From: Bacteroidota bacterium
Lineage (GTDB): Bacteria; Bacteroidota; Bacteroidia; Flavobacteriales; Flavobacteriaceae
Direction of reading: 5' to 3'
Assembly: GCA_024280635.1 (NCBI GenBank)
Contig: JAJRPS010000002.1
Location: 1 to 64,000 of the forward strand
DNA length: 64,000 nt
Part shown: one piece after another, positions 1 through 64,000 of the stretch
How positions within the stretch are numbered: the stretch's first letter is position 1
Layout of the letters: each line of letters opens with the position of its first letter
Program-made: the position numbers and the translations under genes
Notes under the pieces: generated by a model
The model's database searches: none
What the model was told of the DNA's origin: nothing
The model's input: only the letters and a program-made list of their open reading frames with translations

Positions 1-1
1 T

Positions 2-1117
2 AGTGCACAATATCCTTGTGAAAATGGTACCGCAAACGGTTATCCTTGTAATGATTATGACTTAATGAGCCATTTAACTTTTGATGAATTAGGTTTTCCT
101 GGTGCAGAAGGCAATGATTCTTGGGGTTGGACAGATAGCACAACAGGAAAAGAATATGCCTTAATGGGTACCACAAAAGGGACTGCCTTTGTAGATATTT
201 CTGATTCAAACGATCCAATTGTACTCGGTACTTTAGCTACAGCAACGGTAACTAATATTTGGAGAGACATTAAAATTTATCAAGACCACGCTTTTATTGT
301 TAGTGAAGCAGCAGGTCATGGTATGCAAGTTTTTGATTTAACACGCTTGCGCAATGTAGCCAATCCGCCAGAAGTATTTACAGCAGACGCACATTATACT
401 GGTTTTGGAAAAGCACATAATATTGTAATTAATAAAGATTCAGGATATGCTTACGTTGTGGGTACGGATACTTTTTTAGGAAAAACACACATGGTAAACA
501 TTCAAAACCCAACAAATCCAGTTGGAGTGGGTGAAATACCAGATTATGCACATGATGCACAAGTATTAAACTATAATGGTCCAGATGCTGATTATGCGGG
601 CAGAGAAATTTTTATTGGTAGTAATGAAAATATTGTAGCCATTGTTGATATTACCGATAAAGCAAATCCAACGGTGATATCAACGATTACCTATCCAAAT
701 ATTGGTTATACACATCAAGGATGGTTTACGGAAAATAGAAAATATTTTATTGTAGGTGATGAATTAGATGAGTTAAACTTTGGAAACAATACCAGAACCA
801 TTGTTTTTAATTTTGAAGATTTAGATAACCCTGTTTTACATTTTGAATACACTACTAATAATGGTGCAATTGACCATAATTTATATACGGTAGGTAATTT
901 AATGTATCAAGCCAATTATACATCAGGAGTGCGTGTAGTAGATATTTCGGGTATTGATAATAGCACTTTTACTGAGGTTGGTTTTTTTGACACCTATCCA
1001 GCAAATGATAATACTAGTTTTCATGGTGCATGGAATGTATACCCATACTTTGTAAGTGGTAATATTTTAATAAGTGATATTGAAGGTGGTTTGTTTATTG
1101 TTAGAAAATCAATTTAA
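2..1117 (+). CDS. Choice-of-anchor-B (LVIVD-type) beta-propeller protein, 5' end outside window
   Basis: The reading frame is open from the first bases of the window (S-A-Q-Y-P-C onward), so the true start and the signal peptide lie upstream; the SAQ residues look like a signal peptidase I site. The protein repeats short blades of the form VDISDxxxPxxLG and VFDLTRLRNVANPPE, the hallmark of choice-of-anchor-B/LVIVD propeller proteins exported in Bacteroidota. It ends at VRKSI, directly after the last blade, with no T9SS sorting domain, unlike the tandem paralogue 131 bp downstream. The two share WGWTDSTT, RLRNVANPPE and NGPDADY motifs, so they arose by duplication. Substrate and ligand are unknown. 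Family assignment is confident; function is not. Confidence 0.85.
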   Translation, partial: SAQYPCENGTANGYPCNDYDLMSHLTFDELGFPGAEGNDSWGWTDSTTGKEYALMGTTKGTAFVDISDSNDPIVLGTLATATVTNIWRDIKIYQDHAFIVSEAAGHGMQVFDLTRLRNVANPPEVFTADAHYTGFGKAHNIVINKDSGYAYVVGTDTFLGKTHMVNIQNPTNPVGVGEIPDYAHDAQVLNYNGPDADYAGREIFIGSNENIVAIVDITDKANPTVISTITYPNIGYTHQGWFTENRKYFIVGDELDELNFGNNTRTIVFNFEDLDNPVLHFEYTTNNGAIDHNLYTVGNLMYQANYTSGVRVVDISGIDNSTFTEVGFFDTYPANDNTSFHGAWNVYPYFVSGNILISDIEGGLFIVRKSI

Positions 1118-1248
1118 AACCTTACTCTAAATCTGTTAGAAAATTTATTTAAATAGATGTTTTGTAGTAAATGTTATAAATCATCTACTTATAAATGTAT
1201 ATTTTAGTAACCAATATAATATAATTAATCCCCAAATTAATTTTAACA

Positions 1249-2702
1249 ATGATAAATAAAATAACATATATACTGCTCCTAATAAGTAGTATAGGTTTTA
1301 CGCAAACCAATTGTGTTTCCAATATGGCTGGAAGTTACCCTTGTAATGACTATGATTTGATGAGTCATTACAATAAAAACACATTAAGCACAAATGACGG
1401 TAGTGATATTTGGGGTTGGACCGATAGCACTACAAATAAAGAATACGCCTTGATGACCTTTGAAGATAAAATTTGCTTTTTAGATGTTACGGATGCTATG
1501 AATCCAATTTATTTAGGGTTTGTAAATACAAACGCAGGAGTACATTATTGGCGAGATGTAAAAGTATATAATAATACCGCTTATATTGTAGCAGATCAAG
1601 TAGGTGCACATGGTGTGCAAGTATTTGATTTAGAACGCTTGCGTAATGTAGCGAATCCTCCTGAAAATTTTGCTCCAGACACTGTTTTAACAGCAGGTTT
1701 TGGGGGTTCAACCATTGGAAGTTGCCACATATTGTGATTAATGAAAGTATTGCTATGGCATATGTTGTTGGTTGTAATAGTGCTAATAATGGAGCTGTTA
1801 TGGCATTAGATTTGTCAAATAGATTAAACCCTGTTGCAGTAGGGCAAGATGCAAATAATGGATATTCTCATGACGCACAGGTAGTAACCTATAATGGTCC
1901 TGATGCGGATTATACGGGTAAACAAATAATGGTTTCTAGTAATGAAAGTGAGGTAGTGTTTTTAGATGTTACAGATCCTACAAACATGATAACTATTTCC
2001 ACAATAAGCTATACCAATGCAGCTTATGTACATCAAGGGTGGTTTACAGAAGACCTAAAATACGTACTAATAGGAGATGAATTAGACGAACAAAACTTTG
2101 GAAACAATACTAAAACAATTATTTTAGATGTAAATGATTTAGATAATCCATTTGTAAAAAACATCTATGAAAATCCAACAACAGAGGCAATTGATCATAA
2201 TATTTATGTAAAAGGAAATCTTGCATTTGAAGCCAATTATAGAGCAGGAATGCGTGTGCTGGATGTTTCAGACATTGCCAATGGTAATTTATCTGAAGTA
2301 GGCTATTTTGATACGTATCCCACAAGTAATTCCGCTCAATTTAATGGTGCTTGGAGTATCTATCCTTATTTTGAAAGTGGCAATATATTGATAAGTGATA
2401 TTGAAGGCGGTTTGTTCGTAGTTCGTAAATCGGGCACATTGGCAGTTGGAGATGAGGTTTTTAACCCGTCTGAATTCACTATTTTTCCTAACCCAGCAAC
2501 AGCAAAGATAAAAGTAGTGTCAAAAAATAAAAATATCTCTCAAGTAGTTTTATATAATATTTTAGGACAAGAGGTTATATCGATAAAAAATAACACTCAT
2601 TTTAAAAATGTTTTAATAAACGTATCTGGTTTAAATGAAGGTGTTTATGTTTTAAAGATAAACAATTCAATAGCTAAAAAAATAGTAATAAATAGAAGCT
2701 AA
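1249..2702 (+). pseudogene. Second choice-of-anchor-B propeller protein with T9SS domain, interrupted by a -1 frameshift
   Basis: The gene starts with a signal peptide (MINKITYILLLISSIGFTQ) and runs in one frame to a TGA at 1735-1737. It resumes in another frame (IVINESIAMAYVVG) to 2702. At 1726-1734 the DNA reads cacatattgtg. Adding one A (cacaatattgtg) restores GSCHNIVINE, matching AHNIVIN in the upstream copy, so a single base has been lost there. The C-terminal part is otherwise intact and ends in a T9SS type A sorting domain (FPNPATAK, then ILGQEV and GVYVLKI). Restored length would be about 485 residues. This is either a recent inactivation or a sequencing error; no other damage is visible, which suggests recency. 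It is listed as a pseudogene on the sequence as given. Confidence 0.8.
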
Positions 2703-2728
2703 ATACGTTGTAAAATAAAAAGTTGATT

Positions 2729-4072
2729 ATGGTAAAAATAATAAATACAGTGTTATGTTGCTCTTTATTTTTCATTTTAGGATGTAAAAGTGATGATGAC
2801 GCAGGTGTAACACCACCAACCACACAAATTACAAATACAGTCACTAGCATTTCAAATTACGGAGGATCAAGAAATGATGCATATACAGCTGTAGTTGCAA
2901 CTAATGATGGTGGATATATTGTTACAGGATATACCCAAAGTATAGACGGTGATATTACCGACAAAACAGTAGAAGAATTTGATTACTGGGCAGTAAAATA
3001 CGCTGCGGATGATACCTTACAATGGTCAAAAACTTATGGAGGCAGTCAAGATGATAGAGCCAGTCAAATTATACAAACTACTGATGGAGGTTATGCCCTT
3101 ATTGGATACAGTAAAAGTAACGACCTAGATGTTATTGGAAATCAAGGTCAAAAAGACTTTTGGATGTTAAAAATAGACGCTTCAGGAAGTATCTCTTGGC
3201 AAAAAGACTTTGGATTTAGTGGTAACGATAAAGGTATTACCTTAATACAAACAACTGATGATGGCTACCTTTTAGGTGGTATAATAGACGTTACCGCTTC
3301 TGGAGGTTTGGGAACCGATAAAAACCTGCAAATTAACCATGCAGGTGGCGATTATTGGGTAATTAAACTCGATGCATCTGGAATCAAACAATGGCGAAAA
3401 TTTTATGGTGGCGGACAAACCGACACCCTAAATGATATGATTCAAACTCCCGATGGTGGATTTTTATTGATAGGAGATTCTGATAGTACAGATGTTGATG
3501 TCAACAACAATAATGGAGGTTACGATTTTTGGGTAGTAAAAATCAGCAATACAGGAACACTTATTTGGGAAAAATCATACGGCGGAAGTGAAATTGAAAA
3601 AGGATATCACATTACCAAAACTAATGATAATAATTATATAGTTGTAGGTGATGCTCGTAGTACCGATGGAGATTTAACTAACTCAAAAGGAAATGCTGAT
3701 GTTTGGGTGCTTAAAATAAACGATGCAGGAAATATTATTTGGCAAAAAAATTATGGAGGCACTAGCTTTGATAGTGCAAGAAGTGTAATTACAGACACTA
3801 ATGGTGGATTTTTCATTACAGGAAGTTCACGTAGTTTAAATATAGATGCTTCATCAAATAAGGGTCAAAATGACGTTTGGATTCTTAAAATAGCTGAAAA
3901 CGGAAACTTAAAATGGCAAAAATCATTAGGAGGCTCACAAATAGATTTTGGATACGGAATTGCTCAATTACAAGACGGTAGTATTGTGGTTGCAGGAGAT
4001 ACTACAAGTGATGATTTTGATTTCCCAAATAATAAAGGATTTAAAGACGCATTAATTATTAAAATAAATTAA
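2729..4072 (+). CDS. Seven-repeat beta-propeller lipoprotein
   Basis: A 447-residue lipoprotein. The signal MVKIINTVLCCSLFFILGC has its lipobox Cys at residue 19, followed by SDDD. The body is seven repeats of about 55-60 residues, each built as TxDGGYxxxGxxxS, then DxWxxKxxxxGxxxWxKxYGG. The first strand (YGGSRND) precedes repeat 1 and the last repeat lacks its final YGG strand, as expected if the propeller is closed by N-terminal strand exchange. Such YGG-repeat proteins are common on Bacteroidota surfaces; no enzyme motif is visible. An in-frame TTG lies 6 bases upstream, but the ATG at 2729 gives the better signal peptide. It sits between the propeller genes and the MbnP/MbnH-like pair, all on the same strand. 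Confidence 0.8.
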   Translation: MVKIINTVLCCSLFFILGCKSDDDAGVTPPTTQITNTVTSISNYGGSRNDAYTAVVATNDGGYIVTGYTQSIDGDITDKTVEEFDYWAVKYAADDTLQWSKTYGGSQDDRASQIIQTTDGGYALIGYSKSNDLDVIGNQGQKDFWMLKIDASGSISWQKDFGFSGNDKGITLIQTTDDGYLLGGIIDVTASGGLGTDKNLQINHAGGDYWVIKLDASGIKQWRKFYGGGQTDTLNDMIQTPDGGFLLIGDSDSTDVDVNNNNGGYDFWVVKISNTGTLIWEKSYGGSEIEKGYHITKTNDNNYIVVGDARSTDGDLTNSKGNADVWVLKINDAGNIIWQKNYGGTSFDSARSVITDTNGGFFITGSSRSLNIDASSNKGQNDVWILKIAENGNLKWQKSLGGSQIDFGYGIAQLQDGSIVVAGDTTSDDFDFPNNKGFKDALIIKIN

Positions 4073-4122
4073 AGTATTGATGTTTAAAAGCTCACATGCT
4101 TACATCTATCAAAAATTAAATT

Positions 4123-4875
4123 ATGAAAAAATATATTTTATTATTCGCAATTACAACAATATTATTTTCTTGCACAAAAGATGATGGGGTTGATTTTACA
4201 ACAACTAGTACACCAATAACCGTAACTTTTACTCAAAATTTTGATGGGGATGCTATTACAGTAAATGAATTTAACAATTTAAGTTATACAAATGCACATG
4301 GCGAAACACTAAGTTTAACACGTTTACGTTATTTAATATCTAAAATTCAATTGCATAAAGCAGATGGTACTACAATTTTATTAAGAGATTATAACTTAGT
4401 AGATGTTACCAATGCTACTAACCTAAGTTTTACTACTACTGATAATATTCCTACAGGCAACTACACGCTTAGTTTTGTTTTTGGTTTTGATGAAGTTGAT
4501 AATCAGCAAAATTATATTCCGCTAAACACTGTTTCTTGGAATTGGCCAGCAATGTTAGGTGGTGGTTATCATTTTATGCAAATGGAAGGAAAATATACCG
4601 CTTCAGGTAGCACTACTCAAGAAATATATGCTTATCACATGGGTACTGCACGTGTAAGTACAGGTGTTTTTGAAGTCAATCATTTTACGGTAAATTTAGG
4701 GGCAGTAACTATTGCTGAAAATCAAAATATAGAAATTAAAATGAATATTGCTGAATGGTATAAAAATCCGTTTATGTGGGATTTAACACAACTAAACAAT
4801 ACACTAATGCCAAATTATACAGCGCAAAAGCACATGCAAGAAAACGGAGCAACCGTATTTAGTTTAGGAAATTAA
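4123..4875 (+). CDS. MbnP-like copper-associated lipoprotein
   Basis: A 250-residue lipoprotein (LFSC lipobox, Cys17, then TKDD). The core resembles the MbnP family: an early VTFTQNFDG strand, LSLTRLRYLISKIQL, then W139-x-W141 and GGGYHFMQMEG with His150 and Glu155, and later AYHMGTA and HFTVNLG. In characterised methanotroph MbnP a Trp is oxidised to kynurenine by the diheme partner MbnH and contributes, with His, to a copper site. Here the next gene is a diheme peroxidase-like lipoprotein, the expected partner. The gene lies 50 bp after the propeller lipoprotein and 84 bp before the peroxidase. Family membership is inferred from motifs and neighbourhood. Which Trp would be modified, and whether copper binds, is unknown. 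Confidence 0.78.
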   Translation: MKKYILLFAITTILFSCTKDDGVDFTTTSTPITVTFTQNFDGDAITVNEFNNLSYTNAHGETLSLTRLRYLISKIQLHKADGTTILLRDYNLVDVTNATNLSFTTTDNIPTGNYTLSFVFGFDEVDNQQNYIPLNTVSWNWPAMLGGGYHFMQMEGKYTASGSTTQEIYAYHMGTARVSTGVFEVNHFTVNLGAVTIAENQNIEIKMNIAEWYKNPFMWDLTQLNNTLMPNYTAQKHMQENGATVFSLGN

Positions 4876-4920
4876 TAGCTTTAATTTACCGATGCAATAA
4901 TATTAAAAATCAATATCGAT

Positions 4921-4928
4921 TACCTTTG
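4921..4928 (+). promoter_or_regulatory. Bacteroidota -7 promoter element (TACCTTTG)
   Basis: A perfect match to the TAnnTTTG consensus, 31 bp before the ATG of the diheme peroxidase-like gene. It suggests that gene has its own promoter in the MbnP-peroxidase gap. No clear -33 TTG element is visible. Confidence 0.5.
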
Positions 4929-4959
4929 TACTAATAAAAATTATCCGTTTTCACGAGTA

Positions 4960-6036
4960 ATGAATATGAAAAAAATAATATACATAATACTAACCTTATT
5001 ACTGACTATTTCTTGTTCAAAAGATGATAGAGGGGTAGCTGCAGTATACGTCCCAACACCAGCACCTTTACAAATACCACAAGTATTTAGTGATAATATT
5101 TTACCACCTATTATTCCTCCTGGAAATCCACAAACGCTAGAGGGAGTGGCTTTGGGTAGAAAATTATTTTATGAGACCCTTTTATCTGCAGATAATACTC
5201 AATCTTGTGCTAGTTGTCATGCACCAGCAAATGCTTTTACAGATGATACCCAGTTTAGTGAAGGTATAGATGGTCTTTTAGGAGCCCGTAATTCGATGCC
5301 AATATTCAATGCCGCATGGAATTATGATAATAAATTCTTTTGGGATGGACGTGAATTTGGATTAGAAATGCAAGCAACAAACCCTGTTGAAAATCCAATA
5401 GAAATGCACAATACGTGGCAAAATGCAGTACAAGCATTACAAAACATAAGTGAATATTCGTTTTTATTTGAACAAGCATTTGGGAGCAGTCAAATCACTA
5501 AAATGAATGTGGTTAAAGCAATCGCGCAATTTGAACGCACACTTATTTCTGCCAATTCTAAATTTGATAGACATTTGCTGGGAACATATACCCTTACTAC
5601 TGCTGAACAAAATGGATTAAATGTGTTTATGGATGAGGCAGCTGGTGATTGTTTTCATTGTCATGGAAACCCCAATAACCCACTTTGGACAGATAATAAA
5701 TTTCATAATAATGCCCTTGATGCTACTTTTACTGATTTAGGATTAGGTGAAATAACCGGAGATCCAAATAATAACGGATGGTTCAAAGCACCTTCTTTGC
5801 GAAATTTATCTTTCACAGCACCATACATGCATGATGGACGGTTCAATACATTGCAAGAGGTTATCAACCATTATAGTGATGGTTTACAAAGCTCCACTAC
5901 TAACGATCCTTTAATGAAAAATGTTTCAGCAGGAGGAAATCATTTAACACCACAACAAAAAAGTGATTTATTGGCTTTTTTATTGAGTTTAAATGACACC
6001 GAATTTATTAACAACCCTAATTTTCAAGAACCATAA
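4960..6036 (+). CDS. Diheme cytochrome c peroxidase / MbnH-like lipoprotein
   Basis: A 358-residue lipoprotein (lipobox Cys19). It has two c-type haem motifs, CASCH at residues 83-87 and CFHCH at 231-235, plus family landmarks: GRKLFYETLLS, the FFWDGR motif, NPVENPIEM, KAPSLRNLSFTAPYMHDGRF and the EVINHY helix. This is the bacterial diheme peroxidase/MauG/MbnH superfamily, acting in the periplasm or at the outer membrane. Length and motifs fit both ordinary cytochrome c peroxidase, which reduces H2O2, and MbnH, which oxidises a Trp of MbnP. The MbnP-like gene immediately upstream favours the MbnH role, but sequence alone does not decide it. Its own TAnnTTTG promoter lies just upstream. Confidence 0.85.
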   Translation: MNMKKIIYIILTLLLTISCSKDDRGVAAVYVPTPAPLQIPQVFSDNILPPIIPPGNPQTLEGVALGRKLFYETLLSADNTQSCASCHAPANAFTDDTQFSEGIDGLLGARNSMPIFNAAWNYDNKFFWDGREFGLEMQATNPVENPIEMHNTWQNAVQALQNISEYSFLFEQAFGSSQITKMNVVKAIAQFERTLISANSKFDRHLLGTYTLTTAEQNGLNVFMDEAAGDCFHCHGNPNNPLWTDNKFHNNALDATFTDLGLGEITGDPNNNGWFKAPSLRNLSFTAPYMHDGRFNTLQEVINHYSDGLQSSTTNDPLMKNVSAGGNHLTPQQKSDLLAFLLSLNDTEFINNPNFQEP

Positions 6037-6087
6037 AAATATAGTAAGGTATTGCCCTTATAGTCAATAATATTATTACAATGAAAA

Positions 6088-6492
6088 ATGAATAAAATAG
6101 AACACATTGGTATTGCCGTTAAAAATTTAGAAGAATCCAACCAATTGTTTGCAAAATTGTTTGGTAAACCTCATTATAAAATGGAAGAAGTGAAAAGTGA
6201 AGGTGTGAAAACTTCTTTTTTTCAGGTCGGTGAAAACAAAATAGAATTATTAGAAGCAACAAAAGAGGGTAGTCCAATAGCTAAGTTTGTCGCTAAAAAA
6301 GGAGAGGGTATCCATCATATCGCTTTTGATGTTACTGATATTCAAGCAGAGGTAATTCGTTTGCAAAAAGAAGGCTTTGTTATTTTAAACGAAGCACCTA
6401 AAAAAGGAGCAGATAACAAATTAGTTGTTTTCTTACACCCAAAAGGAACTAACGGAGTTTTAGTAGAGTTATGTCAAGAAATAAAAAAATAA
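6088..6492 (+). CDS. mce: Methylmalonyl-CoA epimerase
   Basis: A 134-residue vicinal-oxygen-chelate protein that interconverts the R and S epimers of methylmalonyl-CoA in the propionate-succinate route, in the cytoplasm. The VOC metal ligands are visible: His6 in KIEHIGIAV, Gln47, His76/77 in GIHHIAFDV and Glu127 in VLVELCQE. The short length, N-terminal IEHIGIAVKNLEE and HPKGTNGVLVEL close to the C-terminus are typical of Mce rather than of lactoylglutathione lyase. The mutase genes mutA/mutB are not in the window. The gene stands alone, 51 bp after the peroxidase gene and upstream of a tRNA. Confidence 0.88.
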   Translation: MNKIEHIGIAVKNLEESNQLFAKLFGKPHYKMEEVKSEGVKTSFFQVGENKIELLEATKEGSPIAKFVAKKGEGIHHIAFDVTDIQAEVIRLQKEGFVILNEAPKKGADNKLVVFLHPKGTNGVLVELCQEIKK

Positions 6493-6516
6493 TTTGGTGT
6501 ATCTATAAATAAGTAG

Positions 6517-6524
6517 TATTATTG
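6517..6524 (+). promoter_or_regulatory. Probable -7 promoter element for the tRNA (TATTATTG)
   Basis: One mismatch to TAnnTTTG, 14 bp before the tRNA. A TTG at 6493-6495 could serve as a -33 element at roughly the expected distance. Confidence 0.4.
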
Positions 6525-6537
6525 CACCCATAAAACC

Positions 6538-6611
6538 GGTCCCATAGCTCAGTTGGTTAGAGCATCTGACTCATAATCAGAGGGTCCCAGGTTCGAGCCC
6601 TGGTGGGACCA
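6538..6611 (+). tRNA. tRNA with CAT anticodon (Met elongator or Ile2)
   Basis: A full cloverleaf can be drawn: acceptor GGTCCCA/TGGGACC, D arm GCTC-loop-GAGC with AGTTGGTTA, anticodon stem TCTGA/TCAGA with loop CTCATAA, and T arm CCAGG-TTCGAGC-CCTGG, then discriminator A. CCA is not encoded. The anticodon is CAT. Without comparing the other CAT tRNAs of the genome, this could be elongator Met or the lysidine-modified Ile2 tRNA. It is not the initiator, because the 1-72 pair is G-C and the three G-C pairs at the base of the anticodon stem are missing. Confidence 0.95.
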
Positions 6612-6703
6612 CTTCGTTAATAAATAAAAGTGTTAAAATAAAAAATAAAAATTATCTTATTTTTATTTGGTATTCTCATTGTTTTTTATAAATTTACACA
6701 ACT

Positions 6704-6919
6704 ATGAAAGTTAAAAAGAATAAATCCTTACAGTTTTTGCTTACTATCATACTTCTTTTAGTAGTATGTACTAGTTATGCTATTGTTGCGCCATCTCCAC
6801 CACAACCGTTAGCGCCTAATGGCCCAGGACCTGGACTAGTGCCAATTGACGGTGGGATTGCAATACTGTTAGCTGCAGGTGTAGCGTATGGGATTAAAAA
6901 AATAAAACAAAAAAATTAG
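6704..6919 (+). CDS. Small PID-CTERM sorting-domain protein
   Basis: A 71-residue protein with an N-terminal hydrophobic signal (residues 9-24, ending near SYA), a Pro/Gly-rich linker (PSPPQPLAPNGPGPG), then PIDGG at residues 47-51, a hydrophobic helix (IAILLAAGVAYG) and a basic tail KKIKQK. This tripartite tail is the PID-CTERM sorting signal described in Bacteroidota, analogous to PEP-CTERM and thought to be processed by an exosortase-like enzyme. Nothing else is left once signal and tail are removed, so the mature product would be only about 20 residues. No exosortase gene is in the window. It is divergent in character from its metabolic neighbours and is followed by a strong bidirectional terminator. 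Confidence 0.8.
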   Translation: MKVKKNKSLQFLLTIILLLVVCTSYAIVAPSPPQPLAPNGPGPGLVPIDGGIAILLAAGVAYGIKKIKQKN

Positions 6920-6945
6920 ATGTCGAATAAATGGTATCTTTTATA

Positions 6946-6985
6946 ATAAAAAGAGGAAAACAAATATTTGTTTTCCTCTTTTTAT
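6946..6985. terminator. Bidirectional intrinsic terminator
   Basis: A nearly loop-less perfect palindrome (arms around AAGAGGAAAACAAAT at 6951-6965) flanked by A and T runs, between the converging PID-CTERM gene and ribE. It can terminate both. Confidence 0.85.
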
Positions 6986-6994
6986 GTAGTAACC

Positions 6995-7582
6995 TTATCT
7001 GATGCTATATAGTTTGGCTATGTATTTTCCAATAACATCAAATTCTAGATTAACCAAGCTTCTAACGGTTACACTATTTAAAGTTGTATTCTCTAAAGTA
7101 TAGGGTATTATAGCAACACTAAACTCATTCTTTTTTGAGTTTACTACCGTTAAACTAATTCCATTTATTGTAATAGATCCTTTTTCAATCGTTACGTTGC
7201 CTAAAGTAGCATCGTATTGAAAAGTAAAAATAGTACTGCCGTCTTCTCTGATAATTCCAGTACATGTTGCAGTTTGATCTACATGCCCTTGTACAATGTG
7301 TCCGTCTAAATGTGCACCCAATTGCATGCCTCTTTCTAAATTGATAAAATCATCTTTTTTAAAATTATTTAAGGTTGTTTTTTGAAGGGTTTCGTGAATA
7401 GCGGTCACCGTATAGGTGTCGTCTTCAATTTTTATAACAGTTAAACAGACACCATTGTGCGCTACACTTTGATCTATTTTTAATTCATTTGTAAAATTAC
7501 AATGTATGGTAAAGTGTATATTACCACCTTCTTTTTCAATTTTTACAATTTTTCCGATACTTTCAACGATTCCTGTAAACAT
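6995..7582 (-). CDS. ribE: Riboflavin synthase alpha chain
   Basis: A 195-residue enzyme that dismutates two 6,7-dimethyl-8-ribityllumazine molecules to riboflavin. It shows the canonical MFTGIVE start and two tandem lumazine-binding barrels, the first with VAHNGVCLTV and the second with ITINGISLTVV, plus GAHLDGHIVQGHVD joining them. Length matches the family (about 195-215). It stands alone, without other rib genes nearby, between a bidirectional terminator and its own promoter at 7615-7622. No FMN riboswitch was seen in the short leader. Confidence 0.95.
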   Translation of the reverse strand: MFTGIVESIGKIVKIEKEGGNIHFTIHCNFTNELKIDQSVAHNGVCLTVIKIEDDTYTVTAIHETLQKTTLNNFKKDDFINLERGMQLGAHLDGHIVQGHVDQTATCTGIIREDGSTIFTFQYDATLGNVTIEKGSITINGISLTVVNSKKNEFSVAIIPYTLENTTLNSVTVRSLVNLEFDVIGKYIAKLYSIR

Positions 7583-7614
7583 GCTAATAAATAATTAGTT
7601 ACTTTTGTGAGTGT

Positions 7615-7622
7615 CAAAAATA
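7615..7622 (-). promoter_or_regulatory. -7 promoter element of ribE (TATTTTTG)
   Basis: A perfect TAnnTTTG match on the minus strand, 32 bp upstream of the ribE start codon. Confidence 0.55.
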
Positions 7623-7665
7623 CGTAATTTTACGGCATTACGCTAAACCACCATTCAATAAAAAT

Positions 7666-8709
7666 ATGGATACTTCAAAAAAAATAGTAATCGGAATTTC
7701 AATAGGAGATTTAAACGGAATAGGGTCAGAAATTATTTTAAACACTTTTGCTGATGCAAGAATGTTTGATTTTTGTACTCCAGTTGTTTTTGCATCATAT
7801 AAAACAATGCAATATTTAAAAAAGCATTTTAATGCTCCTACGCACATTCAACGAGCAGATGATTTAGAAAATTTACGAGATAATAAACTAAATGTAATTG
7901 AAGTTTGGGACGAAGATTTTAATTTTAATTTTGGTCAAGAAGACGAAAAAGCAGGCGAGTTGTCTATACAATCTTTAAGGGCTGCAACATTAGCTTTAAA
8001 AGAAGATAAAGTAGATGCGCTACTTACAGCACCTATAAATAAATCAAATATTCAATCAGAAAATTTCTCATTTCCTGGTCATACCGATTATTTAGCACAA
8101 GAGTTAGAGGGGAGTCCATTGATGTTTATGGTTTCGGATAACTTAAAAGTAGGATTGTTAACCGACCATGTTGCCGTAAAAGATGTTGCAAAAACCATTA
8201 CACCTACACGTATTAGAAGTAAAATAATTACCATAAATGATTCTTTGAAAAAAGATTTTGGAGTTCGAAAACCGAAAATTGCAGTATTGGGTATCAATCC
8301 ACATTCAGGAGATAATGGCGTTATTGGGAAAGAAGATGATGCTGTTTTGAAACCAACCCTTCAGGAAATGAATGATAAAGGTATTCTGGTATACGGTCCA
8401 TATGCTGCTGATAGTTTTTTTGGGTCGGATAATTATCATCAATTTGATGCAATTGTAGCATCATACCATGATCAAGGGTTAATTCCTTTTAAAACACTAA
8501 CCTTTGGTAGTGGTGTCAATTATACTGCTGGGTTAAACAAGGTGCGTACCTCACCAGATCACGGTACTGCTTATGAAATTGCAGGACAAGGAAAAGCAAG
8601 TATAACCTCTTTTAAGCAAGCGTTGTTTACTGCTATTGAAATAGTAAAACACCGTGAAGAGTATAATGAGTTAACAAAAGACGTATTAAAGAAGAGAAGA
8701 AAGATATAA
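7666..8709 (+). CDS. pdxA: 4-hydroxythreonine-4-phosphate dehydrogenase
   Basis: A 347-residue NAD-dependent dehydrogenase of pyridoxal phosphate synthesis (DXP-dependent route), cytoplasmic. Landmarks: IGISIGDLNGIGSEI at the N-terminus, LTAPINKSNI, FPGHTDYLA with a metal His, ILGINPHSGDNG, then SYHDQGLIPFKTL and the C-terminal RTSPDHGTAYEIAG. Length is normal (about 330-350). It is divergent from ribE; the imperfect -7 candidate TAATTTTA at 7625-7632 could drive it. The next gene has its own promoter, so pdxA is probably monocistronic. Confidence 0.95.
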   Translation: MDTSKKIVIGISIGDLNGIGSEIILNTFADARMFDFCTPVVFASYKTMQYLKKHFNAPTHIQRADDLENLRDNKLNVIEVWDEDFNFNFGQEDEKAGELSIQSLRAATLALKEDKVDALLTAPINKSNIQSENFSFPGHTDYLAQELEGSPLMFMVSDNLKVGLLTDHVAVKDVAKTITPTRIRSKIITINDSLKKDFGVRKPKIAVLGINPHSGDNGVIGKEDDAVLKPTLQEMNDKGILVYGPYAADSFFGSDNYHQFDAIVASYHDQGLIPFKTLTFGSGVNYTAGLNKVRTSPDHGTAYEIAGQGKASITSFKQALFTAIEIVKHREEYNELTKDVLKKRRKI

Positions 8710-8752
8710 GCAAAAAAATGTTTATAAGGTTATGAATATAAAATAAAAGTTA

Positions 8753-8760
8753 TATATTTG
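8753..8760 (+). promoter_or_regulatory. -7 promoter element of the DUF177-rpmF unit (TATATTTG)
   Basis: A perfect TAnnTTTG match followed by C. It overlaps an in-frame TTG at 8758, which therefore cannot be the translational start and helps place the start at ATG 8785. Confidence 0.65.
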
Positions 8761-8784
8761 CCCGCTCAAAACTTTGTTTTTCAG

Positions 8785-9315
8785 ATGAAAGAGATGAATG
8801 TATATCAAATTCCTTTTACAGGATTAAAAGAAGGAAAACACAATTTTGAGTTTAACGTAAAAAACACGTTCTTTTTACATTTTGGTTATGAGGAGTTTAA
8901 TAGCTCTAATATTACGGTGCACTTAGTATTAAATAAAACGGCAACCATGATGGAATTAACATTTGCTGCAACAGGAAGTGTTAGTATTAATTGTGATGTC
9001 ACTAATGAGCCTTTTGATCAAAAAATAGATTCCAGTTTAGACTTAGTTGTGAAATTTGGATCTGTTTTTAATGATGAAAATGATGATTTGCTAATTTTAC
9101 CACATGGAGAATTTGAGGTAGCAGTACAGCAATACATTTATGAAATGATTGTGTTGTCAATACCAGTAAAAAGAGTACACCCAGGTATTGCAGACGGTAG
9201 TTTGCAATCTGAAATGTTAACCAAAATAAAAGAATACAGCGGAGAAAATAAAAAAGAAGAGGATCAAATTGACCCTCGTTGGAATAAATTAAAGAATCTA
9301 TTAACAGATAAATAA
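8785..9315 (+). CDS. DUF177 (YceD-family) protein
   Basis: A 176-residue protein with the DUF177 core: IPFTGLKEGKHNFEFNV near the N-terminus, VNLxLxK-like VHLVLNKTATMMEL, a single Cys in SINCDVTNEPF, and the C-terminal DPRWNKLKNL signature of Bacteroidota members. The family is nearly always encoded directly before rpmF; plant and bacterial members are linked to 23S rRNA accumulation. Here it is 8 bp before rpmF, so they are co-transcribed. The start at 8785 (or 8794) was chosen because the upstream alternative lies in the promoter. Confidence 0.85.
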   Translation: MKEMNVYQIPFTGLKEGKHNFEFNVKNTFFLHFGYEEFNSSNITVHLVLNKTATMMELTFAATGSVSINCDVTNEPFDQKIDSSLDLVVKFGSVFNDENDDLLILPHGEFEVAVQQYIYEMIVLSIPVKRVHPGIADGSLQSEMLTKIKEYSGENKKEEDQIDPRWNKLKNLLTDK

Positions 9316-9323
9316 TATAGAAA

Positions 9324-9527
9324 ATGGCGCATCCTAAAAGAAAAATATCGAAAACAAGAAGAGATAAAAGAAGAACACATTACAAGGCAACTGTACCGCA
9401 AATAGCAACTTGCCCAACAACAGGTGAAGCTCACTTATATCATAGAGCACACTGGTTTGAAGGAAAATTATACCATAGAGGTCAAGTTTTAATTGACAAC
9501 TCTGTAGAAGAAGAATTAGTAGACTAA
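9324..9527 (+). CDS. rpmF: 50S ribosomal protein L32
   Basis: A 67-residue ribosomal protein of the large subunit. The N-terminus [19 protein letters not shown] is highly characteristic. It keeps one Cys ([12 protein letters not shown]) and lacks the paired CxxC knuckles of zinc-binding L32, so it is the zinc-free type, as usual in Flavobacteriia. It is co-transcribed with the DUF177 gene, and a hairpin terminator follows. fabH, accB and accC come next, the widespread rpmF-fab linkage. Confidence 0.97.
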
Positions 9528-9557
9528 ATTTTATAGTACTACTTTGTCATAGACGTT

Positions 9558-9587
9558 AAAAAAACTCTCATTTTTGAGGGTTTTTTT
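9558..9587 (+). terminator. Intrinsic terminator after rpmF
   Basis: Stem AAAAAAACTCTCA with TGAGGGTTTTTTT, one G-T pair, followed by a T run. Confidence 0.75.
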
Positions 9588-9886
9588 GCATATAAGTGTA
9601 TTTGCATTTTAATAATAACGTCCTATTTTAAAAGATGAGGTTAAAAGTAATATTATAATATTTTAAAATCGCCCCTAAACACAAGTTTATAAGGCGTTAC
9701 CCTTTTAAAGGATAAAGTTTTGCTGCAAAAATTTAAGTAATGAAACCTTTTTACCTGTCGTAATATGATTAAAAAAGTGGTTAATAATTTTTATATCTCT
9801 TAAAAAGAAGGTATTTTGCACTACTTTTTGAACAAAAAAAGATAAAAGCCAATTTTTTATTTTCTTTTTAAACAAAAAACTAAAAA
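9588..9886. other. Gene-free stretch before fabH
   Basis: Together with the rpmF terminator this gap is about 360 bp, one of the largest in the window. It is very AT-rich. No open frame longer than a few codons with a plausible start was seen, and no structured RNA was recognised. It holds a weak promoter-like TATTTTG at 9812-9818, one base short of TAnnTTTG, which could serve fabH. Confidence 0.5.
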
Positions 9887-10885
9887 ATGACTAAAATTAC
9901 TGCAGCAATAACAGCAGTCGGGGCACACGTTCCAGACGATGTATTAACCAACCAGATATTGGAAACATTGGTAGATACAAATGACGAATGGATTACCTCC
10001 CGTACCGGTATTAAAGAACGTAGAATTCTTAAAGAAGAAGGTAAAGGAACATCTTATCTTGCTATAAAATCCGCTGAAAATTTAATTCAAAAAACTAAAT
10101 TAGACCCAAAAGAAATTGACTTAGTAATTGTAGCCAGCGTATCTAATGATATGCCTGTAGCTGCAACAGCTGTTTATGTAGCTACAGAAATAGGTGCCAC
10201 AAATGCATTTGCATATGATTTACAAGCTGCTTGTTCAGGTTTCTTATATGGCATGTCAACTGCAGCAGCGTACATAGAATCAGGTAGATACAAGAAAATA
10301 CTCTTAATAGGTGCTGATAAAATGTCGTCTATAATTGATTATACCGATCGTACAACCGCAATTATTTTTGGTGATGGAGCAGGAGCAGTACTTTTTGAAC
10401 CCAATACAGAAGGCTTAGGATTGCAAGATGAATTTATGAGAAGTGATGGTGTAGGAAGACACTTTTTGAAAATAGAAGCAGGGGGCTCTATGCTTCCAGC
10501 GTCTATAGAAACGGTTACTAATAGACAGCATTTTGTAAAACAAGAAGGAAAACAAGTATTTAAATATGCAGTTACCAATATGGCTGATGTTAGTGAAATC
10601 ATTATGAAAAGAAACAACCTATCTCATGATGATGTAGACTGGTTAGTTGCCCATCAAGCAAACAAACGCATCATTGATGCTACAGCAAACAGAATGGGTG
10701 TTAGTGAAGAAAAAGTATTAATGAATATTCAAAAATACGGTAATACCACTTCAGCAACATTACCTTTGTTATTAAGTGATTTTGAGAAAAAATTTAAAAA
10801 AGGAGATACCTTAATATTTGCTGCTTTTGGTGGTGGATTCACATGGGGATCTATTTATTTAAAATGGGCATATAATTCAAATTAA
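9887..10885 (+). CDS. fabH: Beta-ketoacyl-ACP synthase III
   Basis: A 332-residue condensing enzyme that starts fatty-acid synthesis from acetyl- or branched acyl-CoA and malonyl-ACP. The triad is visible: Cys116 in QAACSGFLYG, His in VAHQANKRI and Asn in KYGNTTSAT. The C-terminal AFGGGFTWGSIYLKW is typical. NDEWITSRTGIKERR near residues 31-45 is the CoA-binding segment. It is followed 22 bp later by accB, so initiation and malonyl-CoA supply are co-transcribed. The leader may carry a weak promoter. Confidence 0.96.
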   Translation: MTKITAAITAVGAHVPDDVLTNQILETLVDTNDEWITSRTGIKERRILKEEGKGTSYLAIKSAENLIQKTKLDPKEIDLVIVASVSNDMPVAATAVYVATEIGATNAFAYDLQAACSGFLYGMSTAAAYIESGRYKKILLIGADKMSSIIDYTDRTTAIIFGDGAGAVLFEPNTEGLGLQDEFMRSDGVGRHFLKIEAGGSMLPASIETVTNRQHFVKQEGKQVFKYAVTNMADVSEIIMKRNNLSHDDVDWLVAHQANKRIIDATANRMGVSEEKVLMNIQKYGNTTSATLPLLLSDFEKKFKKGDTLIFAAFGGGFTWGSIYLKWAYNSN

Positions 10886-10907
10886 AAAAAACTAAAACAA
10901 CAATATT

Positions 10908-11384
10908 ATGGATTTAAAAGAAATTCAAAACTTAATTAAATTTGTAGCTAAATCAGGTGCAAGCGAAGTTAAATTAGAAATGGAAGACATCAAAATTACC
11001 ATTAAAACTGGTGATGGCGAAAATACAACTATTGTGCAGCAAATGCCAATGGGAACACCTATGATGGCAGCAGCTCCAGTAGCAGCAGCCCCTACTCCAG
11101 TAGTAGCAGAAGAAGCAGTAGCGTCTAGAGATGATGACTCTAAATACATTACCGTAAAATCACCAATTATTGGAACATTTTACCGCAAACCCTCTCCTGA
11201 TAAACCTAACTTTGCAGAAGTAGGGCAAACTATTGCAGAAGGTGATGTGTTATGTATTATAGAAGCAATGAAATTATTTAACGAAATAGAATCAGAAGTA
11301 TCTGGTAAAATTGTTAAAATATTAGTAGACGATGCTTCTCCTGTAGAATTTGATCAACCATTGTTTTTAGTAGATCCATCTTAA
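10908..11384 (+). CDS. accB: Biotin carboxyl carrier protein of acetyl-CoA carboxylase
   Basis: A 158-residue carrier. An N-terminal dimerisation region ([24 protein letters not shown]) is joined by an Ala/Pro linker (residues about 45-75) to a biotinyl domain with EAMKLF, in which Lys122 is the biotinylated residue. It carries carboxybiotin between AccC and the carboxyltransferase. Length is normal. It lies between fabH and accC; the 46-bp gap to accC contains a perfect inverted repeat. Confidence 0.96.
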
Positions 11385-11391
11385 AAATTCA

Positions 11392-11411
11392 GAATTCAGA
11401 ACTCTGAATTC
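11392..11411. repeat. Perfect 9-bp inverted repeat between accB and accC
   Basis: GAATTCAGA and TCTGAATTC are separated by AC. The left arm is preceded by another copy of ATTCAGA. There is no T run, so it is not a classical terminator. It might be an mRNA processing or stability hairpin, or a small repeat element. Confidence 0.6.
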
Positions 11412-11430
11412 ATAATTTAATTAATAAGTT

Positions 11431-12789
11431 ATGTTTAAAAAAATATTAATTGCCAATAGAGGCGAAATAGCACTGCGTATTATCAGAACCTGTAGAGAAA
11501 TGGGTATCAAATCTGTTGCAGTATACTCAAAAGCAGATGCAGATAGTTTACATGTAAAATTTGCAGATGAAGCCGTTTGTATTGGTCCAGCACCCAGTAA
11601 TCAATCCTACTTGGTGATGTCAAATATTATTGCCGCAGCAGAAATTACAAATGCAGATGCCATACATCCTGGATACGGATTCTTATCTGAAAATGCTAAA
11701 TTTTCAAGAATTTGTGACGAGCACAATATTAAGTTTATTGGAGCTTCAGGTGATATGATTGACCGAATGGGAGATAAAGCCAATGCAAAAACAACCATGA
11801 TTGAAGCTGGTGTGCCTTGTGTACCAGGTAGTGAAGGAACTATTGAAACCTTTGAAGATTGTGTAAAAATAGCTAAAGAAACAGGATATCCCGTAATGCT
11901 AAAAGCTTCTGCTGGAGGTGGAGGTAAAGGTATGCGTGCTGTTTGGAAACCAGAAGATTTAAAAGAGGCATGGGATTCTGCACGTCAAGAATCAATGGCA
12001 GCTTTTAACAATAATGAAATGTATATGGAAAAGCTTATTGAAGAGCCTCGTCATATTGAAATTCAAATTATTGGTGATTCTAATGGTAAAGCATGTCACT
12101 TATCTGAAAGAGATTGCTCAGTTCAACGTCGTCATCAAAAATTAACAGAAGAAACTCCTTCTCCTTTTATGACAGATGAATTGCGTGATAAAATGGGAGT
12201 GGCAGCAATAAAAGCAGCAGAATATATTAAATATGAAGGTGCAGGTACCGTAGAGTTTTTAGTAGATAAACATAGAAATTTCTACTTTATGGAAATGAAC
12301 ACTCGGATACAAGTAGAGCACCCTATTACTGAACAAGTAGTAGATCATGATTTAATACGTGAACAAATATTAGTAGCGGCAGGTGTTAAAATTTCAGGTA
12401 AAAATTATTTACCAAAATTACATGCTATTGAGTGTCGTATTAATGCAGAAGATCCATATAATGACTTCCGTCCATCACCAGGAGTAATTACAACTTTACA
12501 TGCTCCAGGAGGACATGGAGTGCGTTTAGATACTCATGTATACGCAGGGTATATGATACCGCCAAATTACGATTCAATGATTGCGAAATTGATTACCACT
12601 GCGCAAACACGTGAAGAGGCTATTGCAAAAATGAAACGTGCATTAGATGAGTTTGTTATTGAAGGTATTAAAACAACAATACCATTTCATAGACAATTAA
12701 TGGATGATCCAGCTTATGTTGCAGGAGAATATACAACTGCTTTTATGGATACTTTTGAAATGAAGAAACCAAGTGAAAGTACCATTTAA
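11431..12789 (+). CDS. accC: Biotin carboxylase subunit of acetyl-CoA carboxylase
   Basis: A 452-residue ATP-grasp enzyme that carboxylates the biotin on AccB using ATP and bicarbonate. It shows [29 protein letters not shown], the glycine-rich ATP loop [40 protein letters not shown] and the catalytic Arg region ECRINAEDP. Length matches AccC (about 450), not the longer propionyl/pyruvate carboxylases. It is the last gene of the fabH-accB-accC unit, with a strong terminator after it. Confidence 0.96.
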
Positions 12790-12812
12790 GAATATAAAAT
12801 AAAATTTGAAAT

Positions 12813-12842
12813 AAAAAAGCCCCTCTATGTAGGGGCTTTTTT
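12813..12842 (+). terminator. Intrinsic terminator after accC
   Basis: Stem AAAAAAGCCCCT with AGGGGCTTTTTT around a short loop. Confidence 0.9.
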
Positions 12843-13005
12843 AATATATTTAACCTGTCACAACCTATAAATATAAGTTGCTGGGAACAAAAATAAACCT
12901 GTTGTAAAACAAGTATCTAACCATGTATATTGCGATATTTGTTTAGGTGGTATGGGTTGTTATTGGGAGTTTAATAGGTGAAAAATTAGTAATATTAAGT
13001 ACAAC

Positions 13006-13455
13006 ATGAACATTAAAAAACAATTATATACCGAATCTTTAAATTTTGTAAAAAAACGATATACCGAAACACAAAAGCTTATTAATGAAATACAAAATGC
13101 ACTATTATCAGAAACAAAAAGTAGCGCAGGTGATAAGCATGAAACGGGTAGAGCAATGTTACAAATAGAAAGAGAAAAAGTAGGAAATCAGTTTATAGAA
13201 ATTGAAAGATTACAACAAATTTTACAACGAATTGATCTTAAAAAAAACACAACCAAAACATGTTTAGGTAGTTTAGTGATTACTACTAATGGAACTTATT
13301 TTATAGCTATTGGTAGAGGGGTGGTAACCGTAAATAACCAAAATTATTTTGTAATAGGAGTACATTCTCCTATCGGAACATTGCTTTTAGGGAAACAAAA
13401 AGGCGATGTTTTTACTTTTAACAACAAAAAAATAGAAATTTTAGAGCTGCAATAA
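13006..13455 (+). CDS. GreA/GreB-like coiled-coil protein
   Basis: A 149-residue protein. The N-terminal half is a predicted coiled-coil hairpin containing ETKSSAGDKHETGRAM. The C-terminal half is a small beta domain ending SPIGTLLLGKQKGDVF, which resembles the SPxGxALLGKxxGD signature of the GreA/GreB C-terminal domain. Relatives in flavobacteria are often labelled 3-oxoacyl-ACP synthase, probably from neighbourhood, although nothing of that fold is present; here it also follows the fab/acc genes. A role on RNA polymerase is inferred from fold only. The coiled-coil tip differs from the catalytic acidic pair of GreA, so cleavage stimulation cannot be assumed. Confidence 0.65.
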   Translation: MNIKKQLYTESLNFVKKRYTETQKLINEIQNALLSETKSSAGDKHETGRAMLQIEREKVGNQFIEIERLQQILQRIDLKKNTTKTCLGSLVITTNGTYFIAIGRGVVTVNNQNYFVIGVHSPIGTLLLGKQKGDVFTFNNKKIEILELQ

Positions 13456-13540
13456 AAAACTGAATTTAGGTTTAAAGCAATTACCCCTACTAGATTATAA
13501 ACCTGGTGGGGGATTGTTAATTATAAGGTGAGTTGTTTTT

Positions 13541-13882
13541 TTAACCAAAAAAGCAGTGGTGTGCATCTTTTTCAATAACTTTAATTAATTCTGATAAATG
13601 GGTGGACTCCATAAAAGGCTCATAGCCTTCCCATTTATTATTAGCCTTTTTCCAATAAAGTTTCCAGACATTTTTCGATTTAAAATAACGTATTCTAGCA
13701 AATGGATATTCCTTTTTTTCTTCAGGTTTTATCCAGTCAGGTCTAATTTCAAATAATTCAAAAAGACCTATTTTATTAAAAGAATATCCCATATCTACTT
13801 CCTTTCTGATTTCTAAATCTTCAGGTCTAATAGATTTTATGTAGGCTTTCACAGTAGCTTCATTAATATTGATAACGGACAT
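13541..13882 (-). CDS. DUF3024 family protein
   Basis: A 113-residue cytoplasmic protein with the DUF3024 pattern: IRPEDLEIRKEVDMGY, FEIRPDWxxPEEKKE, ARIRYFKSKNVWKLYW, WEGYEP and the C-terminal EKDAHHCFFG. Similar stand-alone proteins are common in bacteria; the function is unknown. It is on the same strand as leuS but downstream of it, 15 bp after the leuS stop, so it may be co-transcribed with leuS. Confidence 0.8.
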   Translation of the reverse strand: MSVININEATVKAYIKSIRPEDLEIRKEVDMGYSFNKIGLFELFEIRPDWIKPEEKKEYPFARIRYFKSKNVWKLYWKKANNKWEGYEPFMESTHLSELIKVIEKDAHHCFFG

Positions 13883-13897
13883 AATTTCACATTTTTT

Positions 13898-16753
13898 TCA
13901 CCCTACCAAGTTAATAATTTTACCAGGTACTACAATTACTTTTTTAGGAGCACGTCCATCCAATTGCTTAATGGTGCGTTCATCTTCCATAACTATTTTT
14001 TCCAATTCATCTTTGGTTAAATCTAAGGATAGCTCCAGAGTAAATTTCATTTTTCCATTAAAAGAAATAGGATATACTTTAGTGCTTTCTATTAAATATT
14101 TTTCTTCAAAAACAGGAAAAGAAGCGGTTGAAATAGATTCGTTGTTTCCTAATTTACTCCATAATTCCTCAGCAATATGTGGTGCATACGGTGAAATTAA
14201 AACAGCTAAATCTTGTAAAATAGCTTTGCTGGCACATTTTTGAGTCGTCAATTCATTTACGCAAATCATAAAGGTAGAAACCGAAGTGTTAAAGCTAAAA
14301 CGCTCAATATCTTCCACCACTTTTTTAATGGTTTTATGTAAGGTTTTTAAATTGTCTTTTGTAGGCTCTGTATCCGTAACTTTTAAGTCGTTTTCGCTTA
14401 CATATAACTTCCACATCTTCTTTAAAAAGTTGTGTACTCCTGTAATACCGGCGGTATTCCAAGGTTTCGCTTGTTCTAAAGGCCCTAAAAACATTTCGTA
14501 TAAACGCAGCGTATCGGCACCATATTGTTCTGATATTTCATCAGGGTTCACAATATTGTACTTTGATTTAGACATTTTTTCAACCTCACGACCAACAATA
14601 TATTTATCGTTATCACCTTCAATAATTTCTCCATTATCACCTATAAAAATAGCATCTCTATAATCTTGATTTAAAGGATGATTTCTAAAACACTCTATAT
14701 CTAATTCATTAGAAGCGTTTACTAAAGAAACATCTACGTGTAGTGGTATCACTTTGTGATTTTTAATTAAGCCTTTAGAAATGAATTTGTTTTCACCATC
14801 TATACGATACACAAAAGCACTCGTGCCTAAAATCATCCCTTGATTAATCATTTTTTTAAACGGTTCATCAACGGGTACAAAGTTTCTGTCGTGTAAAAAT
14901 TTTGTCCAAAAACGGGAGTACAATAAATGCCCTGTTGCGTGCTCACTACCGCCAATGTATAAATCTACATTTTGCCAATAGTCTAACGCTTCTTTACTTG
15001 CAAATTCGGTTTGATTTTGCGCATCCATATAACGGAACATATACCAACTACTTCCTGCCCACCCAGGCATGGTGTTGAGTTCTAAGGGAAAAACATTATT
15101 TGACTTCTCGACTGCGCTCGAAGAGACAACGGTATTTGTATTCGTATCCCAAGCCCAAACGGTTGCGTTACCTAAAGGTGGCTCTCCTGTTTCAGTTGGT
15201 AAATATTTTTCTACTTCTGGTAATGCTATTGGTAAATGTTTGGCGTCAATCATTTGTGGCATTCCGTCTTTATAATATACTGGGAAAGGTTCTCCCCAAT
15301 AACGCTGACGAGAAAATACAGCATCACGTAAACGGTATTGTATTTTTCCTTTTCCTTTTCCTATTTTTTCTAATTCGTAAATCGCTAATTTCCCTGCTTT
15401 CTTTGCCTTTAATCCGTTTAAGAAATCGGAATTTGTGATGGTTACATTTTTGTCTGCACAAGCTTGCTCGCTAATATCTACGCCTTCTAAAATATTCGGA
15501 ATCTCAATATCAAAATGCTTTGCGAAATCATAATCACGTTGGTCACCACAAGGTACTGCCATTACGGCTCCTGTACCATAGCTAGCTAAAACGTAATCAC
15601 CAATCCAAATAGGAATTAATTTTTTAGTAAACGGATGTTCAGCATAGGCACCTGTAAATACACCACTAATGGTTTTTACATCTGCCATACGTTCACGTTC
15701 GCTACGTTTTGCTGTTGCTTTTATATATGCTTCAACCGCTTCTTTTTGTTCATCCGTTACAATTTCCGACACTAATTCGTGCTCTGGAGCAAGTGTCATA
15801 AAAGATACTCCAAAAATAGTATCAGGTCTTGTAGTAAAAACTTCAATGAATTTTTCTGAATTTTGAATTCCGAATTTCACTTCTGCACCAACGGATTTAC
15901 CTATCCAGTTACGCTGAATTTCTTTTATAGAATCTGTCCAGTCTAAAGCTTCTTGGTTGTAATCAATACCATTAAGTAAGCGCTCTGCGTAGGCAGAAAT
16001 TCGCATACTCCATTGTGTCATTTTTTTACGTACTACTTCGTGTCCTCCACGTTCTGATACGCCGTTTATAATTTCGTCATTTGCTAAAACGGTACCTAAT
16101 TTTGGACACCAGTTTACTTCTGTTTCTGCTAAAAAGGTTAAACGATATTGTAATAAAATTTCTTGTTGTTTCTTATTGTCAAAAACATTCCATTCTTCTG
16201 CTGAAAAAGAAACAATATCCGCATCACAGTCGGCATTTACGGTAGTGTTTCCAGAGGTTTCAAAAACAGCAACCAAAGTACTGATGTCTTCTGCCTTATC
16301 AGTATCTTTATTATACCAAGAGTTGAATAACTGAATAAAAACCCACTGCGTGTACTTGTAATAATCGGAATTTGAGGTACGTACTTCACGAGACCAATCA
16401 AAAGAAAAACCTATTTTATCTAACTGCTCACGATAGTGTTTTATATTGGTTTCTGTAGTTACTGCTGGATGTTGACCTGTTTGTATGGCGTATTGTTCTG
16501 CAGGCAAACCAAAACTATCATACCCTTGCGGATGCAATACATTAAATCCTTGATGACGCTTGTACCTTGCAACAATATCACTTGCAATGTACCCTAACGG
16601 ATGCCCAACGTGTAACCCTGCTCCACTTGGATATGGAAACATATCCAACACATAGTATTTTTCTTTATCGGAATTATTTTGTGCTTGAAAGGTTTTGTTT
16701 TCAGCCCAATATTTTTGCCAATTGGCTTCTATTTCGTTGAAATTGTATTGCAT
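13898..16753 (-). CDS. leuS: Leucyl-tRNA synthetase
   Basis: A 951-residue class I synthetase that charges tRNA-Leu. It shows the HIGH-type motif in PYPSGAGLHVGHPLGY (residues about 41-56), the CP1 editing domain (TTRPDTIFGVSF, GTGAVMAVPCGDQRDYDF), the MPGWAGSSWYMFRYM segment and KMSKSKYN. Length is long because of insertions usual in Bacteroidota LeuRS. The start is set at ATG 16753 (MQYNFNEIEANW): an in-frame TTG 24 bp upstream lies within the promoter. An odd stretch, residues about 541-552 (VVSSSAVEKSN), is encoded by DNA that looks like a dispersed intergenic repeat. Confidence 0.96.
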   Translation of the reverse strand: MQYNFNEIEANWQKYWAENKTFQAQNNSDKEKYYVLDMFPYPSGAGLHVGHPLGYIASDIVARYKRHQGFNVLHPQGYDSFGLPAEQYAIQTGQHPAVTTETNIKHYREQLDKIGFSFDWSREVRTSNSDYYKYTQWVFIQLFNSWYNKDTDKAEDISTLVAVFETSGNTTVNADCDADIVSFSAEEWNVFDNKKQQEILLQYRLTFLAETEVNWCPKLGTVLANDEIINGVSERGGHEVVRKKMTQWSMRISAYAERLLNGIDYNQEALDWTDSIKEIQRNWIGKSVGAEVKFGIQNSEKFIEVFTTRPDTIFGVSFMTLAPEHELVSEIVTDEQKEAVEAYIKATAKRSERERMADVKTISGVFTGAYAEHPFTKKLIPIWIGDYVLASYGTGAVMAVPCGDQRDYDFAKHFDIEIPNILEGVDISEQACADKNVTITNSDFLNGLKAKKAGKLAIYELEKIGKGKGKIQYRLRDAVFSRQRYWGEPFPVYYKDGMPQMIDAKHLPIALPEVEKYLPTETGEPPLGNATVWAWDTNTNTVVSSSAVEKSNNVFPLELNTMPGWAGSSWYMFRYMDAQNQTEFASKEALDYWQNVDLYIGGSEHATGHLLYSRFWTKFLHDRNFVPVDEPFKKMINQGMILGTSAFVYRIDGENKFISKGLIKNHKVIPLHVDVSLVNASNELDIECFRNHPLNQDYRDAIFIGDNGEIIEGDNDKYIVGREVEKMSKSKYNIVNPDEISEQYGADTLRLYEMFLGPLEQAKPWNTAGITGVHNFLKKMWKLYVSENDLKVTDTEPTKDNLKTLHKTIKKVVEDIERFSFNTSVSTFMICVNELTTQKCASKAILQDLAVLISPYAPHIAEELWSKLGNNESISTASFPVFEEKYLIESTKVYPISFNGKMKFTLELSLDLTKDELEKIVMEDERTIKQLDGRAPKKVIVVPGKIINLVG
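15101..15129. repeat. Dispersed-repeat-like sequence inside leuS
   Basis: The segment centred on CTCGACTGCGCTCGA (15108-15122) resembles the short imperfect palindrome often scattered between genes in Flavobacteriia (TTCGAGCGCAGTCGAGAA type). Its GC-rich core stands out in AT-rich DNA. In leuS it is in frame. No second copy was found in this window, so the repeat identity is from memory of the clade. Confidence 0.5.
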
Positions 16754-16774
16754 TTGTTTATTTTTTATAAGTCG

Positions 16775-16782
16775 CAAATTTA
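16775..16782 (-). promoter_or_regulatory. -7 promoter element of leuS (TAAATTTG)
   Basis: A perfect TAnnTTTG match, 21 bp upstream of the chosen leuS ATG. It overlaps the alternative TTG codon and argues against it as a start. Confidence 0.6.
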
Positions 16783-16872
16783 CGGTTAATACCCGAAAGG
16801 TAAAAGTTTAGTTAATTTAATTATTAGTTAAGCTGATATTTGTTATTTTTACACCTTATTGCAAACATTTTT

Positions 16873-17751
16873 ATGAGCACATCTTTTGAGAAATTTCAGA
16901 AAAGACGATTAATATCGTCTTACTTTTCGGTAGTAATTAGTATCACTTTGGTACTTTTTTTATTAGGAATAGTAGGGTTATTGATTATTAATGCTCAAAA
17001 AGTAGAAAAACACTTTAAGGAGCAAATAGCACTTTCTATTGATTTTAAAGCAAATGTAAAAGATGCCGAAATGAAACAGTTGCAAAAAAGTTTACAATTG
17101 GCAGACTATGTAAAATCTGCTCATTTTGTATCAAAAGAGGAGGCTGCAGAAATGGCAAAAAAAGAAAATGGGGAAGATTTTATGGACTTTATTGGCTATA
17201 ATCCGTTTCAAAATTCCATTGACGTGTACGTAAATAGTGAATATGTAACCTTAAACAAATTAGAGGAAATTAAAACAAATTTACTTAAAAAAAACTATGT
17301 AGATGATGTTCGGTATGATGTAGATATCGTTTCTTTAATGAATAAAAACGTAAAGAAAATTAGTTTTTGGGGAATAGTAATAAGTGCTATTTTTACAATA
17401 ATTGCCATGTTACTCATTAATAGTTCTATCCGTTTAACCATTTATTCTAAACGATTTATTATTAAAACCATGCAAATGGTAGGAGCAACAAAACGTTTTA
17501 TTAGGCGTCCTTTTATTTGGAGAAGTATTAAATTAGGAGTTTTAGGTTCTGTTTTAGCGGTTTTAGGCTTGATAACGGTTGCGTATTATTTGGATAAAAA
17601 CTTCCCAGAATTAAGCTTGTTAAATAATAATTTGTTTTTTATTTTACTATGTTTAGGTGTGTTAATTTTAGGGATTTTAATTACTTGGGTGAGTACTTTT
17701 TTTGCTACCCAACGCTTCTTAAATTTAAAAACAGATGACATACATTATTAA
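16873..17751 (+). CDS. ftsX: Cell-division permease-like protein FtsX
   Basis: A 292-residue inner-membrane protein. It has an N-terminal cytoplasmic segment (FEKFQKRRLISSYFSVV), TM1 at about residues 20-43, a periplasmic domain with VKSAHFVSKEEAAEMAKKENGEDFMDFIGYNPF, and three C-terminal TM helices around RLTIYSKRFIIKTMQMVGATKRFIRRPF. FtsX works with the ATPase FtsE to couple division to peptidoglycan hydrolases. ftsE is not adjacent, as is common in Bacteroidota. ATG 16873 was preferred to an upstream TTG because MSTSFEKFQ is the usual N-terminus. It begins a unit with DUF3098, uppP and truB. Confidence 0.93.
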   Translation: MSTSFEKFQKRRLISSYFSVVISITLVLFLLGIVGLLIINAQKVEKHFKEQIALSIDFKANVKDAEMKQLQKSLQLADYVKSAHFVSKEEAAEMAKKENGEDFMDFIGYNPFQNSIDVYVNSEYVTLNKLEEIKTNLLKKNYVDDVRYDVDIVSLMNKNVKKISFWGIVISAIFTIIAMLLINSSIRLTIYSKRFIIKTMQMVGATKRFIRRPFIWRSIKLGVLGSVLAVLGLITVAYYLDKNFPELSLLNNNLFFILLCLGVLILGILITWVSTFFATQRFLNLKTDDIHY

Positions 17752-17827
17752 TCCAATAATTGGCAATTAATAGTAGGGCGATAGCCTTTCTTAAATATAT
17801 TTTTATTTTAAAAAAATTATAATCATT

Positions 17828-18070
17828 ATGAATAAAGAACAAAAACCTGATTTTATTTTTGGGAAAGCAAATTATAAAATTATGCTCATCGGTTTAGCCG
17901 TAATTGCTGTCGGATTTATTTTAATGTCTGGTGGAGGTAGTGATGATCCCAATATATTTAATCCGGAAATTTATAATTTCAGACGCATTCGTTTAGCTCC
18001 AACATTAGTGTTAATTGGTTTCGGAATTCAAATTTACGCCATTTTATTTGGTAGAAAAGAAGATCAATAA
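17828..18070 (+). CDS. DUF3098 small membrane protein
   Basis: An 80-residue protein with two TM helices (about residues 16-34 and 57-74) joined by a loop rich in Gly/Asp (SGGGSDDPNIFNPEIYNFRRI). The pattern FxFGKANYKIMLIGLAVIAVGF matches the DUF3098 family of Bacteroidota, conserved between ftsX and uppP. Its stop codon is directly followed by the uppP ATG, so translation is probably coupled. Function unknown; a role in envelope assembly or division is suggested only by location. Confidence 0.85.
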   Translation: MNKEQKPDFIFGKANYKIMLIGLAVIAVGFILMSGGGSDDPNIFNPEIYNFRRIRLAPTLVLIGFGIQIYAILFGRKEDQ

Positions 18071-18865
18071 ATGGAAATTATAAAAGCCATAATTTTAGGT
18101 ATTATTCAAGGATTAACGGAGTTTTTGCCTGTTTCCTCTTCAGGTCATTTAGAGCTGGGGAACGCTATTTTGGGTAATACAGCAACAGGAGAAGAAAGTT
18201 TGATTTTCACAGTTGTATTACATTTTGCTACCGCATTAAGTACCATTGTTATTTTTAGAAAAGATATTCTTGAAATTATTCAAGGATTACTAAAATTTCA
18301 ATGGAATGAACAAACACAATTTACAGTAAAGATTATTTTATCAATGATTCCAGCAGTTATTATTGGTTTGTTTTTTGAAGCAGAGTTAGAACAGTTTTTT
18401 GGAGGTAGTATTGCATTTGTAGGGGTTATGTTACTAATAACAGGGGTATTGTTATTTTTAGCCGATAGAGCAAAAAATACAACAAAAAATGTATCGTTAC
18501 CAAATTCCATATTAATAGGTATTTCTCAAGCAATAGCAATGTTACCTGGTATTTCAAGATCAGGAGCTACTATTTCAACTTCCGTTTTATTAGGTGTTGA
18601 TAAAACAAAGGCAGCACGATTTTCATTTCTAATGGTAATTCCTTTAATTTTCGGGAAAATAGGAAAAGATGTACTTTCGGGCGATTTATCTTTGGAGAGC
18701 ACCCAAATCATACCATTATCCGTAGGATTTATAGCTGCATTTATTTCGGGCCTTTTTGCTTGTACTTGGATGATATCTTTAGTTAAAAAAAGCAAGTTAT
18801 CCTACTTTGCATACTATTGCTTTATTGTTGGATTTATCGCAATTGGATATACGTTATTTAAGTAG
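18071..18865 (+). CDS. uppP: Undecaprenyl-diphosphatase
   Basis: A 264-residue polytopic membrane enzyme of the BacA/UppP family that dephosphorylates undecaprenyl diphosphate, recycling the lipid carrier for cell-wall synthesis. Catalytic motifs are visible: GLTEFLPVSSSGHL (Glu17, His26) and PGISRSGAT. Length and about eight hydrophobic segments fit. It starts immediately after the DUF3098 stop and is followed 28 bp later by truB. Confidence 0.95.
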   Translation: MEIIKAIILGIIQGLTEFLPVSSSGHLELGNAILGNTATGEESLIFTVVLHFATALSTIVIFRKDILEIIQGLLKFQWNEQTQFTVKIILSMIPAVIIGLFFEAELEQFFGGSIAFVGVMLLITGVLLFLADRAKNTTKNVSLPNSILIGISQAIAMLPGISRSGATISTSVLLGVDKTKAARFSFLMVIPLIFGKIGKDVLSGDLSLESTQIIPLSVGFIAAFISGLFACTWMISLVKKSKLSYFAYYCFIVGFIAIGYTLFK

Positions 18866-18893
18866 AGTACAACTAAAACCTACGAAGACACTT

Positions 18894-19604
18894 ATGAAAA
18901 CAGCAGAAGAATTTAAAGCAGGACAAATATTATTGGTTGATAAACCGCTAACATGGAGTTCCTTTGCAGCGGTAAATAAACTCCGTTGGGTAATCCGTAA
19001 GGCATTTGATATTAAAAAAATAAAAGTAGGGCACGCAGGTACTTTAGATCCGTTAGCAACAGGCTTATTAATTATATGTACAGGTAAATTTACCAAGCGT
19101 TTAAGTGAGTTTCAAGGGCAACCTAAAGAATATACAGGAGAAATTACTCTGGGCGCTACCACACCGTCTTACGATTTAGAAACTGAAGTAGACGCTACTT
19201 TTGAAACGTCACATATTACCGAAGCACAAATTCAGGAAATCGTAAAACAATTTATAGGCGATATAGAGCAATATCCACCTGTTTTTTCAGCGTTAAAAAA
19301 AGAAGGAAAACGTTTGTATGAGTATGCACGTAATGGAGAAGCAGTAGTGATAAAACCAAGAACGATAAATATTTCCGAATTTGAAATTACCAAAATAGAT
19401 TTACCTAAAATTGAGTTTAGAGTGGTGTGTAGTAAAGGAACTTACATTCGTTCTTTAGCGTATGATTTTGGGAAAGCACTAGGTTCTGGAGGATATTTAT
19501 CTGTATTGCGCCGCACCAAAATAGGTAATTTTAGTGTAGAGGATGCCTTTGGTCCTAAAAGTTTTGAGAAAAAATATTTGGGAGAATTACAAGAAGAAAG
19601 TTAA
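18894..19604 (+). CDS. truB: tRNA pseudouridine(55) synthase
   Basis: A 236-residue enzyme making pseudouridine 55 in the T loop of tRNAs. It has VDKPLTWSSFAAVNKLR, then GHAGTLDPLATGLL with the catalytic Asp, KEYTGEITLGATTPSYD, PPVFSALKKEGKRLYEYAR and CSKGTYIRSLAYDFG. The extra C-terminal PUA domain of longer TruB is absent, as usual in Bacteroidota. ATG 18894 is chosen; an upstream in-frame start would overlap uppP and adds no conserved sequence. Confidence 0.95.
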   Translation: MKTAEEFKAGQILLVDKPLTWSSFAAVNKLRWVIRKAFDIKKIKVGHAGTLDPLATGLLIICTGKFTKRLSEFQGQPKEYTGEITLGATTPSYDLETEVDATFETSHITEAQIQEIVKQFIGDIEQYPPVFSALKKEGKRLYEYARNGEAVVIKPRTINISEFEITKIDLPKIEFRVVCSKGTYIRSLAYDFGKALGSGGYLSVLRRTKIGNFSVEDAFGPKSFEKKYLGELQEES

Positions 19605-19646
19605 ACAATTTTATTATGACGTTACAAAGTTGAATAGACATTATAT

Positions 19647-19678
19647 ACAAAGGCTGACATTTTATTGTCAGCCTTTGT
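19647..19678. terminator. Bidirectional terminator between truB and the thioredoxin-like gene
   Basis: A perfect 13-bp stem ACAAAGGCTGACA / TGTCAGCCTTTGT with a 6-base loop, between converging genes. Confidence 0.75.
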
Positions 19679-19699
19679 AATATGATAAAGTATACTAAA

Positions 19700-20269
19700 T
19701 TATGCCATTACTGGTTTAAAAACAGTGTTGATCAAATCATCAACAATAGCTTTTCCTTTGTTTTTGGTGTACCAAACTTGTAAATCTTTCTTCAATTCAT
19801 CAGTTACTGCACCGTGTTTGGCTTTGTAATCAACAACCATTTGTGTTGCTTCGTTTGGGCGAGGTCCAAATTCTGAAATTACATCATTATTAGCATCAAA
19901 AGCTACTAATTTTGGGATTGCTCTACCACCATTGGTTAGGTGCTTGTCCATTACATCAAGGTTTTCATCACGTAATAAAATTTCTAAAGTAATGTTGTCA
20001 TTCAAAGCTGCAATTTTATTAATATAAGGTAAAATTTGAGCCGCATCACCACACCAACTTTCTGCTAAAACGACCCATTTCATAGGTGTTGTATTGGCTT
20101 TTATAATTTCAGAAGCTTCTTCGGAAACCATTGCTTTTTTATCCAAACGTTTCATGCGTTGATGATTTAAACTCGTAAAATTTACACGAGCTTCACTTTG
20201 ATCTGTTCCTGTTGATTTTTTTTGAGATACTAATGATTCCATTAATTCTCTATAAGCTGTATAGTTCAT
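19700..20269 (-). CDS. Thioredoxin-fold protein with CGDA motif
   Basis: A 189-residue cytoplasmic protein. The thioredoxin core is visible from WVVLAESWCGDAAQILPYI, with a single Cys73 (CxxA instead of CxxC), to GGRAIPKLVAFD, which includes the cis-Pro loop. Flanking helices are longer than in thioredoxin. Such monothiol, stand-alone proteins are common in Firmicutes and Bacteroidota and are of uncertain role, possibly a bacilliredoxin-like or peroxidase-like function. The start at 20269 (MNYTAYRELMESL) lies after a good promoter; the upstream extension has no conserved sequence. Confidence 0.8.
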   Translation of the reverse strand: MNYTAYRELMESLVSQKKSTGTDQSEARVNFTSLNHQRMKRLDKKAMVSEEASEIIKANTTPMKWVVLAESWCGDAAQILPYINKIAALNDNITLEILLRDENLDVMDKHLTNGGRAIPKLVAFDANNDVISEFGPRPNEATQMVVDYKAKHGAVTDELKKDLQVWYTKNKGKAIVDDLINTVFKPVMA

Positions 20270-20294
20270 TGTTTTAGTTTTTAATTCTATCTTG

Positions 20295-20302
20295 CAAAGA
20301 TA
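20295..20302 (-). promoter_or_regulatory. -7 promoter element (TATCTTTG) of the thioredoxin-like gene
   Basis: A perfect TAnnTTTG match followed by C, 25 bp upstream of the start at 20269. Confidence 0.55.
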
Positions 20303-20377
20303 TTGTATTTTCAAAATGCAGCGTGTAACATTTATTACAATAAAGACTATTGAATCTCTTATTTATAAAATTGACAG

Positions 20378-20947
20378 ATGAAAACCAATTTGAACCGTTG
20401 TGCTTGGTGCGAAAAAACCGATTTATATAAGGATTATCATGATAACGAATGGGGTGTTCCTGTTTATGAGGATCAAAAATTATTTGAGTTTTTAATTTTA
20501 GAAACTTTTCAGGCAGGTTTAAGTTGGTTAACTATTTTAAATAAACGTGAAAATTTTGTGGAAGCTTTTGAAAATTTTGATTATAAAAAAGTAGCACGAT
20601 ATGATGATGATAATTTTGGAGAGCTGGTAACTAATGCAGGTATTATACGTAATAAACTCAAAATAAAAGCAGCTATTAGTAATGCACAAGCATTTATTGA
20701 GGTACAAAAAGAATTTGGTAGTTTCTCTAAATACATTTGGGGTTTTGTTGATGATAAACCGATAAAAAACACCTATAAATCTTTAGCAGATGTGCCTGCA
20801 ACCACACCGCTATCGGACAAAATTTCAAAAGATTTAAAAAAACGGGGTTTTAAATTTGTGGGTTCAACCGTAATTTATGCCTACATGCAGGCAACGGGTA
20901 TGGTTAATGATCATTTGGCGAGTTGTTTTAGGTATGATGAGGTGTAA
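20378..20947 (+). CDS. tag: DNA-3-methyladenine glycosylase I
   Basis: A 189-residue base-excision enzyme that removes 3-methyladenine from alkylated DNA. It shows RCAWCEKTDLYKDYHDNEWGVP, AGLSWLTILNKRENF and GFKFVGSTVIYAYMQATGMVNDH. The zinc-snap ligands match: Cys8, His21, His179 and Cys183. Length is normal. It converges with recX, 24 bp apart, with no clear terminator in between. Confidence 0.95.
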   Translation: MKTNLNRCAWCEKTDLYKDYHDNEWGVPVYEDQKLFEFLILETFQAGLSWLTILNKRENFVEAFENFDYKKVARYDDDNFGELVTNAGIIRNKLKIKAAISNAQAFIEVQKEFGSFSKYIWGFVDDKPIKNTYKSLADVPATTPLSDKISKDLKKRGFKFVGSTVIYAYMQATGMVNDHLASCFRYDEV

Positions 20948-20971
20948 TTAAAAGTTGTGACACTTTTTGGT

Positions 20972-21445
20972 TTAAGGTAAAATCTCCTTAAGTTTATCAT
21001 AAACTAAATGACTTTCCCATCCTCTATACAACAGATAATCGGCTATTTTTTTACGTTTTTTGTACACATTACTTTCGGAGGCAGCATCCATTTTTTTGAT
21101 GGCTAAATAATGGAGTTTTTCAGTATAATCCACTTCATCTATTTCTTTTAAGGCTGTTTTGATGTTATAGGCAGAAATATTACGGAATTTTAATTCGCGC
21201 ACAATTCTATTTTTCCCCCAATGCTTAATATTAAATTTTCCACGGGCATAACTTTTTGCGAAGCGTTCTTCATTTAAAAAATTATGTTGTACCAAATGCT
21301 GTATAATATCATCAATTGCAATAGGTATCATTTGCATTTCTTTCAGTTTAGCATTTACTTCTTTATAACATCTGTCTTGATATACACAATAATGTTCTAA
21401 TTTCCGTTTGGCTTCAGTTACCGTATATGTTTTGTTTGATTTCAG
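20972..21445 (-). CDS. recX: RecX regulatory protein, non-canonical start
   Basis: RecX binds and restrains RecA filaments. The frame reads KTYTVTEAKRKLEHYCVYQDRCYKEV, then FLNEERFAKSYARGKFNIKHWGKNRIVRELKFR, and ends with WESHLVYDKLKEIL, the full three-helix-repeat family. The first ATG in frame (21337) would remove the conserved first helical repeat. Upstream of it the frame stays open to a stop at 21469-21467 but contains no ATG, GTG or TTG. Candidates are CTG 21445 (157 residues, the normal length) or ATC 21448. The promoter at 21481-21488 places the transcript start just upstream. Either a rare start codon is used or the start has mutated. Confidence 0.85.
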   Translation of the reverse strand: MKSNKTYTVTEAKRKLEHYCVYQDRCYKEVNAKLKEMQMIPIAIDDIIQHLVQHNFLNEERFAKSYARGKFNIKHWGKNRIVRELKFRNISAYNIKTALKEIDEVDYTEKLHYLAIKKMDAASESNVYKKRKKIADYLLYRGWESHLVYDKLKEILP

Positions 21446-21455
21446 GATATGAAAG

Positions 21456-21486
21456 TATTTGTAATGTTATAGATACATTACAAATA
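21456..21486. promoter_or_regulatory. Perfect 12-bp inverted repeat over the recX promoter
   Basis: Arms TATTTGTAATGT (21456-21467) and ACATTACAAATA (21475-21486) are separated by 7 bases. The right arm overlaps the minus-strand -7 element, so a bound dimeric repressor would block recX transcription; alternatively it forms a hairpin at the 5' end of the mRNA. The core ATGT-N7-ACAT recalls PadR-type operators (ATGT-N8-ACAT) but is one base shorter. Confidence 0.55.
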
Positions 21487-21488
21487 TA
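21481..21488 (-). promoter_or_regulatory. -7 promoter element of recX (TATATTTG)
   Basis: A perfect TAnnTTTG match on the minus strand, about 35 bp upstream of the probable recX start. Confidence 0.6.
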
Positions 21489-21530
21489 GGATATTATCTA
21501 TTCTACTTACAGAATTTATTGATAAAGCTA

Positions 21531-21790
21531 TTACAAGATTTTTAATGTTATTTTTATACCTACTTTAAGGCTTTTGTGACAGGTGACACAGTTGTTTAAA
21601 AGACTATTGAGCGCTTTCTGTGTTTGTTTTGGATTAAAATTAGTTTCAGTATTTTTTGCTAATTCATCAAACATACTGTGTGTACTCATTCCTAATGCTT
21701 TGAAACCAGCAGGTAAAGATTTCACTAACCCTTTAGGGGTATGATCTACTACTGAACCTTCTGATTTTTTGCGGCATCAATAATTTTCTC
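21531..21790 (-). pseudogene. Remnant of a cytochrome c'-like gene
   Basis: Only the C-terminal part survives. The frame reads KSEGSVVDHTPKGLVKSLPAGF, FKALGMSTHSMFDELAKN and LNNCVTCHKS, with a CxxCH haem-binding motif close to the end, as in helical cytochrome c' proteins. Upstream, a poly-A run of six (21765-21770, T on the plus strand) shifts the frame; seven would join it to EKIIDAAK. Before that point the sequence runs into the end of the TonB receptor gene with no signal peptide or start. The gene is thus 5'-truncated and frameshifted. The remaining frame of about 64 codons could be translated from GTG but would not be exported. Confidence 0.65.
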
Positions 21791-21810
21791 ATAATTTTAT
21801 TTTAACAAAA

Positions 21811-23610
21811 TTACTTAAAATTATATTTTAGTCCAAATAAAACATTTCCTTTAGGCATTGGTACTAAACTAGTTTCAGTATATTCCGTATTAAAAATATT
21901 ATTTGCAATTGCCGAAATTTCTAGTGAATTTAAGGTGTAGGTTAACTTAGCATCTATGGTGTTATAACTTTTTTGATTGTTACGTTCAGCAAATTTATAC
22001 GTAATACTTTGTTTAATGTTTTTAAAAAATTGAGAAGAATAAGTAGTGGTAATATGATGTTTTAAAGAGTTTATGGAGTAACGAGAAAAGTTAATATTAC
22101 TAGTTTTTAAATCATCTTCTAAAAAGGTATACCCAAATGAAAGCCTTTGTGAGTAATCATTCATGTTGTACTTGTAAGATGCATTTACTTCATACCCTAA
22201 AGTATTTAATTTTTGAATGTTAGTAGCTTGCCATTTATCAGTGATATTATTTTTTGCATAATCAATTAAATTTGAGGCATCTTTATTAAAAAATACTGCG
22301 GAAAAATTAAATTTACCTGAATTGTATTTCACTCCAATCTCTTCTGTGATAGCTTCTTCAGGTTCTAAGTTTTCATCCCCTAAAGTTGTTGGAGAGGTGT
22401 AGAATAAATCGGTGTAAGTAGGGATTCTATAGGTATATCCCATGTTTGCATACACTTTAATTTTATCATTTAATTGATAACCTAAATCGATACCAGGGAA
22501 GGCATGGAATTTAAAATCTGAGAAATAATTCAATGATATACCAGGAGTAATATCTAATTTATCATTTAAGAAAACAAAGCGATGCTCTAAAAAGAAAGTG
22601 GTCATAAAACGATTTTTCGCGCCTAAATTATTACTTGACAAGTATATTTTTGCGATATCTACACCAAAACCAGTAATTCCTAAATTTGATTTATAAGACG
22701 CATTAACCATTGCTCCCATTTTATTACTAATGTGTAGGTTTCTATATAGTGATGGATTGCTTCTTACAAAAACATACATATCTTGATTTCTTTTCCAATA
22801 TAATTTTGGTTTCCAGGTAAATTTATCGGTTTTATAAGTGGTAGATAAACCAATTAAACTGGCTTGAGTTTCTTCATATTGATCAATATACGCTGGTGAT
22901 GCATAAAATCCATTTGCTCCAAATTTACGTTCACTAAATGTAGCGAGTAAGTTTATAGGAGTCTTGTTTTTATTAAAGGTGATTTTTACAAAGTAGTTTT
23001 GATTATCAAAGTCAGTATTATATCGATATCCATCTGATAAATTTCTTGAATAATGTACAATATGGGATGATTTTTCTAAACTACTCGTAACGGTAATGCC
23101 TACATTTTTTTGATAAAATGAACCTGCTTCAGATTTTAATATTACCGCATTTGTTGTTGTTGCTTTTTTGGTAACAATATTAATGGCACCTGTAAATGCA
23201 TTTTGTCCAAAAACGCGCGCAGCAGCACCTTTAATAATTTCAATGCGTTCAATTACCTCAATTGGTAATGCAATGTTTAAGGTGTGGTGTCCTGTTTGAG
23301 AGTCTTCTACCTTTATACCATCAATTAACAATAGTGTTTGGTCAAAACTCCCACCTCTAATATACAAATCTGCTTGCATACCGTTTGTGCCTCTTTGCCT
23401 AACATCAATACCTGCTACTTGTTGTAATAAATTAACTACAGTGCTTGCAGCGCTATTTTTAATTTCTTGTGCGGTAATAACAGTAATTGTTCTGGAGTCT
23501 TTTTTGAAAGGCAAATCAATTCTTGTAGAGGTAATGAGTACCGAGTCTAATTTTTGCTGACCAAAAATAAAACAGGTTATTAATAATGTATATATGTATA
23601 GGTATTTCAT
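21811..23610 (-). CDS. TonB-dependent outer-membrane receptor (BtuB-like)
   Basis: A 599-residue receptor. A signal peptide (MKYLYIYTLLITCFIFGQ) is followed by SVLITSTRIDLPF (TonB box region), the plug domain (ITVITAQEIKN, LLQQVAGIDVRQRG, LYIRGGSFDQTLLLIDGIKV, IERIEIIKGAAARVFGQNAFTGAINIVTK) and a beta-barrel ending in a short aromatic strand (LFGLKYNFK). There is no CarboxypepD_reg domain and no SusD partner, so it resembles BtuB/iron-type receptors. The substrate is unknown. The leader was checked for a cobalamin riboswitch and none was recognised. The start at 23610 is chosen because it begins the signal peptide. Confidence 0.88.
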   Translation of the reverse strand: MKYLYIYTLLITCFIFGQQKLDSVLITSTRIDLPFKKDSRTITVITAQEIKNSAASTVVNLLQQVAGIDVRQRGTNGMQADLYIRGGSFDQTLLLIDGIKVEDSQTGHHTLNIALPIEVIERIEIIKGAAARVFGQNAFTGAINIVTKKATTTNAVILKSEAGSFYQKNVGITVTSSLEKSSHIVHYSRNLSDGYRYNTDFDNQNYFVKITFNKNKTPINLLATFSERKFGANGFYASPAYIDQYEETQASLIGLSTTYKTDKFTWKPKLYWKRNQDMYVFVRSNPSLYRNLHISNKMGAMVNASYKSNLGITGFGVDIAKIYLSSNNLGAKNRFMTTFFLEHRFVFLNDKLDITPGISLNYFSDFKFHAFPGIDLGYQLNDKIKVYANMGYTYRIPTYTDLFYTSPTTLGDENLEPEEAITEEIGVKYNSGKFNFSAVFFNKDASNLIDYAKNNITDKWQATNIQKLNTLGYEVNASYKYNMNDYSQRLSFGYTFLEDDLKTSNINFSRYSINSLKHHITTTYSSQFFKNIKQSITYKFAERNNQKSYNTIDAKLTYTLNSLEISAIANNIFNTEYTETSLVPMPKGNVLFGLKYNFK

Positions 23611-23804
23611 GTTATGTTTTTTTAAAAATTTGAATGCGCAATATGATATTTTTTTTTGATGGCACAATATTTTTATTAAAAAAACAGCACAAATAATTAA
23701 CTTATATTTAATAGTCTTAGGGGTAATAACTACTGCGGTTTTATTTCTGGTTTAAAATTGTTAACCGCCTATCGTAAAGTATTTCATGATATATTTGATG
23801 ACAT

Positions 23805-23844
23805 AAAAAATGGAAGTTAATAAATTACTAACTTCCATTTTTTT
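23805..23844. terminator. Terminator after rpe
   Basis: Stem AAAAAATGGAAGTTA with TAACTTCCATTTTTT. On the minus strand it follows the rpe stop by about 25 bp and ends in a T run. Confidence 0.8.
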
Positions 23845-23867
23845 GTCAAACATATTACAACTATAAA

Positions 23868-24527
23868 TTAGTCAATAATTTTTTTCATATTAGCAATGGT
23901 GGCTGTAGGGTCATCTGATTTAAAAATATAGCTTCCTGCTACCAAAACGTCTGCACCTGCATCAATTAATTTTTTAGCATTTTTATCCGTAACGCCTCCA
24001 TCAATTTCAATGCGAGTATTTAAACCTTGGTCGTCAATCATTTTTCTTAATCTTTTTACTCTATTATATGTCATTTCTTCAAATTTTTGACCGCCAAAAC
24101 CAGGGTTGATGGACATTAATAAAATCATATAACATTTTGGTAAAATATCTTCTAAAACAGCAAGTGGAGTGGTTAAATTTAAAACAATACCGGCTTTACA
24201 ACCTGCATTTTCTATTTGTGTAAGTGTACGGTGTAAGTGTACGGTAGACTCATAGTGCACGGTAATAATATCAGCACCTACTTTAGCAAATTCTTCAATA
24301 TAGCGTTCAGGTTTTTCAATCATTAGGTGTACGTCTAATGGTTTGGTTGCATGTTTTTTTATGGCAGCAATAACAGGCATTCCATAAGAGATATTGGGTA
24401 CAAAATGACCGTCCATTACATCAATATGAAACCAATCGGCATCACTATTGTTAATCATTTTTACATCACGTTGTAAATTAGCAAAGTCTGCTGCTAAAAC
24501 AGAGGGGGCTATTAATTTTTTATTCAT
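23868..24527 (-). CDS. rpe: Ribulose-phosphate 3-epimerase
   Basis: A 219-residue TIM-barrel enzyme of the pentose phosphate pathway interconverting ribulose-5-P and xylulose-5-P. It has IAPSVLAADFANLQ, DWFHIDVMDGHFVPNISYG (metal His and Asp), PLDVHLMIEKPE, VHYEST, MSINPGFGGQKF, and IEIDGGVTDKN followed by GADVLVAGSYIF. Length is normal. It has its own promoter and terminator, so it is monocistronic. Confidence 0.96.
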   Translation of the reverse strand: MNKKLIAPSVLAADFANLQRDVKMINNSDADWFHIDVMDGHFVPNISYGMPVIAAIKKHATKPLDVHLMIEKPERYIEEFAKVGADIITVHYESTVHLHRTLTQIENAGCKAGIVLNLTTPLAVLEDILPKCYMILLMSINPGFGGQKFEEMTYNRVKRLRKMIDDQGLNTRIEIDGGVTDKNAKKLIDAGADVLVAGSYIFKSDDPTATIANMKKIID

Positions 24528-24553
24528 TATAAATGATAGTTGTTGTTATTTTA

Positions 24554-24561
24554 CAAATGTA
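24554..24561 (-). promoter_or_regulatory. -7 promoter element of rpe (TACATTTG)
   Basis: A perfect TAnnTTTG match, 26 bp upstream of the rpe start. Confidence 0.55.
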
Positions 24562-24758
24562 CTACAAAAATTAAACTTCCTCACTTAAAGGATACAAAGC
24601 ATTAAGCTTTAATTTACAGACCATCAATGTAAAGAAAACCCTTTGTATGATCATTTTGCGGCTAACTTCTTATCAATGCCATAAACTTAAAAACAACATA
24701 AATCATTTCATAAGAAGTGATTTATGAATTAAATTTCGTGGCATTCAAATAAAAACAC

Positions 24759-24766
24759 TAATTTTG
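24759..24766 (+). promoter_or_regulatory. -7 promoter element of the cytochrome oxidase operon (TAATTTTG)
   Basis: A perfect TAnnTTTG match followed by C, 25 bp before the TTG start of ctaB. Confidence 0.65.
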
Positions 24767-24791
24767 CAAACCTATTTTTTAATACAAAAAT

Positions 24792-25673
24792 TTGAATACC
24801 ACAAAACCAAATAGCATTACATTATTTAAAGATATTACAAAGCATAGGTTGTCTATGAGTGTAGTATTCTCCTCTGTTGCTGGATATTTAATAGCGGTAG
24901 GTAGTCAAGTAAATTACCTTACTTTAATTATGTTAGCTATTGGCGGTTATTGTATGGTAGGCGCATCTAACGCATACAATCAGGTATTGGAAGTGGATAT
25001 TGATAAGCTAATGGATCGTACTAAAAACCGCCCTGTGCCTTCTGGTAATATGACCGTTCGTACAGCCATGATTATTGCTATTACATTAACTATTATTGGC
25101 TTGGTGTTATTGTATTTGATCAATCCTAAATCGGCAATGTTTGGTGCCATTTCTATTTTTATGTATGTGAGTTTGTACACGCCTTTAAAAACAAAGACTC
25201 CTTTATCTGTGTTTGTTGGTGCTTTTCCAGGAGCAATACCCTTTATGTTAGGTTGGGTTGCTGCTACTAATGATTTTGGTATGGAAGCGGGTACGTTATT
25301 TTTAATGCAGTTTTTATGGCAATTTCCTCACTTTTGGGCAATAGGATGGTTTTTATATGATGATTATGCTAAAGCGAATATTTACATGCTTCCTTTTGGT
25401 AAAAAAGATAAAGTAACCGCTTCACAAATTATCATGTATACTTTATGGACCATGGTAGCATCAATAATCCCCGCATTTGGGTTTACAGGAACCTTGCAAT
25501 TATCAGTAGTATCAGCAATAATTGTAATTATTTTAGGATTCGGAATGTTGTATTACGCCATTTTATTATACAAAAAAATGGATAACAAAACCGCACGTCA
25601 GCTCATGTTGGCAAGTGTATCATACATTACGTTGGTGCAGATAGTATATGTAGTAGATAAATTTTTACAATAA
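24792..25673 (+). CDS. ctaB: Protoheme IX farnesyltransferase (haem O synthase), TTG start
   Basis: A 293-residue UbiA-type prenyltransferase that makes haem O for terminal oxidases. It has SVVFSSVAGYL, the first Asp-rich motif NQVLEVDIDKLMDRTKNRPVPSG, YTPLKTKTPLSVFVGAFPGAIPFMLGW, and FLWQFPHFWAIGWFLYDDYAKAN, with nine hydrophobic helices. The start is TTG at 24792: the first ATG (24855) would cut into TM1, an in-frame stop lies 12 bases upstream, and the promoter leaves room for nothing longer. It opens the oxidase operon that runs to about 30812. Confidence 0.95.
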   Translation: MNTTKPNSITLFKDITKHRLSMSVVFSSVAGYLIAVGSQVNYLTLIMLAIGGYCMVGASNAYNQVLEVDIDKLMDRTKNRPVPSGNMTVRTAMIIAITLTIIGLVLLYLINPKSAMFGAISIFMYVSLYTPLKTKTPLSVFVGAFPGAIPFMLGWVAATNDFGMEAGTLFLMQFLWQFPHFWAIGWFLYDDYAKANIYMLPFGKKDKVTASQIIMYTLWTMVASIIPAFGFTGTLQLSVVSAIIVIILGFGMLYYAILLYKKMDNKTARQLMLASVSYITLVQIVYVVDKFLQ

Positions 25674-25685
25674 AATATAAAAAAG

Positions 25686-26270
25686 ATGGATTTAACATTA
25701 GGAACACATCAAGAAAAAACGATAAATGCCAAAAAAACCATGATGTGGTTTGGTATGGTAAGTATGTTTATGACATTTGCAGGCTTAACCAGTGCATTTG
25801 TGGTTAGTAAAAGCAGACCAGATTGGTTGCAAAATTTCGAAATCCCACCAATGTTAGTGTGGAGTACAATTGTAATTATTATAAGTAGTATTACTATTCA
25901 TTTTGCTAAAAAAGCCGTTCAAAAAGGAAATAATAAGTTGGGAATGACAATGTTGTTGGTAACCCTTGTTTTAGGAATTGCTTTTGTAATATTGCAGTTA
26001 CAAGGTTTCTCATATATTGTAAATGTATACGGCTATAATTTTACAGGACCAACCAGTAATGTAGTCATGTCATTTCTGTATGTTTTGGTAACATTACACC
26101 TATTGCACTTATTTTCGGGTATGATTGTGTTGCTGGCTGTAATTTATAACCACTCTAAACAAAAATACAACCCCTCTAAAACACTGGGGTTAGAGCTAGG
26201 TGTAATGTTTTGGCACTTTTTAGATTTCCTTTGGGTGTACTTGTTTTTATTTTTCTATTTCGTTAGATAA
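25686..26270 (+). CDS. Cytochrome c oxidase subunit III-like protein (short form)
   Basis: A 194-residue membrane protein with five hydrophobic helices. Motifs include MWFGMVSMFMTFAGLTSAFVVSKSRPDWL, LVTLHLLHLFSGMIVLL and LGVMFWHFLDFLWVYLFLFFYF, the FWHFxDxxWxxxF ending of haem-copper oxidase subunit III. It is 12 bp after ctaB. The next gene is a longer paralogue with the same ending; the pair of subunit III-like genes is typical of the flavobacterial oxidase locus. Subunit III supports the oxidase core rather than binding metal. Confidence 0.88.
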   Translation: MDLTLGTHQEKTINAKKTMMWFGMVSMFMTFAGLTSAFVVSKSRPDWLQNFEIPPMLVWSTIVIIISSITIHFAKKAVQKGNNKLGMTMLLVTLVLGIAFVILQLQGFSYIVNVYGYNFTGPTSNVVMSFLYVLVTLHLLHLFSGMIVLLAVIYNHSKQKYNPSKTLGLELGVMFWHFLDFLWVYLFLFFYFVR

Positions 26271-26325
26271 TAAAAATGCTTATTTTTGGAGCTTTATTAT
26301 AAATGATTACAATTAAAAATTAAAT

Positions 26326-27297
26326 ATGGCAGCTACAGCAGTTACAACTGGGCATGATACAAGTAAAGGTTATGGTAAACCTTTTGGTATAAGTTACGGT
26401 AAAATGATGATGTGGTTTTTCATCTTATCAGATGCATTAACCTTTTCGGCATTTATTATTTCTTACGGATTTTCAAGATTCAAATTTATTGAAGAATGGC
26501 CAATTGCCGATGAAGTGTTTACGCACTTCCCATTTTTACACGGTGTAAATGCACCTATGTATTACGTTGCGTTAATGACGTTTATTTTAATTTTCTCATC
26601 TGTAACAATGGTATTAGCTGTTGATGCAGGTCATAAAATGGATAAGAAAAAAGTAACCTTATACATGTTCTTAACCATTATAGGTGGAGCAATATTCGTA
26701 GGTTCTCAAGCATGGGAATGGAAAAATTTTATAAAAGGAGAGTACGGTGCAGTACAAACCAAATCGGGCAATATTTTACAGTTTGTAAATGAAGAAGGGC
26801 ATCAAATAGCAGTAAGTGATTTTGTAACAGCCTCTCATAGTGAACGTGTACAACATACAGGAGATACTGGCTTATGGTATCAATCAGAAGCTGCGTTACC
26901 TACTTTTACAATGGCTGATATACAAAAATCATTTGCAGCACACCCTGAGGTAAGAGTAAGAACACAACAATTAGATGAAGCAGGAGCAAAAACAATTTTA
27001 GATAGAGCTAAATCTACTGCTGCGTTACAAACAGGTGTTAAAATGGTAGAAGGCGCAAACCTAAAAGAAAACGAATACGGGCATCCATTATTTGCTGATT
27101 TCTTTTTCTTTATTACAGGTTTTCACGGTTTTCACGTATTTTCAGGAATTGTATTTAATATTATCGTTTTCGTTAATGTAATATTAGGTACCTATGAGCG
27201 TAGAGGACATTATGAAATGGTAGAAAAAGTAGGATTATATTGGCATTTTGTTGACTTAGTTTGGGTATTCGTATTCACATTCTTCTACTTAGTATAA
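26326..27297 (+). CDS. Cytochrome c oxidase subunit III-like protein (long form)
   Basis: A 323-residue membrane protein. The start MMMWFFILSDALTFSAFIISYGFSRFKF and the end FFFFITGFHGFHVFSG, GLYWHFVDLVWVFVFTFFYLV match subunit III of haem-copper oxidases. Between about residues 130 and 250 there is a long polar insert (SDFVTASHSERVQHTG, IQKSFAAHPEVRVRTQ), probably a periplasmic loop particular to this lineage. Subunits I and II are not in the window and presumably lie elsewhere, a common arrangement here. Confidence 0.88.
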   Translation: MAATAVTTGHDTSKGYGKPFGISYGKMMMWFFILSDALTFSAFIISYGFSRFKFIEEWPIADEVFTHFPFLHGVNAPMYYVALMTFILIFSSVTMVLAVDAGHKMDKKKVTLYMFLTIIGGAIFVGSQAWEWKNFIKGEYGAVQTKSGNILQFVNEEGHQIAVSDFVTASHSERVQHTGDTGLWYQSEAALPTFTMADIQKSFAAHPEVRVRTQQLDEAGAKTILDRAKSTAALQTGVKMVEGANLKENEYGHPLFADFFFFITGFHGFHVFSGIVFNIIVFVNVILGTYERRGHYEMVEKVGLYWHFVDLVWVFVFTFFYLV

Positions 27298-27385
27298 TCA
27301 CTAAAAATTAAAATACAACCACAAGATATTTTACACCTTGTAGTTAAAAAATATAAATAATCGTTTAACGATAAAACAATATAAA

Positions 27386-27766
27386 ATGGCACACGAAATA
27401 CAACCTTTCTTTTTAGGAATGCTAAAACCAAAAAATAACATTCAAAAAATATGGATGGTATTTGCATTACTATCTCTAGTAACAATAATAGAAGTAATAT
27501 TTGGAATTATCAAGCCTTCCGTAATGGTAGATAATAGTCTTTTCGGATTAAAATTATTAAACTGGTTTTTTATCATCTTAACAATTTATAAAGCGTATTA
27601 CATTACGTGGGCATTCATGCACATGGATGGTGAGCACAAATGGATGAGACGTTCTGTTGTTTGGACAGGAGTTTTCTTTATCGCATATATTGCTTTTATA
27701 TTCTTATTAGAAGGTGGGTATATTTATGAAATTATGAAAAACTCTTTCATTACAAGAGATTTTTAA
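27386..27766 (+). CDS. Cytochrome c oxidase subunit IV family protein
   Basis: A 126-residue protein with three TM helices (about residues 20-40, 55-75 and 90-110) and the loop KAYYITWAFMHMDGEHKWMRRSV, characteristic of the small subunit IV/CyoD-like proteins of bacterial oxidases. It completes the structural part of the operon. A terminator hairpin follows directly, after which a new promoter starts the assembly-factor genes. Confidence 0.88.
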   Translation: MAHEIQPFFLGMLKPKNNIQKIWMVFALLSLVTIIEVIFGIIKPSVMVDNSLFGLKLLNWFFIILTIYKAYYITWAFMHMDGEHKWMRRSVVWTGVFFIAYIAFIFLLEGGYIYEIMKNSFITRDF

Positions 27767-27788
27767 AATCATTTTAAAACATATATTT

Positions 27789-27819
27789 TAAAAAGACGGT
27801 TATTGTAACCGTCTTTTTT
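27789..27819 (+). terminator. Terminator after the subunit IV gene
   Basis: Stem AAAAAGACGGTTA with TAACCGTCTTTTT and a 3-base loop. Its T run merges into the next promoter element. Confidence 0.85.
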
Positions 27820-27827
27820 TATTTTTG
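27820..27827 (+). promoter_or_regulatory. -7 promoter element (TATTTTTG) of the SCO unit
   Basis: A perfect TAnnTTTG match followed by C, starting at the last T of the preceding terminator and 17 bp before the ATG at 27845. Confidence 0.6.
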
Positions 27828-27844
27828 CACTATAAATATTTACC

Positions 27845-28540
27845 ATGAATAAAAAAACACTCATACTTGGATTGCTATTTGTATTGCCAATACTAATATT
27901 CTTGTTTTTTGCAACAGGTATTACCAATTTTAATACTTTGGATATTGATTCCGCTAAATTAACTGACATAACCGATTTTAAAACAATAGATGGAAAATCA
28001 GTTTCTTTAAAAAACAAAACTACTGTATTAGGTTTTATCGGAAATGATTTAACCTCCCGAAAAATAAATGTATACAACCTACACGAAGAAATATACAAAG
28101 GATTACACAGTTATGATGTCGATTTTCAAATGGTAATGCTTTTACCAAATGATGCAAAAGGAAAAATAGATGAAGTTTTAATTGAACTAAAACGCTATAC
28201 CGAAATTAGTAAATGGAAATTTGCGTATGGCACACCAAAAGCCATTCAAAAAGTATTTAATTCACTAGATACCTCTTTGCAATTAGATGCTAATTACGGT
28301 ACCGATTATGTTTTTATTGTAGATAAAGATGCCCGTTTAAGACACTCTAAAGAAAATAAAGAAATAGCGAAAACAAAAGGGTATAACGCAACATCTATTG
28401 CTACACTACATAAAGAAATGGATGATGATGTTACGATACTACTTTTTGAATATAAAGCAGCAACTAAAAGCAATTATACAGTAAGCAGAAGAGATTCCTT
28501 TTTAAAAATAAATCAGAAAAATAATAATGATGAAAAATAA
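27845..28540 (+). CDS. Membrane-anchored SCO-like protein without redox cysteines
   Basis: A 231-residue protein with one N-terminal TM helix (residues 5-25) and a soluble domain. The strand order DFKTIDGKSVSLKNKTTVLGFIG, then DVDFQMVMLLPND and YVFIVDKDARLRH resembles a thioredoxin/SCO fold. Where SCO proteins have CxxxC it reads GNDLTSR, with no Cys in the protein. It overlaps the following SCO gene by 14 bases, so the two are translationally coupled. It could be a structural partner or chaperone in copper-site assembly; this is inference from context only. Confidence 0.7.
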   Translation: MNKKTLILGLLFVLPILIFLFFATGITNFNTLDIDSAKLTDITDFKTIDGKSVSLKNKTTVLGFIGNDLTSRKINVYNLHEEIYKGLHSYDVDFQMVMLLPNDAKGKIDEVLIELKRYTEISKWKFAYGTPKAIQKVFNSLDTSLQLDANYGTDYVFIVDKDARLRHSKENKEIAKTKGYNATSIATLHKEMDDDVTILLFEYKAATKSNYTVSRRDSFLKINQKNNNDEK

Positions 28541-29261
28541 ATCATACATCGGTATTAGCTTTATCATTCTAATATTTGGAATCTATGCCATCCCTAAAAT
28601 TATTGCTGGTTTTAAAAATAATACCATTGTAAAAGAAAACCGCATGAGCAGGGTTCAACAATCTTTATCAGAAAATAAAAAATCCGATTTAGTAACCTTT
28701 GGGAAAGTACCAGACTTTCAATTTATCAATCAAGATAGCGTAAAAATATCGAATGACTATTTTAAAGGAAAAGTATATGTAGTAGAGTTTTTCTTCACCA
28801 CTTGCCCAACCATTTGTCCAATCATGACCAAAAACATGTCGGTAATTGCAAATGCATTTGATGATGTAGATGATTTTGCAATTGCTTCTTTTAGCATCAA
28901 CCCTAGTGCAGATACTCCTTCGGTATTAAAAGCGTACCAAAAAGAACACGGTATTACCATGAAAAATTGGCAAATGCTTACTGGAAATCGTGATGAAATC
29001 ATGAAATTAGCCAATAAAGGATTCAACCTATACGCAGCAATGGATGACAAAGCTCCAGGTGGTTTTGAGCATTCTGGATTATTTGCTTTGGTAGATAAAA
29101 ATGGATATATCCGTTCAAGAAAAGATGAATTTGGAAATCCTATTTTGTGTTATCGAGGTATTTCAGGCACACGTAAAGATGAAACAGGTGAGCTTGTTGA
29201 TAAAACACAACACCAAATAACCGAATTGAAACAAGATATTTTAAAATTACTAAAAGAATAA
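28527..29261 (+). CDS. SCO1/SenC/PrrC family copper chaperone
   Basis: A 244-residue protein anchored by an N-terminal TM helix (residues about 5-22), with a thioredoxin-fold domain. It carries the copper motif CPTIC (Cys93, Cys97) in EFFFTTCPTICPIMTKNM and the distal His in GFEHSGLFALVD. SCO proteins deliver copper to the CuA centre of cytochrome oxidase subunit II or keep its Cys reduced. It lies within the oxidase locus, overlapping the gene before it and abutting the DUF420 gene. ATG 28530 is an equally good start. Confidence 0.94.
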   Translation: MMKNKSYIGISFIILIFGIYAIPKIIAGFKNNTIVKENRMSRVQQSLSENKKSDLVTFGKVPDFQFINQDSVKISNDYFKGKVYVVEFFFTTCPTICPIMTKNMSVIANAFDDVDDFAIASFSINPSADTPSVLKAYQKEHGITMKNWQMLTGNRDEIMKLANKGFNLYAAMDDKAPGGFEHSGLFALVDKNGYIRSRKDEFGNPILCYRGISGTRKDETGELVDKTQHQITELKQDILKLLKE

Positions 29262-29804
29262 ATGAAGGTTCAAAACGACATTGAAAAAAAATACAACAAA
29301 TGGGTTTGGATATTATCTATTGTCATTCCATTAGCTGTTGCAGCTTTGTTTGGCATCAATTTGCCAAAAATGGGATTTGATGTACAACCACTCACCATGT
29401 TACCGCCTGTTTACGCTACTATAAACGGAATAACAGCAGTTGTTTTAATAGTAGCTGTATTGCAAATAAAAAAAGGAAACCGAGTAGCACATGAGCGTTT
29501 AATGAAAACAGCAATAGGGCTATCCATTTGTTTTTTACTTTTATACATTGCTTATCACATGACTTCTGAATCTACTAAGTTTGGTGGTGAAGGAACAATT
29601 AAAGTTGTGTATTTATTTATTTTACTCACGCATATTATACTTTCAATAGCAGTGATTCCTTTAGTATTAATCACCTATATTAAAGCATTAGCACAACGCT
29701 TTGATAAGCATAAAAAAATAGCAAAAATAACCTTTCCAATTTGGCTGTACGTAGCCATTTCTGGAGTGATTGTATATTTAATGATATCCCCTTATTATGT
29801 ATAA
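29262..29804 (+). CDS. DUF420 membrane protein
   Basis: A 180-residue polytopic protein with about five TM helices and conserved His in HERLMKTAIGL, YIAYHMTSES and LLTHIILSIAV, the DUF420 pattern. In many bacteria the family sits beside haem-copper oxidase assembly genes (CtaM-like); the His suggest haem or copper binding but this is unproven. It starts at the base after the SCO stop and overlaps the next gene by 8 bases. Confidence 0.85.
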   Translation: MKVQNDIEKKYNKWVWILSIVIPLAVAALFGINLPKMGFDVQPLTMLPPVYATINGITAVVLIVAVLQIKKGNRVAHERLMKTAIGLSICFLLLYIAYHMTSESTKFGGEGTIKVVYLFILLTHIILSIAVIPLVLITYIKALAQRFDKHKKIAKITFPIWLYVAISGVIVYLMISPYYV

Positions 29805-30027
29805 AAAATATTTTTTACTTTTTACTCTTTTATTTTCCACTTACTACTCAAGTGCACAGTGTGCCATGTGTAGAGCTCAATTGGAAAGCATGGATGATCA
29901 AACTTTAGCAGAAGGAATTAACGATGGTATTGTATATTTAATGGCAGTACCTTATGTGCTACTGGCTATTATTGCCTATATTATTTATCGCGGTTTTAAA
30001 AAGAAATACGCTACGCAAGAACAATAA
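29797..30027 (+). CDS. Small membrane protein with CxxC motif
   Basis: A 76-residue protein: signal peptide (MYKKYFLLFTLLFSTYYSSAQ), then CAMCRAQLES with Cys at 22 and 25, a short loop, one TM helix (VYLMAVPYVLLAIIAYIIYRGF) and a basic cytoplasmic tail. The CxxC right after the cleavage site faces the periplasm. Small proteins of this type recur at this place in flavobacterial oxidase loci. A role in copper transfer or disulfide chemistry is inferred from position and cysteines; the protein is not characterised to my knowledge. Confidence 0.75.
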   Translation: MYKKYFLLFTLLFSTYYSSAQCAMCRAQLESMDDQTLAEGINDGIVYLMAVPYVLLAIIAYIIYRGFKKKYATQEQ

Positions 30028-30029
30028 AA

Positions 30030-30812
30030 ATGCAACACATAATTTACAAAGGTGCTAAAATTGCTTTTTCAGATGAAGGCAAAGGAACCGCAATTGTATT
30101 ACTACACGGTTTTTTAGAAAATTCAACCATGTGGGATGAAATTAAACCTGCTTTATTAAAAAGAAATCGCGTTGTTTGTATTGATTTATTAGGGCACGGA
30201 CAAACCGAATGCATGGGTTACGTGCATACTATGGAATTGATGGCAGAAACCATTGAAGCTGTTTTGCAACATTTAAAAATTAGAAAAATTATATTGGTTG
30301 GGCATTCACTAGGAGGCTATGTAGCATTAGCATTAGCAGAGCGTTATCCTGATGCGATAAAAGGATTAGTATTATTAAATTCTACCACTCGTGCAGACAG
30401 TAATGAACGTAAATTATTACGAGATAGAGCAATACAAGCAGTACATGGTAATTATGAAAACCTAGTACGCATGTCAATCAGTAATTTATTTAGACCCAAA
30501 AGCAGAACATTATTTACTACAGAAATTACTGCAGTAAAAAAAGAAGCACTACAAACACCCATTCAAGGATATGTTGCCGCTCAAGAAGGAATGAAATTAA
30601 GAGAAGACCGTGAGGTATTGTTAAATTTTTCGCCCTATAAAAAACTAATGTTCATTGCTAAAAAAGATCCTATTTTAAATTTTGAAGCAGCGTTAAGTCA
30701 AGTAGAAGGTACTGAGGTTCAAAAAATTATACTCCCAGACGGACACATGAGTCACATTGAAAATAAAGACGCTGTTATTGAAGGATTACTAAAATTTATA
30801 AAAACTTGCTAA
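30030..30812 (+). CDS. Alpha/beta hydrolase
   Basis: A 260-residue cytoplasmic hydrolase of the MhpC/BioH/menaquinone-hydrolase type. It has LLHGFLENSTMWDEI (oxyanion region), DLLGHGQTE, VGHSLGGYVAL with the nucleophilic Ser, and a His near the end (LPDGHMSHIENKD); the acid is probably the Asp in IAKKDPILN. The substrate cannot be told. It is 2 bp after the small CxxC gene and is the last gene of the oxidase unit, which a terminator closes. Confidence 0.85.
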   Translation: MQHIIYKGAKIAFSDEGKGTAIVLLHGFLENSTMWDEIKPALLKRNRVVCIDLLGHGQTECMGYVHTMELMAETIEAVLQHLKIRKIILVGHSLGGYVALALAERYPDAIKGLVLLNSTTRADSNERKLLRDRAIQAVHGNYENLVRMSISNLFRPKSRTLFTTEITAVKKEALQTPIQGYVAAQEGMKLREDREVLLNFSPYKKLMFIAKKDPILNFEAALSQVEGTEVQKIILPDGHMSHIENKDAVIEGLLKFIKTC

Positions 30813-30819
30813 TTATAAA

Positions 30820-30858
30820 AAATCCGCTTATGTTATTATACATAAAGCGGATTTGTAA
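30820..30858. terminator. Terminator between the hydrolase and the HAD gene
   Basis: Stem AAATCCGCTTATGT with ACATAAAGCGGATTT (one bulged A), between converging genes. Confidence 0.75.
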
Positions 30859-30876
30859 TATAGATAAAAATTAAAA

Positions 30877-31680
30877 TTAGTTTATCTTTTTTAAAAAAAT
30901 AGCAACACCATCTTCTTTATTGGTTTCAGTAATTTCATCAGCAATAGCTAATACCTCCTCTTTAGCATTTTTAACAGCAACACCTACTCCAACAGCTTTT
31001 AGCATTTCAATGTCATTATAATTATCACCAAAAGCTAAAATATTTTCAAATGACACTTTTGGGTAACGTAAATTTAATAATGTTCTAATAGCGGTTTTTT
31101 TAGATATTTTTCGATGTGAAATCTCTAAATATGTTGGTTTAGAGCGATATGGAATCACTTCATCATTTAAGTTTTGTTCAATAAAAGTAACTAGTGTATC
31201 GATTTCTTTTTCATCTCCCATACACATGATTTTATGCGCTCCTTTTCCTTCAATTCTCCACGTTTTTAAGGTTTCTGTTATGGATTTTACAGTTGGATCT
31301 ACCTTTGTATTGTTTTGTTCTCTTTTTGCCCAATAATCCATTTCCGGAACATACCATTCGTCATTATGATATAAGCTGATGTGTATGGTTGTTGTCTCGC
31401 AAAATTTAGCAATAGCTTCTCCTGTGTTTGCAGTGATTTCTGTAGTATCCAAAACCGCTCCGTTATCAATAATTAAGCCGCCATTGTAGGCAATTATAGG
31501 CAAGTGTGTATTGTTTAATTGTTTTTGCAAATGCACCATTGCTTGTGGCATGCGTGAAGAAATTAAAATAAAAGGCACATGTGATAGTCTTTTAATTTCT
31601 TGAATGGTTTTTTCTGACAGCTCTCTATCTTTATTTAAAAGCGTACCGTCAATATCTGAGCAAATAAGTTTTGTTTGCAT
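30877..31680 (-). CDS. Cof-type HAD-IIB phosphatase
   Basis: A 267-residue cytoplasmic phosphatase. It has the nucleophile motif CSDIDGTLLNKD (residues 7-18), LISSRMPQAM (motif II), a C2B cap, KKTAIRTLLN (Lys motif III) and FGDNYNDIEMLKAVGVGVAV (motif IV). Family members dephosphorylate sugar phosphates, FMN or PLP; the substrate is not predictable here. It stands alone between two terminators. Confidence 0.88.
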   Translation of the reverse strand: MQTKLICSDIDGTLLNKDRELSEKTIQEIKRLSHVPFILISSRMPQAMVHLQKQLNNTHLPIIAYNGGLIIDNGAVLDTTEITANTGEAIAKFCETTTIHISLYHNDEWYVPEMDYWAKREQNNTKVDPTVKSITETLKTWRIEGKGAHKIMCMGDEKEIDTLVTFIEQNLNDEVIPYRSKPTYLEISHRKISKKTAIRTLLNLRYPKVSFENILAFGDNYNDIEMLKAVGVGVAVKNAKEEVLAIADEITETNKEDGVAIFLKKIN

Positions 31681-31734
31681 TTTAGTGGTGTTTTGTATGA
31701 GTGCAAAGAAAAGATATTTTTCTTGATAAAAATT

Positions 31735-31770
31735 AAAAAGCGAGTTGGAAATATTTCCAATTCGCTTTTT
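31735..31770. terminator. Terminator after the M4 protease gene
   Basis: A nearly perfect palindrome AAAAAGCGAGTTGGAAAT / ATTTCCAATTCGCTTTTT, 24 bp past the protease stop on the minus strand. Confidence 0.85.
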
Positions 31771-31793
31771 AAACTTCTAATGTAATCTGTATT

Positions 31794-34739
31794 TTAATTT
31801 TTTATAATTTGTTTTACTGATTTATTAATGCCATTTTCAATCACTAGAACATAAGCTCCAGAAGCTAGTGCTTCTAAGTTAATTTCTAATTTATGCAAAG
31901 AAACCGTATTCACTTGTGTTTCAATAATTCGCCCTCTTAAATCTACTATTGAAATTTTTGTATCAGATAAATCTAAACTACTCGCTATTGTTACTGTATT
32001 TGAAGTAGGATTAGGATAAATTACCAAATCATCATATTCAAAAGAGTTAGTTGATAATGCAGGGTTGATATCCCCTGTAATTCTAAAGTTATCAATAATT
32101 ACTCCTTCTTCTGCATAACCTGCATCTGCTGCATAGTTAAACCTAAAAATTATATTCGTTTCTGCGCTACCATTTGTTCCATCAAAAGCCGATAAAGGAT
32201 ATTCATAATCATGCATTACATTGTTTTTTCCTCCATCTGGGTGAGTACTATTATCTATTGCTTCACCTGTCCACTGTTTACCAATACATTTCACGCAACT
32301 ATTATTTACAGCAGTATTACTATTATACCATTTTGGAGCAGTGTCTCCTAAAACAGACCAACTTACTCCTCCATTTGTAGAATATTCCATATACATCAAG
32401 TCAAAATCTTGTTCAATATCAAATGCCATGTCAAATTTAACAAAGGTGTTGTCTAATTGCGATAAATCATAACATTGTGATACTAAATAATAATTACTCG
32501 CATCACCATGAATCCCTGAAAGGTTTGTTCCATATACAGCTGAATTACCCGCTGCAGTTGCACCTAATGTAACTCCTGCTGCAGTTCCTCTTTCCCAAGT
32601 ACTAGTACCTGCTCCTTCATCATAAGCAATCAAAGCATCTGCATTTGTAGTAAATGTATTTATCACGTTTTCTGTACCACTATCATTTACAAAAATAGTT
32701 GATGATTTGGTGTTGTTGCTTGTTCTTTCATCTCCTACTATTGTAGTGGTGACGTTTAATATATGAGCACCTCTTGATAAACCTGCTATTGTTAAAGTAT
32801 ATGTTGCTTGTTCACAAATAGCTAAATTACCCGTCCAGGTTTCATTTATATTGGTACCACCATCTATGTTATAAGAAATATCGACAGTTGTTAAAGCTGT
32901 AGTTCCTCCATTTACGATTGTAATATCTTTAGAAAAAGAAGCTCCGCAGTTTACATTAGTATTTTTTGGAATAGTTATTAAAGCAACATCTTTTGCTACA
33001 TTTACATACGCTTCACCAACATTTACCGCATACCAAGCATCTGTTACTGCAATAGCTTCTGTACTTGCAGGACAATATAAAGATTCTACAACAGCAATAG
33101 TTGCTGCTCTTGCATCAGCAAAAGTTGAATTTGCAGTTAGGTAATCTCTTTCTGCCAAATATGCTATTTCAGAAGACTTTACCATTCCAATACCAGTTAC
33201 ATTATAAGTATCTGGTGATGGTGCATTGTTTGTTCCTGATTTACCTGCAGTTAAAATATAAAACCAGTGGTTTAAGACACCACTATTGTTATGTACACCA
33301 CATTGATCATTAGTACTAGAGGGTGTACACCCTCCTTCATCTCCTGTGGTTGTCCAATTTGTTCCTAGGTAAGTATCTGGATTCCCTCTGGATAATGGAT
33401 CACTCATTGAACGTAATGGATTAAACGCTAAGTCTTCTCCAATTTTCCAAACATCGGCATTAGGTGTTCCAGTTAAAGCTCCTGTTCTACCAAAATGTTC
33501 TATACACGCTCCCCAAATATCTGAATAACCTTCATTCATTGCCCCAGATTGATTTTGATATGCTAAGTTTGCTGTATTACTACAAATTGCATGTCCAATC
33601 TCATGTCCACAAACATCCAATGATGTTAAAATGTCAAAACTAGAGCCATCTCCATACGTCATTGCTGTTCCATTCCAAAAAGCGTTATCATAGTTTACAT
33701 CATAATGTACATAACTTTTTATTGTAGCTCCGGCGTCATCATAACTATTTCTTCCAAAAATGGTTTGCCAAAAATCATAGGTCATTTCTGCTCCCCAATG
33801 CGCATCTAAAGCACCATTATCTTTTGATCCATTATCAAACTCACTCGCTGTCCAATTGTTATCATTATCGGTAAAATCTACATTTTGATAGTTGGTGGTA
33901 GTTTGACAATTATACGTAAAAATACCGTTACCTCTTGTATTATCTTGTAATGTATAGCTACCACCTGTTAGAGTTGTTTCAATAGGTCGTGACCCACTAT
34001 AGCGTGTTGCTGCAGTTCCTGCTGCTACTAACATTGTAGCATCATCTAATGTTTCAAACAATGAAGATAGTTTTTCTCCATTTGTTTTTAATTCTTTGCT
34101 AGAAATTAAGCGGTTAGCGTGCTTAATAATTGGATTGGTATATAAAAATTTTCCAGTATGTGCATCTACATATATTTCTTCTCTTGAAATAGGGCTTGTT
34201 GCATAAATATCGAATTTATATGCTAAATGTACGTTCCCTGTATTTATATTTGGGAAAATTAACAACTCTCCGTTGGGTTTTTGATAATTCATTAATTTTG
34301 CTTCCGTTGGGTTTTCCCATAAGTAAGAAGTTGCTCCTACCATATTAACAGCATTTGTAAAAGCAGTACCTACTGATATTGTTGGTGATATGTTTAAGTT
34401 AGAAACGTCATATAATTCGCCATTTACACTTTGCACACGATTACCACTTCCATGAGTAATAGCCATTCCAAAAGTTACTGGTAGTCCTTTATAGTATTGT
34501 TGATGCCTGATGTGAGTAATACCATTTTTATCTGTATTACTTTTAGTTGCTATAAAAGTATTTTCGGAAGTTAAGCCATACTCGCTTGAAAAATTTAAAA
34601 GCGCTTCTGCTACTGTCTTAGGACTATTAAATGTAACTGTTTCTTGACGCGCTACATCTCCTTTTAATTGATTTTTGTTTTGAGCACTTATTTGCAAGAA
34701 AGCCATAAATAAGATGCTAAGTAGTAATTTATTTTTCAT
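31794..34739 (-). CDS. Secreted M4 (thermolysin-like) metalloprotease with T9SS sorting domain
   Basis: A 981-residue secreted protease. Order: signal peptide (residues 1-19), FTP/PepSY propeptide (about 35-210), M4 catalytic domain with HEIGH (His379, Glu380, His383) and the third zinc ligand Glu403 in MNEGYSD, 24 residues after the first His as in thermolysin, then VHNNSGVLNHWFYIL with the catalytic His. After about residue 590 come a CARDB-like beta domain (VALITIPKNTNVNCG, SRGAHILNVTT), a jelly-roll-like domain (FVKFDMAFDIEQDFDLMYMEYS) and a T9SS type A domain (LVIYPNPTSNTVTI to the end). It digests extracellular protein and probably feeds the peptide importers encoded near 56-61 kb. Confidence 0.95.
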   Translation of the reverse strand: MKNKLLLSILFMAFLQISAQNKNQLKGDVARQETVTFNSPKTVAEALLNFSSEYGLTSENTFIATKSNTDKNGITHIRHQQYYKGLPVTFGMAITHGSGNRVQSVNGELYDVSNLNISPTISVGTAFTNAVNMVGATSYLWENPTEAKLMNYQKPNGELLIFPNINTGNVHLAYKFDIYATSPISREEIYVDAHTGKFLYTNPIIKHANRLISSKELKTNGEKLSSLFETLDDATMLVAAGTAATRYSGSRPIETTLTGGSYTLQDNTRGNGIFTYNCQTTTNYQNVDFTDNDNNWTASEFDNGSKDNGALDAHWGAEMTYDFWQTIFGRNSYDDAGATIKSYVHYDVNYDNAFWNGTAMTYGDGSSFDILTSLDVCGHEIGHAICSNTANLAYQNQSGAMNEGYSDIWGACIEHFGRTGALTGTPNADVWKIGEDLAFNPLRSMSDPLSRGNPDTYLGTNWTTTGDEGGCTPSSTNDQCGVHNNSGVLNHWFYILTAGKSGTNNAPSPDTYNVTGIGMVKSSEIAYLAERDYLTANSTFADARAATIAVVESLYCPASTEAIAVTDAWYAVNVGEAYVNVAKDVALITIPKNTNVNCGASFSKDITIVNGGTTALTTVDISYNIDGGTNINETWTGNLAICEQATYTLTIAGLSRGAHILNVTTTIVGDERTSNNTKSSTIFVNDSGTENVINTFTTNADALIAYDEGAGTSTWERGTAAGVTLGATAAGNSAVYGTNLSGIHGDASNYYLVSQCYDLSQLDNTFVKFDMAFDIEQDFDLMYMEYSTNGGVSWSVLGDTAPKWYNSNTAVNNSCVKCIGKQWTGEAIDNSTHPDGGKNNVMHDYEYPLSAFDGTNGSAETNIIFRFNYAADAGYAEEGVIIDNFRITGDINPALSTNSFEYDDLVIYPNPTSNTVTIASSLDLSDTKISIVDLRGRIIETQVNTVSLHKLEINLEALASGAYVLVIENGINKSVKQIIKN

Positions 34740-34857
34740 AATAATTGGGGTTAATTTATTTTAAACTTGAAAAAATAGAGTAGCAATATAAGAATAAATT
34801 AAAGAAATCGCCAAAAGATATAATTTTTAAAAGCATACACTCAATAATGATATCAAA

Positions 34858-34893
34858 AAAACTCCGAAATGTTTTTAAAGTATTGGAGTTGTT
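34858..34893 (-). terminator. Terminator after pyk
   Basis: On the minus strand AACTCC (34890-34885) pairs with GGAGTT (34865-34860), followed by a T run. The loop is long (about 19 bases), so confidence is moderate. Confidence 0.55.
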
Positions 34894-34911
34894 TTTTAGG
34901 GTTATGATACG

Positions 34912-36342
34912 TTATTCAATTTCCGAGACTCGCAAAGTGTTAACCTTCCCTTTTTTTATAATAGGCATGGATGATAGGTTGATTAGGTATTCCCCTTTTT
35001 TCACATATCCTAATTCTTTGCAAATATTATTTACATCTTCTACCGTATCATCAGTGCTGGTAAATTTGTTGTAAAAAATACCCTTCACGCCCCATAATAA
35101 ATTCAGGCGTGCTAATATATTTTTATTTGAGCTAAAGGCTAAAATATGAGCATTAGGTCTCCATGCTGAAATTTGAAAAGCGGTATACCCTGAATTGGTT
35201 AAGGTGCAAATGGCTCTTGCCTCAATATCATTTGCCATGTGTGCGGCATGGTAACATACCGATTTGGTGATGTAACGGTCGGTTTTAATATGTGGAGCTA
35301 TTTGTGGCACGATAATTAGCGGCGAGTCTTCAACACTTTTAATAATTTTCGTTACAGTTTCAATAACTTCTACAGGATATTTTCCTACAGATGTTTCTCC
35401 AGATAGCATTACTGCATCAGCACCATCCATAATGGAGTTGGCTACATCATTAACTTCAGCACGTGTTGGTGTTAAACTATCAAGCATAGTTTCCATCATT
35501 TGCGTTGCTATAATTACAGGTATTCTTGCTTTTTTTGCACGTAGTACTAACTCTTTTTGAACAATAGGAACCTGTTCAGCAGGAATTTCGACTCCTAGAT
35601 CACCACGAGCCACCATTAAAGCATCACAATTGGCTACTATTTCATCAATATTAGCAACACCTTCTGGTTTTTCTATTTTGGCGATAATGGGTATTTTAAA
35701 ATCGGAAAATTGTTCTACTAATTTTTGCAACAATTTTAAGTCGGCAGCATGACGCACAAAGGACAAGGCAAGCCAATCTACTTGTTGTTTGATGGCAAAC
35801 TCAGCATCAGCAATATCCTTAACCGTTAACGCGGGTAATGAAATGTTGGTGTTAGGTAAGTTCACCCCTTTTTTTGAACGTAAAGGTCCTCCTTGAATGA
35901 CAACAGCTTCAACTTCATTTTTGTTGTTAGTTTTGGTTACTTCAAACATTAATTTACCATCGTCTAATAAAATACGCTCTCCTGCTGTTACATCTTTAGG
36001 GAATTGTTCATAGTTCATGTATACACGTGTTGCGCTGCCATCAAATGGTTTTCCTGTACAAAAAGTAATAAAATCCCCTTTATTAACAACAACATCTTGC
36101 TTCATTACGCCTACACGTAATTTAGGGCCTTGTAAATCACCTAAAATAGCGATATTGTATTGGTATTTATCGTTTAGTTTTCTAATGATTTTAATACGTT
36201 CTTTTACATCATCATAATCGGCGTGAGAAAAGTTAATGCGAAACACATTTACTCCTGCTTTTATCATGTTGTGTATAATTTCCTCGGAGGAACTTGCGGG
36301 TCCTAGTGTTGCAACGATTTTGGTTTTTTTTGAGAATGGCAT
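34912..36342 (-). CDS. pyk: Pyruvate kinase
   Basis: A 476-residue glycolytic enzyme making pyruvate and ATP from phosphoenolpyruvate. It has KTKIVATLGPASSS, FRINFSHADYDD, the active-site segment IIAKIEKPEGVANIDEI, the MVARGDLGVEIPAEQVP motif, TQMMETMLDSLTPTRAEVNDVANSIMDGADAVMLSGETSVGKYPVE, and the C-terminal ICTLTNSGYTA allosteric domain. Length is normal. It directly abuts the IPExxxVDY gene (adjacent bases), so they form one transcript. Confidence 0.97.
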   Translation of the reverse strand: MPFSKKTKIVATLGPASSSEEIIHNMIKAGVNVFRINFSHADYDDVKERIKIIRKLNDKYQYNIAILGDLQGPKLRVGVMKQDVVVNKGDFITFCTGKPFDGSATRVYMNYEQFPKDVTAGERILLDDGKLMFEVTKTNNKNEVEAVVIQGGPLRSKKGVNLPNTNISLPALTVKDIADAEFAIKQQVDWLALSFVRHAADLKLLQKLVEQFSDFKIPIIAKIEKPEGVANIDEIVANCDALMVARGDLGVEIPAEQVPIVQKELVLRAKKARIPVIIATQMMETMLDSLTPTRAEVNDVANSIMDGADAVMLSGETSVGKYPVEVIETVTKIIKSVEDSPLIIVPQIAPHIKTDRYITKSVCYHAAHMANDIEARAICTLTNSGYTAFQISAWRPNAHILAFSSNKNILARLNLLWGVKGIFYNKFTSTDDTVEDVNNICKELGYVKKGEYLINLSSMPIIKKGKVNTLRVSEIE

Positions 36343-36795
36343 TTAATAAAAAATTAAGTTGTTTTTAGATTTTAGTTGATTGGTGTCTATTTCAAAAGAG
36401 GTTATTACTTGTGAAATAGCGCTAATTTTTTTGTTTATATTTTTATGGTCATTACTATTTTCTATTTTTAAAAAATAGTCAACATTTTTATATTCAGGTA
36501 TTAAATAGGTTTTAATACGATTGGGTTCGGAGTCAAAAATAAGGGTGTCACCATGTGATTTTTCAATACAGCGTTCTCCAGTATTACTTACCAAACTCCA
36601 TGTTTCTTGTTGTTGTTCATTTTTATAATCAAATAACTCAAAACTATCAATATTTTGTTTGTATTTTAAATGTAGCAGCAAGTTTCGATTTAGAAAATAA
36701 GCCAATCGATACATTTCTAAAGTGGTATGAATGGCAAATAGCTTAAAATCTTCTTCTTGAAAGTCATCTAATGCTAATTTGTAAGTTGCTGCCAT
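36343..36795 (-). CDS. IPExxxVDY family protein
   Basis: A 150-residue cytoplasmic protein with the family signature IPEYKNVDYFLKI (about residues 98-110) and the N-terminal segment FAIHTTLEMYRLAYFLNRNL. The family is restricted to Bacteroidota and is usually encoded immediately upstream of pyk, as here with no gap. Function unknown; the tight linkage suggests a link to pyruvate kinase expression or activity, which is inference. Confidence 0.88.
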   Translation of the reverse strand: MAATYKLALDDFQEEDFKLFAIHTTLEMYRLAYFLNRNLLLHLKYKQNIDSFELFDYKNEQQQETWSLVSNTGERCIEKSHGDTLIFDSEPNRIKTYLIPEYKNVDYFLKIENSNDHKNINKKISAISQVITSFEIDTNQLKSKNNLIFY

Positions 36796-36812
36796 ATTTT
36801 TTTTGCAAGAAA

Positions 36813-36820
36813 CAAAGGTA
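36813..36820 (-). promoter_or_regulatory. -7 promoter element of the IPExxxVDY-pyk unit (TACCTTTG)
   Basis: A perfect TAnnTTTG match, 17 bp upstream of the IPExxxVDY start. Confidence 0.6.
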
Positions 36821-36867
36821 CGTAATATCTATTGTGAAACTATATTAATGGTGTTAAAAAAAATATG

Positions 36868-38229
36868 CTACCCAAATAATTCTGTTATTAAATCTTCAAT
36901 TTTAGATATTAAAACGATTTCTATTTTGGTGTTCTTTAAACCAATTTTATTGTGTTTTGCTACAATTATTTTTAAAAACCCTAGTTTTTCTGCTTCGGAT
37001 ATGCGTTGGTCTATTTTGTTTACAGGACGTATTTCGCCAGATAATCCTACTTCTCCAGCAAAAGCTACATTTTTTTCTACTAAAATATCTTCATTGCTGG
37101 ATAATATAGCGGCTACAACTGCTAAATCTATTGCGGGGTCATCAACACTCATCCCACCAGTAATGTTTAAAAATACATCTTTTGCTCCTAAACGAAATCC
37201 TGCTCGTTTTTCTAATACTGCCAATAACATGTTTAAGCGTTTGGCATTGTACCCTGTTGCGCTACGCTGTGGCGTACCATAAACTGCGGTACTTACAAGC
37301 GCTTGTATTTCAATAAGTAGTGGTCGCATGCCCTCAATACTTACCGCTATAGCATTACCACTTAATGGGGAGGTGTTTTTAGAAATTAATATCTCAGAAG
37401 GATTGAGTACTTCTCTTAAACCGGTACTTTGCATTTCATAAATTCCAATTTCATGTGTAGAGCCATATCGGTTTTTTAAAGCACGTAAAATTCGGTATAC
37501 ATGATTTCTATCACCTTCAAATTGCAATACAGTGTCTACCATGTGTTCTAGTATTTTTGGTCCTGCAATAGCGCCATCTTTAGTAATGTGTCCTATTAAA
37601 ATGACGGGTGTTCCTGTTTCTTTGGCAAATTTTATAAGTTCGGATGTAGTTTCTCGTATTTGAGAAATGCTTCCTGCAGATGATTCTACATAATCAGTAT
37701 GTAGGGTTTGTATGGAGTCAATTACAACAATATCAGGCTGAATGTCTTCAATTTGTTTGAAGATATTTTGTGTTTTGGTTTCGGTTAAAATGTAACACAA
37801 ATCGGAATTTGGCGTGATGCGTTGTGCGCGCATTTTTATTTGTTGTGCACTTTCTTCACCTGAAACATATAGTGTTTTGTATGGTAATTGCAATGCTATT
37901 TGCAGCAATAATGTTGATTTTCCAATACCAGGCTCACCCCCTAAAAGGGTTAGGGACCCAGAAACTAAACCGCCTCCTAAAACTCGATTAAACTCTTGAT
38001 TCAAGGTTTTTAAGCGCGCTTCTTTAGTGGTTTCAATGTCAGATATTCTTACGGGTTGTGCTGCTTTTATTTTGGAGGTTTTATCAGATTTCCACGTTTT
38101 TTTATCTTCCTTTTGAATGATTTCTTCAGCAATAGTATTCCACTCTTTACAAGTATTACATTGTCCTTGCCATTTGGAATATGCTGCGCCACAATTTTGG
38201 CAATAATATGCTGTTTTTACTTTTGCCAT
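36868..38229 (-). CDS. radA: DNA repair protein RadA
   Basis: A 453-residue RecA-like helicase that helps branch migration during recombination. It has a four-Cys zinc finger at the N-terminus (YYCQNCGAAYSKWQGQCNTC), Walker A in GGEPGIGKSTLL, Walker B in PDIVVIDSIQTL, the RadA-specific KNRYGST motif and a C-terminal Lon-like domain (NITGGMSVDDPAIDLAVVAAILSS). Length is normal. It is on the same strand as the esterase gene upstream, 14 bp apart. Confidence 0.97.
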   Translation of the reverse strand: MAKVKTAYYCQNCGAAYSKWQGQCNTCKEWNTIAEEIIQKEDKKTWKSDKTSKIKAAQPVRISDIETTKEARLKTLNQEFNRVLGGGLVSGSLTLLGGEPGIGKSTLLLQIALQLPYKTLYVSGEESAQQIKMRAQRITPNSDLCYILTETKTQNIFKQIEDIQPDIVVIDSIQTLHTDYVESSAGSISQIRETTSELIKFAKETGTPVILIGHITKDGAIAGPKILEHMVDTVLQFEGDRNHVYRILRALKNRYGSTHEIGIYEMQSTGLREVLNPSEILISKNTSPLSGNAIAVSIEGMRPLLIEIQALVSTAVYGTPQRSATGYNAKRLNMLLAVLEKRAGFRLGAKDVFLNITGGMSVDDPAIDLAVVAAILSSNEDILVEKNVAFAGEVGLSGEIRPVNKIDQRISEAEKLGFLKIIVAKHNKIGLKNTKIEIVLISKIEDLITELFG

Positions 38230-38243
38230 GATATTTTTGTGTT

Positions 38244-39413
38244 TTATTTGTATCCAAAATCAGCTTTAATTTGTTCAGCACGTTCTAACATGCCATCTTT
38301 AGTAAGGTTGCCTATTTCTTTCATAGTATAAGCAGACATGTATGCTTTCATGGCTTTTTTAGGCTTAGGATCTTCTTCGGATTTTTCATAAAATAGTCCT
38401 TTGTAATATAATCCTAACATTGTTTCCGGATATTGTTGTTGGGCAAGTTTACTTAATAATTCAAATACTTCCCATTCTTCATTTTTTCTTAAAGCAGCTT
38501 CGGCGGCATTAAAATCATTTAAACGGATGCGTTTTTTAATACCGTACAATCTTTTAATGTCGTCATATTTTTTTACTAAATAGTCATAAGCGGTACCGTT
38601 TTCATACGTCAGTACTTTTTCTTTATATTCTTTACGATCAATGGGTTTGAAAGTTTTATAAACGGATTCTATAGCTTCTGGTATTGCATGACTAACCAAT
38701 TCATAATGTGTTTTTCCTTTGTAAAAGTTGTAGTTGTAGTGGAACAATGAATCGGTTACACTTTCTAATTTTTTATTAAGGGCTATAATTTTTTTCTTGT
38801 TCTTTTTTCTATCATTTTCTGATGTGGTTAAAGAGTAAAAAACATCTTCATTTAATCCTGTATTTTGGTTTAAACGATCGGTTAAATATTTTTCCATATT
38901 AACTGATAAATTAGGGCTTAATGAAATGTATGTTCTGAAAAAAGGTTGTTGTTGTAATAAGTAATAATTAATGTAATTTGCAGATTCTCCATGTCCAATA
39001 ATCGTTCTTTGTGGAACGGTACGATAGTTATTATCAATAAAGTTAAAGAGTTCATAGGTAACAAAATTCATGAAAGTTTCACCAAATTCAGTTGGTAAAC
39101 CGCTAATTTCATCTAAGAAAAAATCATCCATTTTTTTACCGTATTGATTTAAACCTACAACGATTGTTTCGGGCATTTCATCCCAGTAAGAGTAATAATC
39201 TACCGTACCAGCAACGGGTTCAAATAAATAATCTCCATCTAAAACTACTATTACAGGGTATGATTTATCGGTATTAGCAGTATAGTTACGTGGTAATTGT
39301 ACTTTTATTTGACGTTTTTCGCCGTTTGCATCACGAATTTCGGTGTATGATACTTGTGCTATCGTGTTTATACTGAAACAAAGGAATGCGAATGCTATAA
39401 TTATTTTTTTCAT
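38244..39413 (-). CDS. Exported alpha/beta-hydrolase esterase with helical C-terminus
   Basis: A 389-residue protein with a signal peptide (MKKIIIAFAFLCFSINTIAQ). The esterase-D/ferri-siderophore-esterase-like domain has VQLPRNY, YPVIVVLDGDYLF, FIDNNYRTVPQRTIIGHGESANYINYYLL with GHGES as the nucleophile elbow (Gly-x-Ser-x-Gly variant), and a candidate His in KTHYELVSHAIPEAI. The C-terminal 120 residues are helical, TPR-like (EAALRKNEEWEVFELLSKLAQ, GLYYKGLFYEKSEED). The substrate is unknown. It lies between radA and the flippase-like gene on the minus strand and may be co-transcribed with radA. Confidence 0.78.
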   Translation of the reverse strand: MKKIIIAFAFLCFSINTIAQVSYTEIRDANGEKRQIKVQLPRNYTANTDKSYPVIVVLDGDYLFEPVAGTVDYYSYWDEMPETIVVGLNQYGKKMDDFFLDEISGLPTEFGETFMNFVTYELFNFIDNNYRTVPQRTIIGHGESANYINYYLLQQQPFFRTYISLSPNLSVNMEKYLTDRLNQNTGLNEDVFYSLTTSENDRKKNKKKIIALNKKLESVTDSLFHYNYNFYKGKTHYELVSHAIPEAIESVYKTFKPIDRKEYKEKVLTYENGTAYDYLVKKYDDIKRLYGIKKRIRLNDFNAAEAALRKNEEWEVFELLSKLAQQQYPETMLGLYYKGLFYEKSEEDPKPKKAMKAYMSAYTMKEIGNLTKDGMLERAEQIKADFGYK

Positions 39414-39466
39414 GATTAGATGATTTAAAATGTTAATCTAGATTTTTTAAAACGACAAGATAGTCA

Positions 39467-40462
39467 TTATTTTTTGTTGTTAAAAATAGGTATGTAAAAG
39501 AAAGATAAAGCTCCTGTTATAACGGTTAATATGGTTTGTGAGCTCCAAATGATCCATCCTATTGCCAAACCACTTTGTGTGCTTATTTTGAAAAGTGATA
39601 ACGTTTCTTGTATTACTAAAGGAAAACTTCCTAAACCTCCATTTGTTGTAGCAATAGTAAATGATCCCGTTACAAATGAAACAATTGCAGCGCTAAAGGA
39701 TATGTTTTGTGTTTCAGGAATGGCAAAAAAGACTACGTAAAACATGACTAAATACATGATCCAAATAAAAACGGTATGTCCTATAAATGCCCATTTTTTA
39801 TCCATAGAAAGAATGCTCAAAACGCCTTCTTCTAAGCCTAAAAGGAAGGATTTTATTTTTAAAATAAATTTATTGTGTGGGTTTTTAAACATGCGATATG
39901 CTAATAAAAATAGCACACTAGCTATAGCAAAAAATATTATTAACAACCAGATGTTACTAAATATTTTGGTTTGTATGAGTTTAAAAAGTTGTTCTAGAAT
40001 GCTTAATATTAAATCATATTGCAATAATAGGGCAGTTAAAACAAATAAAAGCGACATGATTACATCAGCAATGCGTTCAGCAACAATAGTTCCAAATGCT
40101 TTTTCAAAAGATACGTTTTCATAAGTGGTTATTGTAGTGGCTCTTAAAACTTCTCCAGAACGTGGGATGCCTAAATTAGCAAAATAGGCAATCATAACTG
40201 CCATAAACCGATTTAAAAATTTGGTTTTATAACCTAGTGTTCCTAGTGTAAATCCCCAACGATAGGCTCTTGATAAATGACTTAAAAGTCCAATAAAAAT
40301 AGAAACCCCTACCCAAAAATAATCAGCTTCTTTGATGTAGCGCATTACATCATTTCTTTCTTGTGGAGTGGTATTTTGATAAGTTATCCAAATTAAAAAA
40401 ACACCAAAAAGTACCGGAACGATAATTTTTAGTGCTTTTGTGATTTGTTTTTTTTGCAACAA
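39467..40462 (-). CDS. UPF0104 / LPG-synthase transmembrane-domain protein
   Basis: A 331-residue integral membrane protein with about eight TM helices and the family motifs SIFIGLLSHLSRAYRW, NLGIPRSGEVLRA, and TNGGLGSFPLVIQETL. It resembles the flippase half of lysylphosphatidylglycerol synthase (MprF) without the catalytic domain; the lipid handled is unknown. It starts 2 bp after the panD stop, so it is co-transcribed with panC-panD, an arrangement common in flavobacteria. Confidence 0.85.
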   Translation of the reverse strand: MLQKKQITKALKIIVPVLFGVFLIWITYQNTTPQERNDVMRYIKEADYFWVGVSIFIGLLSHLSRAYRWGFTLGTLGYKTKFLNRFMAVMIAYFANLGIPRSGEVLRATTITTYENVSFEKAFGTIVAERIADVIMSLLFVLTALLLQYDLILSILEQLFKLIQTKIFSNIWLLIIFFAIASVLFLLAYRMFKNPHNKFILKIKSFLLGLEEGVLSILSMDKKWAFIGHTVFIWIMYLVMFYVVFFAIPETQNISFSAAIVSFVTGSFTIATTNGGLGSFPLVIQETLSLFKISTQSGLAIGWIIWSSQTILTVITGALSFFYIPIFNNKK

Positions 40463-40464
40463 AA

Positions 40465-40815
40465 TTAGTTTAATAAGTTGTTTGCTTCATTTGGAAATAC
40501 CAATGCAGGCTTAAAGATTTTTGCTTCCTCAATATCCATCATGGCGTAAGTAATTAATATCAATACGTCACCTGGTGAAACTTTACGTGCGGCAGCACCA
40601 TTTAAGGTGATTTCGCCAGAATTTCGAGGTCCTGGGATGGCATAGGTTTCTAAACGCTCGCCGTTATTGTTATTTACAATTTGAACTTTTTCTCCTTGTA
40701 CTATATTTGCAGCATCCATTAAATCTTCATCAATGGTAATGCTTCCTATATAATTTAAATCGGCACCGGTTACTTTAATCCGATGGATTTTTGATTTTAC
40801 TACGTGTATTAACAT
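40465..40815 (-). CDS. panD: Aspartate 1-decarboxylase
   Basis: A 116-residue pyruvoyl enzyme that makes beta-alanine for pantothenate. The self-cleavage site is in YIGSITID between Gly24 and Ser25, exactly the family position. [12 protein letters not shown] and [12 protein letters not shown] are further landmarks. It lies 12 bp after panC, so both arms joined by PanC are made from one transcript. Confidence 0.97.
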
Positions 40816-40827
40816 GGGGTAAAGGTA

Positions 40828-41676
40828 TTAATTTAAAGCGATATTATCTATTAATCTTACATTATCAATAAAAGCGGCAATAAATATTCTATATTTTTGC
40901 TTTTTCGATTTTCGTTTCACCGTTTTTAAGGTGGTAACTTCTGCAATGGTAACGTATTCTAGTTTAAAATGTTTATTTTTAGCAAACTGCTTGGTTACCC
41001 ATTCTTCTACTTTACTAGCACTTTTTGTGCCAAACTTTTTTTTTGCTTGTAAAAGTGTTTTGTATATAAAAGACGCTTCTGTTTTTCCAGTATCGGTTAA
41101 GCGAGTGTTTCGAGAGCTCATAGCTAAGCCAGATGCTTCTCTAAAAATTTCACAACCAATGATGTTTACGTCTAAATTGTATTTAGAAACTAATTTTTTA
41201 ACAATTTGAAGTTGTTGAAAATCTTTTTCTCCAAAATAAGCGTTGGTTGGTTTTAATGTGCTAAAAAAATAGTCTAAAATAGTACCTACGCCATCAAAAT
41301 GCCCATCTCTAAATTTGCCTTCCATCTGAAATTCTAGTCCATCAAAACTGTATTTTTTAGATTGTATAGTATTGCCGTAAATTTCATTAGTATTTGGAGC
41401 AAAAACAATAATTTTATCTGATAATGTTTGTATTAAAGCAACGTCTTTTTGTAAAGTTCTAGGGTATTTTTCTAAATCTTTTGTGTTGTTAAATTGAGTA
41501 GGATTCACAAAAACACTCACAATTACAACGTTATTTTGAGCAATTGCTTTTTTTATTAATGATAAATGCCCTTTGTGTAATGCTCCCATTGTAGGTACAA
41601 AACCAATAGTTTTTCCTTTATTTAATAGTGGTTCAAGGTGTTTGGTAACACTTGTATTGGTTTTAAATATATCCAT
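40828..41676 (-). CDS. panC: Pantoate-beta-alanine ligase
   Basis: A 282-residue enzyme that joins pantoate and beta-alanine with ATP. It has GFVPTMGALHKGHLSLI (HIGH-type), SVFVNPTQFN, GxFRDGHFDGV (here KFRDGHFDGVGTI), YFGEKDFQQL and MSSRNTRL. A short basic insert near the end (KTVKRKSKKQKY) is unusual but in a surface region. It is the first gene of the panC-panD-UPF0104 unit and is divergent from the GT5-like gene. Confidence 0.96.
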   Translation of the reverse strand: MDIFKTNTSVTKHLEPLLNKGKTIGFVPTMGALHKGHLSLIKKAIAQNNVVIVSVFVNPTQFNNTKDLEKYPRTLQKDVALIQTLSDKIIVFAPNTNEIYGNTIQSKKYSFDGLEFQMEGKFRDGHFDGVGTILDYFFSTLKPTNAYFGEKDFQQLQIVKKLVSKYNLDVNIIGCEIFREASGLAMSSRNTRLTDTGKTEASFIYKTLLQAKKKFGTKSASKVEEWVTKQFAKNKHFKLEYVTIAEVTTLKTVKRKSKKQKYRIFIAAFIDNVRLIDNIALN

Positions 41677-41698
41677 TTATAAAAACTTTAACGAAACG

Positions 41699-41706
41699 CA
41701 AACATA
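41699..41706 (-). promoter_or_regulatory. -7 promoter element of panC (TATGTTTG)
   Basis: A perfect TAnnTTTG match followed by C, 22 bp upstream of panC. Confidence 0.6.
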
Positions 41707-41736
41707 ATACATTATGGTTAATTTGCATAATTTTTG

Positions 41737-41744
41737 TAATTTTG
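41737..41744 (+). promoter_or_regulatory. -7 promoter element of the GT5-like gene (TAATTTTG)
   Basis: A perfect TAnnTTTG match followed by C, divergent from the panC promoter about 30 bp away. Confidence 0.6.
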
Positions 41745-41812
41745 CAAAGTTTTAAATCATTTTTATGATTTATAAAAACAATTTATTTACAATACAGAAA
41801 GCACAAGAAGAC

Positions 41813-42643
41813 ATGAAAGATAAGAGAGTTTTATACATATCATCTGAAGTTGTACCCTATTTACCAGAAACAGAAATTTCTTCTACAGCATTTCAAGTAG
41901 CAAAAATGACCAATGGAGTAGGTGGGCAAACCCGTATATTTATGCCAAGGTTTGGAAACATCAATGAAAGAATACATCAATTGCATGAAGTAATCAGACT
42001 TTCAGGAATGAATATGGTTATTAATGATTTAGATATGCCTCTTATTATAAAAGTAGCTTCCATACCTAAAGAGCGCATGCAAGTTTATTTTATTGATAAT
42101 GAAGACTATTTTAAGCGCAAAGCAACCTTTACGGATGAGGATGGTAAATTGTTTGAAGACAATGATGAACGCGCTATCTTTTTTGCAAAAGGAGTTATTG
42201 AAACGGTAAAAAAATTAAATTGGGCGCCAGATGTAATTCATTTGCACGGGTGGTTAGCAGCATTGTTGCCAGTTTATCTTAAAAATTATTTTAAAGATGA
42301 GCCAATCTTTTTAGATAGTAAAATTGTAACTTCGGTTTATGGTGATGGTTTTGAAGGCGAGTTAAGCGAAAATTTAGTAGATAAAATTAAATTTGACGAA
42401 ATAGACAGTAAAGTTTTAAAAGTAATTGAAAAATCAACGTATACTAACTTAATGAAGTTGGCGGTTGATAACTCTGATGGAATTATAATCGCTTCAGAAG
42501 ATGTTAATAGTGAGTTAATGTCACATGTAGATGCGTTAGAAACACCTACATTGCCATTCAAATCTCCAGAAGAAATGGAAAGTACTTATATTGCTTTTTA
42601 TAAAGAATTAATTGGAGAAGATGAAGAAAGCGATGATGAATAA
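41813..42643 (+). CDS. Degenerate glycogen/starch synthase N-terminal-domain protein
   Basis: A 276-residue protein matching only the N-terminal Rossmann half of GT5 glycogen synthase: VLYISSEVVPYL, TRIFMPRFGNINER, QVYFIDNEDYFKR, ERAIFFAKGVIE and PDVIHLHGW. The ADP-glucose motif KTGGL, normally right after the SEV-PF segment, is replaced by PETEISSTA, and the C-terminal catalytic half is absent. Such proteins are conserved beside panC in flavobacteria but labelled glycogen synthase; sugar transfer is unlikely. ATG 41813 is chosen (MKDKRVLYISSE); an ATG 48 bp earlier is possible. The C-terminus is acidic (GEDEESDDE). Confidence 0.8.
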   Translation: MKDKRVLYISSEVVPYLPETEISSTAFQVAKMTNGVGGQTRIFMPRFGNINERIHQLHEVIRLSGMNMVINDLDMPLIIKVASIPKERMQVYFIDNEDYFKRKATFTDEDGKLFEDNDERAIFFAKGVIETVKKLNWAPDVIHLHGWLAALLPVYLKNYFKDEPIFLDSKIVTSVYGDGFEGELSENLVDKIKFDEIDSKVLKVIEKSTYTNLMKLAVDNSDGIIIASEDVNSELMSHVDALETPTLPFKSPEEMESTYIAFYKELIGEDEESDDE

Positions 42644-42659
42644 CATAAAAAAAGTAAAC

Positions 42660-44186
42660 ATGAAAAATCTAATTGTTTTGTTAGGGTTGAGTGTGTTGTT
42701 AATTTCTTGTGATAAAGATTTTAATACCATTGGCACGGATTTAGTAAACGAGGACCATTTTGATATTAACACGCTAGAAACAACTACAGTTGCAACAGAA
42801 AATTTCCGTTTAGAGGGAGTTCATCCTGTTCAAACAGATAATTTACCATATACAGTATTAGGATATTATAATGATCCCATATACGGTAATACAACAGCAA
42901 ATGTATTGTCTCAAGTAGAACTAAGTGAATACGGAAAAGACTTTGGCAGTAACCCTGTAATTACTAAAGTAATCTTGTCAATACCATACTACAGCAGGAA
43001 AATAAGTACAGATGATAATGGAGCAAGTACCTATGAATTGGATTCGGTTTACGGCACAGGCGAAATGAAAATTTCATTGTATAAATCAGATTATTTTTTA
43101 AATGATTTTGATCCGAGTACAAATTTTGAAGAGCGTCAAAAATATTATTCAGATGCAGATGCAACTTTTGCGCCCCACAGTTTTGGAAACCCTGCAAATT
43201 TAATTTATGAAAAATTAGATTTAAATGTTGCTGCAGATGAGTTAGAAGTACCTTATGTAGATGACGCTGGTGATACACAAAAAAAATATTTTTCACCAAG
43301 ATTAAGAGATAGCACAAACCTTGATATTGCTGATTTTAACTGGTTAATTGATCCTAATAATGCTACTGCAATATCGACTAAAAGTGAGTTTAAAAACTTT
43401 TATAGAGGTATTTATATTAAAACGGAATTAGCAACTGGGTCAGGAACTTTTTTTGGTGTTGATTTAGCGCAAGTAAATATTGAAGTAAAATATGAATATG
43501 ATGATCCTGACGGTGGAGTAGACCCACTAGAAAGTAGTATTAGGCTTCTTTTTAGCGGCAATCGTGTAAATACATTTACCAATAACTTTTCTTATACTGA
43601 AGATGCAGATAAAATATACCTAAAAGGAGGAGAAGGAGCAATGGTTAAAATAGATTTGTTTGACCCAGTATCTGATGATGATAGAACTTCGGTGGAGTTA
43701 TCAGATATTCAAGATCAAGCAGAAAATTGGTTGATAAATGAAGCAAATATCGAATTTTATGTAGATGAAAATCCAGCGCTTACAGGAACAGCAGAGCCAG
43801 AACGTGTTTTCTTATACGACATAAAAAACAATAAAGTTTTGTTAGATTATTTAGTAGATGCAAATGTTACAGAGCCATTATATTCAAAAGTAAATCATTT
43901 AGGGCGTTTGGAAAGAGATGCTACAGGTAAAGGAGTTAAGTATAAAATAATGATTACCGAGCACATAAAAAACATCATAAAAAATGATTCAACCAATGTT
44001 AAATTAGGGCTGGTTGTTTCAAACAATGTGAATTTATTAGGGAGTTCAGATATTAAAGGGGTAAATGACCCTGAAAGTATTTCAACATCATCAATAACAT
44101 CACATCAAGGTACAGTATTGTATAATGAAAATGCTATAGCACCAAAAAAATTAAAACTAAAAATTCATTACACGAAAGTAAATTAA
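42660..44186 (+). CDS. DUF4270 lipoprotein
   Basis: A 508-residue lipoprotein: signal MKNLIVLLGLSVLLISC, lipobox Cys17, followed by DKDFNTIGTDLV. The DUF4270 pattern is visible: LPYTVLGYYNDPIYGNTTANVLSQVELS and, further on, ESSIRLLFSGNRVNTF and KLKLKIHYTK at the end. The family is a Bacteroidota outer-membrane lipoprotein of unknown role, usually between the GT5-like gene and glmS, as here. The start was placed at 42660, 16 bp after the preceding stop, because it gives a clean lipoprotein signal. The glmS start follows 7 bp after its stop. Confidence 0.88.
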   Translation: MKNLIVLLGLSVLLISCDKDFNTIGTDLVNEDHFDINTLETTTVATENFRLEGVHPVQTDNLPYTVLGYYNDPIYGNTTANVLSQVELSEYGKDFGSNPVITKVILSIPYYSRKISTDDNGASTYELDSVYGTGEMKISLYKSDYFLNDFDPSTNFEERQKYYSDADATFAPHSFGNPANLIYEKLDLNVAADELEVPYVDDAGDTQKKYFSPRLRDSTNLDIADFNWLIDPNNATAISTKSEFKNFYRGIYIKTELATGSGTFFGVDLAQVNIEVKYEYDDPDGGVDPLESSIRLLFSGNRVNTFTNNFSYTEDADKIYLKGGEGAMVKIDLFDPVSDDDRTSVELSDIQDQAENWLINEANIEFYVDENPALTGTAEPERVFLYDIKNNKVLLDYLVDANVTEPLYSKVNHLGRLERDATGKGVKYKIMITEHIKNIIKNDSTNVKLGLVVSNNVNLLGSSDIKGVNDPESISTSSITSHQGTVLYNENAIAPKKLKLKIHYTKVN

Positions 44187-44193
44187 TAAAAAT

Positions 44194-46047
44194 ATGTGCG
44201 GAATTGTAGGTTATATTGGATATAGAGAAGCATATCCAATTATTATAAAAGGGTTACAGCGTTTAGAATACAGGGGTTATGATAGTGCAGGTATTGCATT
44301 ATATGATGGTAAAAACATCAACCTGTCTAAAACAAAAGGAAAAGTAGTTGATTTACAAAAACGAGCAGAGCAGGAAATATCATTAAAAGGCTATATTGGT
44401 ATTGGGCATACACGTTGGGCAACCCACGGAGTGCCAAATGATGTAAATTCTCATCCACACTACTCTAATTCTGAAGACTTAGTGGTTATTCATAACGGAA
44501 TTATAGAAAATTATGCACCCTTAAAAAAAGAATTACAAAGCAAAGGGTATGTTTTTACTTCAGATACCGATACGGAGGTTTTAATAAACCTAATAGAGTA
44601 TGTGCAAAAAAATGAAAATTTAAAATTAGGTAAAGCTGTTCAATTGGCTTTAACTCAAGTAGTAGGAGCATATGCTATTGCAGTTTTTGATAAAAAGAAA
44701 CCGAATGAGGTAATTGCAGCTCGTATGGGTAGCCCATTAGCAATTGGTGTTGGAGAAGATAAAAAAGAATTTTTTATTGCTTCAGATGCTTCGCCATTTA
44801 TTGAATACACTAAAAACGCTATTTATTTAGAAGATGGAGAAATAGCAGTTATAAGAGTAGGTAAAGATATAAAACTTAGAAAAATAGCTGATGATACATT
44901 ACTAGATCCTTTTATTCAAGCACTTGAATTGAATTTAGAGCAAATTGAAAAAGGAGGATATGAGCATTTCATGCTTAAAGAAATTCATGAACAACCCAAT
45001 GCAATAATAGATACCTATAGAGGTAGAATGCTAGTGAATGAGGGTATTATTCGTATGGCAGGTATTGATAATCACTTAGAGCGTTTTTTAAATGCTGACA
45101 GAATTATTATAGTAGCTTGTGGTACCTCATGGCACGCAGCTTTAGTGGCAGAATATGTAATTGAAAGTTTAGCAAGAATACCAGTAGAGGTAGAGTACGC
45201 TTCTGAATTTAGATATAGAAACCCAATCATTACATCAAAAGATGTTGTCATAGCCATTTCGCAATCAGGAGAAACTGCCGATACACGAGCAGCAATACAA
45301 TTGGCAAAGCAAAAAGGAGCCTTTGTGTTTGGAGTATGTAATGTAGTTGGTTCAACTATTTCAAGGGAATCTGATGCAGGAGCATATACGCATGCAGGTC
45401 CAGAAATTGGAGTAGCATCAACAAAAGCATTTACGACACAAATTACAGTACTTATTTTAATCGCTTTAAAATTGGCGAAAGCAAAAGGAAGTATTTCAAA
45501 TGATGAATATTTTACGCATTTACAAGAATTGGAGCGTATTCCAGCAAAAGTAGCAGAAGCATTAACTTCAGATGAAAATATTAAAACAATAGCAGCTATT
45601 TATAAAGACTCACCTAATTTTTTATATTTGGGTAGGGGATTCAATTTTCCAGTAGCTTTAGAAGGGGCTTTAAAATTGAAAGAAATATCCTATATACATG
45701 CAGAAGGATATCCGGCAGCCGAAATGAAACACGGTCCTATTGCATTAATTGATGAAAAAATGCCAATAGTAGTAATTGCTACTAAAAAAGGACATTATGA
45801 AAAAGTTGTCAGCAATATTGAAGAAATTAAAGCACGTAGCGGAAAAATCATCGCCATTGTAACAAAAGGAGATGTAGATGTAAAAGCATTAGCAGATCAT
45901 GTTATTGAAGTGCCAGATACATTAGAGTTATTGAGTCCGTTATTGACTACAATACCCTTACAGTTGTTGTCATACCATATAGCGGTAATGCGTAATTGTA
46001 ATGTAGATCAACCGCGTAACCTTGCAAAATCAGTTACAGTAGAGTAA
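44194..46047 (+). CDS. glmS: Glutamine-fructose-6-phosphate aminotransferase (isomerizing)
   Basis: A 617-residue enzyme that makes glucosamine-6-phosphate, the first step to UDP-GlcNAc for peptidoglycan and LPS. The N-terminal glutaminase starts MCGIVGYIG (Cys as nucleophile after Met removal), with RGYDSAGIA and GHTRWATHG. Two SIS isomerase domains follow (ACGTSWHAA, ISQSGETADT, STKAFTTQ) and the end DQPRNLAKSVTVE is canonical. No glmS ribozyme is expected or seen in the short gap upstream. A terminator follows. Confidence 0.97.
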   Translation: MCGIVGYIGYREAYPIIIKGLQRLEYRGYDSAGIALYDGKNINLSKTKGKVVDLQKRAEQEISLKGYIGIGHTRWATHGVPNDVNSHPHYSNSEDLVVIHNGIIENYAPLKKELQSKGYVFTSDTDTEVLINLIEYVQKNENLKLGKAVQLALTQVVGAYAIAVFDKKKPNEVIAARMGSPLAIGVGEDKKEFFIASDASPFIEYTKNAIYLEDGEIAVIRVGKDIKLRKIADDTLLDPFIQALELNLEQIEKGGYEHFMLKEIHEQPNAIIDTYRGRMLVNEGIIRMAGIDNHLERFLNADRIIIVACGTSWHAALVAEYVIESLARIPVEVEYASEFRYRNPIITSKDVVIAISQSGETADTRAAIQLAKQKGAFVFGVCNVVGSTISRESDAGAYTHAGPEIGVASTKAFTTQITVLILIALKLAKAKGSISNDEYFTHLQELERIPAKVAEALTSDENIKTIAAIYKDSPNFLYLGRGFNFPVALEGALKLKEISYIHAEGYPAAEMKHGPIALIDEKMPIVVIATKKGHYEKVVSNIEEIKARSGKIIAIVTKGDVDVKALADHVIEVPDTLELLSPLLTTIPLQLLSYHIAVMRNCNVDQPRNLAKSVTVE

Positions 46048-46114
46048 TACGGTAATAAACTTTCTTAATCCAAGAGTATTAGGTGAGTTGTTGCCTCATG
46101 ATTAAATATTTTAG

Positions 46115-46147
46115 AAAAAGCATCTCAATTATTGAGATGCTTTTTTC
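46115..46147 (+). terminator. Terminator after glmS
   Basis: Stem AAAAAGCATCTCAAT with ATTGAGATGCTTTTT and a T run. Confidence 0.85.
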
Positions 46148-46191
46148 TTTAAAAAAATATTTTTATAGTTAAATATTACAATAAATAACAC

Positions 46192-46199
46192 TATATTTG
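46192..46199 (+). promoter_or_regulatory. -7 promoter element of atpD-atpC (TATATTTG)
   Basis: A perfect TAnnTTTG match followed by C, 64 bp before the atpD start, leaving a leader of about 55 bases. Confidence 0.65.
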
Positions 46200-46257
46200 C
46201 ACCGCAAAAAAAGACGAAAAAGCTATTTTTGCTTTATTATTTTTAAACATTAAATAA

Positions 46258-47775
<1,518 letters not shown>

Positions 47776-47801
47776 TTCATTATAATTTAACAAAGTCAAT
47801 T

Positions 47802-48080
47802 ATGTATTTAGAAATCGTAACACCAGAAGCTATTTTGTACAGTGGAGAAGTAACCTCTATTACTGTGCCAGGAGTAAATGGTGAATTCCAAATATTAGAT
47901 AATCATGCACCTATAGTTTCTATTTTAGGAAAAGGAGATGTGAAAATCCAAGGAAATGTAACTTTAGAAGAAGCAGTTGCAACTAAATTTTCTAAAGGCA
48001 GTAATAACGAAACACTATTAGGAATTAATAGCGGAACGTTAGAAATGAAAGAAAATAAAGTAATTTTGTTAGCCGATTAA
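47802..48080 (+). CDS. atpC: F1 ATP synthase epsilon subunit (short form)
   Basis: A 92-residue protein consisting only of the N-terminal beta-sandwich (LEIVTPEAILYSGEVTSITVPGVNGEFQILDNHAPIVS). The C-terminal two-helix domain that inhibits ATP hydrolysis in E. coli and Bacillus epsilon (about 135 residues) is missing, as usual in Bacteroidota, so that mode of inhibition should be absent. It is 26 bp after atpD, with a terminator behind. Confidence 0.95.
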   Translation: MYLEIVTPEAILYSGEVTSITVPGVNGEFQILDNHAPIVSILGKGDVKIQGNVTLEEAVATKFSKGSNNETLLGINSGTLEMKENKVILLAD

Positions 48081-48105
48081 GTCAAATAAAATTATAAAAT
48101 AACTT

Positions 48106-48138
48106 AAAAGCCTGAAGAATATCTTCAGGCTTTTTTTG
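48106..48138 (+). terminator. Terminator after atpC
   Basis: Stem AAAAGCCTGAAGA with TCTTCAGGCTTTT, 3-base loop, T run. Confidence 0.9.
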
Positions 48139-48210
48139 TTATGTTTAGTGCGGTTAATTTTGTGTAGAGAGTAAATTATTCAAAACTTTTTACCTATTTT
48201 TACAATCAAT

Positions 48211-49503
48211 ATGATATTTCAAATTGCCATCATACTTATTATGCTATTGCTCTCTGCATTTTTTTCAGGGATGGAAATGGCGTACGTATCTTCCAATAAA
48301 ATATACATTGAGTTGGAGAAAAAGAAAGGTGGATTCTTTTCAAAAATACTAACAAAAATAACCAAAAACCCTTCTAAATTTATTGCCACCATGTTGGTAG
48401 GTAATAATATAGCCTTAGTAGTATACGGTTTTTTTATGGGTGATTTAATTATGAGCTGGTTAAATGGGATGTTACCATTTCCTAACAATATTTTAAACAA
48501 TATCATTGAAAATTTTGGACTCTTAATACAAACCATAATTTCTACCCTTGTTATATTAATGACCGCAGAGTTTTTTCCGAAAATATTTTTTAAAATTTAT
48601 AGCAATACACTATTAAAGTTTTTTGCATTACCCGCCTACTTTTTTTACATGCTGTTCTATTTTATAACCACTTTTGTTATTTGGGTGTCAGACGTAGTGT
48701 TAAAAAAGTTCTTTAAAACAGGAAGTGATCAAGTACAGCTTACGTTCTCTAAAGTAGAATTAGGGGATTATATTACCGAGCAAATGGAAGATGTAGGTGC
48801 AGAGCAAGAAATTGATTCTGAAATACAAATTTTTCAAAACGCATTAGAATTTGCAGCCGTGAAAGCACGAGAAGTGATGGTGCCACGTACTGAAATTGTA
48901 GCTATTGAATTTCATGAAACCATAAAAAATATAAAGCAAATTTTTATTGAAACGGGTTTGTCAAAAATACTGGTATATAAAGATACGGTTGATGATGTTG
49001 TGGGTTATATCCATTCGTTTGACTTGTTTAAAAAGCCAAAATCACTTCGGTCTGTACTTTTACCAGTAGAGTTTGTGCCTGAAACCATGTTGATTAAAGA
49101 TGTATTAGATATTTTAATAAAAAGAAGAAAAAGCATTGCTATTGTTTTAGATGAGTATGGAGGAACATCAGGAATGATGACCGTAGAAGATATTGTAGAA
49201 GAACTTTTTGGAGAAATAGAAGATGAGCACGATACCATATTGCTTATAGAAGAACAATTGGATGATAAAAACTTTCGTTTTTCAGCACGCCAAGAAGTAG
49301 ACTATATTAATGAAACCTATAAGTTAAACTTGCCAGAAGCAGAGCAATATGAAACCTTAGGAGGTTTAATTATTTTTCATACAGAGGAAATTCCGAAAGC
49401 AAATGAAATCGTAGTTGTGGGTGAATTCCAATTTACTATTTTAGAAGTTTCTACCACAAAAATAGAGTTGATAGCACTTCAAATTCTTACAAAAGAAAGT
49501 TAA
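48211..49503 (+). CDS. CNNM/CBS/CorC-domain membrane protein (hemolysin family)
   Basis: A 430-residue protein: CNNM (DUF21) transmembrane domain at about residues 1-185 with SAFFSGMEMAYVSSN and NPSKFIATMLVGNNIALVVYG, a CBS pair (AREVMVPRTEIVAI, GLSKILVYKDTVDDVVGYI, KSIAIVLDEYGGTSGMMTVEDIVEELFGEIEDEHD) and a C-terminal CorC_HlyC domain (YETLGGLIIFHTEEIP). Relatives are implicated in magnesium/cobalt export (CorC, MpfA); the hemolysin label is historical. It stands directly before ppiD on the same strand, a frequent flavobacterial arrangement. Confidence 0.9.
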   Translation: MIFQIAIILIMLLLSAFFSGMEMAYVSSNKIYIELEKKKGGFFSKILTKITKNPSKFIATMLVGNNIALVVYGFFMGDLIMSWLNGMLPFPNNILNNIIENFGLLIQTIISTLVILMTAEFFPKIFFKIYSNTLLKFFALPAYFFYMLFYFITTFVIWVSDVVLKKFFKTGSDQVQLTFSKVELGDYITEQMEDVGAEQEIDSEIQIFQNALEFAAVKAREVMVPRTEIVAIEFHETIKNIKQIFIETGLSKILVYKDTVDDVVGYIHSFDLFKKPKSLRSVLLPVEFVPETMLIKDVLDILIKRRKSIAIVLDEYGGTSGMMTVEDIVEELFGEIEDEHDTILLIEEQLDDKNFRFSARQEVDYINETYKLNLPEAEQYETLGGLIIFHTEEIPKANEIVVVGEFQFTILEVSTTKIELIALQILTKES

Positions 49504-49597
49504 AACAAAGCGTATTGTAATAAATATGTAAAACCACTTTTATTTTATCCAATAAAACAGTACTTTCGCTCACTAAATTTTTAAACACATAATCAAG

Positions 49598-51646
49598 ATG
49601 GCAATCTTAAGTAAAATAAGAGAAAGATCAGTTTTTTTAATATTCATAATCGCATTAGGTTTGTTTGCGTTTTTGGTACAACCAGACCAAATAATCAATT
49701 TATTTAAAGGCAACGGTAGTAAAGACTATGTAGTAAAAGTAGCAGATGAAACTATTGGTGTCAAAGAATTTGCAGCACAGGTAGATGCTCGTAAACGACC
49801 AGGAATGTCAGATTTGATAACAGCTACTCAAGTTTACAATCAAAAAGTTTCCGAAATAGTAATGGGTAAAGAGTTTGATAAACTTGGTATTACAGTAGAA
49901 AAAGATCAAATGTGGGAGTTAATTAAAGACGCCTATAAAAATTACCCAGATTTTAAAAATGAAGATGGCGTTTTTGATGAAGGACTATTAAAAGCATACA
50001 TTGAAAAGCAAGTAGCTGCAAATCCAAAAGCATGGGAAGCTAATGAAAAACAAATAGCATTTAATGGTAAGCAACAATTGTATTACGCATTAATTAAAGC
50101 ATCATCATTACCAACAGAAAAAGAAGGTGAAATAGCTTATAAAATGCAAAATGATTTAGTAGATTTTAAATTTGTAAACGTACCGTATTCAAGTATTGCA
50201 GATAGTACAATTACAATATCTAAAGAAAAAATTAAAAGCTATGTTGCAGCACATCCAAATGAATTCAAATCAGATGCAAGTGCAGCAGTAGAATACGTGT
50301 ATTTTGAAGAAAAACCATCAAAAGAAGATGAAGATGCTTTTAAAGCAAAAATAGATAAATTGTTACCTGAATTTAAAAAAACAAATGATGTAGCAACATT
50401 TATTTCAGAATACTCCGCATTACCTTTAGATACGCTTTATACCTTTAAAGCAGCTTTTGATAAACCGGTTCAAAACGTAATAGATAGCTTAAAAATAGGA
50501 GAAACAGTAGGTCCTTATACAGCAGGTGATTTTACTAAAGTAGTAAAATTAACAGGAACTAAAATGGTACCTTCAGTAAAAGCAAGTCATGCTTTAATAG
50601 CATATAAAGGAGCGCAAAGAGCAGCAGAAAAAGTAACACGTACCAAAGAAGAAGCAGGAAAATTAGCAAATGATTTGTTAGCAATAGCGAAAAAGTCAGG
50701 TACTGATTTTGCTGAATTTGCAAAAAAGAACTCCGATGGTCCTTCTGCAACAAAAGGTGGAGATTTAGGATGGTTTTATGAAGGGCAAATGGTACCTAAA
50801 TTTAACGATTATGCATTCAATAATAAAGTAGGTTCAGTAGGTATTGTAGAAACTCCTTTTGGATTTCATATTATTAAAGTAATAGATAAAAAACAAGAAA
50901 AGAAATATCAAATAGCAACATTAGCAATTAAAAATGAAGCTTCTCAAAAAACGATTAGCCAATTATATGCTGATGCTACACAGTTTGAAATAGATGCTAA
51001 TTCAGGTACATTTTCAGATGTAGCAAAAACTAAAAACTATGATGTTCGTCCTGTGAACAGGGTAACTGAACTATCAGAAAGTTTACCAGGAATAAAAGGA
51101 ACGCAACGTTCAATTGTAAAATGGATGTTTAAGTCAGATACTAAGTTGGGTAATATCAAGCGTTTTGATGTAAATGGAAGTTATGTAGTTGTGCGTTTAA
51201 CAGCTAGAAATCCAAAAGGACTTTCAACAGTAGAGGATGCTTCTTTTAAAGTGTTACCATTATTGCGTAATCAAGAAAAAGCAAGACAAATTAGAGCTAA
51301 AATTTCAGCAACTACTTTAGCAGATGTTGCAGCTAATCAAAAAGTAACAGTGCGTACTGTAAATGCAGTAAGTATGGGTAATCCAATGTTACCAGGTGCA
51401 GGTAGAGAACCTAAAGTTGTAGGTACTGCCTTCGCTTTAGAAAACGGGCAAATATCTAAATTGATTGATGGTGAAAAAGGTGTATTTATGGTTGAAGTTA
51501 CCAAACACACAGCAGCACCAAAAATGGATTCGTATAAATCATATGCAAAAGATCCTGCAAATAATGTGAATGCAGTAGGGCAAAAAGTAGTAGAAGCGTT
51601 AAAAGAAAAAGCGAATATTGAAGATAATAGAGCTACTTTTTACTAA
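49598..51646 (+). CDS. ppiD: PpiD-like periplasmic peptidyl-prolyl isomerase
   Basis: A 682-residue protein anchored by one N-terminal TM helix (VFLIFIIALGLFAFLV, residues about 11-27). A SurA_N-like helical domain follows (EFAAQVDARKRPG, VYNQKVSEIVMGKEFDKLGI), then a parvulin domain around residues 325-450 (VKASHALIAYKGA, GTDFAEFAKKNSDGPSATKGGDLGWF, GIVETPFGFHIIKVI) and a long C-terminal helical region. PpiD helps fold exported proteins at the SecYEG exit. A terminator follows. Confidence 0.9.
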   Translation: MAILSKIRERSVFLIFIIALGLFAFLVQPDQIINLFKGNGSKDYVVKVADETIGVKEFAAQVDARKRPGMSDLITATQVYNQKVSEIVMGKEFDKLGITVEKDQMWELIKDAYKNYPDFKNEDGVFDEGLLKAYIEKQVAANPKAWEANEKQIAFNGKQQLYYALIKASSLPTEKEGEIAYKMQNDLVDFKFVNVPYSSIADSTITISKEKIKSYVAAHPNEFKSDASAAVEYVYFEEKPSKEDEDAFKAKIDKLLPEFKKTNDVATFISEYSALPLDTLYTFKAAFDKPVQNVIDSLKIGETVGPYTAGDFTKVVKLTGTKMVPSVKASHALIAYKGAQRAAEKVTRTKEEAGKLANDLLAIAKKSGTDFAEFAKKNSDGPSATKGGDLGWFYEGQMVPKFNDYAFNNKVGSVGIVETPFGFHIIKVIDKKQEKKYQIATLAIKNEASQKTISQLYADATQFEIDANSGTFSDVAKTKNYDVRPVNRVTELSESLPGIKGTQRSIVKWMFKSDTKLGNIKRFDVNGSYVVVRLTARNPKGLSTVEDASFKVLPLLRNQEKARQIRAKISATTLADVAANQKVTVRTVNAVSMGNPMLPGAGREPKVVGTAFALENGQISKLIDGEKGVFMVEVTKHTAAPKMDSYKSYAKDPANNVNAVGQKVVEALKEKANIEDNRATFY

Positions 51647-51666
51647 GAGTACCATTATATAAATTT

Positions 51667-51702
51667 AAAAATCCTTCTGAATATATTCAGAAGGATTTTT
51701 TG
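51667..51702 (+). terminator. Terminator after ppiD
   Basis: Stem AAAATCCTTCTGAAT with ATTCAGAAGGATTTT, T run. Confidence 0.9.
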
Positions 51703-51777
51703 TTGCTAAAAAAAGAATGTCACTGCTATCCCTAACGCAAAAGATATCCAAAAAAGAAATGTGTGCTGCGTATGCAA

Positions 51778-52692
51778 CTACAATATCATATTTTTAAAAG
51801 AAATAATAGTAGTATATCCATTAGCTTTAAAATAAGCTAGGTCAATTTTGTTTTTAACGGTAACCATAATAAAATCACCACCCCAAGCACCTAAGCTTTT
51901 AATACATCCGTTAGTGTAGTCTTTAAATAAAGTCTCTTGTACTGTAGGAGTATCAATTAGAGTTGAAATAATTTGCTCGTGTTGATTTATTAAATCATTA
52001 AAGCCAGTTATAGTAGTACAGTTAATCAATTGTTGTGTAATACTACTTATTGCTTTAATTTTTTCTTGTTTAATAGTAGTGTTTAGGTTTTTATAACGCT
52101 GGATCCCTAGTTTACTATCTTGTTTTTTGTTTAAATAAATAAAGTAAACCTGGTTGTTAAAATTAAGGTTAAATTCTAAGTGTTTAATAACAGGCTTGTT
52201 GTTATTCCGATTATAGGTTAATGCTCCATTGCTATTTGCACAAGCAATATCATAACCACTACCGCCAAAAGATTGTTGTAGCAGTTCAAACGGATTTACT
52301 TTTGCCCATTGGGCAATATTTGCAATTAAAGTAGAAGAGCTACCTAAACCAAATTGGCGATTAAATGTTAAACGAGTACAAACTAAATACCCTTGTTTGC
52401 CTTTTAAAAAACCTGGATTTATTTTTTTTGCAGTTTGTAGAATATTGAGAAGTGTTATTTCTTCTTTTGAGTTATTACGGTTCTTTTTTAAGTCAATCTC
52501 AAATTCCGTTTCAAACCAAATATTTTGTTGTTCGTCAAAACTTTTCCAAATAATTTTAGAAATTTCAATAGGTTGTACGCTTAGGTATTGCCCTTTTTTT
52601 GTAGGCATTGCTAAAGCATTTGCGCCATCTAATACTACATATTCTGCGGTAAGTAATAATTTTCCGTGACTGTAATATATTTTTGTTTTCAT
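51778..52692 (-). CDS. GYDIA-family GHMP kinase
   Basis: A 304-residue GHMP-superfamily kinase. It has YYSHGKLLLTAEYVVLDGANALAMPTK at the N-terminus, the ATP loop RQFGLGSSSTLIANIAQW, the GGSGYDIACANSNG segment that names the family, and LGAWGGDFIMVTV at the end. It directly follows the HMG-CoA reductase gene (start 1 bp after its stop), so it probably phosphorylates an intermediate of the mevalonate pathway, with mevalonate or phosphomevalonate the candidates. The start at 52692 is chosen; an upstream extension would run into the reductase gene. Confidence 0.83.
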   Translation of the reverse strand: MKTKIYYSHGKLLLTAEYVVLDGANALAMPTKKGQYLSVQPIEISKIIWKSFDEQQNIWFETEFEIDLKKNRNNSKEEITLLNILQTAKKINPGFLKGKQGYLVCTRLTFNRQFGLGSSSTLIANIAQWAKVNPFELLQQSFGGSGYDIACANSNGALTYNRNNNKPVIKHLEFNLNFNNQVYFIYLNKKQDSKLGIQRYKNLNTTIKQEKIKAISSITQQLINCTTITGFNDLINQHEQIISTLIDTPTVQETLFKDYTNGCIKSLGAWGGDFIMVTVKNKIDLAYFKANGYTTIISFKNMIL

Positions 52693-52693
52693 A

Positions 52694-54007
52694 CTAGCCT
52701 CTAACTTCATTAAATTTAGTAACAACATTGCTATGAGTTACTGTTTTTCCTTCAAAATAAGCTGCTATTGTTGTTTTTTCCGATTTTGTAGCTCCAAGTT
52801 GATTTAAAATATTCATCAGGTGCATTTTCATGTGTCCTTTTTGGATTCCTGTAGTTGTCAATGAGTGTAGTGCTCCAAAATTTTGTGCTAAACCAGCTAC
52901 TGCAACAATTTGCATCAATTCCTTAGCGTTGGGTTTTTGTAAAATTTCTAATGCTAATTTAACTAAGGGGTGCAATTTGGTTAGCCCACCAACAGTACCT
53001 AATGCAAGAGGAAGTTCTATCCAAAATTTAAAAATTCCATTTTCAATATTCGCATGTGTTAAACTTTTGTACTGTCCACCTTTTGCAGCATATGCATGTA
53101 CGCCTGCTTCAATAGCTCTAAAATCATTTCCAGTAGCTAAAACCACAGCGTCTATGCCGTTCATGATGCCTTTATTGTGTGTAACGGCTCTATAGGGTTC
53201 AATTTCAGCAATTTTTACTGCAGTAATAAATTTTTGAGCAAATTCTTCACCACTAATGTCGCCAATTTTTAAATCAGATACAGGGCAAGATACACTCGCC
53301 TTAACCAAGCAATTAGGAGTAAAATTAGACAGAATACTCATCACAATACTAATATTTTTTTCGGTATTTGAAAAATCATCAAAAAGTAGTGCTTCTTGTT
53401 TAAGGGTTTTCGCAAATTGCTCTAAACAAGAGTTGATAAAATTGGCACCCATAGCGTCAAGGGTTTCAAACTCACAATGTATTTGATAATAGTTGTCTAG
53501 TTTATCTGTTTTATCTTTTAAAGTAATACCGGTAATACCGCCACCACGTTTTTCCATATTTTGGGTGATAGATTGTGTGCTGGATAGTAATTTTGGGACA
53601 ACTTGTTTAAAAAAAGCAGTCAATTTTTTAGTGCATCCTTCATATAAAAAATGTACCTGACCAATTTTAGTGGTTCCAAGTACCTCAGTAGTAAAACCAC
53701 CTCTATCATACCAAAACTTAGCAGCCTTACTAGCGGCAGCCACTACTGAGCTTTCTTCAATAGCCATAGGTATAGTGTGTAACGTACCGTTAATTAAAAA
53801 GTTTGGAGCAACTCCAAATGGTAAATAGTAGTTGGTGATGGTGTTTTCTATGAACTCATCATGTAATTGTTGTAGTTTTTCATCTTCATTCCAATACTTT
53901 TTAATTATTTTTTCAGCATCAATATTATTTTGAAAAAAAGTATCAATTATCCACGATACTTTTTCTTTTTTAGATCGTTTAGAAAATCCTTTTACTGGCT
54001 TTGTCAT
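52694..54007 (-). CDS. Class II (degradative-type) HMG-CoA reductase
   Basis: A 437-residue soluble reductase converting HMG-CoA to mevalonate, the committed step of the mevalonate isoprenoid pathway used by Flavobacteriaceae. It has NFLINGTLHTIPMAIEESSVVAAASKAAKFW with the catalytic Glu (84/85), the substrate loop FVESCPNAMG-like DAMGANFINSCLEQF, HNKGIMNGIDAVVLATGND and LALGTVGGLTKLHP, then GLAQNFGALHSLTTTGIQKGHMKMH with the catalytic His. It is the class II type without membrane anchor. The adjacent GHMP kinase supports a biosynthetic rather than degradative role. Confidence 0.93.
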   Translation of the reverse strand: MTKPVKGFSKRSKKEKVSWIIDTFFQNNIDAEKIIKKYWNEDEKLQQLHDEFIENTITNYYLPFGVAPNFLINGTLHTIPMAIEESSVVAAASKAAKFWYDRGGFTTEVLGTTKIGQVHFLYEGCTKKLTAFFKQVVPKLLSSTQSITQNMEKRGGGITGITLKDKTDKLDNYYQIHCEFETLDAMGANFINSCLEQFAKTLKQEALLFDDFSNTEKNISIVMSILSNFTPNCLVKASVSCPVSDLKIGDISGEEFAQKFITAVKIAEIEPYRAVTHNKGIMNGIDAVVLATGNDFRAIEAGVHAYAAKGGQYKSLTHANIENGIFKFWIELPLALGTVGGLTKLHPLVKLALEILQKPNAKELMQIVAVAGLAQNFGALHSLTTTGIQKGHMKMHLMNILNQLGATKSEKTTIAAYFEGKTVTHSNVVTKFNEVRG

Positions 54008-54031
54008 TGTTTTTTATATAAAGAGTGGTTG

Positions 54032-54039
54032 CAAAGATA
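54032..54039 (-). promoter_or_regulatory. -7 promoter element of the HMG-CoA reductase unit (TATCTTTG)
   Basis: A perfect TAnnTTTG match followed by C, 24 bp upstream of the reductase start. Confidence 0.6.
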
Positions 54040-54154
54040 GTTAATTTATGGTTTGAGTAGAGAATCAAAAAAAGTGAATTTATATGGACTCTTTTTTAGC
54101 GGTAAATTAGAGTTCTAATGAGTAGAACAGTTAAAGTATTTTATTTAAAATCGG

Positions 54155-54188
54155 ACTTTTCACTTTTCACTTTTCACTTTTCACTTTT
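54155..54188. repeat. Tandem heptanucleotide repeat (ACTTTTC x4, plus a partial copy)
   Basis: Four perfect copies of ACTTTTC (54155-54182) and a fifth imperfect copy, in the gap between the divergent HMG-CoA reductase and dipeptidyl peptidase genes. Such short tandem arrays slip readily and may change promoter spacing. Confidence 0.9.
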
Positions 54189-54245
54189 TTTAGAGTATAT
54201 TGTACGCTTTAAGACGATTTAAACCATATTTTTACACTTTCAAAA

Positions 54246-56410
54246 ATGAAAAAAATATTTTTATGCTGTAGTTTTTTTTAATAGCTTTTACAGCAGTAAC
54301 CGCTCAGAATAAACAATTTACATTACAAGAAATTTGGGGGGGAGAATTTAGGTCAAATTATATGGATGCCTTAAACACCATGCAAGATGGGCAATATTAT
54401 ACCATTTTAAATTACAATTCCGAAACCAAAAGTACATCCGTAGACAAGTATAGTTACAAAACTTTAGAAAAAGTAGCTACTCTAGTAAACTCAGCTGATA
54501 TTGCAGAGATTCCATATTTTTCAAGTTACACTTTTAATGCTGATGAAACAAAAATGTTGCTATCAACTGAGGTTGCTTATATTTTTAGACATTCAACAGT
54601 AGGTAAATATTATATCTACGACATTGCAACGCAAAAAACAGTGCTTTTATCTGATAAAAAAATTCAAGAACCTACATTTTCTCCTGATGGTAAAAAGGTA
54701 GCATATGTTTTTGAAAATAATATTTATTACAAAAATATCATTACCAACCAAGAAGTTCAGGTAACGGATAACGGTGAAAAAGGAAAAATAATTAACGGAG
54801 TAACGGATTGGGTTTATGAAGAAGAGTTTGCCTTTGTACGTGCTTTTGTGTGGAGTCCTAAAAGTGATGTAATTGCATTTTTGCAGTTTGATGAAACGGA
54901 AGTACCAGAATTTTCAATGGATATATATGGTACGGATTTATATCCACGCCAAGAGCGTATCAAATACCCAAAAGCAGGAGAAAATAATGCAGTAGTTAAT
55001 TTACAAGTGTATCATGTAAATACAAAAACAACAGCGCCAATCAATTTAGGAGAGTATGAATATATACCAAGAATTAAATGGACAAATGACGATAATAATT
55101 TATCGGTAATTACTATGAATCGTCATCAAAATGATTTGAAATTACAATTTGTAAATATTCAAACCCAAAAAGCAAAAGTAGTTTTACATGAAACCGACAA
55201 AGCATATATTGATATTACTGATAATTTGACATTTTTGAAAGATAATAGCTTTATATGGACCAGTGAAAAAGATGGTTACAATCATATTTATCATTATTCA
55301 AAAGTAGGAAAATTGATAAAACAAGTAACTAAAGGAAAATGGGATGTAACCAAATATTATGGTTTCAATGAAAAAAAAGGAAAAATTTATTATCAATCCG
55401 TAGAAAAAGGAAGTGTCAATAGAGATGTATATGCTATTAAAATTAACGGAAGAAAGAAAAAGCGGTTATCTGAAAAAATAGGAAGCAATAGCGCAAACTT
55501 TAGTGCTGATTTCTCCTATTATATCAACACTTTCTCTAACAGTACAACACCAAATGAGTTTACACTAAATGATGCCACTTGCGGTACAATAATTAAGAAA
55601 ATAAAAGATAATAAAGCGTTACAAGAAAAAGTGGCACAATATCAATTTACTCCCAAAGAATTTTCGACTTTAAAAATTAACGGAAACGATTTGAATATGT
55701 GGATGATTAAACCTGCAAATTTTGATAAAACAAAACAATATCCAGTATTGATGTATCAGTATTCAGGTCCAGGTTCACAATCAGTGTCTAATAGTTGGAA
55801 TTCTGCTAATGACTATTGGTATTACCTATTGGCGCAAGAAGGGTATATTATAGTGTGCGTAGACGGTAGAGGAACAGGATATAAAGGTGCTGATTTTAAA
55901 AAAGGCACCCAAAAAGAATTAGGGAAATTTGAAGTAGAAGATCAAGTTGCTGCAGCACAACAATTAGGAAAAAGAAGTTATATAGATGCTAGTAGAATTG
56001 GTATTTGGGGTTGGAGTTATGGTGGTTTTATGTCCTCTAACTGTTTGTTTCAAGCAGCAGATACGTTTAAAATGGCAATAGCAGTTGCACCCGTAACCTC
56101 TTGGCGTTTTTATGATAGTATTTATACCGAGCGTTACATGCAAACACCTCAAGAAAACCCAACTGGATATGATCAAAACTCACCCATTACACATGTAGAT
56201 AAATTAAAAGGAAACTTTTTATTGATTCACGGTAGTGGAGATGATAATGTACATGTGCAAAACACCATGCGTATGGTAGAAGCATTAATACAAGCCGACA
56301 AACAATTTGAATGGATGATATATCCAGATAAAAACCACGGAATTTATGGTGGTAATACACGATTACACTTGTATAAAAAAATGACGAAATTTATTAAAGA
56401 AAATTTATAA
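54246..56410 (+). CDS. Dipeptidyl peptidase IV (S9B), signal peptide frameshifted in a T8 tract
   Basis: An exported serine peptidase releasing X-Pro dipeptides. From ATG 54246 the frame reads MKKIFLCCSFF and hits TAA after the run of eight T (54272-54279). One more T would continue as LIAFTAVTAQNKQF, a perfect signal peptide, joining the main frame (721 residues). As given, only an internal ATG (54362) is available, giving 682 residues without signal. The rest is intact: beta-propeller with DPPIV-N motifs (DWVYEEEFAF, DETEVPEFSMDIYG), then GWSYGGFMSSN (Ser591 of the restored protein), SGDDNVH and NHGIYGG completing the triad. Three peptide transporters follow immediately. Confidence 0.85.
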
Positions 56411-56423
56411 AAAAACAAAAAAT

Positions 56424-57983
56424 ATGTCAACAACAACATTACAACCACATCAAAAAGAACTTTTTGGACACCCAATAGGTTTATTTGTATTATTTTTTAC
56501 TGAAATGTGGGAGCGCTTTTCATACTACGGGATGCGAGCAATATTGGTTATTTATATGATTGCAATGGCATCAGATAAAAACGGACCAGGATTAGGGTGG
56601 TCTGAAGTAGAAGCATTGAAGTTATACGGATGGTATGTCATGTTGGTATATGTAGTATCCATACCAGGAGGTATTTTAGCAGATAAAATTTTAGGACAAA
56701 AAAAGGCGGTAATGCTTGGTGCATCAATACTTGTTGCGGGTCATGGTATTTTAGCTATTGAAGCAACATGGGCATTTTTTACAGGATTGGGGTTAATTAT
56801 ACTGGGAGTAGGATGCTTAAAACCAAACATATCAACTATGGTTGGTGGTTTGTACCAAAAAGGAGACATCCGTAGAGATAAAGGGTTTTCAATATTTTAT
56901 ATTGGGATTAATCTAGGTTCACTATTAGCTACTTCACTCATCGGTTTGGTAGTTGCAAAATGGGGTTGGCATGCAGGATTTGGAATGGCAGGTGTTGCAA
57001 TGTTATTAGGTTTGCTAGTTTATGTTTGGGGGCAAAAGTACATTGCTCATGTAGGTAATAAACCTACAAAAGAGTCTTTAAAAGAAGATATTTCAATAGG
57101 ACAATTGTTTGCAGATTTGTTAAAATCACCTTTACAACTAGGTATTGTAGCGGTATTGTTAGGACTTTCTTTATATGCAGGGTTTACCTTTGAAGGTGTT
57201 GATCATTGGGGGTATGGAGCATTATTTATCTTTTTATCTTTAGTAACGGGTATGATGATGATGATTTACAAAAATTTAGATTCACAAATATTAAAAGATC
57301 GTTTTATTGTATTACTACTTTCTTTTTTAATCGTAATTGTTTTTTGGGGAGCCTTTGAACAAGCAGGAGGATTGATGAGTATTTATACCGAAACCAAAAC
57401 CGATAGAATGCTTTTTGGTTATGAAATACCAACACCCATGTTTCAAGGCTTAAATGCTGGTTTTATTTTATTATTTGCCGTTGCCGTTGCTAATTTTTGG
57501 GCAAAACGTAAACTAAAGGGTAAAGAGGCATCTTCATTATTTAAAATGGCAGTGGGAACGATTATTATGGGGCTCGGTTTTGTATTTATGGTGTTTGCCG
57601 TAAATGATTATGAGGCACATGGCAAATCAGCTATGATATGGTTAGTATTGGCTTATTTATTTCATACCATTGGGGAGTTGAGTTCTTCGCCGGTATCCTT
57701 ATCATTTATTACTAAATTAGCACCAGCAAAATATGCATCCTTAATGATGGGAGTTTATTTTGCAGCAACAGGTTTAGGAGGTAAAGTAGCAGGTATATTA
57801 GGTGAAAACTCTAAAGCACTTGGTGAGTACACCATTTTTGCAGGCATAACCATTTTTACTATATTGTTTGGTGTTTTGGTAATTGCGATACTAAAACCAC
57901 TAAAACGATTAACCCACGGAGCAGAAGACGACGAGCATGAAATACATGATGAAACCGAAGGTTTTGAATTAGCAGATAATTAA
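56424..57983 (+). CDS. POT-family peptide transporter (first of three)
   Basis: A 519-residue proton-coupled oligopeptide transporter of the major facilitator superfamily (14 TM). It has the ExxER proton motif in FTEMWERFSYYGMRAIL, the GGILADKILGQKKAVMLG loop, CLKPNISTMVGGLY and FFYIGINLGSL-like FSIFYIGINLGSLLA, then FWGAFEQAGG and LFHTIGELSSSPVSLSFITKLAPAKYASLMMG. It imports di- and tripeptides. It is 13 bp after the dipeptidyl peptidase gene, so dipeptides released outside can be taken up by the co-expressed carrier. Confidence 0.93.
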   Translation: MSTTTLQPHQKELFGHPIGLFVLFFTEMWERFSYYGMRAILVIYMIAMASDKNGPGLGWSEVEALKLYGWYVMLVYVVSIPGGILADKILGQKKAVMLGASILVAGHGILAIEATWAFFTGLGLIILGVGCLKPNISTMVGGLYQKGDIRRDKGFSIFYIGINLGSLLATSLIGLVVAKWGWHAGFGMAGVAMLLGLLVYVWGQKYIAHVGNKPTKESLKEDISIGQLFADLLKSPLQLGIVAVLLGLSLYAGFTFEGVDHWGYGALFIFLSLVTGMMMMIYKNLDSQILKDRFIVLLLSFLIVIVFWGAFEQAGGLMSIYTETKTDRMLFGYEIPTPMFQGLNAGFILLFAVAVANFWAKRKLKGKEASSLFKMAVGTIIMGLGFVFMVFAVNDYEAHGKSAMIWLVLAYLFHTIGELSSSPVSLSFITKLAPAKYASLMMGVYFAATGLGGKVAGILGENSKALGEYTIFAGITIFTILFGVLVIAILKPLKRLTHGAEDDEHEIHDETEGFELADN

Positions 57984-58034
57984 TAACAAATAACCCTATT
58001 ATAGAGGTTTTTATAAACATTTAAAAAAGAAAAC

Positions 58035-59516
58035 ATGAGTACAGAAAAAAAATCATTTATTAATTTATTACTATCCTTTAAAAGTACATTTTGGGTAGCG
58101 AGTATAATGGAATTATTTGAGCGTTGGGCATGGTATGGTTTGTTTGCCGTTTTTGCCTTATACTTAACAGGTTCAACAGATAGTGGTGCTTTAGGGTTTA
58201 CACATGTTGAAAAAGGTCAAATAATGGGGTTTGTAACATCTATTTTGTATTTTTTACCAATATTAACGGGTATCATGGCAGATAAAATAGGATATAAACG
58301 CTCGTTAATTATTGCTTTTGCGATGTTAGCAATAGGGTATTATGCTATGGGAGAAGTAACTACGGTAAACATGATGTTTATAGCATTTTTATTTACCGCT
58401 TTAGGTGCAGCTATTTTTAAACCAGTAGCCTCAGCAATTGTAACCAAATCTACTAGTGATGAAAATTCAACCTTAGGTTTTGGAGTGTTTTATATGATGG
58501 TAAATATAGGTGGTTTTGTAGGACCAGCAATGTCATCTAACTTACGTACTACGTATGGGTGGAAGTTAATTTTTATTCAAGCTGCAGTAGTAATTTTAAT
58601 AAACTTAATAATTGTATTGTTCTTTTTTAAAGAGCCATATAGAGAGGTGAAAGAAAAAGAGTCGTTTACAGAAGCTGTTATAGATGCTTTTAAAAAAATA
58701 TGGGAAGCCATTTCAGATGTTAGATTAACCGTTTTATTATTAATTATGGTTGGTTTCTGGACCATGTTTAACCAGTTGTTTTATACACTACCAACTTTTA
58801 TAGAAGACTGGGTAGATACCGCTGCGTTACATGATTCTATTGCCGAATTTTCACCTTGGTTAGCAGGTTTTATGAGTGGAGGAGGTAATTCCGTAAATCC
58901 AGAAATGTTAATTAATATTGACGCTGGTTTTATTGTTTTGTTTCAAATAGTAGTTTCTTATTTTGTAATGAAAATGAGACATATAAACGCTATGATAACC
59001 GGTTTAATTGTTGCGGCAATTGGTGTAGGATTAACTTTTTATTTTAATAATGGAATGTATACTATTTTCGGAATTATGATTTTTGCTATTGGTGAAATGC
59101 TGTCAGGACCAACACTATCCTCTTTTATAGCAATGATATCTCCAAAAGGAAAAGAAGCATTATATCAAGGTACATATTTTTTACCTATTGCAGCAGGTAA
59201 CTTTTTTACTGCATTTATTTCAGGTAATTTATACCAATCGTGGTCAGATAAATTAAGCTTATTGCAAAAAACAATGGCTGAAAAAAAGATAAGCATGCCA
59301 GAAGTTGGAGATAGTTTTTCTAAAAACGATTATTTTGCAATGGCATCAGAAAAATTAAACATGTCACAAGTAGAAATGACTCAGATGGTTTGGGATACCT
59401 ATAATCCAAACAAAATATGGTATGTAATTGTGGGTATAGGTGTCTTAACTATCTTGGCATTAGTTATTTATGATAATTTAGTAATAAAACCAAGAGAGAA
59501 AGCACTGGGGAATTAA
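58035..59516 (+). CDS. POT-family-like transporter (second of three, divergent)
   Basis: A 493-residue MFS transporter related to the POT family but divergent: the first-helix motif reads IMELFERWAWYGLFAVF instead of EMWERFSYYG, though the ExxER spacing is kept. Further motifs: TGIMADKIGYKRSLII, IFKPVASAIVTKSTSDEN, FYMMVNIGGFVGPAMSS, GEMLSGPTLSSFIAMISPKGKEALYQG. The segment between helices carries an insert (SPWLAGFMSGGGNSVNPEML). It may transport a different peptide class. It is 51 bp after the first transporter, and a terminator follows it. Confidence 0.85.
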   Translation: MSTEKKSFINLLLSFKSTFWVASIMELFERWAWYGLFAVFALYLTGSTDSGALGFTHVEKGQIMGFVTSILYFLPILTGIMADKIGYKRSLIIAFAMLAIGYYAMGEVTTVNMMFIAFLFTALGAAIFKPVASAIVTKSTSDENSTLGFGVFYMMVNIGGFVGPAMSSNLRTTYGWKLIFIQAAVVILINLIIVLFFFKEPYREVKEKESFTEAVIDAFKKIWEAISDVRLTVLLLIMVGFWTMFNQLFYTLPTFIEDWVDTAALHDSIAEFSPWLAGFMSGGGNSVNPEMLINIDAGFIVLFQIVVSYFVMKMRHINAMITGLIVAAIGVGLTFYFNNGMYTIFGIMIFAIGEMLSGPTLSSFIAMISPKGKEALYQGTYFLPIAAGNFFTAFISGNLYQSWSDKLSLLQKTMAEKKISMPEVGDSFSKNDYFAMASEKLNMSQVEMTQMVWDTYNPNKIWYVIVGIGVLTILALVIYDNLVIKPREKALGN

Positions 59517-59532
59517 TTTTCATTTGAAATTG

Positions 59533-59580
59533 CAAAAAAAAACACTACTAAATACAAATTTGTATTAGTAGTGTTTTTTT
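59533..59580 (+). terminator. Terminator after the second POT gene
   Basis: A long nearly perfect palindrome, AAAACACTACTAA(A)TACAAA / TTTGTATTAGTAGTGTTTT with T run. It separates the first two transporters from the third. Confidence 0.85.
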
Positions 59581-59616
59581 GTATCTTGCCACAACAAAAT
59601 GTATTAAAACAAAAAT

Positions 59617-61401
59617 ATGAGTACAGCAACAGCACAAGACAACTTTTTTAAGTCCAATGTATTAGGACACCCATCGGGGTTATTTGTTTTATTTTTTACC
59701 GAAATGTGGGAGCGCTTTTCATTTTACGGAATGCGAGTTTTATTGATTAACTTTCTAACCATGGCAGTAGTAGGCGCTAACCCAGGTTGGGGCTGGTCTG
59801 CAGAAAATGCAGCAGCACTTTTTGGAACATACGCCATGTTATTATACCTAACACCTATTTTGGGAGGTATTATTGCCGATAAATTAACAGGATATCGTTG
59901 GGCGGTAGTTATTGGGGCTGCAATCATGACTTTAGGGCATGCAGCAATGGCTATTGAAACAGAGTTTTGGTTATATGTGGGGTTAGCACTATTAGTAATT
60001 GGTACTGGTTTTTTTAAGCCAAATATATCATCTATTATTTCAGAAATGTATAAAGACGTGCCAGAAAAGAAAGATGGTGCATACACTATTTTTTATATGG
60101 GTGTAAATGCAGGAGCATTTTTCGGAATGATGCTGTGTGGTTATTTAGCTGAAAAAGTAGGATGGGCTTATGGTTTTGGTTTAGCGGGTATTTTTATGCT
60201 ATTAGGAACATTGCAATTTTGGTTAGCAAAACCTTTGTTTGGTGCTATAGGTGATGTACCGTCTAAAGTACATGAGGTAGAGTTGGAACATGCCATTAAT
60301 GAAAAGGATTCAGATTTTAAAAATGATCATTTAACAGATGAAGAAAAACCTAATCCATTTACGCTATTTGATCAAATAATGATAGCCATATCAACTGTTA
60401 TTGGTTTAATGTATGCTTTTAATGATCCATTATCTAAAATAGGAAATATCAATTTATTTCCCTTCGAAATGTTTGGTATGGAAGGGCAATATGTAGCCAT
60501 ATTATTCGCTTTATCGGTGTTTTTAATTTTGGTAATTAGTCGTATTTCTCGTTATACAAAAATAGTTAGAGACCGTATGATAGCGGTAATTATCTTCGCC
60601 TTCTTCACCGTATTTTTCTGGATGTCTTTTGAGCAAGGAGCAACTTCATTAGTATTATTTGCACGTGATAATGTTGACCGAACACTAACAGGTGATTCTC
60701 AAACCATATTTAATATTGTAAATACATTGCTAACAATAGTGCCTTTAGTAATTGTTACTTGGGTATTGTATTTATTGGCAAAGGAAACTTTTAAGCAAAC
60801 ACCTGGTTCAAACATCGTATTGGCAATATGTTTTGTAGGTATTTGGGCAGTTTCTTTATGGATGTTAAATAAAGAATTTAATGCCGAATCTTCTGAAATA
60901 ACAGTATCTTGGTTTAGTATTTTAAATTCATTTTTTATTATTGCCTTCGCATCATTATTTTCTAAATGGTGGGAATCTAAATACAACCCTTCTGCAGCTG
61001 TTAAATACGGTTTAGGACTAATTATTATGGCAATAGGTTTTGGTTTATTAGCGTTTGGTTCTCATGGAGTGGAAGCAGGAGTAAAAGTAAGTATGGTTTG
61101 GTTAGTGTTGGCGTATTTATTCCATACATTAGGAGAGTTATGCTTGTCACCAGTTGGACTGTCATATGTATCTAAATTAGTACCACCACGTATGATTGCT
61201 TTTATGTTTGGAATGTGGTACTTGGCAATTGCAATTGGAAATAAATTAGCAGCAAAGTTAGGGGGCGAAATTGATAACATTACTTCAGAATACGGGTTGT
61301 CAACGTTCTTTTTAATTTTTACAATTGTGCCTGCAATAGCAGGTTTGTTAATAATGACATTGAATCCGTTATTGAAAAAACTAATGCACGGTGTAAAATA
61401 A
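59617..61401 (+). CDS. POT-family peptide transporter (third of three)
   Basis: A 594-residue POT transporter. It has FTEMWERFSFYGMRVLL, GGIIADKLTGYRWAVVIG, FFKPNISSIISEMYKD, FYMGVNAGAFFGMMLCG, FWMSFEQGATSLVLF and LFHTLGELCLSPVGLSYVSKLVPPRMIAFMFG. A larger central region (about residues 215-250, DSDFKNDHLTDEEKPNP) and extra helices make it longer than the first copy. It is clearly closer to the first than to the second transporter. A terminator upstream means it is separately expressed; TATCTTGC at 59581-59588 is an imperfect promoter. Confidence 0.93.
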   Translation: MSTATAQDNFFKSNVLGHPSGLFVLFFTEMWERFSFYGMRVLLINFLTMAVVGANPGWGWSAENAAALFGTYAMLLYLTPILGGIIADKLTGYRWAVVIGAAIMTLGHAAMAIETEFWLYVGLALLVIGTGFFKPNISSIISEMYKDVPEKKDGAYTIFYMGVNAGAFFGMMLCGYLAEKVGWAYGFGLAGIFMLLGTLQFWLAKPLFGAIGDVPSKVHEVELEHAINEKDSDFKNDHLTDEEKPNPFTLFDQIMIAISTVIGLMYAFNDPLSKIGNINLFPFEMFGMEGQYVAILFALSVFLILVISRISRYTKIVRDRMIAVIIFAFFTVFFWMSFEQGATSLVLFARDNVDRTLTGDSQTIFNIVNTLLTIVPLVIVTWVLYLLAKETFKQTPGSNIVLAICFVGIWAVSLWMLNKEFNAESSEITVSWFSILNSFFIIAFASLFSKWWESKYNPSAAVKYGLGLIIMAIGFGLLAFGSHGVEAGVKVSMVWLVLAYLFHTLGELCLSPVGLSYVSKLVPPRMIAFMFGMWYLAIAIGNKLAAKLGGEIDNITSEYGLSTFFLIFTIVPAIAGLLIMTLNPLLKKLMHGVK

Positions 61402-61415
61402 AAGAATTGTTTTTG

Positions 61416-61423
61416 TAATTTTG
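61416..61423 (+). promoter_or_regulatory. -7 promoter element (TAATTTTG) of the thioredoxin-like gene
   Basis: A perfect TAnnTTTG match, 71 bp before the start at 61495. Confidence 0.5.
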
Positions 61424-61494
61424 GCATATAAATTGCTACTATTACAAAAAACGAAGTTTAATTTAATAATTACCCCGTTTTACGGGTATAAAAT

Positions 61495-61956
61495 ATGAAA
61501 AAGATAATATTAGGAGCGTTATTAATGTTTGCAACCATAACATTTGCTCAAAGTGGTACAGACGGATTAGAATGGATAGAAGGCTATGAAGCAGCAGCAA
61601 AAATTGCACAAAAAACAGGAAAACCTATTTTAGCTAACTTTACTGGTAGTGATTGGTGTGGTTGGTGTATCCGTTTAGATAAAGAAGTTTTTAGTAAAAA
61701 AGAATTTGAAAAATGGGCTAAAAAAAATGTAGTCCTTTTAAAAGTAGATTTCCCGAAACGTAAAAAAATACCAGCAGCAATTGCAGATGGTAACAAAGCA
61801 CTACAACAAGCTTTTCAAGTACGAGGGTATCCAACCTTATGGCTATTTAGTGTAGGAAAAGAGGTAAGTGATATTACTCCGCTAGGAAGTACAGGTTATG
61901 TAAAAGGTGGTGCAACCAAATGGATTGAAAGCATATCACCAGCATTGCCAAATTAA
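61495..61956 (+). CDS. Exported thioredoxin-family protein
   Basis: A 153-residue exported protein: signal peptide (MKKIILGALLMFATITFAQ), then a thioredoxin fold with KPILANFTGSDWCGWCIRLDKEVF (Cys55, Cys58), VVLLKVDFPKRKKIP and the cis-Pro loop FQVRGYPTLWLF. The SDWCGWC motif marks the Bacteroidota/Planctomycetes group of periplasmic thiol-disulfide proteins. Partners are unknown. It is monocistronic, with its own promoter and a terminator shared with the converging comEC. Confidence 0.88.
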   Translation: MKKIILGALLMFATITFAQSGTDGLEWIEGYEAAAKIAQKTGKPILANFTGSDWCGWCIRLDKEVFSKKEFEKWAKKNVVLLKVDFPKRKKIPAAIADGNKALQQAFQVRGYPTLWLFSVGKEVSDITPLGSTGYVKGGATKWIESISPALPN

Positions 61957-62057
61957 GAGTAATAATGTTTTATGGGCTATCGCTCCGCGATTAAACCCTA
62001 ATAATGATTAGGTTGTAACTGAAATATTTATTGGTTATTTATACGATTTACAACTGT

Positions 62058-62090
62058 ACCCTTTTTACAATAAAGTAAAAAGGGTTTTTT
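62058..62090. terminator. Bidirectional terminator between the thioredoxin-like gene and comEC
   Basis: Stem ACCCTTTTTAC with GTAAAAAGGGT, T run on the plus strand reaching the comEC stop codon. Confidence 0.8.
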
Positions 62091-64000
62091 ATTTCAATAT
62101 GATTGCCCCATCTTTTCCAATATCATGAAAAGGAATATTTTGATTTTTACACGTAGCTTTCCAGCGGGTTACATAACTTTTATAATTGTTATTGTCGGCA
62201 ATAATTTGTTGCGGTTTTAAGATACGTATTAATCTATTCAAGTTGATTTTTGGTGATTGGGTAAGTAGTATAATGTCTGATTTAAAAGTAGTATCGTAAA
62301 TACTGTTTGCATCTACAATTAAAATGTTTTTGCCTTTAAAAAGATAGCAGTTTCGTAATGAATCCTTAATGATAGTATGTACAAATTCATGTATACTATA
62401 GTTGTCTAAACTCTGTTTGTACCGCATATTTTTTGCAGCATAATATAAAGTATTACCTTTTTTATGCGCAATCAAAGTGGTTTTATACTGATTGAAAATT
62501 ACAAATTTCTCTGTTTGTGCATGTTTCTTATTATAGATAAATCCAACTTGTACGCTTATGGTCGCAATCGCCAAAAAAACGATACGCTTATAAGAAACCC
62601 GTTGCCATAATAACACTAAAGCTATAATGAGTAAATAGCCTGTTATTAAATTGATGGTGTTAAATGGAAGTTTGGTAAATACATAATCCTCCTTGCTACC
62701 TATTATATGAACAAAGTTGTTCAATGCCGTAATGCTATTGTCTAAAAACCAAAACAACAAGGAAGGTACATCGCCAAAATAAGCAAAAATCAAAGTAATA
62801 ATACCAACGCCTAATAACAAACCTAAAAGCGGAATAATAACTAAATTGGAAATTATAAATAACGCAGGAAATTGATGAAAATAATATAAAGACAAAGGTA
62901 AAATGCCAAATTGTGCAGAGACGGTAACACTAAAAACATCCCAAAGTTTTTTAGGAAGATAAGCAGTAGGATTCCATAGCGTATCAAACAATGGTTTTAC
63001 GGTAATAATAGCAAATACGGCACAATAACTCAATTGAAAACCAATATCAAAAATATAAAGAGGATTGACTAAAAGTAAAATAAAAGCAGAGATAATCAAT
63101 GTGTTGTATGTGTTTGTAATTCGGTTACTATACAAAGCCAAGGTAATTAATGAAAACATGGTAACGGAACGTACTACAGATGCCGATAAGCCTGTTAAAA
63201 AGGCATATCCCCACAATAAAAAAATAATGATAAACGGAATGGTTTTTTTACCTATTTTAAAATAAGATAGTGGGCTCAATACCCAGCCTAAAAGCAACAT
63301 CAATAATCCGATATGAAGTCCAGAAATGGCTAAAATATGTATCGCCCCAGATTGCGTAAAGCTCTTGTAAGTATCTTTGCTAATATCTTGCCGTTGCCCT
63401 AATAACAGCGCGTTAATAATACTTAAATTACCTGCAGAAAATGAATGCTTTTTTAAGTTGTTTTGAATACGTGTTCTAATTTTTTCAGAAAACCCATAAG
63501 CAGTATTTTTTGCAGGTAATTTAATATTGTTGTTTGCATTTAAAAAGACTTGATCATATACTTGCTGTTTTTCCATGTGCTTTTTAAAATCAAATTGATG
63601 CGGATTCAAAGGCTTATTAATGGCAATAAGTTTGCTTTTTACGTATAGCAAATTGTCAATATTTATTTGCTGAGTGCTATCAATATTTATAAGTATAATA
63701 CCAGATGCTTTTTTACCGTTAATACCTTTAATATACCCTAAATATTTACTGTAAAAACTATTGGGTTTTAACTTTTTATAAATTTGAATGCGTAAATTTT
63801 GTTTGGGTTTAGGTGTAATGTACTTTGAGTAATGATATAGCTGGTTTGAGTGTGTATGTGTAGTAATATTGGTGATTCCAATAAAAAGGATAAGCAAGTA
63901 ACTTAGTATACTAAAAAATGTAATTTGCTTTTTTAAGAAGATAAAAGCTATAAATAAGAGTATAGATAGCGCTCCTAAAATTAAAAATGAAGTTTGATGA
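62089..64000 (-). CDS. comEC: ComEC/Rec2-family DNA-uptake channel, 5' end outside window
   Basis: The minus-strand frame is open to the last base of the window (reading HQTSFLILGALSILLF at the edge), so at least 636 residues are present and the N-terminus is missing. The ComEC core is clear: SAGNLSIINALLLGQRQDISKDTYKSFTQSGAIHILAISGLHIGLL, FLTGLSASVVRSVTMFSLI and several TM helices (competence domain), preceded by a DUF4131-type region (KLIAINKPLNPHQFDFKKHM). The C-terminal domain (about 150 residues) lacks the HxHxDH metallo-beta-lactamase motif of longer ComEC. The protein forms the inner-membrane channel for transforming DNA. Confidence 0.93.
   Translation of the reverse strand, partial: HQTSFLILGALSILLFIAFIFLKKQITFFSILSYLLILFIGITNITTHTHSNQLYHYSKYITPKPKQNLRIQIYKKLKPNSFYSKYLGYIKGINGKKASGIILINIDSTQQINIDNLLYVKSKLIAINKPLNPHQFDFKKHMEKQQVYDQVFLNANNNIKLPAKNTAYGFSEKIRTRIQNNLKKHSFSAGNLSIINALLLGQRQDISKDTYKSFTQSGAIHILAISGLHIGLLMLLLGWVLSPLSYFKIGKKTIPFIIIFLLWGYAFLTGLSASVVRSVTMFSLITLALYSNRITNTYNTLIISAFILLLVNPLYIFDIGFQLSYCAVFAIITVKPLFDTLWNPTAYLPKKLWDVFSVTVSAQFGILPLSLYYFHQFPALFIISNLVIIPLLGLLLGVGIITLIFAYFGDVPSLLFWFLDNSITALNNFVHIIGSKEDYVFTKLPFNTINLITGYLLIIALVLLWQRVSYKRIVFLAIATISVQVGFIYNKKHAQTEKFVIFNQYKTTLIAHKKGNTLYYAAKNMRYKQSLDNYSIHEFVHTIIKDSLRNCYLFKGKNILIVDANSIYDTTFKSDIILLTQSPKINLNRLIRILKPQQIIADNNNYKSYVTRWKATCKNQNIPFHDIGKDGAIILK

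Follow-up and report, generated by a model that had tools for sequence, protein, structure and literature searches.

RecX acts on RecA, the co-protease of the SOS response, and as for the promoters from which genes are transcribed in Flavobacterium, their -33 element has the consensus TTG. In Flavobacterium psychrophilum, the second promoter element, a TAnnTTTG box, spans -12 to -5 (PMC9723704). Non-canonical LexA operators have been described in Bacteroidota, namely GGA-N5-TCC, CTAA-N5-TTAG and TTAC-AAATT-GTAA (PMC8565304); these are palindromic repressor sites at the promoters of DNA-repair genes in the same phylum as the genome studied here, and recX is likewise a DNA-repair gene. The text of that paper does not mention recX, and no recX operator in Bacteroidetes is given in the available passages of an SOS review.

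Herein we describe a perfect inverted repeat before recX in a marine flavobacterium, within a window of 64,000 nucleotides (the whole stretch of DNA that was analysed). The 150 bp that precede recX contain no exact instance of the dyads GGA-N5-TCC, CTAA-N5-TTAG or TTAC-N5-GTAA. Moreover, the ATGT and ACAT arms of the repeat are separated by N7 with none of these motifs inside, and its identification as a known Bacteroidota LexA operator was therefore rejected; the closest thing there to a LexA motif is a one-mismatch AGATAATATCC that adjoins the repeat. The canonical LexA model TIGR00498, which covers the canonical form only, has no match in this genome (G000).

The inverted repeat and the predicted recX promoter

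The repeat occupies 21456-21486 and has the form TATTTGTAATGT-N7-ACATTACAAATA, where the 12-bp arms (21456-21467 and 21475-21486) are complementary at 12/12 positions and the 7-nt spacer is TATAGAT; as a dyad it is assigned to neither strand. The sequence check thus found the perfect 12-bp inverted repeat of the preliminary description to be exact in both sequence and coordinates. To judge its level by chance, a Markov model was built on the window's intergenic DNA (27% G+C), under which repeats with perfect 12-bp arms and a loop of 3-10 are expected at 6.0 per Mb of intergenic-like DNA, that is, 0.046 in the 7.6 kb of intergenic DNA in the window and about 1.4 in the intergenic DNA of the whole genome; for Markov sequences of the whole window the expectation is 0.025. 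In fact the window holds nine such repeats, eight of which are strong repeats resembling ordinary terminators just beyond gene ends, while the one at recX is the sole case at a gene's 5' end. The recX repeat is unusual within the window (roughly 1 in 20) and not extraordinary genome-wide. Elsewhere in the window, 61410-61450 forms an inverted repeat that is imperfect over 17 bp, starts with TTTTTGTAAT and encloses a spacer of 7 nt; a peptide transporter gene lies on one side and a thioredoxin-like gene on the other.

Downstream of the repeat, recX lies on the minus strand at 20972-21445 and is recognised by its matches to Pfam RecX_HTH2 and RecX_HTH3. Its start would be the CTG at 21445-21443 (minus strand), the only candidate that the reading frame has at the expected place, where it lacks ATG, GTG and TTG; three congeners have TTG at the position of this CTG. 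As for the promoter, a predicted -7 box, TATATTTG at 21488-21481 (minus strand), fits the TAnnTTTG consensus of a Flavobacteriaceae sigma-A promoter and overlaps the upstream arm of the repeat. Considering that such a box spans -12 to -5, the predicted transcription start would fall near 21476 (minus strand), so that the repeat would extend from about -10 to +21 and the leader would measure about 31 nt, a length typical of the described flavobacterial sigma-A promoters (PMC9723704). However, in place of the TTG of the -33 element in Flavobacterium, a CTG is found before recX, at 21510-21512 (minus strand) and 21 nt before the -7 box, which makes for a weak element. The preliminary description had placed the repeat before recX, over the -7 element and the likely transcription start, and this placement is borne out, with a promoter that is plausible as predicted from its -7 box.

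Uniqueness of the repeat and the recX neighbourhood

The gene recX itself is widespread, being present in 54 of the 59 relatives and in 218 of the 221 sampled family genomes. The preliminary description had proposed two checks of the repeat, its conservation upstream of recX in relatives and its recurrence in the genome, and both turned out negative. Upstream of recX, the repeat was found in 0 of 112 available relatives (3 congeners and 109 others), and the best match to its 24 arm bases in these upstream regions is 12-17, equal to that in shuffled sequence; it was also found in 0 of 80 named genomes, of which a MAG with the label Kordia sp. NORP58 is the closest. The nearest relatives compared are the three congeners, whose RecX identity is 72-75% and which have nothing comparable before recX. 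Moreover, the gene neighbourhood differs: in the congeners bioB and other genes lie beside recX, while in this genome their place is taken by genes for a glycosylase and a TonB receptor, along with a cytochrome c remnant interrupted by a stop codon, so that the recX upstream region, as judged by gene order, is rearranged with respect to the congeners. Since the congeners are distant and the upstream region is rearranged, the conservation test is weaker for recent sites and does not reach recent or species-level conservation. The cytochrome c remnant, at 21531-21780 (minus strand), has an internal TGA and was not matched in the congeners; in another family (G039), a homologue is uninterrupted.

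As for recurrence, the repeat is unique in the genome: the search of the 1.91-Mb assembly, which is 80% complete so that a second site could be absent from the data, found no second copy of its 20-base core at up to three mismatches. The 14-base core GTAATGT-N7-ACATTAC, allowing up to two mismatches, has 12 sites in the genome compared with 18 for the reversed control, and 9 of the 11 sites other than the repeat are within coding sequence, the remaining 2 being intergenic. Summed over 59 genomes, approximate copies number 45 compared with 55 for the control and hence show no excess; a scan of viral contigs for the exact repeat gave no match. A variable-gap search with TTGTAAT-N0-25-ATTACAA did return 8 sites compared with 1 in the control, and this excess was rejected as a shared motif because most of the other sites are coding and without the same arms. 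Altogether, for an operator of a multi-site regulon, no further copies were found before other genes, and the looser core did not rise above the control.

Given that the genome has no other copy and that none precedes recX in the relatives, a private or chance sequence is the most likely reading. More specifically, we give about an even chance to the repeat being a lineage-private or chance (neutral) dyad without a dedicated regulator, and the absence of function is what we infer here. The repeat would then be a private dyad in the fast-changing, A+T-rich part of the rearranged region upstream of recX, and the overlapping TATATTTG box would drive the transcription of recX, with the leader given above and CTG as the start of translation. 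The repeat is real as sequence, and as a functional element it is at most a candidate. It follows as a general lesson that recurrence and conservation need to be checked wherever a single promoter bears a striking dyad.

Operator, hairpin and other readings of the repeat

A second reading, which is possible though on the whole doubtful, takes the repeat as a lineage-specific operator, where a dimeric repressor, bound to the dyad and thereby covering -7 box and start site, would block the transcription of recX. Its extent from about -10 to +21 is a classic place for a repressor operator, and its arms are perfect over 12 bp, with a chance of about 0.05 in the window alone; both points count against a neutral dyad. 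In addition, the recX promoters of another clade have a conserved palindrome of their own. On the other hand, no regulator gene is next to recX, and the operator-like role suggested in the preliminary description finds no support by its own two checks, leaving a weak lead to an XRE regulator. As an operator, the repeat would count among the early examples in Bacteroidota of a control dedicated to recX.

This lead gives a specific version of the operator reading, which we consider unlikely: a small XRE regulator (67 aa) encoded at 6085-6285 on contig C73 of this genome would bind inverted TGTAATGT half-sites on the recX promoter, possibly as two dimers on opposite DNA faces, so that recX in this lineage would be under an XRE/Cro regulator also controlling its own membrane-protein operon. 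The genome has just two intergenic near-matches to GTAATGT-N7-ACATTAC, and one of these precedes, by about 40 bp, the operon in which this 67-aa XRE/HTH_3 regulator is encoded together with a membrane protein (G000:C73:6085-6795). The site, ATGTAATGTTTGTTTTACATTTG, is two mismatches from the core and identical in the congener G001, and before the operons of XRE relatives the half-site TGTAAWGT occurs 18 times compared with 0.9 expected and TGTAA-N8-TTACA 8 times compared with 0.02 expected. The identity in G001 and the recurring half-sites suggest that the site is probably the regulator's own autoregulatory operator. A site like TGTAAAGT-N2-ACTTTACA is strongly conserved before XRE/membrane-protein operons across Flavobacteriales (G000:C73:6085-6795; L260-L280).

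The operator of small XRE/Cro (HTH_3) regulators in Flavobacteriales, as inferred here, shares the half-site TGTAATGT with the repeat, which carries it twice in inverted orientation, and it is present in the same genome and in G001. In G000 exact matches to TGTAATGTNTNTNTNACA are confined to the recX site and the XRE site, and at recX the 18-mer TGTAATGTATCTATAACA (21465-21482, minus strand) shares 14 of its 18 positions with TGTAATGTTTGTTTTACA, the operator of the XRE operon, a suggestive likeness to be taken as a lead only. However, the half-sites are 7 bp apart in the repeat compared with 2 bp in the XRE operators, i.e. 5 bp further, so that the layout at recX is TGTAA-N13-TTACA instead of the 18-bp TGTAA-N8-TTACA. 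With the motif derived from the XRE relatives, TGTAATGTATCTATAACA has a weak score of 9.3, lower than those of 11 other places in the window, while the site of the XRE operon itself reaches 18.9. Near-matches to the core are no more frequent in the genome than those to the control, and in G001, where the regulator is present, recX lacks such a site. Moreover, it was a search with the repeat itself that led to the XRE site; the match is thus circular in part, and serves as a lead rather than as evidence of binding.

A reading at the RNA level is improbable: on read-through transcripts the repeat would form a hairpin that stops 10 nt short of the start codon, and this would lower the translation of recX. 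The full repeat folds at -10.7 kcal/mol (z = -6.2), the upstream gene is on the same strand, which would allow read-through for example from the TonB receptor gene, and structure near the start is reported to lower initiation in Flavobacterium johnsoniae (PMC6847099). However, of the upstream arm a transcript from the predicted start would keep only about 2 bases, and the stretch 21444-21475 is left unfolded, at 0 kcal/mol; hence a hairpin at the 5' end of the mRNA, as the preliminary description had suggested, is unlikely, and according to the folding model it could act only on read-through transcripts starting further upstream. In addition, there is no Rfam match up to E = 1 and no conservation upstream of recX in the relatives.

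Two further readings are very improbable. Lying downstream of the same-strand genes for cytochrome c and the TonB receptor, the repeat could serve one or the other of their transcription units as an intrinsic terminator, but the stem is A+T-rich with a T-run on neither strand, and the terminator scan found none at the repeat, while the window's eight other strong repeats do look like terminators. Tyrosine-recombinase core sites have a similar geometry of arms and spacer, and with its 12-bp inverted arms and a 7-bp overlap, the repeat could by the same token be a recombinase core site left as the scar of a rearrangement beside recX, whose neighbourhood does differ from that of the congeners; against this, a second genome copy at up to three mismatches and an exact copy in the viral contigs are both missing, and no integrase gene was recognised among the ORFs listed around recX.

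A palindrome before recX in a related clade

A different palindrome, TTAACAAATTGTTA, is conserved before recX in Psychroserpens, Bizionia, Xanthomarina and their relatives, extending over many genera, and it is absent from this genome. As a positive control in the same data, TAAC-N5-GTTA was found before recX in 11 upstream regions compared with 0.55 expected, and it lies at -26 to -38 relative to recX in 23 of 80 named loci. The detection of this palindrome in the same data means that the conservation test could have shown an operator. It precedes the same gene as the repeat of the window and at a similar distance from the start codon, whereas its sequence is unrelated and it is kept across genera. 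For the regulation of recX in Flavobacteriaceae, TTAACAAATTGTTA is a better candidate than the repeat.

In its clade-wide form, TTATTAACAAATTGTTA, the palindrome lies 26-38 bp before recX and is nearly unique per genome. It is carried by L010, L012, L014, L018, L021, L090, L104, L108, L113 and L127 together with 23 of L152-L231, among which are Psychroserpens, Bizionia, Xanthomarina, Hanstruepera, Oceanihabitans and others, and it is similar to TTAC-AAATT-GTAA, a non-canonical LexA operator verified in Elizabethkingia. Besides recX, the same palindrome, as TTAACAA-WW-TGTTA, also precedes a gene for an ABC-transporter ATPase (judged LolD-like by eye) in L247, L253 and L255, which is possibly a second target.
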